A stretch of DNA of 37,446 bases from Meiothermus luteus (lineage in GTDB: Bacteria > Deinococcota > Deinococci > Deinococcales > Thermaceae), in contig NZ_QWKZ01000016.1 in the NCBI RefSeq assembly GCF_003574085.1, forward strand, positions 1 to 37,446, in the 5' to 3' direction. The notes beneath the pieces are model-generated. The model saw only the letters and a list, made by a program, of their open reading frames with translations, did no database searches and had not been told where the DNA came from. Shown here one piece after another: positions 1-37,446 of the stretch; the stretch's first letter is position 1, and each line of letters begins with the position of its first letter. The translations under genes were made by a program, and so were the position numbers.

Positions 1-748
1 CAACCCCTTTGTGCCTTTGGTGGTTGAAACACCCACTTCTGCTCCACCGGCCCAGGCCACCCCAGGCACTGCAACCCCCGCGGCCTCCGCTCCACCGGCA
101 ACCGCTCAGCCCATTCCCACCCAGACCACCCGGGTACAGGTGCGCCAACCCGCTACCCCGCTGCCCAGCCCCAGCCTGCCCGGAACCCGGCCAACCACGC
201 CCTCTTCCCCCGTGGCAGCCCAACCTCCCTCTGCAGCAACCCAGCCTCTGGGCCAAGCCCGGTTGGCCCAAGGCACCGCCCGCCCCAACTTGCCCGCCTC
301 CATCGCCTTGAACACCGGCGCTTTGCCTATCCGGCTGGCCCCGCTGGAGCGTGAGCTCACCTCTGCCGCCAACCAAACCACGCAGGTTCCACCTGCCCTC
401 GACCTGAACATCGGCAGCTCCAGTCCAAGCACGCTAGACTTCGCTCGAGCCGAGCTGGACCTTCGCACCGCACAGGCCCTAGAGCCCCGCACAGCCCCTG
501 CGCGAGGCCCAGAGGCCCCGCGGGAAAGCCCCCTGGCCCGCTTCGTGCGGGAACAGAACCTCAGGCTCTCCGGGGTGGTGCTGGGCCCCACCAGCGTGGC
601 CATCTTCCAAGGGAAGGATGGCTTCATCGTCCTACCCGTAGGCCGCACCCTCCCGGGCAGCGACGTGCTCCTAAAGAGTTTGAGCGCAAAGGAAGCCCTC
701 CTGGTTCAAGGTTCGGAAAGCCTAACCCTCTCCATAGAGAAACCCTAG
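1..748 (+). CDS. PilP-like type IV pilus assembly protein, C-terminal part (5' end outside window)
   Basis: The frame is open from the first base (reads ..NPFVPLVVETP..) to a TAG at 746-748, so the start lies upstream. Probable role: inner-membrane/periplasmic alignment protein linking the pilus motor complex to the secretin; in Thermus this slot before pilQ is occupied by pilW. What is seen: an 'NPFVPL' motif like that opening PilP proteins, about 120 residues of Pro/Ala/Thr-rich low-complexity linker, then a compact C-terminal domain (from 'RFVREQNLRLSGVVLGP' to 'LTLSIEKP') with the beta-rich pattern and 'LPVGRTLPG' turn of the PilP C-terminal domain. It lies 9 nt before pilQ, which is the main support. 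The low-complexity linker gives no homology information, so PilP versus PilW naming is open. Confidence 0.6.
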   Translation, partial: NPFVPLVVETPTSAPPAQATPGTATPAASAPPATAQPIPTQTTRVQVRQPATPLPSPSLPGTRPTTPSSPVAAQPPSAATQPLGQARLAQGTARPNLPASIALNTGALPIRLAPLERELTSAANQTTQVPPALDLNIGSSSPSTLDFARAELDLRTAQALEPRTAPARGPEAPRESPLARFVREQNLRLSGVVLGPTSVAIFQGKDGFIVLPVGRTLPGSDVLLKSLSAKEALLVQGSESLTLSIEKP

Positions 749-757
749 GCGGTGAAT

Positions 758-2284
758 ATGAAGCGTTTGTTCTCCCTTCTGGTGCTGTTGAGCCTGGCCC
801 TGGCGCAGGGCACCCTACCCCGGGATGCCCGCTTTGACCAGCCCGTAAGCAACATCGGTGCCAACCTGCCGCTGGCCGCTCTGCTGGACGCCCTGGCCCG
901 CAGCATCGGCCTCTCCCCCATCCTGCGCGATGTGCCCAACGTCACGGTCGCAGCCGACATTGACAACAAACCCTTCCGCCAGGTCTGGGACCTGCTCATC
1001 AACACCTATGGGGATGGGCGAATCACCTACGCCCTTTTAGAAAACAACGTCATCGTGGTTGGGCCCAGGGAGGTGGTGGAGCGAGCCAGAGGACCGGTGG
1101 CCCAGCCTACCCCTACGCCCAGCGAACCAACCGTGCGGGAATTCTACCAGGTGCGCTCAGGCGACCCGGCCGCCCTGGCCGCTTTTGTCCAGCAGGAAGT
1201 ACCCGGGGTTACGGTGCGGGCTGTGCCCGGCCAGAATGTGCTCTCCATAAGCGGTCCGGCCCGGCTGGTGAACGAAGCGCTGAGCTTTCTTCAACGCATA
1301 GACGTGCCCCGAACCGCGGCCCCCACCACCCCAGTGGTGCAGAAGTCCTTCGCCCTATCCCACGCCCGCGCCACCGAGCTGGCCGAGGTGCTGAGCAAGG
1401 CCATCGCCGCCCAGTCGCAAGCCCAAACAACCCCTGGACAGGGCCAGGCTGCCCAGGCCCAGGCTGCACCCCAGGTTACGGTGGTGGCCGAACCGCGGAC
1501 CAACACCCTCATCGTCACCGGCTCAGCCGAGCAAATTGCCCTAGCTGAGCGGCTCATCCCCAACCTTGACCGCCCGGTGCAGCAGGTCCAGCTCCAAATC
1601 CGGGTACAGGCTGTGCAAAGTGAGGTCATCCGCAACCTAGGCATCAAGTGGGAAACCGTCTCAGGCGGGAACCTGGTGGCCAGCTTCCTCTCCACCGGGC
1701 TAAACCTGATTTTTGACGTCACCCGTAGCCTAACCTCGCTCAACATCCGCGCGGTCCTGGACGCCCTAGAACAGCAAAACCTCTCCCGTCGGCTCAGCGA
1801 CGCCAACGTGCTGGTGGAGGACAACTACGGGGCCGACACCACCGATCTGCGGGCCACCGGGGCCAAGGGCGCGGAGATCAAGGTGGGCGGGCGGCTTCTG
1901 ATTCCCATCACCGTTGGCGACCAGATTAGCGTGCGGGAGTTTGACTATGGCCTGCTGGTACGGGTGCGGCCCCAGATTACCGCCGACGGGAACATCCTCC
2001 TCGAGGTCTTCACCCAAACCGGCGGCGACCCCGCGGCTGGCCCCTCGAACAGCATACGGATTCCTCAGCAGACCACCCTCTCCAAGCTGCGCATCCGCAA
2101 CGGCCAGACCGTGGTGCTGGGAGGGCTGATCCAAAAGGTTACCGACACCTCCGACGTCAAGGTGCCCCTGCTGGGGGATATACCCCTGCTGGGAGAGCTC
2201 TTCAAACAGCGCACCTCGAGCGTAAAAGACGATGAACTCATCGTCATCATCACCGGGAACATCGTTCAAGACGCCTCCCGGTGA
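758..2284 (+). CDS. pilQ: Type IV pilus secretin PilQ (short form)
   Basis: Outer-membrane secretin channel for type IV pili and, in Thermaceae, DNA uptake. I chose ATG 758, which follows an AGGCGGTG stretch; GTG 752 would add two residues. Numbered from the GTG: signal peptide 3-19; N0/STN-type domain about 27-105; Pro-rich linker; N1/NolW-like repeat 128-188 ('REFYQVRSGDPAAL'); second NolW-like repeat 196-275 interrupted by a Gln/Ala-rich stretch (222-240); secretin barrel domain about 280-506 with the classic 'NGQTVVLGGLI' and 'VPLLGDIPLLGELF' signatures. At about 508 residues it is much shorter than the roughly 750-residue Thermus thermophilus PilQ, chiefly through fewer N-terminal ring domains. 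It is last in the pilus operon and convergent with the next gene. Confidence 0.93.
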   Translation: MKRLFSLLVLLSLALAQGTLPRDARFDQPVSNIGANLPLAALLDALARSIGLSPILRDVPNVTVAADIDNKPFRQVWDLLINTYGDGRITYALLENNVIVVGPREVVERARGPVAQPTPTPSEPTVREFYQVRSGDPAALAAFVQQEVPGVTVRAVPGQNVLSISGPARLVNEALSFLQRIDVPRTAAPTTPVVQKSFALSHARATELAEVLSKAIAAQSQAQTTPGQGQAAQAQAAPQVTVVAEPRTNTLIVTGSAEQIALAERLIPNLDRPVQQVQLQIRVQAVQSEVIRNLGIKWETVSGGNLVASFLSTGLNLIFDVTRSLTSLNIRAVLDALEQQNLSRRLSDANVLVEDNYGADTTDLRATGAKGAEIKVGGRLLIPITVGDQISVREFDYGLLVRVRPQITADGNILLEVFTQTGGDPAAGPSNSIRIPQQTTLSKLRIRNGQTVVLGGLIQKVTDTSDVKVPLLGDIPLLGELFKQRTSSVKDDELIVIITGNIVQDASR

Positions 2285-2302
2285 GGACGCCGCCGGGGGC
2301 AC

Positions 2303-3187
2303 TTAGGTGGCCTGGCGCAGGTGCTCTAGCACCTCCCAGTCCCCGGGTTCAACCCCATACAAAAGGGCCAGGTAGTAGCTGGCCCAGGCTACCCGGTACC
2401 AGTAGCAGAGGGCCTTGGCCAGGGTGCCCTCAGCCTCTGGTTCGGGCAGCTCAACCAGGGTGTCCACCCGGCTTTCCAGTATCTCCTGGGCGTAGCGCTT
2501 TCGCTCGTCGTCGCCCAACAGGACCGCCACGATGGGGTCGCCCTGCTCGTGGCGAGCTTCCAGGGAGGTCACGAAAAACTCCAGGGCCGAAGGGGGTGGG
2601 GTGATGGACAGGCTCTTACCGATGCGGCCAAAGGTCTGCTGGAGGGCCTGGGCCAACCCTGGGTAGCGCTCTGGCACCACCCAAAGCGGGGTTCGCTCCA
2701 AGAGGGTGTAGGCCAGGAATTTGGCGGGGTTTTTTTCCAGCCCCACCTCGGGCCGCAAGCGCTCCCGCTCTAAGAGCAAGGCCCGGTCAATACGCTCGAG
2801 CTCGGCCTTATGCCCGGTGGCCAGAAGCAAAAAGCGCAGGTAGCGGTAGGTGGAAAGGGGGTGGGCCCGAATCTCCACCTCCGCGTTCTCGCGGAAGCCC
2901 AGCCGCACCACCTCGGCCCCACCCGCCGCGGCGTACAGCCCAGCCCCAGCCGCCCCACCCAGGTCGTAGCCACCCTCAAGGACGAACTGAGTGCCCCTGG
3001 TGGTGAACTCAGAGGCAAAGTCGCGTGCAAGCAGGGCAGCCCACCAACCCTCCCCGAAGCCCACCACTCCGTAGGGCGGAGCATAGCGCAGCACCGGCAC
3101 CGGCCCGCTCCCCACCAGATCGCGTAGGTCAAAGGCCAGCCCCAAGCGGTCGGCCAGATAGGTTTCCTGAGCATCCAGGTCGCGCAT
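2303..3187 (-). CDS. SIS-domain protein, bifunctional phosphoglucose/phosphomannose isomerase-like
   Basis: Predicted cytoplasmic sugar-phosphate isomerase-like protein of 294 residues. The C-terminal half, from 'LEFFVTSLEARHEQGDPIVAVLL' to 'YLALLYGVEPGDWEVLEHLR', resembles the C-terminal domain of the archaeal/bacterial phosphoglucose/phosphomannose isomerases. The N-terminal half has a Gly-rich 'GGAAGAGLYAAAGGAEVVRLG' area but no clear SIS phosphosugar-binding motif that I can recognise, so catalytic activity is uncertain. The ATG at 3187 is preceded 7 nt upstream by a TAAACT -10 box, which suggests a leaderless message. It is divergent from the MFS gene, the two starts being 48 bp apart. 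Family assignment rests mainly on the C-terminal half. Confidence 0.6.
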   Translation of the reverse strand: MRDLDAQETYLADRLGLAFDLRDLVGSGPVPVLRYAPPYGVVGFGEGWWAALLARDFASEFTTRGTQFVLEGGYDLGGAAGAGLYAAAGGAEVVRLGFRENAEVEIRAHPLSTYRYLRFLLLATGHKAELERIDRALLLERERLRPEVGLEKNPAKFLAYTLLERTPLWVVPERYPGLAQALQQTFGRIGKSLSITPPPSALEFFVTSLEARHEQGDPIVAVLLGDDERKRYAQEILESRVDTLVELPEPEAEGTLAKALCYWYRVAWASYYLALLYGVEPGDWEVLEHLRQAT

Positions 3188-3194
3188 TCCCCCC

Positions 3195-3200
3195 AGTTTA
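3195..3200 (-). promoter_or_regulatory. -10 box of the SIS-domain gene (leaderless type)
   Basis: TAAACT read on the minus strand, 7 nt before the ATG at 3187. Transcription would begin at or next to the start codon. Confidence 0.45.
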
Positions 3201-3220
3201 CCCCTGGGGCTGCTCTAGGG

Positions 3221-3226
3221 TAGCCT
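3221..3226 (+). promoter_or_regulatory. -10 box of the MFS gene
   Basis: TAGCCT, 9 nt before the ATG at 3236, with a weak -35 (TTTACC at 3197-3202, spacer 18). It lies in the 48-bp divergent gap shared with the SIS-domain gene. Confidence 0.35.
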
Positions 3227-3235
3227 AAACCCCGC

Positions 3236-4423
3236 ATGTCGCCCTGGACCGTCCTCGCCGCCGCTATGACCGCTGGAACCGCCGTTTCCCTGATTGGCCA
3301 GGCCTACCCCACCCTGGCCCCCTACATCCGCGCCGACCTGGGGCTTTCCCTGACCGCGGTGGGTCTGCTCAACACCTTTATCTACATAGGGACCATGCTG
3401 GGCTCCCTCCCCTCGGGCTGGCTCACCGACAGGCTAGGCAGCCGGAAGGTGATGGTTGCCGGGGCCCTGATAGGGGCCGGGCTGGCCCTGGCCGTGGCCC
3501 TTTTCGTGAACTCGCAATGGGCGTTCGTCCCCTTCCTGTTCCTGGTGGGCCTGGTGGTAGCCTCCGCCACCCCCGCCGGGTCGCAAGCGGTGGCCCGCTC
3601 CTTTCCTCCTGAGCGGCGCGGACTAGTCATTGGGCTACGCCAGATGGCGGTCCCCTTGGGAGGAACCCTAGCCGCGGCTGTTCTACCGGTGGTGGCCCAC
3701 CTCTCGAGCTGGCGCTGGGCCTCTGCCGTAGCAGCTTTTCTAGCGGTGCTGGCCGCTTGGGTTACGGCCCGGCTCTACCGAGAATCACCTCCCAGCCCGG
3801 CCCCTACCTCGGGGCCCCGCCCGCGGCTGTACCAGGTGCTGCAGGAGCGCAACATCCTGCTGGCCTCGGTGGCCGGCGTTACCCTTCCCACCGGGCAATT
3901 TGTGATGATCACCTACCTCATCCTTTTCCTGAAGGAGCGGCTGGGGGTACCCGAGCTCACCGGAGCGGCCCTGCTCACCGCGGCGCAGTTTGCTGGCGCC
4001 CTGAGCCGCGTCTTCTGGTCCTGGCTCTCCGATGCCCTAGGGGGAAGGCGCAAACCCCTGCTGGTGGCGATGGTGGCCATGGCCGGCCTCTGCGCCTTGG
4101 TGCTGGCCTGGCTTCCCCCAGGCACCCCCCTTTTCCTCAAAGCCTTGATAGTGGTGCTCTATGGGGCCACCGCCCTGGGGTGGCAGGGGCTGCACTTCTC
4201 CTTGCTGACCGAGCTTTCCCCCCCAGGGTGGGAGGGTCGGGTGGTGGGCTTCGCCCTAACCTTCACCTCCATCGGCATCGCCCTGGCCCCCCCGCTCTTC
4301 GGCCTGGTGGTGGACCTAAGCCAAAACTACGCCCTGGGCTGGCTGGCCCAGGCCGCGGTCTTCGGCCTGGGGGCCTGGCTGCTCTCCAACGTGGCCGAGA
4401 GCAAGGGGAGCAAAAGGGGCTAG
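3236..4423 (+). CDS. MFS transporter (12 TM)
   Basis: Inner-membrane secondary transporter, 395 residues. Hydrophobic segments run through the whole protein in two groups of six, separated by a polar Pro-rich loop around residues 180-200 ('YRESPPSPAPTSGPRPRLYQ'). The MFS motif A is present after TM2 ('GWLTDRLGSRKVM') and a weaker copy lies in the second half ('SWLSDALGGRRKP'). The substrate cannot be told from sequence; the general look is of a small-molecule or organic-anion permease (COG2271/CynX-like). The start ATG 3236 has no good Shine-Dalgarno but sits just behind a -10 box. The gene ends 51 bp before ychF. Confidence 0.88.
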   Translation: MSPWTVLAAAMTAGTAVSLIGQAYPTLAPYIRADLGLSLTAVGLLNTFIYIGTMLGSLPSGWLTDRLGSRKVMVAGALIGAGLALAVALFVNSQWAFVPFLFLVGLVVASATPAGSQAVARSFPPERRGLVIGLRQMAVPLGGTLAAAVLPVVAHLSSWRWASAVAAFLAVLAAWVTARLYRESPPSPAPTSGPRPRLYQVLQERNILLASVAGVTLPTGQFVMITYLILFLKERLGVPELTGAALLTAAQFAGALSRVFWSWLSDALGGRRKPLLVAMVAMAGLCALVLAWLPPGTPLFLKALIVVLYGATALGWQGLHFSLLTELSPPGWEGRVVGFALTFTSIGIALAPPLFGLVVDLSQNYALGWLAQAAVFGLGAWLLSNVAESKGSKRG

Positions 4424-4430
4424 CCCCCAT

Positions 4431-4436
4431 TAGAAT
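4431..4436 (+). promoter_or_regulatory. Possible -10 box of ychF
   Basis: TAGAAT, 38 nt before the ychF ATG, without a recognisable -35. ychF has its own ribosome binding site (AGGAGA at 4465-4470), consistent with a leadered message. Confidence 0.3.
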
Positions 4437-4474
4437 AGGCGCTTGGTGTGCAGGCCCAGCCTGCAGGAGAAGCC

Positions 4475-5593
4475 ATGGCATCCTTAGGCGTCGGTATCGT
4501 CGGTCTACCCAACGTGGGCAAGTCCACCCTGTTCAACGCCATCACCAGGGCAGGAGCCCTGGCGGCCAACTATCCTTTTGCCACCATTGACAAAAACGTA
4601 GGGGTGGTGCCCCTCCCAGACGAGCGGCTCTCGGCCCTTCAAAAGGTCTTTACGAAGGGCGAACGGGTACCCCCGGCGGTGCCCACCCATGTGGAGTTCG
4701 TGGACATCGCCGGACTGGTCAAAGGGGCCCATAGGGGCGAAGGGCTCGGCAACCAGTTTCTGGCCCACATCCGCGAGGTGGCGGCCATCGCGCACGTGGT
4801 GCGCTGCTTTGAGGACCCCAACATAGTTCATGTGTCGGGCCGGGTGGACCCCCTGGACGACCTCCAGACCATCAACACCGAGCTGGCCTTGGCCGACCTG
4901 CAAACCCTGGAAAGGCGGCTGGACAAGCTGCGCAAGAGCGCCAAGGCCCACAAGGAGGACCAAGCCCTTCTGGCAGTGCTGGAACCCCTCCTGCCCCACC
5001 TCTCACAGGGCCACCCCATCCGCACCCACGCCAGCCTCGAGCCCGAGCTACTAGCCAAGGCAGCCCGCGAGATGGGGCTCCTCACCCACAAGCCCATCAT
5101 CTACGTCTGCAACGTCGCCGAAGAGGACCTGCCGGACGGAACCCAAAACCCCCACGTGGCCCAGGTACGCGCAGCCGCAGCCCAGGAAGGCGCCGAGGTG
5201 GTGGTGGTCTCGGCCAAAATTGAGGCGGAGTTGGCCGAGCTTTCCGAGGCCGAGGCGCAGGAATACCTGGCCAGCCTGGGGCTGAAGGAGTCGGGGCTAA
5301 ACCGCCTGGTGCGGGTCGCCTACCGCACCCTAGGGCTCATCACCTTCTTCACCGCCGGGGAGAAGGAGGTGCGGGCCTGGACGGTGTGCAAGGGCACCAA
5401 GGCCCCCCAGGCGGCTGGAGAAATCCACTCCGACCTCGAGCGCGGCTTCATCCGGGCAGAGGTGGTGGACTGGAGCCGGCTGGTGGAGGCGGGCGGCTGG
5501 GCCCAAGCCAAGGAGCGAGGCTGGGTGCGCACCGAGGGGAAAGACTACGAGGTGCAGGACGGGGACGTGATCCTGGTACTCTTCAACGTGTGA
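4475..5593 (+). CDS. ychF: Redox-responsive ATPase/GTPase YchF (OLA1 family)
   Basis: Universally conserved Obg-related P-loop NTPase that binds ribosomes and prefers ATP in this family. Start ATG 4475 has AGGAGA 4 nt upstream; an in-frame GTG at 4448 would give nine extra non-conserved residues. The product is 372 residues, the family's usual length. Visible: G1 loop '[15 protein letters not shown]' near the N-terminus, G3 '[20 protein letters not shown]', the alpha-helical coiled region in the middle ('[18 protein letters not shown]'), and the C-terminal TGS-like domain with '[14 protein letters not shown]' and '[10 protein letters not shown]'. All canonical motifs are intact. It is convergent with the DJ-1-like gene, only 7 bp away. 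Confidence 0.96.
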
Positions 5594-5613
5594 AGCCCAA
5601 CTACCGGGCTTTT
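5593..5613 (+). terminator. Weak intrinsic terminator after ychF
   Basis: A 6-bp stem AAGCCC (5593-5598) / GGGCTT (5606-5611) with a 7-nt loop, running into TTTT (5610-5613). It overlaps the ychF stop and the 3' end of the convergent gene. Confidence 0.45.
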
Positions 5614-6137
5614 GGTCTCCCCCCAAGGCCCAGATGGCCCCTCGCTTCCTCGGAAAAGCCAGCCCAGTCCAAAAGGGCCTCCACCAAGGTCAGGTAGCCC
5701 TGGGTAGTGCAGAGCTTGCCCTGCCACAAGTAAGGGGAGGCAACAGGCTCCAGGGCCGCAGCCCGCAGCGCTGCGTGGGCCGCCGGGTGGGCGGCCGGGC
5801 GGCTCGAGAGGTAGCCCGCCTCGAGCCAGAACAAGGCCGCATTGGCCCCTCCCAAGGCTGCCCGCAAACCCTCCCACACCTCAGCCAGCCAGGCTTGGTG
5901 GGCCGCGTCGCGGCCCAGTTTGCGCATGTTGCCCCCCCCCGGAACCACCAGCACGTCTAGCTGGGGCCTGGCGGCAAAGGTGTAGCGCGGTGTCCAGACC
6001 GCCCCCGCGCTTCCTTCCAAAGATGTACGCCCCCGCGCCAGGGTAAACCGCTCCCAGCCCAAAAGCCGGCCCACCTCCAGCGCCAGGGCCGCCTCGGCCT
6101 CCAAAAAGCCCGGCGTGAGCAGAACCCCCATTCGCAT
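5601..6137 (-). CDS. DJ-1/PfpI-like class I glutamine amidotransferase-fold protein lacking the usual cysteine
   Basis: Small cytoplasmic protein of 178 residues with the flavodoxin-like DJ-1/PfpI plan. It opens 'MGVLLTPGFLEAEAALALEVGRLLGW', has the typical 'LDVLVVPGGG' strand-turn around residue 60-70, and the C-terminal 'GKLCTTQGYLTLVEALLDW' that matches the family's 'G.i.TA.G...a.dlal' element. Where the family normally has the nucleophile elbow (a Cys followed by TG, then a Leu/Ala helix), this protein reads 'NAALFWLEAGYLSSR', with no Cys. It is therefore probably not a classical DJ-1-type hydrolase or glyoxalase. Start: ATG 6137 lies 6 nt after a TAGCAT box; ATG 6131 is the alternative. 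Confidence 0.65.
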   Translation of the reverse strand: MRMGVLLTPGFLEAEAALALEVGRLLGWERFTLARGRTSLEGSAGAVWTPRYTFAARPQLDVLVVPGGGNMRKLGRDAAHQAWLAEVWEGLRAALGGANAALFWLEAGYLSSRPAAHPAAHAALRAAALEPVASPYLWQGKLCTTQGYLTLVEALLDWAGFSEEARGHLGLGGRPKAR

Positions 6138-6143
6138 ACCCCT

Positions 6144-6149
6144 ATGCTA
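6144..6149 (-). promoter_or_regulatory. -10 box of the DJ-1-like gene (leaderless type)
   Basis: TAGCAT on the minus strand, 6 nt before the ATG at 6137. Confidence 0.4.
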
Positions 6150-6192
6150 CAGCCCACCCGGGCGCCCTTATCCAGCCCAAAGAATCCCGCGC

Positions 6193-6198
6193 TAGACT
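6193..6198 (+). promoter_or_regulatory. -10 box of the exported LolA-like gene
   Basis: TAGACT, 10 nt before the ATG at 6209; any leader would be only a few nucleotides long. Confidence 0.35.
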
Positions 6199-6208
6199 AA
6201 AACGGAGC

Positions 6209-6922
6209 ATGAAACCGAGACATCTCATCGTCTTTTTGGCCTGCCTAAGCCCCCTGGGACTAGCCCAGGTGGCCTCGGAAGCGGCCCGAATCTTAGACAA
6301 GATTAGGCTAGCACACGGCGGAGCCGCACTGGCCGCGCTCCGCACCTACCAGGAAACCGCCACCCTGACCACCTTCTCTGGGCCTGAGACCGAGCGCACC
6401 CTAACGGTGGTCTCCTACGTGGACTTCACCCAAAATCGCTTAAGGATAGAGTACAAGGATGGTTCCCAGCTCATCCAGGTCATCCAGGTTTCCCCCAGCG
6501 GGGGGGAGACCTGGAGCGCCTTGGGGGGGAAAAAACCCCTCGAGCCAGCCTTTGCCCAGGAGCTTCGCCAGGGGCTTTACCAGACCTGGTACGGCCTAAG
6601 GCTGGGGGGCAGCGGACGGGAGATGGCCCAAATCTTGGGCAAACGCACCTTTGGCGACGTTGACGGGTGGGCCGTTGCGGTACGCACCCAAAGCAGCCAA
6701 ACCACCTACCTGGTGAACGCACAGAACCAGCTCATCGCCGAGCGCTACGAGAGCGCTCAAGGCCCCATAACGGTACTCTACGCCGACCTGCGCAGGGTGT
6801 CTGGGGTCCTCATTCCTTTCCGAGCCCGACTCTACACCAACGGCGTGCTGTTCGCCGAAGCCCGGGTGCAGCGAGCCCTGGTCAATCCTCCCTTGGACCC
6901 CGGAACCTTCCGGCTGCCCTAG
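6209..6922 (+). CDS. Exported LolA-like/outer-membrane lipoprotein-sorting-like protein
   Basis: Predicted periplasmic protein of 237 residues. A signal peptide is clear (Lys/Arg-containing start, hydrophobic core 'LIVFLACLSPLGLA', cleavage near 'LGLAQ' at about residue 19-20). The mature part is an alternating beta-strand pattern with repeated short strands ('YQETATLTTF', 'RLRIEYKDGSQLIQVIQ', 'TTYLVNAQNQLIAERYE', 'VLYADLRRVSGVLIPFRARLY'), which is the unclosed-barrel style of LolA/DUF-type lipoprotein-sorting proteins: a bound-substrate readout of the form 'line-by-line strand plus partial derivative over residues'. The specific substrate is unknown. It precedes the exported S41 peptidase homologue by 51 bp, and both being exported suggests an envelope function. 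Assignment to the LolA fold is by strand pattern only. Confidence 0.5.
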   Translation: MKPRHLIVFLACLSPLGLAQVASEAARILDKIRLAHGGAALAALRTYQETATLTTFSGPETERTLTVVSYVDFTQNRLRIEYKDGSQLIQVIQVSPSGGETWSALGGKKPLEPAFAQELRQGLYQTWYGLRLGGSGREMAQILGKRTFGDVDGWAVAVRTQSSQTTYLVNAQNQLIAERYESAQGPITVLYADLRRVSGVLIPFRARLYTNGVLFAEARVQRALVNPPLDPGTFRLP

Positions 6923-6973
6923 CTTCGTGAGCCAAGCAACCCAAAAAAACTCCTCCTAGACCGAAAATAAGGC

Positions 6974-8248
6974 ATGCTCAAACGGGGCTTTTGGGGGTTC
7001 GGCCTCCTGCTTTGGCTAGGCCTGGGCCTTGCTAGCCCGGCCCAGGACCTGTTTGATGAGGCCAACCGGTTGCTTCACACCTACTACGGGGGATTCGCCC
7101 AGCTCAGGGCCGAGGAGCTCAGGAGCAAGTACCAGCTCGAGCTGGACAAGGCCTGCGCCCAAGAAGTGGCCTGCCCAGCCCAGCGGGCCCACCCGGTGCT
7201 GCACGCCCTGGTCTCCGAGATAGGCGACCGGCATACCCGCTACTTCACCCCAGAGGAGTACGCTGAGATACAGCGGCGCCTCTCCGGCGGCAACAGCAGC
7301 CGCCCCCAGCTCGGCGTGCAGCTCCAGGTGGTTCCTGGGCTAGAAGGCCTTCTGGTGGTGGAGGTGCTGAGCGAAACCCCTGCCGAGGAGGCCGGGCTGC
7401 GCCGGGGCGACCGGATTTTGGCCATCAACGGCGTGCCTCTCCCCCTGGCCGAGGCAGAGCGGCTGGGCTTTCTGCGCGAGCGGGTGGGGGAAGCCCCCCT
7501 CACCCTCACCATCCAACGGGCCCAAGTGCGCCTACAGGTGGTGCTCTACCCCCGGATTATCCCCCTGCGCCAGCTCCCAAAGCTTAGCCTGCGGCCAGAC
7601 GGGGTGGCGGTGCTGCGCATCCCCTCCTTCAGCGGCTACCAGCAGGTCGGACCCCGCATTCACACACTGGTCCAGCAGGCCCAGTTGGCCGGGGCCAGGG
7701 CCATGGTCGTTGACCTGCGCAACAACGGGGGGGGCCTCCTAAGCGAGTGTCTGGTGGGGGCCGGGGCCTTCGTGGGGGAAACCTACCGACGGCTGCAGGA
7801 CAACCTGCGGGTCAGTGAGCAAGGCTACCAAGACGGCTACTACTACTATCGCGCTGGGGGCCGCGATCGGCCTCAGTACCAGGTAGCGGCGGCCCGCTGG
7901 AGCGGCCCGGTGGTGGTGCTGGTTAACGAGCGCACCGCCTCGTGCGCCGAGTACTTCACCCTCGACCTGCAAGAGAACGGCAGGGCCTTGGTGGTGGGTC
8001 AGCCCACCGCTGGAGTAGGCAACACCGCCACCATCTTCCTGCGCCTTTCCGACGGCTCTGGTCTGCAGATAACCACCGCCAAGGCCCAGCGCAAAGACGG
8101 TAGCTTCTACCCTGAGCGGGTCATTCCCGACCTCATCTTGGCCGAAGACTGGCAGGCCTTAGCGGAAGGACGGGACCTGCTCCTGGAGAAGGCTTTGGAG
8201 CTTCTGGGCGGCCTGCAGGAAGCCCCGGGCTATGGGCTAAAAGGGTAG
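6974..8248 (+). CDS. Exported S41-family (C-terminal processing type) peptidase homologue with PDZ domain
   Basis: Periplasmic or membrane-anchored protein of 424 residues. Domains: signal peptide/anchor about 5-22; helical N-terminal segment with 'EIGDRHTRYFTPEEY' (83-97); PDZ domain about 112-190 ('LGVQLQVV', 'PAEEAGLRRGDRILAINGVPL'); S41 core about 205-395. The core has 'ARAMVVDLRNNGGGLL' and the nucleophile motif 'NERTASCAEYF' with Ser323. The position that in E. coli Tsp/CtpA carries the catalytic lysine ('GKG', 25 residues after the Ser) reads 'QPTAGVGNT', so Val348 replaces Lys. It could be a tricorn-like S41 variant using His87 or an inactive homologue. The start ATG 6974 has a weak AAGG upstream. 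Its end overlaps the convergent histidine kinase by 12 bp. Confidence 0.85.
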   Translation: MLKRGFWGFGLLLWLGLGLASPAQDLFDEANRLLHTYYGGFAQLRAEELRSKYQLELDKACAQEVACPAQRAHPVLHALVSEIGDRHTRYFTPEEYAEIQRRLSGGNSSRPQLGVQLQVVPGLEGLLVVEVLSETPAEEAGLRRGDRILAINGVPLPLAEAERLGFLRERVGEAPLTLTIQRAQVRLQVVLYPRIIPLRQLPKLSLRPDGVAVLRIPSFSGYQQVGPRIHTLVQQAQLAGARAMVVDLRNNGGGLLSECLVGAGAFVGETYRRLQDNLRVSEQGYQDGYYYYRAGGRDRPQYQVAAARWSGPVVVLVNERTASCAEYFTLDLQENGRALVVGQPTAGVGNTATIFLRLSDGSGLQITTAKAQRKDGSFYPERVIPDLILAEDWQALAEGRDLLLEKALELLGGLQEAPGYGLKG

Positions 8249-9820
8249 TTCGGCCCGAACCAAAGTGCCCTGGCCTTGCACCGACTCAACGGAAAACCGG
8301 CCGCCGCGGGCTTCCACCCGCTCCCGCATCTGAGTCAGCCCAAAACCACCCATACCCTCCGGGGCACCGTCGGCCCGAAAGCCCCTGCCGTTGTCGCGGA
8401 TTTCCAATACCCCACCCCGCTCCCCCAAAGGGGCCAGGCTGACCTGCACCAAACTGGGCCGCCCGTGCTTAGCCGCGTTGGCCAGCGCCTCCTGTAGAAC
8501 CCTAAAGAGGACCAGCTCGGAAGCCTGAGAAAGCCCGATTCTCTCCGGCAAGGACAGGCGAAGCCTAAAACCCGCCTGCTCAGCGAATGCCTGTGCATAG
8601 CGCCGCACCGACTCCAAAAAACCATAGCGCTCGAGGTCAATCGGCCTCAAGGCGAAGATGCTGCGGCGCACCTCCCGAATCTGGGCCCGCAGGGTATCCT
8701 TGACCTGCTGTAGCTCCTCTATGGCCCGCTTTGGGTCGGTGGGCCATAGGCGCTCGACCAAATCCAGCTTCAAGGCCATAAAAGCTAGAGCCTGGGCTAC
8801 TCCATCGTGGATTTCGCGGGCAATGCGGTTGCGCTCCTCGGTCAGGGCCAGCTCCTCAGCCCGCAGGTAGGCCTGGGCGTTGCGAACGGCAAGGGTAACC
8901 TGAGCGGCCAGGAAGCGTAGAAAAGGCAGCCGCTGGCGCAGGTTCTCGGCTTCTCCCCGCAACAGCAACAGCCCCACCACATCCTTCTCTCTAAGGGGGA
9001 CAGCGAGCAGATCGTCCTCTACGAACACCGGGGCCTCGAGGGCCTCCTTCCAAAGGCCCTGGGGCGGAAAGGCCCGGAGGGGCAGCTCGAGGTGGCGCAT
9101 TACCTGAGGCTGAAGGAAGTTTTCCTCATCCAAAAGCAAAACGCCCCCACCGCTGGCCTTGGCCCACTCTAGGATGCGGTCCAAAAGCCTTTCCAGAAGC
9201 CTTTCCAGGTTGGCCTCGGCGCGCAGGGCCTGGTCCACCTCATAAAGGGTCAGCAGGTCGCGGCTACGCGAGCGTACCGCCTCCAGCGCTCCGGCCACCT
9301 CGGCCGCCAACACTTCCAAGAAGCTCTGCTCGTCTTTGGAAAGGGGAGATTCCACGGCCACCTCGAGCCTCCCCTCCAGCCCCGGCAGGGCCACCTCGTA
9401 CACCCTCCCCGGGGTGAACCCCGCCGAGGCAGCCCGCACCCCCTCCAGCGTAAGCGCCGCCTCCCGGCGCAGGGCTTGGGCCACCTCCTGCACCACCGCG
9501 GCCAGGGCCTGCTCCAGGTTGTCCGCCACCGAGGCCCGCCTCAGGATGTTGCCCACCGCCATAAGCCGGCGGTTAGCCTCCTCCAAAGCCCGCTGTACCT
9601 CCTCCCGCTCCTGCACCTGTTGGGCAATCCACTCCAGGGTCATCCAGGTCACCAAAGGCCCCACCAACCCGTAGAAACCCAGGCGCAGCCAGAAGGCCAC
9701 CGGAAGCCCCTCGTAGGGCTGCAGGGAGACCTCGAACAGCACGACCACCAAAACGATGGCGACGGGCAAGAAGAGCCTATAGAGCCGAATGAGCCGGTAC
9801 AGGCTGGGCACGGCCTCCAT
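8237..9820 (-). CDS. NarL/DesK-type sensor histidine kinase with GAF domains (orphan)
   Basis: Membrane-anchored sensor kinase, 527 residues. Two hydrophobic segments (about 16-32 and 40-64) are followed by a short coiled coil (66-90), two GAF-like regions (about 95-185 and 200-315), the HisKA_3 dimerisation domain with phospho-acceptor His338 in 'ERNRIAREIHDGVAQ', and a HATPase_c domain (430-527) with N box 'LVLFRVLQEALANAAKHG' and G boxes 'DNGRGF' and 'GGFGLTQMRERV'. This architecture pairs with LuxR/NarL-type response regulators, but none is present in the window. Start ATG 9820 lies 6 nt behind a TAAGCT box, within the short gap after the trmJ-like gene, so it may be transcribed both separately and by read-through. 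The ligand is unknown. Confidence 0.92.
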   Translation of the reverse strand: MEAVPSLYRLIRLYRLFLPVAIVLVVVLFEVSLQPYEGLPVAFWLRLGFYGLVGPLVTWMTLEWIAQQVQEREEVQRALEEANRRLMAVGNILRRASVADNLEQALAAVVQEVAQALRREAALTLEGVRAASAGFTPGRVYEVALPGLEGRLEVAVESPLSKDEQSFLEVLAAEVAGALEAVRSRSRDLLTLYEVDQALRAEANLERLLERLLDRILEWAKASGGGVLLLDEENFLQPQVMRHLELPLRAFPPQGLWKEALEAPVFVEDDLLAVPLREKDVVGLLLLRGEAENLRQRLPFLRFLAAQVTLAVRNAQAYLRAEELALTEERNRIAREIHDGVAQALAFMALKLDLVERLWPTDPKRAIEELQQVKDTLRAQIREVRRSIFALRPIDLERYGFLESVRRYAQAFAEQAGFRLRLSLPERIGLSQASELVLFRVLQEALANAAKHGRPSLVQVSLAPLGERGGVLEIRDNGRGFRADGAPEGMGGFGLTQMRERVEARGGRFSVESVQGQGTLVRAELPF

Positions 9821-9826
9821 GGCTCG

Positions 9827-9832
9827 AGCTTA
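9827..9832 (-). promoter_or_regulatory. -10 box of the histidine kinase gene (leaderless type)
   Basis: TAAGCT on the minus strand, 6 nt before the ATG at 9820 and just past the stop codon of the upstream methyltransferase gene. Confidence 0.4.
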
Positions 9833-9834
9833 CT

Positions 9835-10608
9835 TCAGGGCTCGAGGTCGGACTTGCGCGGAGCGTGGGCGGCGTACCAACGGCTTTGGTGCAAGAAGCC
9901 CCGCAGAAACTGCACCTCTCCTGGGGTCAGGGCGGCTTTGTGCAGCAGACGGCGGAAGCGGCGCATGGTGTAGGGAAGCCGCCTTTCGTCGGTAAAACCA
10001 ATGCGCAACACGTACTCCTGAAGGTCGGCGAAAAGGCGCTCCAAGGCCTCTCGCTCGGCTAGCGGGGCCACCTCGGGCTCAGGAGGACGCTGGGCCACCC
10101 CAAAAATTTCGTAACAGAGGATCAGCACCGCCTGGGCTAAGTTCAGGCTGGGCTGCTTGGGCGCGGTGGGGATGCGCACAATGATTTGGGAGAGGTCTAT
10201 TTCCTCCTTGGTTAGACCAAAGGTCTCTCGGCCAAAAACCAGCGCCACCCGCCCTTGCGGGGCCACCCGGGCCACCTCCTCCGCCATGGCCCGTGGCCCC
10301 AGCAGCGGGCCGGTGTAAATCTCCCTCTCCCGCACCGTGGTGCCCACCACCAGCCGGGCCGGGGCCACCGCCTCCGGGAGGGTCTCCACTATCTCGAGGT
10401 GGTCCAAAATCTCGCCCGCCCGCACCGCCAAGCGGTAGGCCATGGAGCGCTCAGGACCCAGGGCCAGGTCCTCGCGCACCCTGGGTTCCGGGGCCACCAG
10501 CCACAGGTCCGAGAAGCCAAAGTTCTGCATAGCCCGCGCAGTAGCCCCCACGTTCATGGGTTCCTGGCTGCCCACCAGCACCACGCGGACGTTCGTCAGC
10601 CAGTCCAT
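9835..10608 (-). CDS. trmJ: TrmJ-family tRNA/rRNA 2'-O-methyltransferase (SpoU class)
   Basis: Predicted S-adenosylmethionine-dependent ribose methyltransferase of the SPOUT superfamily, acting on tRNA (position 32 in characterised TrmJ). Start: ATG 10608, giving 257 residues that begin 'MDWLTNVRVVLVGSQEPMNVGATARAM'. A longer frame back to 10710 is not conserved-looking and would cross the promoter; a TAGGCT box lies 7 nt before ATG 10608. Family motifs are present: motif 1 'NVGATARAMQNFG', motif 2 'GRVALVFGRETFGLTKEEI', and motif 3 'PSLNLAQAVLILCYE' that forms part of the trefoil-knot cofactor site. A basic/helical C-terminal extension of about 80 residues follows, as in TrmJ. It is divergent from the glcDEF operon. 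Confidence 0.88.
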   Translation of the reverse strand: MDWLTNVRVVLVGSQEPMNVGATARAMQNFGFSDLWLVAPEPRVREDLALGPERSMAYRLAVRAGEILDHLEIVETLPEAVAPARLVVGTTVREREIYTGPLLGPRAMAEEVARVAPQGRVALVFGRETFGLTKEEIDLSQIIVRIPTAPKQPSLNLAQAVLILCYEIFGVAQRPPEPEVAPLAEREALERLFADLQEYVLRIGFTDERRLPYTMRRFRRLLHKAALTPGEVQFLRGFLHQSRWYAAHAPRKSDLEP

Positions 10609-10615
10609 CGGCTCT

Positions 10616-10644
10616 AGCCTAATGGTTGCTTCCAGATGCGTCGA
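10616..10644 (-). promoter_or_regulatory. Promoter of the trmJ-like gene (leaderless type)
   Basis: On the minus strand a TCGACG -35-like hexamer (10639-10644) is followed after 17 bp by TAGGCT (10616-10621), which lies 7 nt before the ATG at 10608. Confidence 0.45.
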
Positions 10645-10703
10645 GCCGTTTCCCGGCCAAAAGGAACCCATAAGCGGCCCCAAAAAAACACCGCGGGGTT
10701 GTA

Positions 10704-10732
10704 TTGACAAAAAAATCGGCCCGGGCTAGCTT
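10704..10732 (+). promoter_or_regulatory. Sigma-70-type promoter of the glcDEF operon
   Basis: Perfect TTGACA at 10704-10709, a 17-bp spacer and TAGCTT at 10727-10732. The predicted transcript has a short leader containing AGGAGG at 10744-10749, 4 nt before the glcD ATG. Confidence 0.8.
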
Positions 10733-10753
10733 CAAAGCACAGCAGGAGGCTAC

Positions 10754-12190
10754 ATGACCCCCGCTTTACGTGAACTCGAGGCCCTCTTCCCCCGGGGCCT
10801 GCTGCGCCAGCCAGGTGAGCTCGTCGCGTACGAGTCCGACGCCCTCACCGCCTTCCGAGCCCGTCCGCTGGCAGTGGTCTTGCCCGAAAGCCACGAAGAG
10901 GTGGCGGCGGCAGTGCGTTGGTGCCAAAAGCACCGGATACCCTACGTGGCCCGGGGCTCTGGCACCAGCCTATCTGGAGGTTCGTTGCCGGTTGAGGGGG
11001 GGCTGGTCATCGGCCTCAACCGGATGAACAAGCTCCTGCGGCTTGACCCCAAAGAGCGCATTGCGGTGGTGCAGCCGGGTTTCATCAACCTGCAGGTCTC
11101 CCTGGCCGCGGCCCCCTACAGCCTGTACTATGCCCCCGACCCCTCTTCCCAGCCGGTTTCCACCATCGGGGGAAACCTGGCCTTCAACTCCGGTGGGGCC
11201 CACTGCCTCAAGTACGGAATGACCTCCAACCACGTTCTGGGGGCCAGGGTGGTGCTTCCGGACGGCGAAACGGCCTTGCTGGGCAGCGAAAGCCTAGAGG
11301 GGATAGGGCCGGACTGGTTGGGGCTTTTCGTGGGCAGTGAGGGGCTTTTAGGCATCGCCACCGAGGTGACCCTGCGTCTTCTGCCCAGGCCAGAGGCCTA
11401 CCACACCGTGCTGGCCGCCTACGACACCTTGGAAAAAGCCGGGGAAGCGGTGGCGGCGGTGGTGGCCTCGGGGCTTCTTCCCGGGGCTATGGAAATCATG
11501 GACTCCTTGGCCATCGAAGCCGCCGAAGCAGCGGTGGGGGCCGGGTACCCTCGGGAAGCCCGGGCGCTTTTGATTGTGGAGCTGGAGGGCGAAACCCCGC
11601 AGGTTGAGGCCGAGGCCCGCCACCTAGAGCGGGTAATTCGGGACTCGGGGGCCTACGAGGTGCGGGTAGCCCAAAGCGAGGCCGAGCGGATGAAAATCTG
11701 GAAGGGTCGCAAGGCGGCCTTCTCAGCGGTGGGGCGGCTCTCACCCGACTACATCGTGCAGGACGGGGTGGTGCCGCGCTCCAAGCTGGGTCAGGCCTTG
11801 GCCGAGATTGAGAGGCTTTCCGAGCGCTACGGCCTGCGGGTAGCCAATGTCTTTCATGCCGGCGACGGGAACCTGCACCCCCTCATCCTCTACAACGGCC
11901 GGGTGGCGGGGGAGCTCGAGCGGGCCGAAGAGCTGGCCGGGGAAATCCTCAAACTCTGCGTGGCCCTGGGCGGTTCCATTACCGGCGAGCACGGCGTGGG
12001 TATGGAGAAACGGGCCTACATGCCCGTGATGTTCACCCCGGCCGACCTGGAAGCCATGCGGCGCATCCGCCGGGCCATAGACCCCCTGGAGCTGGCCAAT
12101 CGGGGCAAGATGTTTCCGGGAAGCGAAGCCAAACCCCTTTCGCACGGTCCGCACCCTCTAGAGAAAGCCGGGGTGATCGCACGTGAGTAG
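10754..12190 (+). CDS. glcD: Glycolate oxidase FAD-linked subunit GlcD
   Basis: FAD-containing catalytic subunit that oxidises glycolate (or D-lactate-like 2-hydroxyacids) to glyoxylate, passing electrons through GlcF to the membrane quinone pool. It is 478 residues, the usual length. The PCMH-type FAD-binding domain is in the N-terminal half ('[22 protein letters not shown]', '[21 protein letters not shown]', '[20 protein letters not shown]'). The FAD-oxidase C-terminal domain carries the metal/substrate His motif '[14 protein letters not shown]' and '[17 protein letters not shown]'. Start ATG 10754 has AGGAGG 4 nt upstream. The 3' end overlaps glcE by 8 bp, so translation is coupled. A D-lactate dehydrogenase reading is possible, but glcE and glcF behind it favour glycolate oxidase. 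Confidence 0.94.
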
Positions 12191-13262
12191 CCTACGGCCT
12201 ACCCATCCAAAGGAGGTACAGGAGGCGGTACGAAGCCACCCCCGGCTCCTGCCGCGGGGCGGGGGCAGCAAACCCGCCCTGTCCACCCCTAGGGAACGGC
12301 AGGTCGCCCTCGAGCTGATCGGCCTCTCGGGGGTGCTCGAGTACAACCCGGGGGAGTACGTAGTGGTGGCTCGAGCCGGCACCCCCCTGTCCGAGCTAGA
12401 GGCGCTGCTCAAGGCCCACGGGCAGTACCTCCCCTTCGATCCCCCTTTCGCAAGGCAGGGAGCCACCCTGGGGGGCACCGTGGCGGCCGGCCTCTCGGGC
12501 CCCATGCGCAACCGCTACGGCGGGGTGCGGGACTTCATCCTGGGGGTTGAGTTTGTGGACGGCCTGGGCAACCTTGTGCGGGGAGGCGGCAAGGTGGTGA
12601 AGAACGCCGCCGGCTTCGACCTTCCCAAACTGATGGTGGGCAGCCTGGGAAGGCTTGGCGTCCTCACCGAGCTGGCCTTCAAGGTCTTCCCCTACCCAAA
12701 GGCCACCGCCACCCTCGAGGTGGCGTTTCCCAACCTGGGTGAAGCTTTAGAGGCCCTCTACCGCCTGGCGGCCTCACCTATTGAACTCTACGCCCTGGAC
12801 CTGGTCCCCCCAAGCCGCCTGGTCCTGCGCCTAGGGGGCCTTCCCGAGGCCCTGTCGCCCCGGCTGGAACGCCTGGAGAGGTTCTTGAACCAGCAGGGGG
12901 AAAGGCTTCAGGGGGAGGCCGAGGAGGCCTACTGGGAAGGGGTGAACGACCTGGGCCGGCTCGGCGAGGGTTACCTGGTCAAAGTGGCCCTCACCCCCCG
13001 GCGCATCCCCACCTTGGAGGCAAGGCTAGGAGCAGCACCCCGGCGCTACATGAGCGCGGGCCACCTGCTCTACCTGGCCTGGAATGAGCCTCTAGAAGCC
13101 TTGGACGAGGCCCTGCGGGCCGAGGGCCTGCCTGGACTCGTTCTAAGAGGGGTTGTAGCCAACCCTAGGATTGGCCTAAACTTGGAGGGGCCTTTCGGCC
13201 TGAAGGTGACCGCCGCCCTTGACCCCCAGGGGCGCTTTGAGCGTTATGCAGCACCGAATTGA
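12183..13262 (+). CDS. glcE: Glycolate oxidase subunit GlcE (FAD-binding)
   Basis: Second FAD-binding subunit of the GlcDEF complex, 359 residues. It has the same PCMH fold as GlcD but lacks its long catalytic C-terminal domain, as is typical of GlcE. Visible motifs: '[13 protein letters not shown]' near the N-terminus, '[19 protein letters not shown]', and '[27 protein letters not shown]' followed by '[17 protein letters not shown]', the FAD-contacting core. It starts with GTG 12183 inside the end of glcD (8-bp overlap), and its own end overlaps glcF by 17 bp, so the three subunits are translationally coupled. There is no independent promoter. Confidence 0.92.
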
Positions 13263-14535
13263 CCCGGAAAAAATAGGCCCCCAGGGCGAGGTTATGGCGC
13301 ACGCCATTGAGGCCTGCGTGCACTGCGGCTTCTGCTTGCCGGCCTGCCCCACCTACCAGGTGCTAGGGGAAGAGATGGACTCCCCCCGGGGCCGCATCTT
13401 CCTGATGAAGGAGGTGCTGGAGGGGAACCTGAGCCTGGAAGAGGCCCAACCCTACATTGACAAGTGCTTGGGCTGTTTGGGCTGCGTAACCGCCTGCCCC
13501 AGCGGGGTGCCCTACGGCGAGCTCATCACCAGCTTCCGGGCCTATAGCGAACCCAAGCGCTGGCGTTCCCCGTTCCAAAAGGTTTTCCGGCTGGGGCTAC
13601 AAGAAACCCTTCCCTATCCGGCCCGCTTTCGCGCCGCGGCCGTCTTAGGCCGGTTGGCCAGACCCCTCAAGCCCTTGCTGCCCCCCGCGTTGCGGGCCCC
13701 CCTCGAGCTTCTACCCGAAGCCCTTCCCCCCACCAAACCCCTACCAGCGCTGACGCCTGCGGAAGGCCCGCGCCGGTCGCGGGTGGCTCTTCTGGCCGGC
13801 TGCGCCCAGCAGGTCCTGCAACCAGGGTTCAACTGGGCCACGCTGCGGGTGCTGGCCCGCAACGGGGTAGAGGTGGTGGTCCCCCAAAACCAGGTGTGCT
13901 GCGGGGCCCTGGCCCTCCACACCGGCGAGCGGGCCCGGGCTTTACACCTGGCCCGGAAAAACCTGGAGGCCTTCGCGGGTGATTACGACACGATCCTCAC
14001 CAACGCCGCGGGGTGTGGATCAGGGCTCAAGGAATACCCCCTCCTCTTCCGAGGGGAGCCCGAACAGGACCAGGCCCAGCGTCTGGCCGAGAAGGTCAAG
14101 GACATCTCGGTCTTTCTGGTGGAGCTGGGCCTAAAGGAGGTTCCCCCGCTGCCCCACCCCCTGAGGGTGGCCTACCACGACGCCTGCCACCTGGCCCATG
14201 CCCAGGGGGTGCGAAACGAGCCCCGCCAGCTCCTGCGGAGCATTCCGGGGGTGGAGCTGGTGGAGATTCCTGAAGGGGAGCTTTGCTGCGGCTCGGCGGG
14301 CACATACAACCTCGAGCAGCCCCACATCGCCGCCGCTTTAGGGGAACGCAAGGCCCGCAACATTCTGGCTACCGGGGCCCAAGCCGTGGTGACCGGGAAC
14401 ATCGGCTGTTTTGCCCAGATTGAGGCCCACCTAAAAAAGCTAGGCCGACCCATACCGGTACTCCACACCATAGAGCTTCTAGATAGGGCCTATACCGGAC
14501 AGGCCCCGGTGCCCGCCGCTCCGGCGGACCCGTAG
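13246..14535 (+). CDS. glcF: Glycolate oxidase iron-sulfur subunit GlcF
   Basis: Electron-transfer subunit of glycolate oxidase, 429 residues. Start chosen: ATG 13246 ('[14 protein letters not shown]'); an in-frame upstream start at 13219 lies within glcE and adds residues not typical of the family. Two 4Fe-4S clusters are ligated by Cys24, 27, 30 and 34 ('[12 protein letters not shown]') and Cys74, 77, 80 and 84 ('[12 protein letters not shown]'). Two CCG domains follow in the C-terminal half, with '[14 protein letters not shown]' and '[12 protein letters not shown]'. All eight cluster cysteines and both CCG motifs are intact. A TAGAAT box at 14533-14538, formed at its stop codon, appears to serve the next gene. 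Confidence 0.94.
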
Positions 14536-14538
14536 AAT
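14533..14538 (+). promoter_or_regulatory. -10 box of the glycerate kinase gene (leaderless type)
   Basis: TAGAAT overlapping the glcF stop codon, 7 nt before the GTG start at 14546. It would allow glycerate kinase to be made from a leaderless message independently of glcDEF. Confidence 0.4.
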
Positions 14539-14545
14539 ACCCCTC

Positions 14546-15811
14546 GTGCGCGAACAGCTCATCGCCAGCCTTCACCGGGCCCTGGACGCCACCCACCCGA
14601 CCCGCCTTACCGCGAGGCATCTTCCCGAGCAACCCCCAAGCTTCATCGTCTCGGTAGGGAAGGCCGCCTTGACCATGCTGGAGGCCGCCTTAGAGCGGTT
14701 CCCCCACACCCCTTACATCGCCGTCCCCAAGGCCGAGGGCAGGCCCAAGGGGGCCCACCCCGGCGGGGTGGTGCTTCCCGCCGGCCACCCGGTTCCCGAC
14801 GGACGGAGCCTGGAGGCCGCCCAAAGGGTCTTGGAGGCGGTGGGGCGGCTTGGGCCAGAGGAGCTCCTTCTGGTGCTGGTCTCCGGGGGTGGGAGTGCCC
14901 TGCTATGCGCCCCCTGGGGCGTAGACCTGGCCACCAAGCAGGCCCTCACCCAGGCCCTTCTGCGCTGTGGAGCCGACATACAGGAAATCAACGCGGTGCG
15001 CAAGCACCTCTCGAGGATCAAGGGCGGCCGGCTGGCTGCGGCCACCCAGGCCCGCGTGCTGGCCCTTTACCTCTCGGACGTGCCCGGCGACGACCTCTCC
15101 ACCATAGCCTCAGGGCCTACCGTACCGGATCGGAGCACCTTTGCCGAGGCCCTGGCCGTGCTGGACAGGTATGGGCTGGAGTTTCCCCAGGTGCGGGCCC
15201 ACCTGAGGCGAGGGCTGGCCGGCGAGATACCCGAGTCCCCCAAGCCGGGTGACCCCCTTTTCCAGCGGGTGGAGAACCGCTTGGTTGGGGGGAACATGGC
15301 CCTACTGGAAGCCGCCCGCACCTACTGGCAGGGCCTAGGCTTGCCCGCGGTTATCCTTTCCGACCGCTTCCAAGGCGAGGCCCAGGCCCTAGCCCGCTTC
15401 CACGCCGCCTTGGTGGAGAGCATCCGGGCTCACCATCAGCCCTTCGCCCCTCCGGTGGTGCTCCTCTCCGGTGGAGAGGCCAGCGTAAGGGTGCGGGGCG
15501 CGGGCCGCGGAGGGCGCAACCAGGAGTTCTTGGGCTGGCTGGGCTACTACCTGGGCGAAAGGGGAGTGTGGGCCCTGGCGGCTGACTCAGACGGCATAGA
15601 CGGCAACACCGAGGTCGCCGGCGCCCTTCTAGCCCCCGACACCTGGGCGCGATCCCAGCGCCTCGGCCTGGACCTCAAGGCCCACCTCGAGCAGAACGAC
15701 ACCCACGCCTTCTTCAGGGCCCTAGGGGACCTCCTGATAACCGGGGAGACCCAAAGCAACCTCAACGACTTCCGGGCCCTGGTGGTGGGGCAAGGGCTTG
15801 ACATTTTTTAG
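14546..15811 (+). CDS. Glycerate 2-kinase (MOFRL family; often annotated hydroxypyruvate reductase)
   Basis: ATP-dependent kinase converting D-glycerate to 2-phosphoglycerate, feeding glycolysis; 421 residues, normal length. Visible: 'SFIVSVGKAALTML' in the N-terminal Rossmann-like DUF4147 domain, 'LLLVLVSGGGSALLCAP', 'NAVRKHLSRIKGGRLA', 'LYLSDVPGDDLSTIASGPT', and the C-terminal MOFRL domain with 'VLLSGGEASVRVRGAGRGGRNQEF' and 'ADSDGIDGNTEVAGAL'. These motifs define class-II glycerate kinases, including Thermotoga and Thermus-type enzymes. The gene starts with GTG 14546, 10 bp after glcF. Context: with GlcDEF it gives glycolate to glyoxylate and later glycerate to 2-phosphoglycerate, the intermediate steps being elsewhere. 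Confidence 0.92.
   Translation: MREQLIASLHRALDATHPTRLTARHLPEQPPSFIVSVGKAALTMLEAALERFPHTPYIAVPKAEGRPKGAHPGGVVLPAGHPVPDGRSLEAAQRVLEAVGRLGPEELLLVLVSGGGSALLCAPWGVDLATKQALTQALLRCGADIQEINAVRKHLSRIKGGRLAAATQARVLALYLSDVPGDDLSTIASGPTVPDRSTFAEALAVLDRYGLEFPQVRAHLRRGLAGEIPESPKPGDPLFQRVENRLVGGNMALLEAARTYWQGLGLPAVILSDRFQGEAQALARFHAALVESIRAHHQPFAPPVVLLSGGEASVRVRGAGRGGRNQEFLGWLGYYLGERGVWALAADSDGIDGNTEVAGALLAPDTWARSQRLGLDLKAHLEQNDTHAFFRALGDLLITGETQSNLNDFRALVVGQGLDIF
15798..15803 (+). promoter_or_regulatory. -35-like TTGACA before the metal-uptake operon
   Basis: Perfect TTGACA within the 3' end of the glycerate kinase gene. Its matching -10 at 17-bp spacing is poor (AAAAAT, 15821-15826). An alternative -10, TAGGTT (15836-15841), would give a transcript carrying the Shine-Dalgarno at 15856-15861. 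Confidence 0.35.
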
Positions 15812-15827
15812 CCTTACCTAAAAAATG
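15802..15827 (+). promoter_or_regulatory. Inverted repeat, probable DtxR/MntR-type operator
   Basis: Perfect 10-bp arms CATTTTTTAG (15802-15811) and CTAAAAAATG (15818-15827) around CCTTAC. A second partly overlapping pair, ACCTAA (15816-15821) and TTAGGT (15835-15840), has the half-site look of DtxR-family boxes. It sits between the -35-like TTGACA and the regulator gene, fitting metal-dependent autorepression. The assignment to the regulator is by position and half-site resemblance. Confidence 0.55.
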
Positions 15828-16583
15828 GGTGGTGTTAGGTTTTGCTTACCCAAAAAGGAGGCCTATGCCCGACCCCAACCCCACCGCCCCCCCCTCTCCG
15901 AGGCGCAAGAGGACTACCTCAAGCAGGTCCTGCTGCTGGGCGGCAGCCGGGTGGGCACCTACCGCCTCGAGGACACCCAACCGGTCTCCACGCAGGCCCT
16001 GGCTCAAAAAATGCAGGTCAAACCGGCCTCGGTAACCGGGATGCTCAAAAAGCTCTCGGAAATGGGGCTGGTGGCGTACGAGGCCTACCGCGGGGTACGG
16101 CTCACCGAGGCCGGCTACCGGGTGGCCCTGGAGGTTCTCCGGCACCATCGGCTTCTGGAAACCTACCTGCACCAAGCCTTGGGTTACGGCTGGGAGGAGG
16201 TGCACGCCGAGGCGGAACGGCTCGAGCACCACATCTCCGAGGCCCTCGAGGCCCGCATCGCCGAGTGGCTCGGCCATCCCTCCTACGACCCCCACGGCGA
16301 CGCCATCCCCAGCGCCGACCTCGAGCTGCCCGAGGCCCTGCCCAGCCAAAGGCTGAGCGCCCTAGCCCACGGTAGCCGGGGCATCGTGGCGCGGGTGGCC
16401 ACCCAGGACCAGGACGCCCTCAACCTCTTCGCCCACCTGGGCCTCCGCCCCGGCGCGGAGGTTGAGCTTCTGGAGCACAGCCGGGAGGGCAGCCGGGTGC
16501 GGGTGGGCAAGGAGCGGTACCTTCTCCCCCAAAGCCTGGCCCAGGCGCTTTGGGTCTACCTCGAGGTGAAGCGCCATGCCTAG
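15825..16583 (+). CDS. DtxR/MntR-family metal-dependent repressor (start region disrupted by a C8 tract)
   Basis: Metal-sensing transcription regulator, probably repressing its own operon and the adjoining importer when Mn/Fe is ample. Three parts are visible: N-terminal winged helix ('SEAQEDYLKQVLLLGG' then 'TQALAQKMQVKPASVTGMLKKLSEMGLVAYEAYRGVRLTEAG'), dimerisation/metal domain ('RHHRLLETYLHQALG', 'EAERLEHHISEALEARI'), and a C-terminal FeoA/SH3-like domain. His/Glu ligands of the MntR type are present; the position of B. subtilis MntR Glu11 is Lys. Start problem: the only in-frame ATG (15825) lies inside the operator, whereas ATG 15865 has AGGAGG 3 nt upstream but is one base out of frame; adding one C to the run at 15887-15894 joins it seamlessly to 'LSEAQEDYLKQ'. 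The end overlaps troA by 8 bp. Confidence 0.88.
   Translation: MGGVRFCLPKKEAYARPQPHRPPLSEAQEDYLKQVLLLGGSRVGTYRLEDTQPVSTQALAQKMQVKPASVTGMLKKLSEMGLVAYEAYRGVRLTEAGYRVALEVLRHHRLLETYLHQALGYGWEEVHAEAERLEHHISEALEARIAEWLGHPSYDPHGDAIPSADLELPEALPSQRLSALAHGSRGIVARVATQDQDALNLFAHLGLRPGAEVELLEHSREGSRVRVGKERYLLPQSLAQALWVYLEVKRHA
15856..15867 (+). promoter_or_regulatory. Shine-Dalgarno and probable true ATG of the DtxR-family gene (out of frame here)
   Basis: AGGAGG at 15856-15861 followed after 3 nt by ATG 15865-15867. Read as given, this frame runs through the C8 tract and stops around 16035; with one more C it enters the repressor frame. Confidence 0.5.
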
Positions 16584-17541
16584 AGGCTTTTTCCCAGGTT
16601 TTCTAAGACCAAGCGGCTGGATGGCCCTGGTACTGTGCGGCCTGGTTTGGGCAGCCCCCAGCGACGGGCTCGAGCGACTACAGCCCGTAGGGAAAACCCC
16701 GGTTCGCGTGGTGACCACGGTCAACTTCGTCACCGACCTGGTGGAACAGGTAGGAGGCCAGCGGGTGCGGGTGCAGGGCCTGATGGGCCCGGGGGTGGAC
16801 CCGCACCTCTACAAGGCCTCCGCCGGAGATGTGCGGCGGCTGTTCCAGGCCGATCTGGTCTTCTACAGCGGGCTCCACCTAGAAGGCAAGATGGTAGAGC
16901 TGCTGGAAAAGCTGCCTAAGGCCATCGCCGTCACCGACGCCATACCCCGGGAGCGGTTGATCCGGCTGGAGGGGGGCCAGGGCCCCTACAGCTACGACCC
17001 TCATGTCTGGTTTGATGTCTCGCTGTGGAAGCTAACCGTAGGCCGGGTAGCTGCTGCCTTGAGCCGGGTGGACCCTGCCGGTGCTACCTACTACCAGGCC
17101 AACGCCAGGGCCTACACACAGCGGCTAGAGAGGCTAGACGCCTATATCCAGGGTCAGATTGCCCGAATCCCACCCCAGCAGCGGGTGCTCATCACGGCCC
17201 ACGACGCCTTCGCCTACTTTGGGCGCCGGTACGGGCTGGAGGTACGCGGCCTACAAGGGGTCTCCACTGTAGCCGAAGTGGGGACCCGGGATGTGCAGGA
17301 GTTGGCCCAGTTCATCGTCCAACGCCGCATCCGGGCCATCTTCGTGGAGTCCAGCGTGCCCCCCAGGACAATAGAGGCGGTCATCGCCGCCGCGCGGGCC
17401 CAAGGCTGGCGGGTAGAGCTGGGGGGGGAACTCTTCTCCGACGCGGCAGGCCCCCGCGGCACCCCCGAGGGGACCTATATAGGCATGCTGAAGCACAACG
17501 TCCGCACCATCGTGGCCGGGCTTCTAGGAGGGGCGCTATGA
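16576..17541 (+). CDS. troA: TroA-type metal ABC transporter substrate-binding protein
   Basis: Periplasmic cluster A-I solute-binding protein for Mn2+/Zn2+ (COG0803), 321 residues. A signal sequence spans about residues 12-27 ('SGWMALVLCGLVWAAP'); Met16 (16621) is an alternative start. Four metal ligands line up with Treponema TroA: His77 ('VDPHLYK'), His143 ('YDPHVWFD'), His209 ('LITAHDAFAYFGRRYGL') and Asp289 ('ELFSDA'). The stretch 'GLQGVSTVAEVGTRDVQELAQFI' and 'AIFVESSVPPRTIEAV' are also TroA-like. There is no His-rich loop of the ZnuA type, which argues against a dedicated zinc importer. The ATG overlaps the regulator stop by 8 bp, and its own stop overlaps the ATPase start (ATGA), so the operon is tightly coupled. 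Confidence 0.93.
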   Translation: MPRGFFPGFLRPSGWMALVLCGLVWAAPSDGLERLQPVGKTPVRVVTTVNFVTDLVEQVGGQRVRVQGLMGPGVDPHLYKASAGDVRRLFQADLVFYSGLHLEGKMVELLEKLPKAIAVTDAIPRERLIRLEGGQGPYSYDPHVWFDVSLWKLTVGRVAAALSRVDPAGATYYQANARAYTQRLERLDAYIQGQIARIPPQQRVLITAHDAFAYFGRRYGLEVRGLQGVSTVAEVGTRDVQELAQFIVQRRIRAIFVESSVPPRTIEAVIAAARAQGWRVELGGELFSDAAGPRGTPEGTYIGMLKHNVRTIVAGLLGGAL

Positions 17542-18302
17542 ACCCTCCCCCCCTGGAAATCCTAGACCTGACCGTAATCTACCGCGAGAAGCCGGTGCTG
17601 TGGGACGTGGACTTAGCCATCCCCGAGGGCCGGCTCTGCGCCATCGTGGGCCCCAACGGGGCAGGCAAGTCCACCCTGATCAAGGCCGCCTTGGGCATGG
17701 TCCCCAAGGCCTCCGGACGGGTGCGCTTCTTCGGCCAACCCCTAGAACTGAGCCGAAAGCGCATTGCCTACGTGCCTCAGCGCACCTCCGTGGACTGGGA
17801 CTTTCCCACCCACGTGCTGGACGTGGTCATGATGGGGCTTTACGGCCGCTTGGGCTGGTTCCGGCGGCCGGGCAGGGAGGAGCGGGAGGCTGCCATGGAG
17901 GCCCTAAGGCAGGTGGCCTTGAGCGACCTGGCCCACCGACAAATCTCCGAACTCTCTGGGGGCCAGCAACAGCGGGTCTTCCTGGCACGGGCTTTGGTCC
18001 AAAACGCCGACCTCTACTTCATGGACGAGCCATTTGCCGGGGTGGACGCGGTCACCGAGGAGGCCATCCTGAGGGTCTTAGAAGGGCTAAAGGCCCAGGG
18101 AAAAACCGTGGTGGTCGTGCATCACGACCTGCAAACGGTGCGGGACTACTTTGACCACCTGACCCTCCTCAATGTGCAGGTCATCGCCAGTGGCCCGATG
18201 GAGACTACCTTCACCCCGCACAACCTGGAGCGCACCTACGGCAAGCAACCCCTCCTTGAGCTCGAGGGGTGGGCCAAGCCAGAGCAAGCATGGAACTCCT
18301 AA
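17538..18302 (+). CDS. troB: Metal ABC transporter ATPase TroB-like
   Basis: Nucleotide-binding subunit of the metal importer, 254 residues. Start: ATG 17538 with AGGAGGGG upstream (17526-17533) and a 4-bp ATGA overlap with the troA-like gene; the frame is open further upstream but that part is only a shadow of troA. Motifs: Walker A 'GPNGAGKST' (38-46), Q-loop 'YVPQRT' (79-83), ABC signature 'LSGGQQQR' (139-146), Walker B 'DLYFMDEP' (158-165), D-loop, and the H-loop in 'VVVVHHDL'. All are intact. The last 13 bp overlap the first permease gene. Confidence 0.94.
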   Translation: MNPPPLEILDLTVIYREKPVLWDVDLAIPEGRLCAIVGPNGAGKSTLIKAALGMVPKASGRVRFFGQPLELSRKRIAYVPQRTSVDWDFPTHVLDVVMMGLYGRLGWFRRPGREEREAAMEALRQVALSDLAHRQISELSGGQQQRVFLARALVQNADLYFMDEPFAGVDAVTEEAILRVLEGLKAQGKTVVVVHHDLQTVRDYFDHLTLLNVQVIASGPMETTFTPHNLERTYGKQPLLELEGWAKPEQAWNS

Positions 18303-19402
18303 GCCAGCTCTTTATTGACTACACCCTCCGCAACGTCGCCCTAGGCTCAGCCTTGCTGGGCCTCATCGGTGGGGTGCTGGGCGCTTTTGCCCTCCTGCGC
18401 CAGCAAAGCCTGCTCGGCGATGTACTGGCCCACGCGGCCCTGCCGGGCATCTGCCTGGCCTTCCTGCTCACCGGCTCCAAAACCCCCTCACTGCTGCTCC
18501 TGGGGGGAGGCCTGGCTGGGTGGGTCGCTGCCCTGGGGGTTCTGGCCGTGCTCCGCCACACCCGCTTACCTCAGGACGCCGCCTTGGGGGTGGCGCTTTC
18601 CAGCTTCTTTGGCCTAGGGATAGCCCTGCTCACCTTCATCCAGCACAACCACCAGGGCAATCCGGCCGGCCTTGACCGCTTCATCTTTGGCCAGGCCGCC
18701 AGCCTGCTCGGCTCGGACGTGCTGGGTTTTGCGCTCCTAGGGGGAGTCGTCTTGGCCCTGGTGGGGCTTTTCTACAAGGAGTTCAAGCTCATCTCCTTTG
18801 ACCCTGACTACGCGACCAGCCTGGGCCTTCCCACGAGGGGGCTGGGCATCCTGCTCACCTCGCTCATCGTGCTGGCGGTGATGGTAGGCCTACAGACGGT
18901 GGGGGTGGTGCTGATGGCCGCGATGCTCATCGCCCCCGCCGCGGCCGCCCGGCAGTGGACCAACCGGTTGGGCCGGATGGTGGCCCTCTCAGGGCTACTG
19001 GGGGCTTTGGCCGGGGTTGCCGGGGCGCTCCTTTCGGCCAGCCGCGAGAACCTGCCCACCGGCCCCTTGGTGGTCCTATCCATTACCGCGGTGGTGGTTT
19101 TCTCGCTGTTCTTCGCTCCTTTGCGGGGGCTATTCTGGCAAGGGCTGCGCAACCAGCAAAACCGACGTCGGACGGAGCTGGAACGCCTCCTCCTAGACGC
19201 CCATCTACTCGCCAACCACGGGCGCCTCAACCCTGAGGAACTAGCCCTGCACCGTGGGGAACCCCTCCCAAAGGCCCGGCGCCATCTGGACTTCCTGAAG
19301 GCCCAAGGGTGGGTAGAGCCCAAAGAGGGAGGCTTCCAGTTCACCGAGCCGGGCCTGCAAAAAGCCCTAGCCCTCAAGGAGACCCTGCGCCTAAGGAGCT
19401 GA
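18290..19402 (+). CDS. troC: Metal ABC transporter permease with C-terminal winged-helix-like domain (TroC-like)
   Basis: Integral membrane subunit of the Mn/Zn importer, 370 residues from ATG 18290; an in-frame start at 18269 would overlap troB more deeply. Residues 14-280 contain about eight hydrophobic segments typical of the ABC-3 family, with conserved 'QSLLGDVLAHAALPG' (39-53) and 'TVGVVLMAAMLIAPAAAA' (203-220). Beyond the usual permease end, residues about 290-365 are soluble: a helix-rich stretch followed by 'LPKARRHLDFLKAQGWVEPKEGG' and 'FTEPGLQKAL', which reads like the recognition helix and wing of a DtxR-type winged helix. A comparable extension is known in B. subtilis MntC and the chlamydial YtgCR fusion. 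It is separated from the next permease gene by 1 bp. Confidence 0.9.
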   Translation: MELLSQLFIDYTLRNVALGSALLGLIGGVLGAFALLRQQSLLGDVLAHAALPGICLAFLLTGSKTPSLLLLGGGLAGWVAALGVLAVLRHTRLPQDAALGVALSSFFGLGIALLTFIQHNHQGNPAGLDRFIFGQAASLLGSDVLGFALLGGVVLALVGLFYKEFKLISFDPDYATSLGLPTRGLGILLTSLIVLAVMVGLQTVGVVLMAAMLIAPAAAARQWTNRLGRMVALSGLLGALAGVAGALLSASRENLPTGPLVVLSITAVVVFSLFFAPLRGLFWQGLRNQQNRRRTELERLLLDAHLLANHGRLNPEELALHRGEPLPKARRHLDFLKAQGWVEPKEGGFQFTEPGLQKALALKETLRLRS

Positions 19403-19403
19403 G

Positions 19404-20459
19404 ATGAACCCTGACCTGGTCATTCTCCTCACCGCTGTTCTGGTTTCCACTGCCTCGGCGCTTTTGGGCAGCTTTTTGGTGCTGCGCCGCATGGCCCTGG
19501 TCTCCGATGCCATATCCCATGCGGTGCTGCCCGGCATTGTGCTGGCCTACTGGCTCTCAGGAGGCAAGGCCACCCTGCCAGCCCTGCTGGGAGCAGCCGG
19601 CTCAGGCCTCCTCACGGTGAGCCTGGTGGAGTGGCTCACCCGCACCGGCCGAGTTAAAAACGACGCAGCCATCGGCATTGTTTTCCCGGCCCTCTTCAGC
19701 CTAGGGGTGCTTTGGGTCTCCCTTTCCTTCCGCAACGTCCACCTAGACCTGGATGCGGTGCTCTACGGCGAAATCGCCTACGCCCCTTTCAACACCCTCG
19801 AGCTCTGGGGTCTGAGCCTGCCCGAGTCGTGGCTGGTGATGGGGGGGTTGGCGCTTTTGAACCTACTGTTCGTACTCCTCTTTTACAAGGAGCTCAAGCT
19901 CTCCACCTTTGACCCCAGCCTGGCCGCTGCGCTGGGTTTCAGCCCTGGGGTCTTGCACTACGCCCTCATGGCCCTGGTTTCCTTGACCACTGTGGGGGCC
20001 TTTCAGTCGGTAGGGGCCATCCTGATCGTGGCCTTTCTAATCATCCCTCCAGCCACCGCCTACCTCCTCACCCACCGCTTGCCGGCCCTGCTCAGCCTGG
20101 CGGTGGGGATAGGAGTCTTCTCCAGCCTGCTGGGCTATCTCCTGGCGGTATGGATGGATGCTTCCATTGCCGGCATGATGGCCACGGTGGCCGGCGGATG
20201 CTTCGTCCTGGCCTCTCTCTTCTCCCCCACCCAGGGCTACCTCACCACCCGCCTCCGCCGCAGGCAGCAGCGGCTCGAGGTCACCGCCCGGCTGTTGGTG
20301 ACCCACCTGGCCCACCACCAGACCCCCGTGCCTGAAGAGGAGATACGGGAGGAATTTGGCTGGGATGCCCGGTTTCTCCAACAGGTAAAGCAGAAGGCTT
20401 TGCGGGAGGGTTGGCTCGAGGCGAGCGAGCAGGGCCTCACCCCCAGCAGTAAAAAATAA
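19404..20459 (+). CDS. troD: Second metal ABC transporter permease with C-terminal extension (TroD-like)
   Basis: Partner permease, 351 residues; the two permeases probably form the heterodimeric channel. Start ATG 19404 with AAGGAG 5 nt upstream. Residues 5-275 hold about eight membrane segments with family motifs 'RMALVSDAISHAVLPG' (29-44) and 'VGAILIVAFLIIPPATAYLL' (203-222). Residues about 288-351 are soluble and basic-to-mixed: 'LLVTHLAHHQTPVPEEEIREEFG' then 'RFLQQVKQKALREGWLEASEQGLTP', which resembles a shorter winged-helix with the wing nearly lost. The gene is last in the regulator-troABCD order and stops 15 bp before the convergent lipoprotein gene; I see no clear terminator in that gap. 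Confidence 0.9.
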   Translation: MNPDLVILLTAVLVSTASALLGSFLVLRRMALVSDAISHAVLPGIVLAYWLSGGKATLPALLGAAGSGLLTVSLVEWLTRTGRVKNDAAIGIVFPALFSLGVLWVSLSFRNVHLDLDAVLYGEIAYAPFNTLELWGLSLPESWLVMGGLALLNLLFVLLFYKELKLSTFDPSLAAALGFSPGVLHYALMALVSLTTVGAFQSVGAILIVAFLIIPPATAYLLTHRLPALLSLAVGIGVFSSLLGYLLAVWMDASIAGMMATVAGGCFVLASLFSPTQGYLTTRLRRRQQRLEVTARLLVTHLAHHQTPVPEEEIREEFGWDARFLQQVKQKALREGWLEASEQGLTPSSKK

Positions 20460-20474
20460 CGTCCGCAAAAACCC

Positions 20475-21125
20475 CTACCGGCTTACCACCTGGCTGGTGC
20501 GGTTCCCGGCAGCATCCACCGCGATAATCGTCACCTGCCTCACCGGCACCTCCACGTAAAAGCTCACCTCCTTGCCTTTGGGCAAGGAGAGGGGGTTGTA
20601 GCGGTTGTTGTACTGCAGGGTCACCCGGTCCACCCCCGTGTCGTCGAGCACCCGGCCGGATATCTGCAGAACGGAAGCGGTGCGGGCAGGGATTTCCTGC
20701 TCGGTTCCGTCGGGCAGGGTGCGTTTTTGGGCAGGCTGCACCACCGTAACCAGCCGCTCAACCCGCTCAACCAAAATCTGCGGCGGCCGGGCGTCTAGCA
20801 CCAAAGGCAGCCGCACCGTGCGGGTCTGGCCGTGGACGTCGGCGGCCTCTACCCTTACCTCCACCTGTCCGGACTGCGGGGCCTGCACGCGAAAGCTGAA
20901 GCGCACCAACTTCTGCCCTCGGCTGGCCTCGGGCAGCACCTCCTCCCCAGAGGCCTTGATGCTTTGCACACCGGAATCGTCCAGCACGTATCCTTGAACC
21001 TGAAAGGAGCGCTGGGAGATTACGCCGCTTTTGGGCTGGGTAATGCCGATTAGGGGTGGCTGGGTGTCGGCAGACCGGGTGCAGGCCGCAAGGAGAAGCA
21101 AAAGGAAAAGGGGCGCATACCGCAC
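20475..21125 (-). CDS. Exported lipoprotein with two Ig-like/cadherin-like beta domains
   Basis: Predicted outer-face or periplasmic lipoprotein, 216 residues. Signal peptide with lipobox 'LLLAACT' (Cys15). Two similar beta-sandwich-like units follow: the first from about residue 22 ('PPLIGITQPKSGVISQRSFQVQGYVLDDSGVQSIKASG') and the second from about residue 115 ('PPQILVERVERL' through 'ISGRVLDDTGVDRVTL' to 'IIAVDAAGNRTSQVV'). The repeated 'G.VLDD(S/T)GV..' motif and 'DAAGN' ending are typical of bacterial Ig-like/cadherin-like folds used in surface proteins. The start codon is GTG at 21125, 6 nt after a TAGGAT box. The function is unknown; binding or structural roles at the envelope are plausible. 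Confidence 0.7.
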   Translation of the reverse strand: MRYAPLFLLLLLAACTRSADTQPPLIGITQPKSGVISQRSFQVQGYVLDDSGVQSIKASGEEVLPEASRGQKLVRFSFRVQAPQSGQVEVRVEAADVHGQTRTVRLPLVLDARPPQILVERVERLVTVVQPAQKRTLPDGTEQEIPARTASVLQISGRVLDDTGVDRVTLQYNNRYNPLSLPKGKEVSFYVEVPVRQVTIIAVDAAGNRTSQVVSR

Positions 21126-21131
21126 CCCCTT

Positions 21132-21137
21132 ATCCTA
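21132..21137 (-). promoter_or_regulatory. -10 box of the lipoprotein gene (leaderless GTG start)
   Basis: TAGGAT on the minus strand, 6 nt before the GTG at 21125. Confidence 0.4.
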
Positions 21138-21145
21138 GCAGGCCC

Positions 21146-21607
21146 CTAGGGCCGGAAGATTAGGCCCGCTCGAGCGCTGAAACCCAGCCCCCCAATCACC
21201 CCAGAAAGCCCGCCTAGACCAAAGCCAAAACCGCCCTGCAGTTCGCCATAGACGCTAAAAGGCTGCATAGGAAAGGCGTACTCAACCCCCGCCAGGACGT
21301 GCGGGAACAGGTGGATTCCGCTGTTCCCCGAAATGACCCAGAAGCCCACTGAGGCCCCCGCCCCGGCGTACCAGCTCAGGTCAAAGCCCGGAGCAACCGG
21401 GAAAGCCTGCTCAAAGGCGATGAAGTCGGCTCCGGCAGCCAGACCCGCAAAGGCCATACCCCCACCCAGACGGAAGCCGCTAAGCTGGTATTGCGCACCA
21501 ATCCAGGTGGGCCAGCCCGAGTAAATACCAAACCCATCCGACTGGGCCTTGCCCACCGAGGCCACCGCCAAAACCAACAACAAAACCAGCGGAACCCAAC
21601 GCTTCAT
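21146..21607 (-). CDS. Small exported Gly-rich beta-barrel-like protein
   Basis: Predicted outer-membrane or periplasmic protein of 153 residues with a clear signal peptide ('VPLVLLLVLAVASVGKA', cleavage about residue 21-22). The mature part alternates short amphipathic strands rich in Gly, Ala, Phe and Tyr ('GWPTWIGAQYQLSGFRLGGGMAF', 'LSWYAGAGASVGFWVI', 'FSVYGELQGGFGFGLGGLSG') and ends in 'ARAGLIFRP', a terminal strand of the type seen in small outer-membrane barrels. I do not recognise a specific family. The start ATG 21607 has a good GGAGGTGA ribosome binding site and an extended -10 TGGTAAACT about 20 nt upstream. It could equally be a porin-like or adhesin-like filler protein. Confidence 0.65.
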   Translation of the reverse strand: MKRWVPLVLLLVLAVASVGKAQSDGFGIYSGWPTWIGAQYQLSGFRLGGGMAFAGLAAGADFIAFEQAFPVAPGFDLSWYAGAGASVGFWVISGNSGIHLFPHVLAGVEYAFPMQPFSVYGELQGGFGFGLGGLSGVIGGLGFSARAGLIFRP

Positions 21608-21627
21608 AACTTTTCACCTCCAGCGTC

Positions 21628-21633
21628 AGTTTA
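21628..21633 (-). promoter_or_regulatory. Extended -10 box of the small barrel-like gene
   Basis: TAAACT on the minus strand preceded by TG-N (TGGTAAACT), about 20 nt before the ATG at 21607. No good -35 is visible, which fits an extended -10 promoter. Confidence 0.4.
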
Positions 21634-21703
21634 CCATGACCCCAGGGCCGAACACCCCACGCGGAACAACCGCCCACTAGCCAAAGACTGCCTTTACGGG
21701 CGC

Positions 21704-22846
21704 TCAGGTGGTGTACAGCGCGTTGATGCGAACATACTCCTCAGTGAGGTCGCAACCCCAGGCCATCCCCTGCCCTTCCCCCAGGCCCAGGTCCGCCTCC
21801 ACCAGCACCTCCTCAGCCCGCATGGCCTGGCTGGCCTGGGCTCGGTCAAACTCCAGCACCCGCCCGTCGTAAAGGAGGATGCCCTGAAGGGCTATGCGCA
21901 CCCTGTCCACCTGGAAGGCCACCCCCGCTTTGCCCAAGGCCATCATGATGCGACCCCAGTTGGGGTCGTTGCCGTAAAGGGCGCTCTTCCAAAGCGGGCT
22001 GGCAGCAACCGCTAGGGCTGCTTTACGGGCCTCGGCGTCGTTGATGGCCCCGGTTACCCTCACGGTGAGCAGCTTGGTGGCCCCTTCCCCATCCCGGGCC
22101 AGCTTGCGGGCCAGCTCCACCGCCACCCTTTCCACAGCCTCCCAGAACTCCTCGAGGTCCACCGGCCCCGCCGCTCCATTCGCCATAAGCACCGCCATAT
22201 CGTTGGTGGAGGTGTCGGTGTCCACCGTAACCTGGTTGAAGCTCCGGTCCACCACCCCCTTCCAGCCCCGGCGCAGCTCTTCTTGGGGCACCGCCGCGTC
22301 CGAAACGATGTAGGCCAGCATGGTGGCCATGTTGGGGGCAATCATCCCGCTGCCCTTGCACACCCCCACCACCCGGGCTCCGCTGGACAGAGTGGCCTCC
22401 GCCAACTTGGGTACCAGGTCGGTGGTCATGATGGCCTCCACGAAAGGGTTGGCCTCTGGCCCAAGCTGAATTCGGGGCAGGCCTGCCGCTACCTTCTCCA
22501 GCGGCAAGGGCTGGCCTATAACCCCCGTGGAGCCGGTCAAGACCGACTCAGGGGCCAGCTGCAACCGCTCCGCCGCCAGCTCAGCCATGCGCCGGTCCGC
22601 CCAGAAGCCTGCCTCGCCGGTGGCGCAATTGGCGTTGCCCGCGTTGACCACAACCGCTTGCAGGGGCTGCCCCGAGGCGAGCAGTTCCCGCCCCCTGAGC
22701 ACACAGGGTGCAGCCGCCCGGTTTAGGGTACCCACAAAAGCCCAAGCGCAAGGCATCCCCGAAACAAGCAGGGCCAGGTCGGGCCGGCCGGAGGGTTTGA
22801 TGCCAGCTTGGGTCGCACCCGCCCGAAAACCAATCGGAAGCCGCAT
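21704..22846 (-). CDS. argJ: Bifunctional ornithine acetyltransferase/N-acetylglutamate synthase ArgJ
   Basis: Arginine biosynthesis enzyme transferring the acetyl group from N-acetylornithine to glutamate, cytoplasmic; 380 residues, usual length. The self-cleavage site is visible as '[14 protein letters not shown]', with scissile bond before Thr175, which becomes the nucleophile of the beta chain. The oxyanion-hole region '[10 protein letters not shown]' (103-112) and C-terminal beta-chain motifs '[15 protein letters not shown]', 'GDGEGATKL'-like 'RDGEGATKL' and '[15 protein letters not shown]' are intact. Whether it is also able to use acetyl-CoA (bifunctional) cannot be read directly. The ATG 22846 lies 6 nt after a TATGCT box. 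No other arg gene is adjacent. Confidence 0.96.
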
Positions 22847-22852
22847 GGCAGC

Positions 22853-22858
22853 AGCATA
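22853..22858 (-). promoter_or_regulatory. -10 box of argJ (leaderless type)
   Basis: TATGCT on the minus strand, 6 nt before the ATG at 22846. Confidence 0.4.
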
Positions 22859-22895
22859 TCCCCTGGCCTAGGAATTGGCCAGGGGCGTCACGGGC

Positions 22896-23444
22896 TTAGG
22901 GGCCAGGCTCAATCAGGCCGTAGTTGCCGTCGCGGCGGCGGTAAATCACGTTAATCTCCTCGGTTTTGGCGTTGCGAAATACGAAGAAGTCGTGGCCCAG
23001 GGCCTCCATCTCAAAGGCCGCGTCCTCTGGGGTCATGGGCTTCATGTGAAAACGCTTGGTGCGAACGATGCGAGGGGCCTCTTCCTCCTCTTCCGGCTTT
23101 TCCCCGCTCGCGGCCACCACCCCTGAAGCGAGCTGGCGGGCGCGCTGAAAACGGCGCTCCTTGTAGCGCTTGAGCTGGTACTCAATGCGGTCTACCGCCC
23201 GGTCAATGGCCGCGTACATGTCGGGGTCGGCCTCCTCCACCCGCACGATACCCCCCGGGACGTTCACCTGGATTTCAGCCTTGGCCTTGCGCTCAACACG
23301 AGACCCCTGGGCCATGGAGAGCACCACCTTGGCCTCAGCGTTGTCGTCAAAGTGGCGGTCCAGCCGGGCCATCTTCTTGTCCAGGTAGTTTTTGAGGGCC
23401 TCGGTAATCTCAATTTGGCGACCAACCAGCTTGTAGACGTTCAT
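22896..23444 (-). CDS. hpf: Long-form ribosome hibernation promoting factor HPF
   Basis: Ribosome-associated factor that dimerises 70S ribosomes into 100S particles during slow growth or stress; 182 residues, the long form. The N-terminal domain (1-100, 'MNVYKLVGRQIEITEALKNYLDKKMARLDR' and 'AEIQVNVPGGIVRVEEADPDMYAAIDRAVDRIEYQLKRYK') binds the decoding centre. An acidic linker ('EKPEEEEEAP') joins it to the C-terminal dimerisation domain (about 125-182, 'KRFHMKPMTPEDAAFEMEALGHDFFVFRNAKTEEINVIYRR'). The start ATG 23444 has GGAGG 6 nt upstream. Its upstream gap is the longest in the window and probably carries the promoter and leader. Confidence 0.95.
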   Translation of the reverse strand: MNVYKLVGRQIEITEALKNYLDKKMARLDRHFDDNAEAKVVLSMAQGSRVERKAKAEIQVNVPGGIVRVEEADPDMYAAIDRAVDRIEYQLKRYKERRFQRARQLASGVVAASGEKPEEEEEAPRIVRTKRFHMKPMTPEDAAFEMEALGHDFFVFRNAKTEEINVIYRRRDGNYGLIEPGP

Positions 23445-23600
23445 ACTCGCCCTCCAGTCCTATGCAGCTCTCCAGGCTTTGGGTGTAGGGGCTGCCAGGC
23501 CGCCCCCCATCTGAGGTCTGGCCCTCTGAGCGCCCGCTCGCCTGGTAGCTCCATACTACCACCCCCAGGTGAGGGCGTTTTGTCCACCTAGGCGGGGCCC
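23445..23600. other. 156-bp intergenic region between ftsE and hpf
   Basis: No gene is visible. It contains a short perfect inverted repeat TGGTAG/CTACCA around CTCCATA, near 23546-23564. On the minus strand that hairpin includes TAGTAT, a possible -10 for hpf without a matching -35. No tRNA-like signature was seen. It could hold the hpf leader or a small RNA. Confidence 0.4.
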
Positions 23601-24284
23601 TCACAGACTGTAGCAGCCTTCTCGGTCATCCCGCACGAGCTGCCCCGACTTGAGCACCACCACCCGCTGGGGGTAGGCCTCCACCAGGTCCCGGGCATGG
23701 GTGGCCACGAGCACGGTGGCCCCTCGAGCGTGCACCGATTTGAAGATTTCCAACACCGCTAAGGCGTTGGCTGGGTCTAGGTTCCCGGTGGGCTCGTCGG
23801 CCAAGAGTACGGGGGGGTCCCCCACCAGGGCCCGGGCAATGGCCACCCGTTGGGCCTCACCCACGGAGAGCTCCTCCGGGTAGGCCCGCTTCTTGTGGAC
23901 CAGCCCTACCTGCCGCAACACCCGGGTTACCCGGGCCTCCCACTCCGGCCGGGCCACCCCCAACACCTGCAGGGCAAAGGTGAGGTTCTCCTCCACGGTC
24001 CGGTCCTTGAGCAAGCGGTGGTCTTGGAAGACCATCCCTATCCGGCGGCGGTGGAGGGCCACGCGGTCGCCCCGCAGGGCCTTGAGGTTCTCTCCCGCAA
24101 AGTACACGGCCCCCTGGGTGGGCTCGAGCCGCTTCAGAATCAAGCCCAGCAGGCTAGACTTACCCGCCCCCGAGTGGCCCACCAGGAAGACGAACTCTCC
24201 CTTCTTAATCTCCAAGTTCACATCAAAAAGGGCCTTGGTTCTGGTTCGGGGGTACTCCAGGGTCACCCGGTGGAAGTGAATCAT
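23601..24284 (-). CDS. ftsE: Cell division ATP-binding protein FtsE
   Basis: ABC-type ATPase that with the membrane protein FtsX activates peptidoglycan hydrolases during division; 227 residues. Visible motifs: 'MIHFHRVTLEYPRTRTKALFDVNLEIKKGEFVFLVGHSGAGKSSLL' (Walker A 'GHSGAGKSS'), 'GMVFQDHRLLKDRTVEENL' (Q-loop, with the FtsE-typical 'DHRLL'), Walker B 'PVLLADEPTGNLD', and H-loop 'VATHARDL'. The ABC signature reads 'LSVGEAQR' instead of LSGGE. Start ATG 24284 lies just behind a purine-rich GGAGGG and 8 nt behind a TAGGCT box. No ftsX follows: the next gene downstream is hpf, about 157 bp on, which is unusual for this family. LolD/MacB-type ATPases are the main alternative. Confidence 0.85.
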   Translation of the reverse strand: MIHFHRVTLEYPRTRTKALFDVNLEIKKGEFVFLVGHSGAGKSSLLGLILKRLEPTQGAVYFAGENLKALRGDRVALHRRRIGMVFQDHRLLKDRTVEENLTFALQVLGVARPEWEARVTRVLRQVGLVHKKRAYPEELSVGEAQRVAIARALVGDPPVLLADEPTGNLDPANALAVLEIFKSVHARGATVLVATHARDLVEAYPQRVVVLKSGQLVRDDREGCYSL

Positions 24285-24292
24285 CCCTCCAA

Positions 24293-24298
24293 AGCCTA
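24293..24298 (-). promoter_or_regulatory. -10 box of ftsE (near-leaderless)
   Basis: TAGGCT on the minus strand, 8 nt before the ATG at 24284, with GGAGGG between the two. Confidence 0.3.
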
Positions 24299-24307
24299 CA
24301 ACATCCC

Positions 24308-24928
24308 CTAGCGGCCCACCGGGTCAAAGGTCCGGATGAGCAAAGCCCCCACCACAAACCCCCCGATGTGGGCCCAGAAGGCGATGCCCTCTTGGCCCAT
24401 AAAGTCACCCAGGAACTGAATCAGAAGCCAGTAGCCGAGGTAGACCACCGCCGGCACCAGGACCGGAATCCAGCCGATTAGGGAGAGGATGAGGGCCCTG
24501 GGGTAGAGCACCACATAGGCCCCAAGCAGGGCCGAGATGGCCCCCGAAGCGCCTATCATGGGAATATCCGCGAAGCCGCTTATAAGCCCCTGGGCGAAGG
24601 CCGCGGCCACTCCGCCCAGCAGGTAGAACAGCAGAAACCGGGCATGCCCCAAGCGGTCTTCCACGTTGTCGCCGAAAACCCACAAGAACCACAGGTTGCC
24701 CAGGAGATGCAGCAGGCCCCCGTGGAGGAACATGCTGGTCAACAGGGTCGGCCACTCCCCAATGGGGTCGGCCAAGAAACGGGCAGGGACAAAGCCGTAG
24801 GTCTGAATGACGTAGGCCGGGTCGGTGAGGAAGTAGGTGTAAAAAAAGCCCAGCAGGTTTAAAACCACCAGGAGGTACAGCACATAAGGGCGGCGGTGGG
24901 CCCGGTTGATGTCGTGCAGGGGGAACAT
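24308..24928 (-). CDS. Rhomboid-family intramembrane serine protease
   Basis: Six- to seven-span membrane protease, 206 residues. TM1 is about 15-34; then the L1 loop ('DPAYVIQTYGFVPARFLADPIGEWPTLLTSMFLHGGLLHLLGN'), with 'HGGLLHLLGNLWFLWVFG' being the conserved TM2 motif. The catalytic dyad is visible as Ser128 in 'GASGAISALLG' and His187 in 'AHIGGFVVGAL'. All catalytic residues are intact. The substrate is unknown. The ATG 24928 lies 6 nt after a TAACCT box, so a leaderless message is likely. It is upstream of ftsE in the same direction with a 23-bp gap, so the two could be co-transcribed. Confidence 0.93.
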   Translation of the reverse strand: MFPLHDINRAHRRPYVLYLLVVLNLLGFFYTYFLTDPAYVIQTYGFVPARFLADPIGEWPTLLTSMFLHGGLLHLLGNLWFLWVFGDNVEDRLGHARFLLFYLLGGVAAAFAQGLISGFADIPMIGASGAISALLGAYVVLYPRALILSLIGWIPVLVPAVVYLGYWLLIQFLGDFMGQEGIAFWAHIGGFVVGALLIRTFDPVGR

Positions 24929-24934
24929 GCCCCT

Positions 24935-24940
24935 AGGTTA
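24935..24940 (-). promoter_or_regulatory. -10 box of the rhomboid gene (leaderless type)
   Basis: TAACCT on the minus strand, 6 nt before the ATG at 24928, between the hsp20 terminator and the rhomboid gene. Confidence 0.4.
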
Positions 24941-24946
24941 CCCCAA

Positions 24947-24975
24947 AAGAAAAAGCCTCCTGCCCTGCAGGAGGC
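24947..24975 (-). terminator. Rho-independent terminator of hsp20
   Basis: On the minus strand an 8-bp perfect stem GCCTCCTG/CAGGAGGC (24968-24975 with 24955-24962) and a 5-nt loop are followed by TTTTTCTTTT. It lies about 15 bp after the hsp20 stop codon. Confidence 0.88.
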
Positions 24976-24990
24976 TAGGCCCAGACGGGG

Positions 24991-25407
24991 CTAGGGAGCG
25001 TTGACCCGGACCTCAATCCGCCGGGGCTGGGCCGCTTCAGCCTTGGGGATGTCAAGGTAGAGGATGCCGTGCTTGAAGGTGGCCTCGATCTTGGAGAGGT
25101 CGTAGGTGTTGGGGATCACGAAGCTGCGCTCAAACTTGCCGTAAGGCCCCTCGAGCCGCCACTGGTTGGCCCCTTCGGGCTTGTTGAAGGGCCGCTCAGC
25201 CCGGATGGTGAGGGTGTTGTTCTCGGTGGTCACCTCAACCTGGCTGGGTTCCACACCCGGCAGATAGACCTGCAGGTGAATCCCCTGGGCGTCCTCCAAG
25301 GCATCCACCAAAGGGGTGTTCGCGCTCTCGGTGGTCGGGTTGAAGAAGCTGCGCAGAAGGGCGTTTTGAAGCTGTTCAATCTCCCGGAAAGGGTTGTAAC
25401 GAATCAT
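24991..25407 (-). CDS. hsp20: Small heat shock protein Hsp20 (alpha-crystallin family)
   Basis: ATP-independent holdase chaperone of 138 residues. The N-terminal arm 'MIRYNPFREIEQLQNALLRSFF' is typical of class A bacterial sHSPs; the alpha-crystallin domain covers about 35-130 ('PLVDALEDAQGIHLQVYLPGVEPSQVEVTTENNTLTIRAER' through 'FERSFVIPNTYDLSKIEATFKHGILYLDIPK'). The C-terminal tail is short, with 'RRIEVRV' in place of a clear IXI motif. Start ATG 25407 has AAAGGAGG upstream. The promoter carries a HAIR-like element shared with clpB, indicating HspR-type heat-shock control, and an intrinsic terminator follows. Confidence 0.95.
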   Translation of the reverse strand: MIRYNPFREIEQLQNALLRSFFNPTTESANTPLVDALEDAQGIHLQVYLPGVEPSQVEVTTENNTLTIRAERPFNKPEGANQWRLEGPYGKFERSFVIPNTYDLSKIEATFKHGILYLDIPKAEAAQPRRIEVRVNAP

Positions 25408-25429
25408 ATCAACCTCCTTTACATTTTTG

Positions 25430-25458
25430 ATTATGAAAGTTGAGTGTTATTTTGTCAA
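25430..25458 (-). promoter_or_regulatory. Sigma-70-type promoter of hsp20
   Basis: On the minus strand TTGACA (25453-25458), a 17-bp spacer and CATAAT (25430-25435). The same hexamers and spacing occur in front of clpB. Confidence 0.8.
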
Positions 25459-25459
25459 G
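25439..25459 (-). promoter_or_regulatory. HAIR-like HspR operator at hsp20
   Basis: On the minus strand CTTGACA-N7-ACTCAAC, compared with the HAIR consensus CTTGAGT-N7-ACTCAAG (11 of 14 matches). It overlaps the -35 box, a position suited to repression. No hspR gene is in the window. Confidence 0.7.
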
Positions 25460-25496
25460 TATATTGTGAGGACGACGCGTTATACCCCTCACCAGC

Positions 25497-25522
25497 AAAA
25501 AAGCCCCTCCCTGAGGAGGGGC
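25497..25522 (-). terminator. Rho-independent terminator of clpB-trxC
   Basis: On the minus strand a perfect 8-bp stem GCCCCTCC/GGAGGGGC (25515-25522 with 25503-25510) and 4-nt loop, followed by six T (25497-25502). It lies 17 bp after the trxC stop. Confidence 0.9.
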
Positions 25523-25539
25523 AATGGGCCACCGGGCGG

Positions 25540-25959
25540 CTACAGGTGGGGGGCCAGCTTCTGCACCAGGGCGGCCTTGGGCAAGGCCCCCACCACCCGC
25601 TCAACCGGCTGGCCGTTTTTGAACAAAATCAGGGTGGGGATGCCCTGAACATGGTAAGCGGCCTGGGCCAGCGGGTGGTGGTCCACGTTGAGTTTGACCA
25701 CCTTGAGCCGCCCCGCGTACTCCCGGGCCAGCTCCTCCAAGATGGGGGCCACCATCCGGCAGGGCCCGCACCACTCAGCCCAAAAATCCACCAACACTGG
25801 AACGCCGGCCTGGAGCTCCGGGGTAAGGCCCTCTTTGGCGTTTACCAGCCAGGGCAAGGGCTTCTTGCAGGCCCCACACACCGGCACCTGGCCAACGGGG
25901 GGTCTCCCCAGACGGTTCTTGGCGCCGCAATGAACACAGGCAACGATGTCCTCACCCAT
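25540..25959 (-). CDS. trxC: Thioredoxin-2-type protein (TrxC-like, zinc finger plus Trx domain)
   Basis: Cytoplasmic disulfide reductase of 139 residues. The N-terminal zinc module has Cys8, Cys11 ('[10 protein letters not shown]') and Cys28, Cys31 ('VCGACKK'), followed by a thioredoxin fold with '[18 protein letters not shown]' (redox Cys64 and Cys67), '[28 protein letters not shown]' (cis-Pro) and 'VGALPK'. Start: ATG 25959, with GGAG 6 nt upstream, gives the family-like beginning '[12 protein letters not shown]'. ATG 25971 in frame overlaps the clpB stop as TAATG and is the alternative. The gene is directly behind clpB and ahead of a strong terminator, so it belongs to the heat-shock operon, probably restoring reduced thiols in proteins being refolded. 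Confidence 0.92.
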
Positions 25960-25970
25960 ACCGCACTCCA

Positions 25971-28535
25971 TTAAGCCACCGCGGCCGTGCGGACCTCAAA
26001 GGCAAGGCCCAGCGGTCCGGGAGTCACGTAGACATGCGCCCCGTCGTTCACCTCACCGGCGAGAATCTTCCGGGCAAGGGGCGTCTCCAGCTCCCGCTGG
26101 ATGACCCGCTTGAGGGGCCTGGCCCCAAAGACCGGGTCGTAGCCGCGTTGGGCCAGGAAGTCCAGGGCCTCTTGGGACAGCTCGAGGGTTATGCGGCGCT
26201 CAGCCAACCGCTTGCGCACCGCCTCGAGCTGAATCTCCACGATGGCCCCAATCTGCTCCTTGGTGAGCGGACGGAAGACCACAATCTCGTCCAATCGGTT
26301 TAGGAACTCAGGGCGGAAGTGCTGCTGCAGCACCCCAAAAACCCGCTCCCGGATGCCCTCGTAGCTCAACCCGGACTGGATGCCTTCCAGAATGAGGGGC
26401 GAGCCAATATTAGAGGTGAGGATGATAACGGTGTTGCGGAAGTCCACCGTGCGGCCCTGCCCGTCGGTCAGACGGCCGTCGTCCAACACCTGCAGAAGCA
26501 CGTTGAAGACATCCGGGTGGGCCTTTTCAATCTCGTCAAAGAGCACCACCGAGTAGGGCCGGCGGCGCACCGCCTCGGTCAGCTGGCCGCCCTCCTCGTA
26601 GCCCACATAGCCAGGCGGGGCCCCAATCAGCCGGGCCACGGTATGCTTCTCCTGGTACTCCGACATGTCAATGCGCACCATGTTCTCCTCGGTGTCGAAG
26701 AGGGTCGCGGCCAGGGTCTTGGCCAGCTCGGTCTTGCCCACGCCGGTAGGCCCCAGGAACAGGAAGGAGCCGATGGGCCGGCCCGGGTCTTTGAGGCCCG
26801 CGCGGGCCCGGCGGATGGCATCGGCCACCGCCTGGATGGCCTCGTCCTGCCCCACCACCCGCTTGTGCAGCTCGTCCTCTAGGCGCAAGAGTTTTTCCCG
26901 CTCGCCCTCCATCAGCTTGGCCACAGGAATACCCGTCCAGCGCGAGACGATGGCGGCGATGTCCTCCTCGGTGACCATAGGCCGCACGAACTTGGCGCCC
27001 GCCATGCGGTCGGAGAGCTCGTTGACCTCCTGTTCCAACCTGGGCAGCTCGCCGTAGCGAAGCTGGGCGGCCTTGTTCAGGTCGTAGGCCCGCTCGGCCT
27101 GCTCAATCTGGGTACGCACCTCGTCCAGGCGCTGCTGGGCCGCGCGGAGCTTCTGCATAATCTCGCGCTCGGCCTCCCATTCGGCCTGCTGCTTTTTGAT
27201 TTCGGCCTCGAGCTCGGCAATTTCCTTTTCCAGCTCAGCTAGCCTGAACTTACTCTCGGCGTCGGTTTCCTTCTTGAGGGCCTCGCGCTCGATCTCGAGC
27301 TGAAGCTTGCGGCGGTTCAAGGCGTCAATGCTCTCAGGAGAGGACTCCAGGGCCATCCTGAGCCGGGCCGCCGCCTCGTCCACCAGGTCTATGGCCTTGT
27401 CGGGCAGCTTGCGGTCGGCTATGTACCGGTGGGAGAGCTGGGCGGCGGCGATGAGGGCCGGGTCGGAGATGCGCACCCCGTGGTGCACCTCGTACTTCTC
27501 CTTGATGCCCCTGAGGATGCTCACGGTCTCTTCCACCGTGGGCTCGTCCACAAAGACCGGCTGGAAGCGACGCTCCAGCGCCGGGTCCTTCTCTATCTCG
27601 CGGTACTCGTCTAAGGTGGTGGCCCCGATCAGGTGCAGCTCGCCTCGGGCCAGCGCGGGCTTGAGCATGTTGCCCGCGTCCACCGCACCCTCGGCCTTAC
27701 CTGCCCCCACCACGGTGTGAAGCTCGTCAATGAAAAGGATAATTTGCCCCGCGCTCTGCACGGTTTCTTGGATGACCGCCTTGAGCCGCTCCTCAAACTC
27801 ACCCCGGTACTTGGCCCCGGCCAAAAGCGATCCCATCTGCAGGCTCACGATACGCTTGCCCTTGAGCCCCTCGGGCACATCGCCCTTCACAATGCGCTGG
27901 GCCAGCCCCTCCACCACCGCGGTCTTGCCCACCCCGGGCTCGCCAATGAGCACCGGGTTGTTCTTGGTGCGGCGCAGGAGAATCTGGATAACCCGCCGTA
28001 TCTCCTCATCCCGTCCGATCACCGGATCAAGTTTGCCCTGCTCGGCCTGGCGGGTTAGGTCCAGGCCGTACTGCTCCAGGGCGTTGTAGGTTCCCTCTGC
28101 ATGTTCGCTGGTCACGGTTCTGCCCCCTCTCACCTCGAGCATCGCCCTCCGAATCGGCTCGGCCTGAAGCCCCGCGAAGCCGGTTTCGGCCAAGGCCAGC
28201 AGCAGGGTGTCCAGGGCCACAAAGCGGTCCTTGAGCTCCTCAGCCAGCCGTTCAGCCCGGCCCAGGAGCGAGGCCAGCCGGGAGGAAAGGTACTGCCCCC
28301 CTTCGGTCCCTGAAACCCTGGGCAGGCCCCCCAGCTCGGTCTGGGCCGCCTGGTAGATGCGTTGGGGGCTCTGCCCGGCCCTCTGCACAATCTGGGCAGC
28401 CAGGCCCGCCGCATCCCGCAACAGCACCGCTGCCAGGTGGGGCAGGTCAATCTGCGGGTGGGCAGACTCCCGGGCCAGCACCTGGCTTTGGGCGATGGCC
28501 TGGCGGGCCTGTTCGGTGTAGCGCTCGAGATTCAT
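25971..28535 (-). CDS. clpB: ATP-dependent disaggregase ClpB
   Basis: Hexameric Hsp100 unfoldase that with DnaK rescues aggregated proteins; 854 residues, the same length as Thermus thermophilus ClpB. Domains: N-terminal Clp_N repeats (1-140), NBD1 (about 155-390) with Walker A 'GEPGVGKT' (198-205) and Walker B '[10 protein letters not shown]', the coiled-coil middle domain (about 390-525, from '[21 protein letters not shown]' on), NBD2 with '[15 protein letters not shown]' and '[11 protein letters not shown]', and the C-terminal domain. Aromatic pore motifs '[13 protein letters not shown]' and '[13 protein letters not shown]' are intact. Start ATG 28535 has AAAGG upstream; the promoter with a HAIR-like element lies at 28545-28574. 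It is followed without a gap by trxC. Confidence 0.98.
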
Positions 28536-28544
28536 ACTACCTTT

Positions 28545-28573
28545 ATTATGAAAGTTGAGTCTTGTGTTGTCAA
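28545..28573 (-). promoter_or_regulatory. Sigma-70-type promoter of clpB-trxC
   Basis: On the minus strand TTGACA (28568-28573), 17-bp spacer, CATAAT (28545-28550); 12 bp shared with the hsp20 promoter around CAACTTTCATAAT. Confidence 0.8.
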
Positions 28574-28574
28574 G
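28554..28574 (-). promoter_or_regulatory. HAIR-like HspR operator at clpB
   Basis: On the minus strand CTTGACA-N7-ACTCAAC, the same arms and spacing as in front of hsp20. It covers the -35 box and part of the spacer. Confidence 0.7.
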
Positions 28575-28585
28575 ATTGGGGCCCC

Positions 28586-29632
28586 CTACACCGGCCGACG
28601 AACCACGGAGAGGGCGGCCCGCAGGTGGTCCTCGCTAAAGGGTTTGGGGATGTGGCCCACCCGGGCGGCTCGAGCCCAAAACCCCCTAGGGGGATGCTCG
28701 GCGATGACCCAAAGGGGAAGAAAGCGGCCCGCTGGCAGGGCCCGCAGCCCGCGCACCTTCGCCGCGAGGTTGTCCCCCTCGAGCAACACCCCGCCCACCC
28801 GGTTCTGTTCCAGAATCCGCCGCGCCCCTTCCAGGTCAGAGGCCAGCACCACCCGGTAGCGCTGGCGCTCTAGGGCCACCAAAAGCAGTCGGCGGATCAG
28901 GCTGGACTCGGCCATCACCAACAGCAGCGGGTCTTGCGGACGCACCTCGGCCTCCGCCAGAACACCCCGGCTTTTCAACTCGTAAAGCAGGTGGTAGACC
29001 TGATCCTCCGGCAGGTCGCAGGCCAGCGCCACCGAACGGGCCCGCCGAAGCCCGTCTACAGCTTCCAGCACCGCCCAGGCCTCGGGGGAAAGGGGGTGAC
29101 GGGTAGGGTCGCCCACCAGCCTGAGCACCGCGTCTGGCTCCACCCGCCCTCTGGCCCACTCGTCCAGGCGGCGCAACGCCTCCATCAGCAAAGTACCGGT
29201 GTCGGCCACCCCGGGCAGCAGCACCTGCGATGCGTCCAGGGGCGGGGGGAAGGCCAGAAGCTCCCCTTCCCTCTGGCCCAGCAGAACGGCCAGACCCTCC
29301 AGTATCTGGGCGTGCAGGGCCTCGGCCAGCTCGTCCTCACCAATCGCCCCCAGCCGCAGGGCCAACACCCCTAGGGGGGTGCCGGGGTTCTCCTGGGCTT
29401 GCCGGCGCACCAGCTCCTGTACCTGTTCTAGGGTTAGGTATTCAAAGCGCACCAGGTACTCGCCCAGGTGGGGGCCGGGATGGGTCTGCACATAGGCAAT
29501 CCTCCCCTCCCGCATATGGATGCGACCCAAAAGGCGGGGGCAGGTCAGGTGGACAACCGCGCTTCTGCGGGCCCCCTCGAGGGCCCGGAGCAGGTCGCCC
29601 AGCTCTATCTCGCCCAGCCTGGCCCGTATCAC
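28586..29632 (-). CDS. DUF4388 protein with degenerate C-terminal receiver domain
   Basis: Cytoplasmic protein of 348 residues. Start: GTG 29632 with AGGAGG 5 nt upstream, giving '[29 protein letters not shown]', the normal beginning of a DUF4388/PATAN domain; a TTG at 29671 is less likely. The DUF4388 part covers about 1-110; a helical middle (about 110-230) includes a winged-helix-like '[35 protein letters not shown]'. Residues 235-345 have the order of a response-regulator receiver, but the acid pair is Ala-Glu ('[10 protein letters not shown]'), the phospho-Asp position is Glu285 ('GVLLEGDNL'), and the Thr position is Ile; only the Lys330 of 'IPKPF' is kept. So it is a likely phosphorylation-independent pseudo-receiver, with a role in signalling or motility inferred from the family only. 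Confidence 0.75.
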
Positions 29633-29690
29633 CGACCCCTCCTCTGGCCTTACCTTATGGTACCCGGCCAAGAAAGCGTAGCTCAGGCGC

Positions 29691-30683
29691 TCAACCTTCC
29701 AGCAGGCGGCTCTGCTCGGGGAGGGGGTAGCCGAGGTGGCGGTAGGCCCGCTCAGTGGCCTGGCGCCCCCGTGGGGTGCGCTTGAGGAGGCCGAGCTGTA
29801 TCAAGAAGGGCTCGTGGACCTCCTCCAGGGTCTCAGGGTCTTCGGACAAGGCCGTGGCTAGTGTTTCTAACCCCACCGGCCCTCCCGAGAAGCGCTCGAT
29901 TAGGGTCTTGAGAATCAGCCGATCGCGGGCCTCTAGGCCCAGCCCATCCAGCCCCAAGGCATCCAGCGCGCTTCGGGCCCGCTCCAGCCCCACCACCCGC
30001 TCCCCCGCCACCTCGGCAAAGTCGCGCACCCGCCGGAAAAGCCGCTTAGCGATGCGCATGGTGCCCCGGCTGCGCCGGCCTATTTCCAAGGCCGCCTCGG
30101 GCTCAATCTGTAGGCCCAGCAGGGCCGCGTCCCGGGCAATGCCCTGGGCCAGCTCTTCCTCAGTGTAGTACTCCAGGTGCTCAATGATCCCAAAACGACT
30201 CCGCAGGGGTCCAGAAATAAGCCCAGGCCGGGTGGTGGCCCCGATCAGGGTAAAGCGGGGCAGATCAAGGCGAAGGGTGCGGGCGGCTGGCCCCGTGCCG
30301 ATTACGATGTCTATCTTGAAGTCCTCTAGGGCCGGGTAGAGGTGTTCCTCCGCGGCCTTGGAAAGGCGGTGAATCTCGTCTATGAAAAGGATGTCGCCCT
30401 CCTCCAGGCTGTTGGTGAGGATGGCCGCCAGGTCCCCCGGCTTCTCTATGGCCGGGCCGCTGGTCACCCGGATGTTTACCCCTAGCTCGTAGGCCACCAC
30501 ATGGGCCAAGGTGGTCTTGCCCAGCCCAGGCGGGCCGAAAAGCAGCAGGTGGTCAAGGGCCTCACCCCGGTTCTTGGCCGCCTCTAGGTAGACCCGCAGC
30601 TTCTCTTTAAGCCGGGCCTGCCCCACGTACTCATCCAGGCTTCTAGGTCTTAGGGTGAAGTCCGCTTCCACACCCCTCATCAT
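29691..30683 (-). CDS. ruvB: Holliday junction branch-migration ATPase RuvB
   Basis: Hexameric AAA+ motor that with RuvA drives branch migration in recombination and fork repair. I set the start at ATG 30683 (a second ATG follows immediately), giving 330 residues and '[22 protein letters not shown]'; a TTG at 30719 would overlap the upstream gene and add non-conserved residues. Visible: Walker A '[19 protein letters not shown]', Walker B '[10 protein letters not shown]', sensor 1 '[12 protein letters not shown]', arginine finger in 'PLRSRFGI', and C-terminal winged helix ending '[21 protein letters not shown]'. All are intact and closely similar to the Thermus protein. ruvA and ruvC are not in the window. 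Confidence 0.96.
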
Positions 30684-30715
30684 AGGCCCTGCCCGGCCCC
30701 TCAGCCCGCTCAGGC

Positions 30716-31015
30716 TCAAGGGCAGAGCGTCCAGACCGAGTCACGGTTTAGGTGAAGGGTGCGGGCAAAGCGCAGGTGCCCGGGCTGACCGGGCTGGGTT
30801 CCCTCGGCCCGCAGCTCGTAGCGCCCTTCGCGGAGGCCAGGGAAAAGCCTGCTGCCCCGCACAAGCCCCACGAACTCCCCGTTGATGTAGAAAAACACCG
30901 CCTGATTGGGGCCGGTGCACTGGTTCTGCACCAGCAGGTCAAACCGCCGGGGCTCCGTGAGGCCGGGGGCACAGGCTACGAGCATCGGCAACAGGAGCAG
31001 GTAAAAGCGCCTCAT
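30716..31015 (-). CDS. Small lipoprotein, possibly PEGA-like
   Basis: Predicted envelope lipoprotein of 99 residues. Signal peptide '[16 protein letters not shown]' with lipobox Leu-Val-Ala-Cys at Cys15. The mature part has '[33 protein letters not shown]', which resembles the strand-turn-strand of PEGA-type surface domains ('v.v.G...G.....l..G.y.l.v.'), followed by a final strand '[20 protein letters not shown]'. A Cys pair (in 'NQCTG' and 'TLCP') could form a disulfide. Function unknown. It is upstream of ruvB on the same strand with a 32-bp gap, which may be incidental rather than functional. I saw no strong ribosome binding site. Confidence 0.7.
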
Positions 31016-31092
31016 CCAACAGGGTCATACCTCGAGCCTCCTCAAAAAACAATGAGGGACCCGGGCTATGGCATCCCACCGGGGCCCGGCAA

Positions 31093-31098
31093 TAGACT
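31093..31098 (+). promoter_or_regulatory. -10 box of the dNTPase gene (leaderless type)
   Basis: TAGACT, 6 nt before the ATG at 31105. Confidence 0.4.
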
Positions 31099-31104
31099 GG
31101 GCCC

Positions 31105-32256
31105 ATGCTGTTTGACCGACTGCGCCTGGAAGCCCTAGAGGAGCAGATCCTTGCCCCTTACGCGGTGCGCTCGAGCCAGACCCGTGGGCGGGCCTACCCC
31201 GAGCCCGAGTCGGCGTACCGCACTCCCTTTCAAAAAGACCGGGACCGGGTCAACCACACCACCGCTTTCCGCCGCCTCCAGTACAAGACCCAGGTCTTCG
31301 TGAACTTCGAGGGCGACTACTACCGCACCCGCCTGACCCACACCCTGGAGGTAGCCCAGGTGGCCCGCTCTATCGCGCGCGCGCTGGGGCTCAACCTGGA
31401 GCTTGCCGAAACCATCGCCTTTGCCCACGACCTGGGGCATCCCCCCTTCGGGCACGCCGGCGAGGCGGTGCTCAACGAGCTGATGCAAGGGCACGGGGGC
31501 TTTGATCACAACAAGCAGTCCTTGCGCATCGTGACCTACCTGGAGGAGCGCTACCCTGGCTTTCGCGGCCTCAACCTGTGCTGGGAAAGCCGGGAGGGCA
31601 TCATCAAGCACGAGACCCGCTACGACCTGCCCGACGCCCAAGGGTACGAGCCGCACCTAAGGCCAAGCCTGGAGGCCCAGATTGTAAACCTAGCCGACGA
31701 GATCGCCTACAACGCCCATGACCTAGACGACGGCCTGCGCTCAGGGCTGCTGCAACCGGGGCAGCTTCTGGAGGTGGAGCTCCTAAAAGACCTGCTGAAG
31801 GAGCTAGGGCTGAGGCCCGAGGGCTTTGATGAGCTGGGCCGGCGGACCCTGGTCCGCGAGCTTCTGGGCCTACTAATCACCGACACCATCCAGGCCACCC
31901 ACAGGCTTTTAGTGGAGAACCGGATTGAAAGCCTGCAGGCGGTTCGGCAGCACAACGGCCCCTTGGCCGGCTACTCCAGCGGGCTCACCCGGCAGCTCCA
32001 GGACCTACGGGAGTTCCTCTACACCCACTTCTACCGCCACTACTACGTGGTGCGCCAGGTGAGCAAGTCGCGCTTCGTGCTGGAGAGGCTGTTTGAGGCC
32101 TATACCCACGACCCCAAGGTGCTGCCCCCTCAGGTTCAGCGGGCCGCCGAAAGCGAAGGCATCCACCGAGCAGCTTGCGACTATATCGCGGGCATGACCG
32201 ACCGCTTTGCCCTGGACGAGTACGCCCGGCTGTTTGAGCCAGAATTCCACCGCTAA
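31105..32256 (+). CDS. dgt: dNTP triphosphohydrolase (Dgt/SAMHD1-like HD-domain protein)
   Basis: HD-domain enzyme that splits dNTPs to nucleoside plus triphosphate and so controls the dNTP pool; 383 residues. The HD motif ligands are visible: His in 'RTRLTHTLEVAQVARSIAR', His-Asp in 'IAFAHDLGHPPFGHAGE', and a later Asp in 'NLADEIAYNAHDLDDGL'. 'DRDRVNHTTAFRRLQYKTQVF' near residues 45-65 is the family's N-terminal signature. The Thermus thermophilus homologue is a characterised allosteric dNTPase. ATG 31105 lies 6 nt behind a TAGACT box with no Shine-Dalgarno, indicating a leaderless message. It is convergent with the PfkB-family gene, 11 bp away. Confidence 0.94.
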   Translation: MLFDRLRLEALEEQILAPYAVRSSQTRGRAYPEPESAYRTPFQKDRDRVNHTTAFRRLQYKTQVFVNFEGDYYRTRLTHTLEVAQVARSIARALGLNLELAETIAFAHDLGHPPFGHAGEAVLNELMQGHGGFDHNKQSLRIVTYLEERYPGFRGLNLCWESREGIIKHETRYDLPDAQGYEPHLRPSLEAQIVNLADEIAYNAHDLDDGLRSGLLQPGQLLEVELLKDLLKELGLRPEGFDELGRRTLVRELLGLLITDTIQATHRLLVENRIESLQAVRQHNGPLAGYSSGLTRQLQDLREFLYTHFYRHYYVVRQVSKSRFVLERLFEAYTHDPKVLPPQVQRAAESEGIHRAACDYIAGMTDRFALDEYARLFEPEFHR

Positions 32257-32267
32257 ACGAAGAGCCC

Positions 32268-33185
32268 CTAGTGCACCTGCTTGAGGTCGGCCTCGGTAAC
32301 CAAGCGCCCCTGCCCCCCCACAGCGGTCGCCGCCAACGAGCCCGCCAGGTTCCCCAACCGGGCCGCCGTGAAGGGGTCTTTGCCCTGCAGGACGGCATGG
32401 GCAAAAGCTGCGGTGAAGGCATCCCCCGAGCCGGTGGTGTCCACCACCTCCTCCAGCGGGTAGGGCTCAATGAGCTCCTGGCGGGTGGGGGTTACCACAA
32501 TTGAGCCCAGCGCCCCCACCTTGACCACCACGGTATTCAGGCCAAAGGCCGCCAGCCGCTGCAATCCCTCGCTGATGGAACCGGCCCCGGTGAGGGTAAG
32601 GAGCTCCACCTGGTTCATCAGCAGGTAGGGCACGCCCCGCAGAAGGTCCAGCAGCTCCCGGCCCGCCGCCCGCACCGCGCCGGTGCCCAGGTCCGCGAAG
32701 ATGGGCAAGTCGCGCTTTCGCGCCGCATCCAGCACGTTGATGGCGTACTGGCGCTGGGGTCCCCCCACAAAGGCGTAGGCGGAGAGCACCACCGCGTCCA
32801 CCTGGTCAAGCATCCGGCCCTTGAACTCCGCTGCGTCCAGGTGCCGGCTGGCCCCCCCGGCCGAAATCATGGAACGCTCGCCTCCTGGAACCAGCAAAAT
32901 GAGCACCGAGGAGGTGGTCTGCTCGGGGTCCACCTGGAGGTACTTCAGGTCTACCCCCACCCGCTCGAGCTGCGACAAGGCCACGCTCCTGAAAGGGTCG
33001 TTCCCCACCCGGCTGGCCAGGTAAACCTTGTTGCCTAGGCTGGCCAGGTGGGCGGCCAGGGTGCCCCCCGCCCCTCCCGGCTTCATTAGGGCCCGCTGGG
33101 CCGGTATCTCCTCACCCGGCTCGGGGATTCGCTCGAGAAAATAGATTAGGTCTACCGATACATCCCCCACAACAAAAAAGCGCAT
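32268..33185 (-). CDS. PfkB-family carbohydrate/nucleoside kinase
   Basis: Ribokinase-fold kinase of 305 residues from ATG 33185, which has AGGTGG 6 nt upstream; GTG 33194 in frame is the alternative. Visible motifs: N-terminal strand 'MRFFVVGDVSVDLIYFLERIPEPGEE', substrate-site 'KPGGAGGTLAAHLASLG' (the GG signature near the N-terminus), and PfkB signature 2 'VVDTTGSGDAFTAAFAHAVLQG' with the catalytic base Asp and anion hole. The substrate (ribose, fructose-phosphate, adenosine or another sugar) cannot be fixed from sequence; length and spacing look like the ribokinase/sugar kinase branch. It is in its own transcription unit, between dgt (convergent) and the rsmA operon. Confidence 0.85.
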   Translation of the reverse strand: MRFFVVGDVSVDLIYFLERIPEPGEEIPAQRALMKPGGAGGTLAAHLASLGNKVYLASRVGNDPFRSVALSQLERVGVDLKYLQVDPEQTTSSVLILLVPGGERSMISAGGASRHLDAAEFKGRMLDQVDAVVLSAYAFVGGPQRQYAINVLDAARKRDLPIFADLGTGAVRAAGRELLDLLRGVPYLLMNQVELLTLTGAGSISEGLQRLAAFGLNTVVVKVGALGSIVVTPTRQELIEPYPLEEVVDTTGSGDAFTAAFAHAVLQGKDPFTAARLGNLAGSLAATAVGGQGRLVTEADLKQVH

Positions 33186-33291
33186 CTCGGCCACCTAGCC
33201 TTTCTACAAAGGATTTACCACAGTTTACGCCGCGGTTTACGGACTTTCACCAGCCTACCCTGGGTCCATGAGAAATCGCTATCAAAGTAGG

Positions 33292-34859
<1,568 letters not shown>

Positions 34860-34868
34860 GAGGGTTCC

Positions 34869-35471
34869 TTACGAAGCACTGCCCTTCAACAAAGCCCTGA
34901 GCTCCCCATAAAGCCTGCGGGTCTCCTCCGGGTATCTCCCATAACCACCATACTTCACCACAATCTGGGCCGCCTGCTTACCCAACCCGGCCTGCTTCAG
35001 GCGCTCCAACAGGCGGTCTATGAGCACCTGGGGCTCGAGCTTCTCCGGGGACGAAGGCCCCTGAACGCCCTCCGAAAGCGTCTGGGGGTCACCGGCCAGC
35101 TCCTGGTCAACCCAACGTTTTTCTCCGGCCAAAAACCGCCCCACCCCAAACTTGAGCGCGGCCTGCCTCAGGGCGTCGGCAAAAGCGGCCTGAAGGCTCT
35201 CTCCTTCGCCCACGTCCTCCTTGGAAACCCCCTGGATGGTGAGCCTACACTTCACTGCGTACCGCCCTCCAGCCCCCGGGGCCTGGAGCAGCTCGTAGCG
35301 GTCCTGCCAGCCTTGGGGTCCTACCACCTCGTCCAAGCGGTCCATCACAGCCTGCGCATCCACGCAACGGGCCAGGAGCACGCGCTTTCCATCCTTGGAA
35401 ACAGCCTCCACCCGCCAGCCCAGGTCCTCCGGAGGGAAGGGATCACCCAGCATCTGCCAAAGCTCATCCAT
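34869..35471 (-). CDS. DdrA/Rad52-family single-strand DNA end-binding protein
   Basis: Likely member of the Rad52/DdrA group, in which Deinococcus DdrA binds and protects DNA 3' ends after radiation damage; 200 residues from ATG 35471. A TTG at 35504 is less likely because the TAAAAT box sits 8 nt before ATG 35471. Evidence: the Rad52-like N-terminal half with 'LGWRVEAVSKDGKRVLLARCVDAQAVMDRLDEVVGPQGWQ', 'YAVKCRLTIQGVSKEDVGEGES' and 'AFADALRQAALKFGVGRFL', which is the core strand-helix pattern of the family. The C-terminal part ('LIDRLLERLKQAGLGKQAAQIVVKYGGYG') is helical and may mediate multimer contacts. First gene of the unit with the phosphoesterase and rsmA. Confidence 0.78.
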   Translation of the reverse strand: MDELWQMLGDPFPPEDLGWRVEAVSKDGKRVLLARCVDAQAVMDRLDEVVGPQGWQDRYELLQAPGAGGRYAVKCRLTIQGVSKEDVGEGESLQAAFADALRQAALKFGVGRFLAGEKRWVDQELAGDPQTLSEGVQGPSSPEKLEPQVLIDRLLERLKQAGLGKQAAQIVVKYGGYGRYPEETRRLYGELRALLKGSAS

Positions 35472-35479
35472 TGAGCCGT

Positions 35480-35485
35480 ATTTTA
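35480..35485 (-). promoter_or_regulatory. -10 box of the ddrA-like gene (near-leaderless)
   Basis: TAAAAT on the minus strand, 8 nt before the ATG at 35471. No palindrome resembling the Deinococcus radiation-response motif was noticed. Confidence 0.4.
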
Positions 35486-35522
35486 GCAAGAAGCCGCAGG
35501 CCAAGGCGAAATCCCAGGGCGC

Positions 35523-37446
35523 TCACACAGCTACCCGGCCCCGCAGCTCCTCGTTGGGCAGGCCGACGACAAAGCCGAAGGAAACCAGGACGAACAAGGC
35601 CGCGTAGAGGAATATATCCCGCTCGGCGTTGGTGATGCCCTGATTGAGGGCCTCGTGGAGCTTGCGCTTGGTCTCTTCCAGCCGCTCCACCACCTGCTGC
35701 GGCACCTCTTCCAAGGCTTTCTGCTCCGCGGCCGCCAAGCTCTCGCGTAGGGTCTGCACCGTCTTATCCAAAGCGGCGGCCTGGGCCTTGCGCAGCCCCT
35801 CCCGCAGCGAGGACAGGGCCTGCTCCAAAGCCCGGGCCTGAGCCCGCGCCAGCTCGGCCCGGAGCTGGGCGATGGCTTGTTGGGTTGCCGCAGCTTCGGC
35901 CTGAGCGACCTGGTTCTCTAAGGCTGCCCGCACCTGGGCCAGCACCATCGGCCGGGCCTCGGCAGGGGGCGGGTTATCCAGCAAACCCCGAAGACGGGGG
36001 TCTAGCCCGGGGGTGGCTAGAAGCGCCTGCTTGGCTTGCTCGTTGCCCTGTAGGGCGGCCTCGAGCCAGCCCAGGGTCTGCTGCACCCGGGCCCGCACCT
36101 GGGCGGCCACCCCCCCTTGGGGAATCCGGCTTTTGAACTCGGCGGGAACCTGGGGATCTTGTTGCACGGCCCAGTAGGCCTGGGAATCCCCTTTTAGGGC
36201 TGCCACGAGGAGCCGCTCTAGAGCGTGGAACCGCGCCGGTATGCCCCCCTTCACCAGCTTGGCCTTGTACTCCTCCGGCAGGCTGGGGTCCTGCATCAGC
36301 TCTGCATAGGCCCCCTCATCCCCCTTTAGCGCCGCTACCATCAGCCGCTCTAACCGCGCAAACTGCGCCGGTATGCCCCCCTTCACCAGCTCTCCTTTGA
36401 CTTCTGAGGGCACTTGGGCGTCCTGCATCAGGGCCTCGTAGGCCTGGACATCACCCTTGAGGGCGGCCACAAGCTGGGCCTCGAGCCTCGCGAACTGCTC
36501 ATCCAGGTTGAGCCCGGCGGCCCCCTCGCTGCGCTGAACCAGCGCCCCAGGCTTGCAAGAGGCGTTCTCCGGGAAAACCCTGCAAGTCTCGGCGGTCAGG
36601 TGGTGGGTGAGCACCGTGCCCAAGAGGGCAATGCCAATGGTGGAACCAATCTGGCGCATGAGCTGGGTAAAGGCCGTGGCCGAACCCAGCCGCTCGGGGG
36701 GCACGTTGTTCTGAGCGGCAATCTGCAAAAGCGACTGGGCCGGGCCCAACCCGAGCCCAAGCAGGAAGAAGAACAGCACCGCCAACCACAAAGGGGTCTC
36801 TACACTAAGCAGGAAGTGCAGGGTCAGGAAGGTCGCCAGCAGCCAAAGCGTTCCCACCAGCAAAAGGGGCTTGAAGCGGCCCATCCGCCCCGAAAGCACC
36901 CCACTGCTGCTGGCCCCAAGCACCACCCCTAAGGTGAGGGGCAACACCGTCACCCCTGAGGCCGAGGCCGAAACCCCCTTGACTACCTGGAGGTAGAGCG
37001 GGAGAAAGGCCACCGCGCCCAAAAAGGCCGGACCGAAGAAAAAGGTCGCCGCCGAGGCCAGGCTAAAAGTGCGCACCCGCAGGAGGGAGAGGTCAAAAAG
37101 CGGGTGCGGCTGGCGGTTTTGCGACCAGACCCAAAGGACCAAGGACAAGGCACTCAGGACGAACAAGCCCAGGATAGGGGCGCTCAGCCAAGGGTAGGTG
37201 CTGCCCCCCCAGGAGAAGGCCAGCATCAGGGGCACGGTCCACAGGGCCAGCAAAAAGGCGCCCAGGAAATCAAAGGGTTCCCGGCGCTCCGGGGAAAGGC
37301 GCGGCATGTAGCGCAGAATAAAGGCAAGCGCCACCACGCCTACCGGCATGTTGATGTAGAAGACCCAGTGCCAGGAGAGGTGGTCGGTAAGCACCCCCCC
37401 AAGCCAGGGACCCACCGCGCTGCTCACCCCAAAGACGGCCCCGAAA
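35523..37446 (-). CDS. DHA2-type MFS exporter (EmrB/QacA-like) with giant insert before the last TM (5' part outside window)
   Basis: Proton-driven multidrug exporter; the frame runs off the right edge, so the first four or so TM segments are missing. Visible residues, numbered from 37427, start in motif C ('AVGPWLGGVLTDHLSWHWVFYINMPVG', typical of DHA2 TM5) and continue through about eight further hydrophobic segments to about residue 276. The region 280-605 is soluble: three 44-residue repeats (311-354, 355-398, 399-442; consensus 'FxxLExLxVAALKGDxxAY' to 'KGGIPA'), a degenerate fourth copy (about 448-485), then an Ala/Gln/Arg/Glu-rich coiled coil (about 490-600). It ends with one TM ('IFLYAALFVLVSFGFVVGLP') and a short tail. 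The normal TM13-TM14 loop is tens of residues, not over 300. It probably sits outside the membrane. Confidence 0.88.
   Translation of the reverse strand, partial: FGAVFGVSSAVGPWLGGVLTDHLSWHWVFYINMPVGVVALAFILRYMPRLSPERREPFDFLGAFLLALWTVPLMLAFSWGGSTYPWLSAPILGLFVLSALSLVLWVWSQNRQPHPLFDLSLLRVRTFSLASAATFFFGPAFLGAVAFLPLYLQVVKGVSASASGVTVLPLTLGVVLGASSSGVLSGRMGRFKPLLLVGTLWLLATFLTLHFLLSVETPLWLAVLFFFLLGLGLGPAQSLLQIAAQNNVPPERLGSATAFTQLMRQIGSTIGIALLGTVLTHHLTAETCRVFPENASCKPGALVQRSEGAAGLNLDEQFARLEAQLVAALKGDVQAYEALMQDAQVPSEVKGELVKGGIPAQFARLERLMVAALKGDEGAYAELMQDPSLPEEYKAKLVKGGIPARFHALERLLVAALKGDSQAYWAVQQDPQVPAEFKSRIPQGGVAAQVRARVQQTLGWLEAALQGNEQAKQALLATPGLDPRLRGLLDNPPPAEARPMVLAQVRAALENQVAQAEAAATQQAIAQLRAELARAQARALEQALSSLREGLRKAQAAALDKTVQTLRESLAAAEQKALEEVPQQVVERLEETKRKLHEALNQGITNAERDIFLYAALFVLVSFGFVVGLPNEELRGRVAV
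36102..36497 (-). repeat. Three 132-bp in-frame tandem repeats in the DHA2 exporter gene
   Basis: Units at 36366-36497, 36234-36365 and 36102-36233, each coding 44 residues. A stretch of over 20 identical bases recurs exactly 132 bp apart (36235 and 36367 onward), indicating fairly recent duplication or gene conversion of the second and third boundary. A degenerate fourth unit follows. Confidence 0.85.

Follow-up and report, generated by a model that had tools for sequence, protein, structure and literature searches.

The 3' part of a gene for a DHA2-type exporter lies on the minus strand at one edge of the window, i.e., the 37,446-nucleotide stretch of Meiothermus luteus DNA analysed here, which forms one end of a contig in an assembly of 224 contigs. 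The reading frame (640 aa) is open at the contig end, such that the first ~145 codons of the gene fall outside of it. The missing N-terminus sits at one end of a second contig of this genome (C158), where it is 91% identical to residues 1-141 of the orthologue L038, and for this reason the gene is probably complete in the organism and split only in the assembly. The respective contig end (G000:C158:1-881) holds the 5' part together with a MarR gene, and a few codons between the two contigs are missing. On C158, the MarR regulator is found directly upstream of the N-terminus, followed by divergent ArsR-like and metal-ATPase-like genes (both named through orthologous genes at other loci). A MarR gene adjoins the exporter gene in five orthologues as well, which would fit, by analogy, a response to drugs or toxic compounds.

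Residues 1-307 of the fragment are covered by MFS_1 and EmrB-family profile matches. The truncated protein alone reaches 172 bits with TIGR00711, i.e., less than the cut-off of 230 bits, which is exceeded by its orthologues L038 (287), L033 (281), and L042 (260). In the family alignment, the acidic residue of TM1 and its Arg/Gln partners (D33, R112, Q115) are nearly invariant and align to D29, R109, and Q112 of EmrB, the residues used for comparison (PMC13139468). Because these counterparts are nearly invariant, the protein is, as judged from the alignment, likely a proton-coupled exporter. The AF2 model of L038 and its Foldseek matches predict 14 TM helices with an extracytoplasmic TM13-TM14 loop. 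That is, the DHA2 exporter with an insert between TM13 and TM14 proposed in the initial annotation is borne out for the frame of Table 1, and the model also agrees with its placement of the insert outside the cytoplasm.

Table 1. Features of the exporter gene within the window.
Feature	Position	Strand	Basis
DHA2 exporter gene, 3' part: 640 codons + stop	35523..37445	(-)	ORF list, MFS_1 and EmrB-family matches, 5' part on G000:C158
MFS core, about TM5 to TM13 (fragment residues 1-286)	36588..37445	(-)	MFS_1 8e-27, TIGR00711 2e-50, AF2 helices of orthologue L038
TM13 region RQIGSTIGIALLGTVLTHHL (residues 264-283)	36597..36656	(-)	loop alignment, AF2 of L038
Base linker with cysteine pair	36495..36596	(-)	loop alignment
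44-residue unit 1	36363..36494	(-)	gap-free; unit profile, alignment
44-residue unit 2	36231..36362	(-)	gap-free; unit profile, alignment
44-residue unit 3	36099..36230	(-)	gap-free; unit profile, alignment
Cap unit (degenerate fourth), ends in PPP turn	35964..36098	(-)	unit profile, 31 bits
Return arm, 116 residues, predicted helical	35616..35963	(-)	alignment, AF2 of orthologue
19-residue repeat a QAIAQLRAELARAQARALE	35823..35879	(-)	alignment of return arm
19-residue repeat b QALSSLREGLRKAQAAALD	35766..35822	(-)	alignment of return arm
19-residue repeat c KTVQTLRESLAAAEQKALE	35709..35765	(-)	alignment of return arm
TM14, predicted continuous with return-arm helix	35559..35618	(-)	hydropathy; AF2 helix 695-771 of L038

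Repeat units of the TM13-TM14 loop

Within the loop, three 44-residue units are followed by a degenerate fourth one (the cap), a long helical arm, and TM14. The array appears as a 132-base period at 36174-36474 (Tandem Repeats Finder, score 302-304). Its units had been described as near-identical, which does not hold, given identities of 66, 59, and 52% for the protein and 69, 61, and 55% for the DNA. The degenerate fourth unit is present as described, but it is recognised by the same profile as the other units (31 bits). Since the cap is the sole unit in short-loop orthologues, it is probably the ancestral unit. The base linker carries a cysteine pair (CRVFPENASC, i.e., C-X8-C, at 36555-36584) at the base of the stalk, a possible periplasmic disulphide that is kept in Meiothermus and Calidithermus relatives and absent in Thermus. 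No known domain was found in the insert among Pfam, NCBIfam, and PDB sequences (chance-level matches only).

Orthologues of the exporter occur in Meiothermus, Calidithermus, Thermus, and related families; all of them share the core, while the TM13-TM14 loop varies. In several genomes of Meiothermus and Thermus, no copy was detected. Across the order, the loops hold 1 to 9 units, which confirms the anticipated variation in copy number as one between species. Short-loop relatives have the cap unit only, a weak cap follows two units in Thermus (two units in all in one lineage), and two Calidithermus copies show 2 and 5 complete units. Three complete units are found in the window protein and its nearest relative, 5 or 6 in most Meiothermus, and 8 in the M. 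hypogaeus group. Complete units are exactly 44 residues long in nearly all species, and a search with one profile of the unit, as had been suggested, recognises all units including the cap across the order. In a search for the 44-residue region that covered 50 genomes of the family, all of the matches listed belong to DHA2 exporter frames.

Two loci of this set are incomplete. In Meiothermus SKYG110 (L036/L143), a contig end cuts the orthologue within the repeat array, which leaves its unit number unreadable, and L124 (G006:C2, about 64270-64620) is a decayed piece of a second exporter copy, with return arm and TM14 in a broken frame.

Co-variation of unit number and return-arm length

Here, units were counted including the cap and the return arm was measured from the cap end to TM14. 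For 38 sequences, return-arm length follows 18.0 + 19.4 x units (r 0.989). One unit comes with an arm of 42-43 residues (relatives nearest Thermaceae), two units with 62, three with 81 (outside Thermus), four with 99 (L006), six with 133-137, seven with 156, and nine with 194 residues. In eight divergent sequences that belong to other families within the order, the slope is 21.5 (r 0.990). Shared descent alone was rejected as the source of the correlation, since phylogenetic independent contrasts on a tree built from the core alone, i.e., with the loop left out, keep it (slope 18.1, r 0.988; only 18 non-zero contrasts, i.e., few independent changes). This also bears on the Ala/Glu/Arg coiled coil of the initial annotation. 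A built-in helical stalk is indeed present, but because the length of this segment tracks the number of 44-residue units, the better interpretation is that of a return arm within this stalk, and an independent intermolecular coiled coil is disfavoured.

Two close pairs illustrate the length changes. L005 and the Calidithermus sequence L009, which are neighbours in the core tree, are one 44-residue and one 19-residue block apart with the rest of the loop gap-free, and the same pair of gaps separates L126 (M. granaticius) from L018. In both pairs, the gap is found towards the membrane end in each arm. Since the two repeat arrays are separate, each paired indel needs two events, of which the second matches the first. 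The mirrored gap position is what antiparallel pairing would lead one to expect, seen here in only two cases. A Thermus pair (L019/L020) was dropped as an independent paired indel, since both parts could have been lost through a single deletion spanning the cap.

There are exceptions on both sides of the line. The window protein and L038 (three units plus cap) have arms of 117-118 residues where ~96 are expected, i.e., about one 19-mer extra. Thermus arms, on the other hand, are about 5-10 residues short (65-72 residues at three units), and the last Thermus unit has a spacing of 41 instead of 44. A closure constraint, i.e., an arm at least as long as the stalk height, would fit the long arm of the window clade better than a strict register.

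The 44:19 co-variation and the paired indels point to a rigid two-arm stalk, and we infer packing of the arms against one another. A likeness exists to the signalling hairpins of chemoreceptors (MCPs), whose antiparallel arms gain and lose length together through symmetric heptad indels. In MCPs, however, either arm is a simple coiled-coil helix and the indels are of equal size, whereas the arms of the exporter stalk are built from unlike repeats of 44 and 19 residues.

Predicted structure and possible roles of the stalk

Structure prediction, a check already proposed in the initial annotation, was done with AF2 for the orthologue L038 (mean pLDDT 82.3, pTM 0.70) and gives the repeat helices (17+9+6 per unit) as well as a long helix into TM14, i.e., return helices 642-685 and 695-771, the latter including TM14. 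The M. hypogaeus protein (8+1 units; pLDDT 77.5, pTM 0.53) shows an L038-like pattern with less regular middle units. Both models break the return helix with low confidence, at residues 677-702 in L038 and at 940-965 in M. hypogaeus. The best Foldseek fold matches are EmrB, EfpA, QacA, and MHAS2168. If the return arm is straight and rises 1.5 A per residue, the window protein would have one of ~17.7 nm and the M. hypogaeus protein one of 29 nm. Across the series, predicted secondary structure and the same arithmetic yield stalk heights of about 6-29 nm, i.e., a nearly fivefold range.

We consider it probable that the gene encodes a MarR-linked, proton-coupled DHA2 exporter whose TM13-TM14 loop (EL7 in QacA, PEHB in EmrB) has grown into a rigid two-arm stalk. 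The chain would exit TM13, climb N stacked 44-residue three-helix units, be turned back by the proline-rich cap, and come back in the form of a long helix continuing directly into TM14. About 19 return-helix residues (28.5 A) would match each 44-residue unit, such that stalk length would change mainly by gaining or losing 44 + 19 residues together. With somewhat less assurance, though still leaning towards it, we propose that the two arms form an asymmetric 'zipper', i.e., that structural pairing keeps a 44-residue three-helix module and a non-homologous 19-residue helical segment near 1:1, and that mirrored matched duplications or losses make the stalk an adjustable ruler. For its role, which follows less firmly than the packing of the arms, our best guess, held with modest confidence, is a spacer or lever on TM14. 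Such a stalk would keep its tip 6-29 nm off the inner membrane, with a mechanical link between stalk and TM14, and would not serve as a channel to the outer membrane.

In the initial annotation, the built-in stalk was thought to stand in for EmrA. The respective model is a self-contained exporter in which the place of EmrA would be taken by a stalk that extends, perhaps in oligomeric form, to a TolC-type channel or to the outer membrane. The check for an emrA or tolC neighbour is in line with it, i.e., no adaptor or outer membrane factor was recognised among the neighbours read in the own genome and at the orthologue loci L033, L035, L038, L040, and L042. Furthermore, the EmrA family TIGR00998 is over its cut-off in 0/61 genomes, while TolC-type proteins are present in 58/61. 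But the flanks of a one-unit, short-loop orthologue are without an adaptor as well, so there is no apparent trade-off between the stalk and EmrA. With ~6 to ~29 nm, it could not cross the periplasm alone, since even the longest stalk measures less than half of the ~70 nm in Thermus (PMC4463427), and 121 nm are reported for Deinococcus (PMC9388160). In addition, one stalk, made of one chain, cannot enclose a conduit (EmrB acts as one copy with six EmrA; PMC13139468), and the tip is the less conserved end. A replacement of EmrA is thus not supported, and a built-in adaptor that reaches the outer membrane, which we rejected as best reading, seems very unlikely.

A possibility that we take seriously but rather doubt is a gate or lever only, i.e., an overgrown EL7/PEHB by which the transport cycle would be regulated via TM14 and EL1, with length past the base being nearly neutral and kept in step only to close the loop. 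EL7 of QacA is essential and allosteric (PMC10425836), conservation falls away from the membrane (linker 0.73, unit 1 0.69, cap 0.60, tip 0.57), and unit numbers of 1 to 9 come without the reading frame ever being lost, all of which is in accordance with such a gate. Neutral slack, however, would permit over-long arms, while all but the window clade stay near the line, and the fixed unit length of 44 residues is likewise at odds with it. It is also unlikely that a periplasmic carrier or the cell wall uses the stalk as a landing platform, similar to LprG with the TM11-TM12 extension of Rv1410/MHAS2168. The homologous position and the DHA2 precedent with extended helices (PMC10576003) favour such a platform, but no lipoprotein partner was recognised beside the exporter in the loci read. 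A conserved docking tip was looked for along the stalk and not found. Conservation at the tip does not exceed that of the base, so docking there has no support, and the drop in conservation with distance from the membrane speaks against a conserved docking site. Finally, the position of the window at a contig end in a fragmented assembly might suggest an assembly artefact or a chance repeat. This has next to no probability and is refuted for the exporter family, given that the 3+1 layout is found again in L038 (separate assembly, 87% identity), that the loop is also present in isolate and single-contig genomes, and that the unit is recognised across the order.

Relation to known systems

The two-arm stalk can be related to characterised DHA2 exporters. 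QacA of Staphylococcus aureus (PDB 7y58; fold match E 7.6e-14) shares the 14-TM DHA2 core with a helical element between TM13 and TM14, and the loop studied here is helical and homologous in position to its EL7 (AF2, Foldseek). In QacA, this is one short helical hairpin (residues 441-467; PMC10425836), whereas the stalk can reach nine 44-residue units, with a return arm as long as 194 residues. EmrB of E. coli (PDB 8zal) is the best structural match (E 2.7e-16), with helices extending from the same two TM segments. Its PEHB, i.e., the TM13-TM14 loop, comprises three short helices that are key to the assembly with EmrA and TolC (PMC13139468), whereas our exporter has no adjacent adaptor gene and a repeat stalk as loop. 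The triacylglyceride exporter Rv1410/MHAS2168 (PDB 8pnl) likewise belongs to DHA2 and has TM helices that project beyond the membrane, but its extension consists of few helical turns without repeats. It serves the partner LprG, which is encoded in the same operon, and the loop is needed for lipid hand-over (PMC10576003). The coiled coil of SlpA from Deinococcus-Thermus is likewise a long helical spacer (~28 nm) in the same unusual envelope; unlike the exporter stalk, SlpA is an outer-membrane-to-wall connector, i.e., a homotrimer with SLH domain that is anchored in the other membrane (PMC9388160).

The TM13-TM14 loop is known to decide gating, docking, and cargo hand-over in DHA2 exporters (QacA, EmrB, Rv1410), and close relatives offer a natural series of lengths, from about 6 to 29 nm, which makes its role testable. 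The exporter is a real, unusual elaboration of a known transporter family, of which the paired-repeat rule is the new part; no prior description of a paired-repeat stalk was found in the literature searched, with many subscription papers outside that search. For studies of repeat evolution, it provides a clean case of two unlike repeats that expand together within one protein, with a quantitative rule, and the 44:19 rule is useful for the design of stalks of chosen length.

Two observations were made at other loci. At G001:C6:27741-29162 and G017:C42:8522-9946, frames of 612 and 629 aa have two sets of EmrA-family matches each, with an MFS gene and a gene for an outer membrane factor nearby; the loci are apparently EmrAB-TolC-like with a possibly doubled adaptor. 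In M. hypogaeus (L033, 8302-11866), the exporter adjoins genes for a cytochrome P450, an FAD-dependent oxidoreductase, and a glycosyltransferase, which was not seen at the other loci read and possibly represents a carotenoid cluster.
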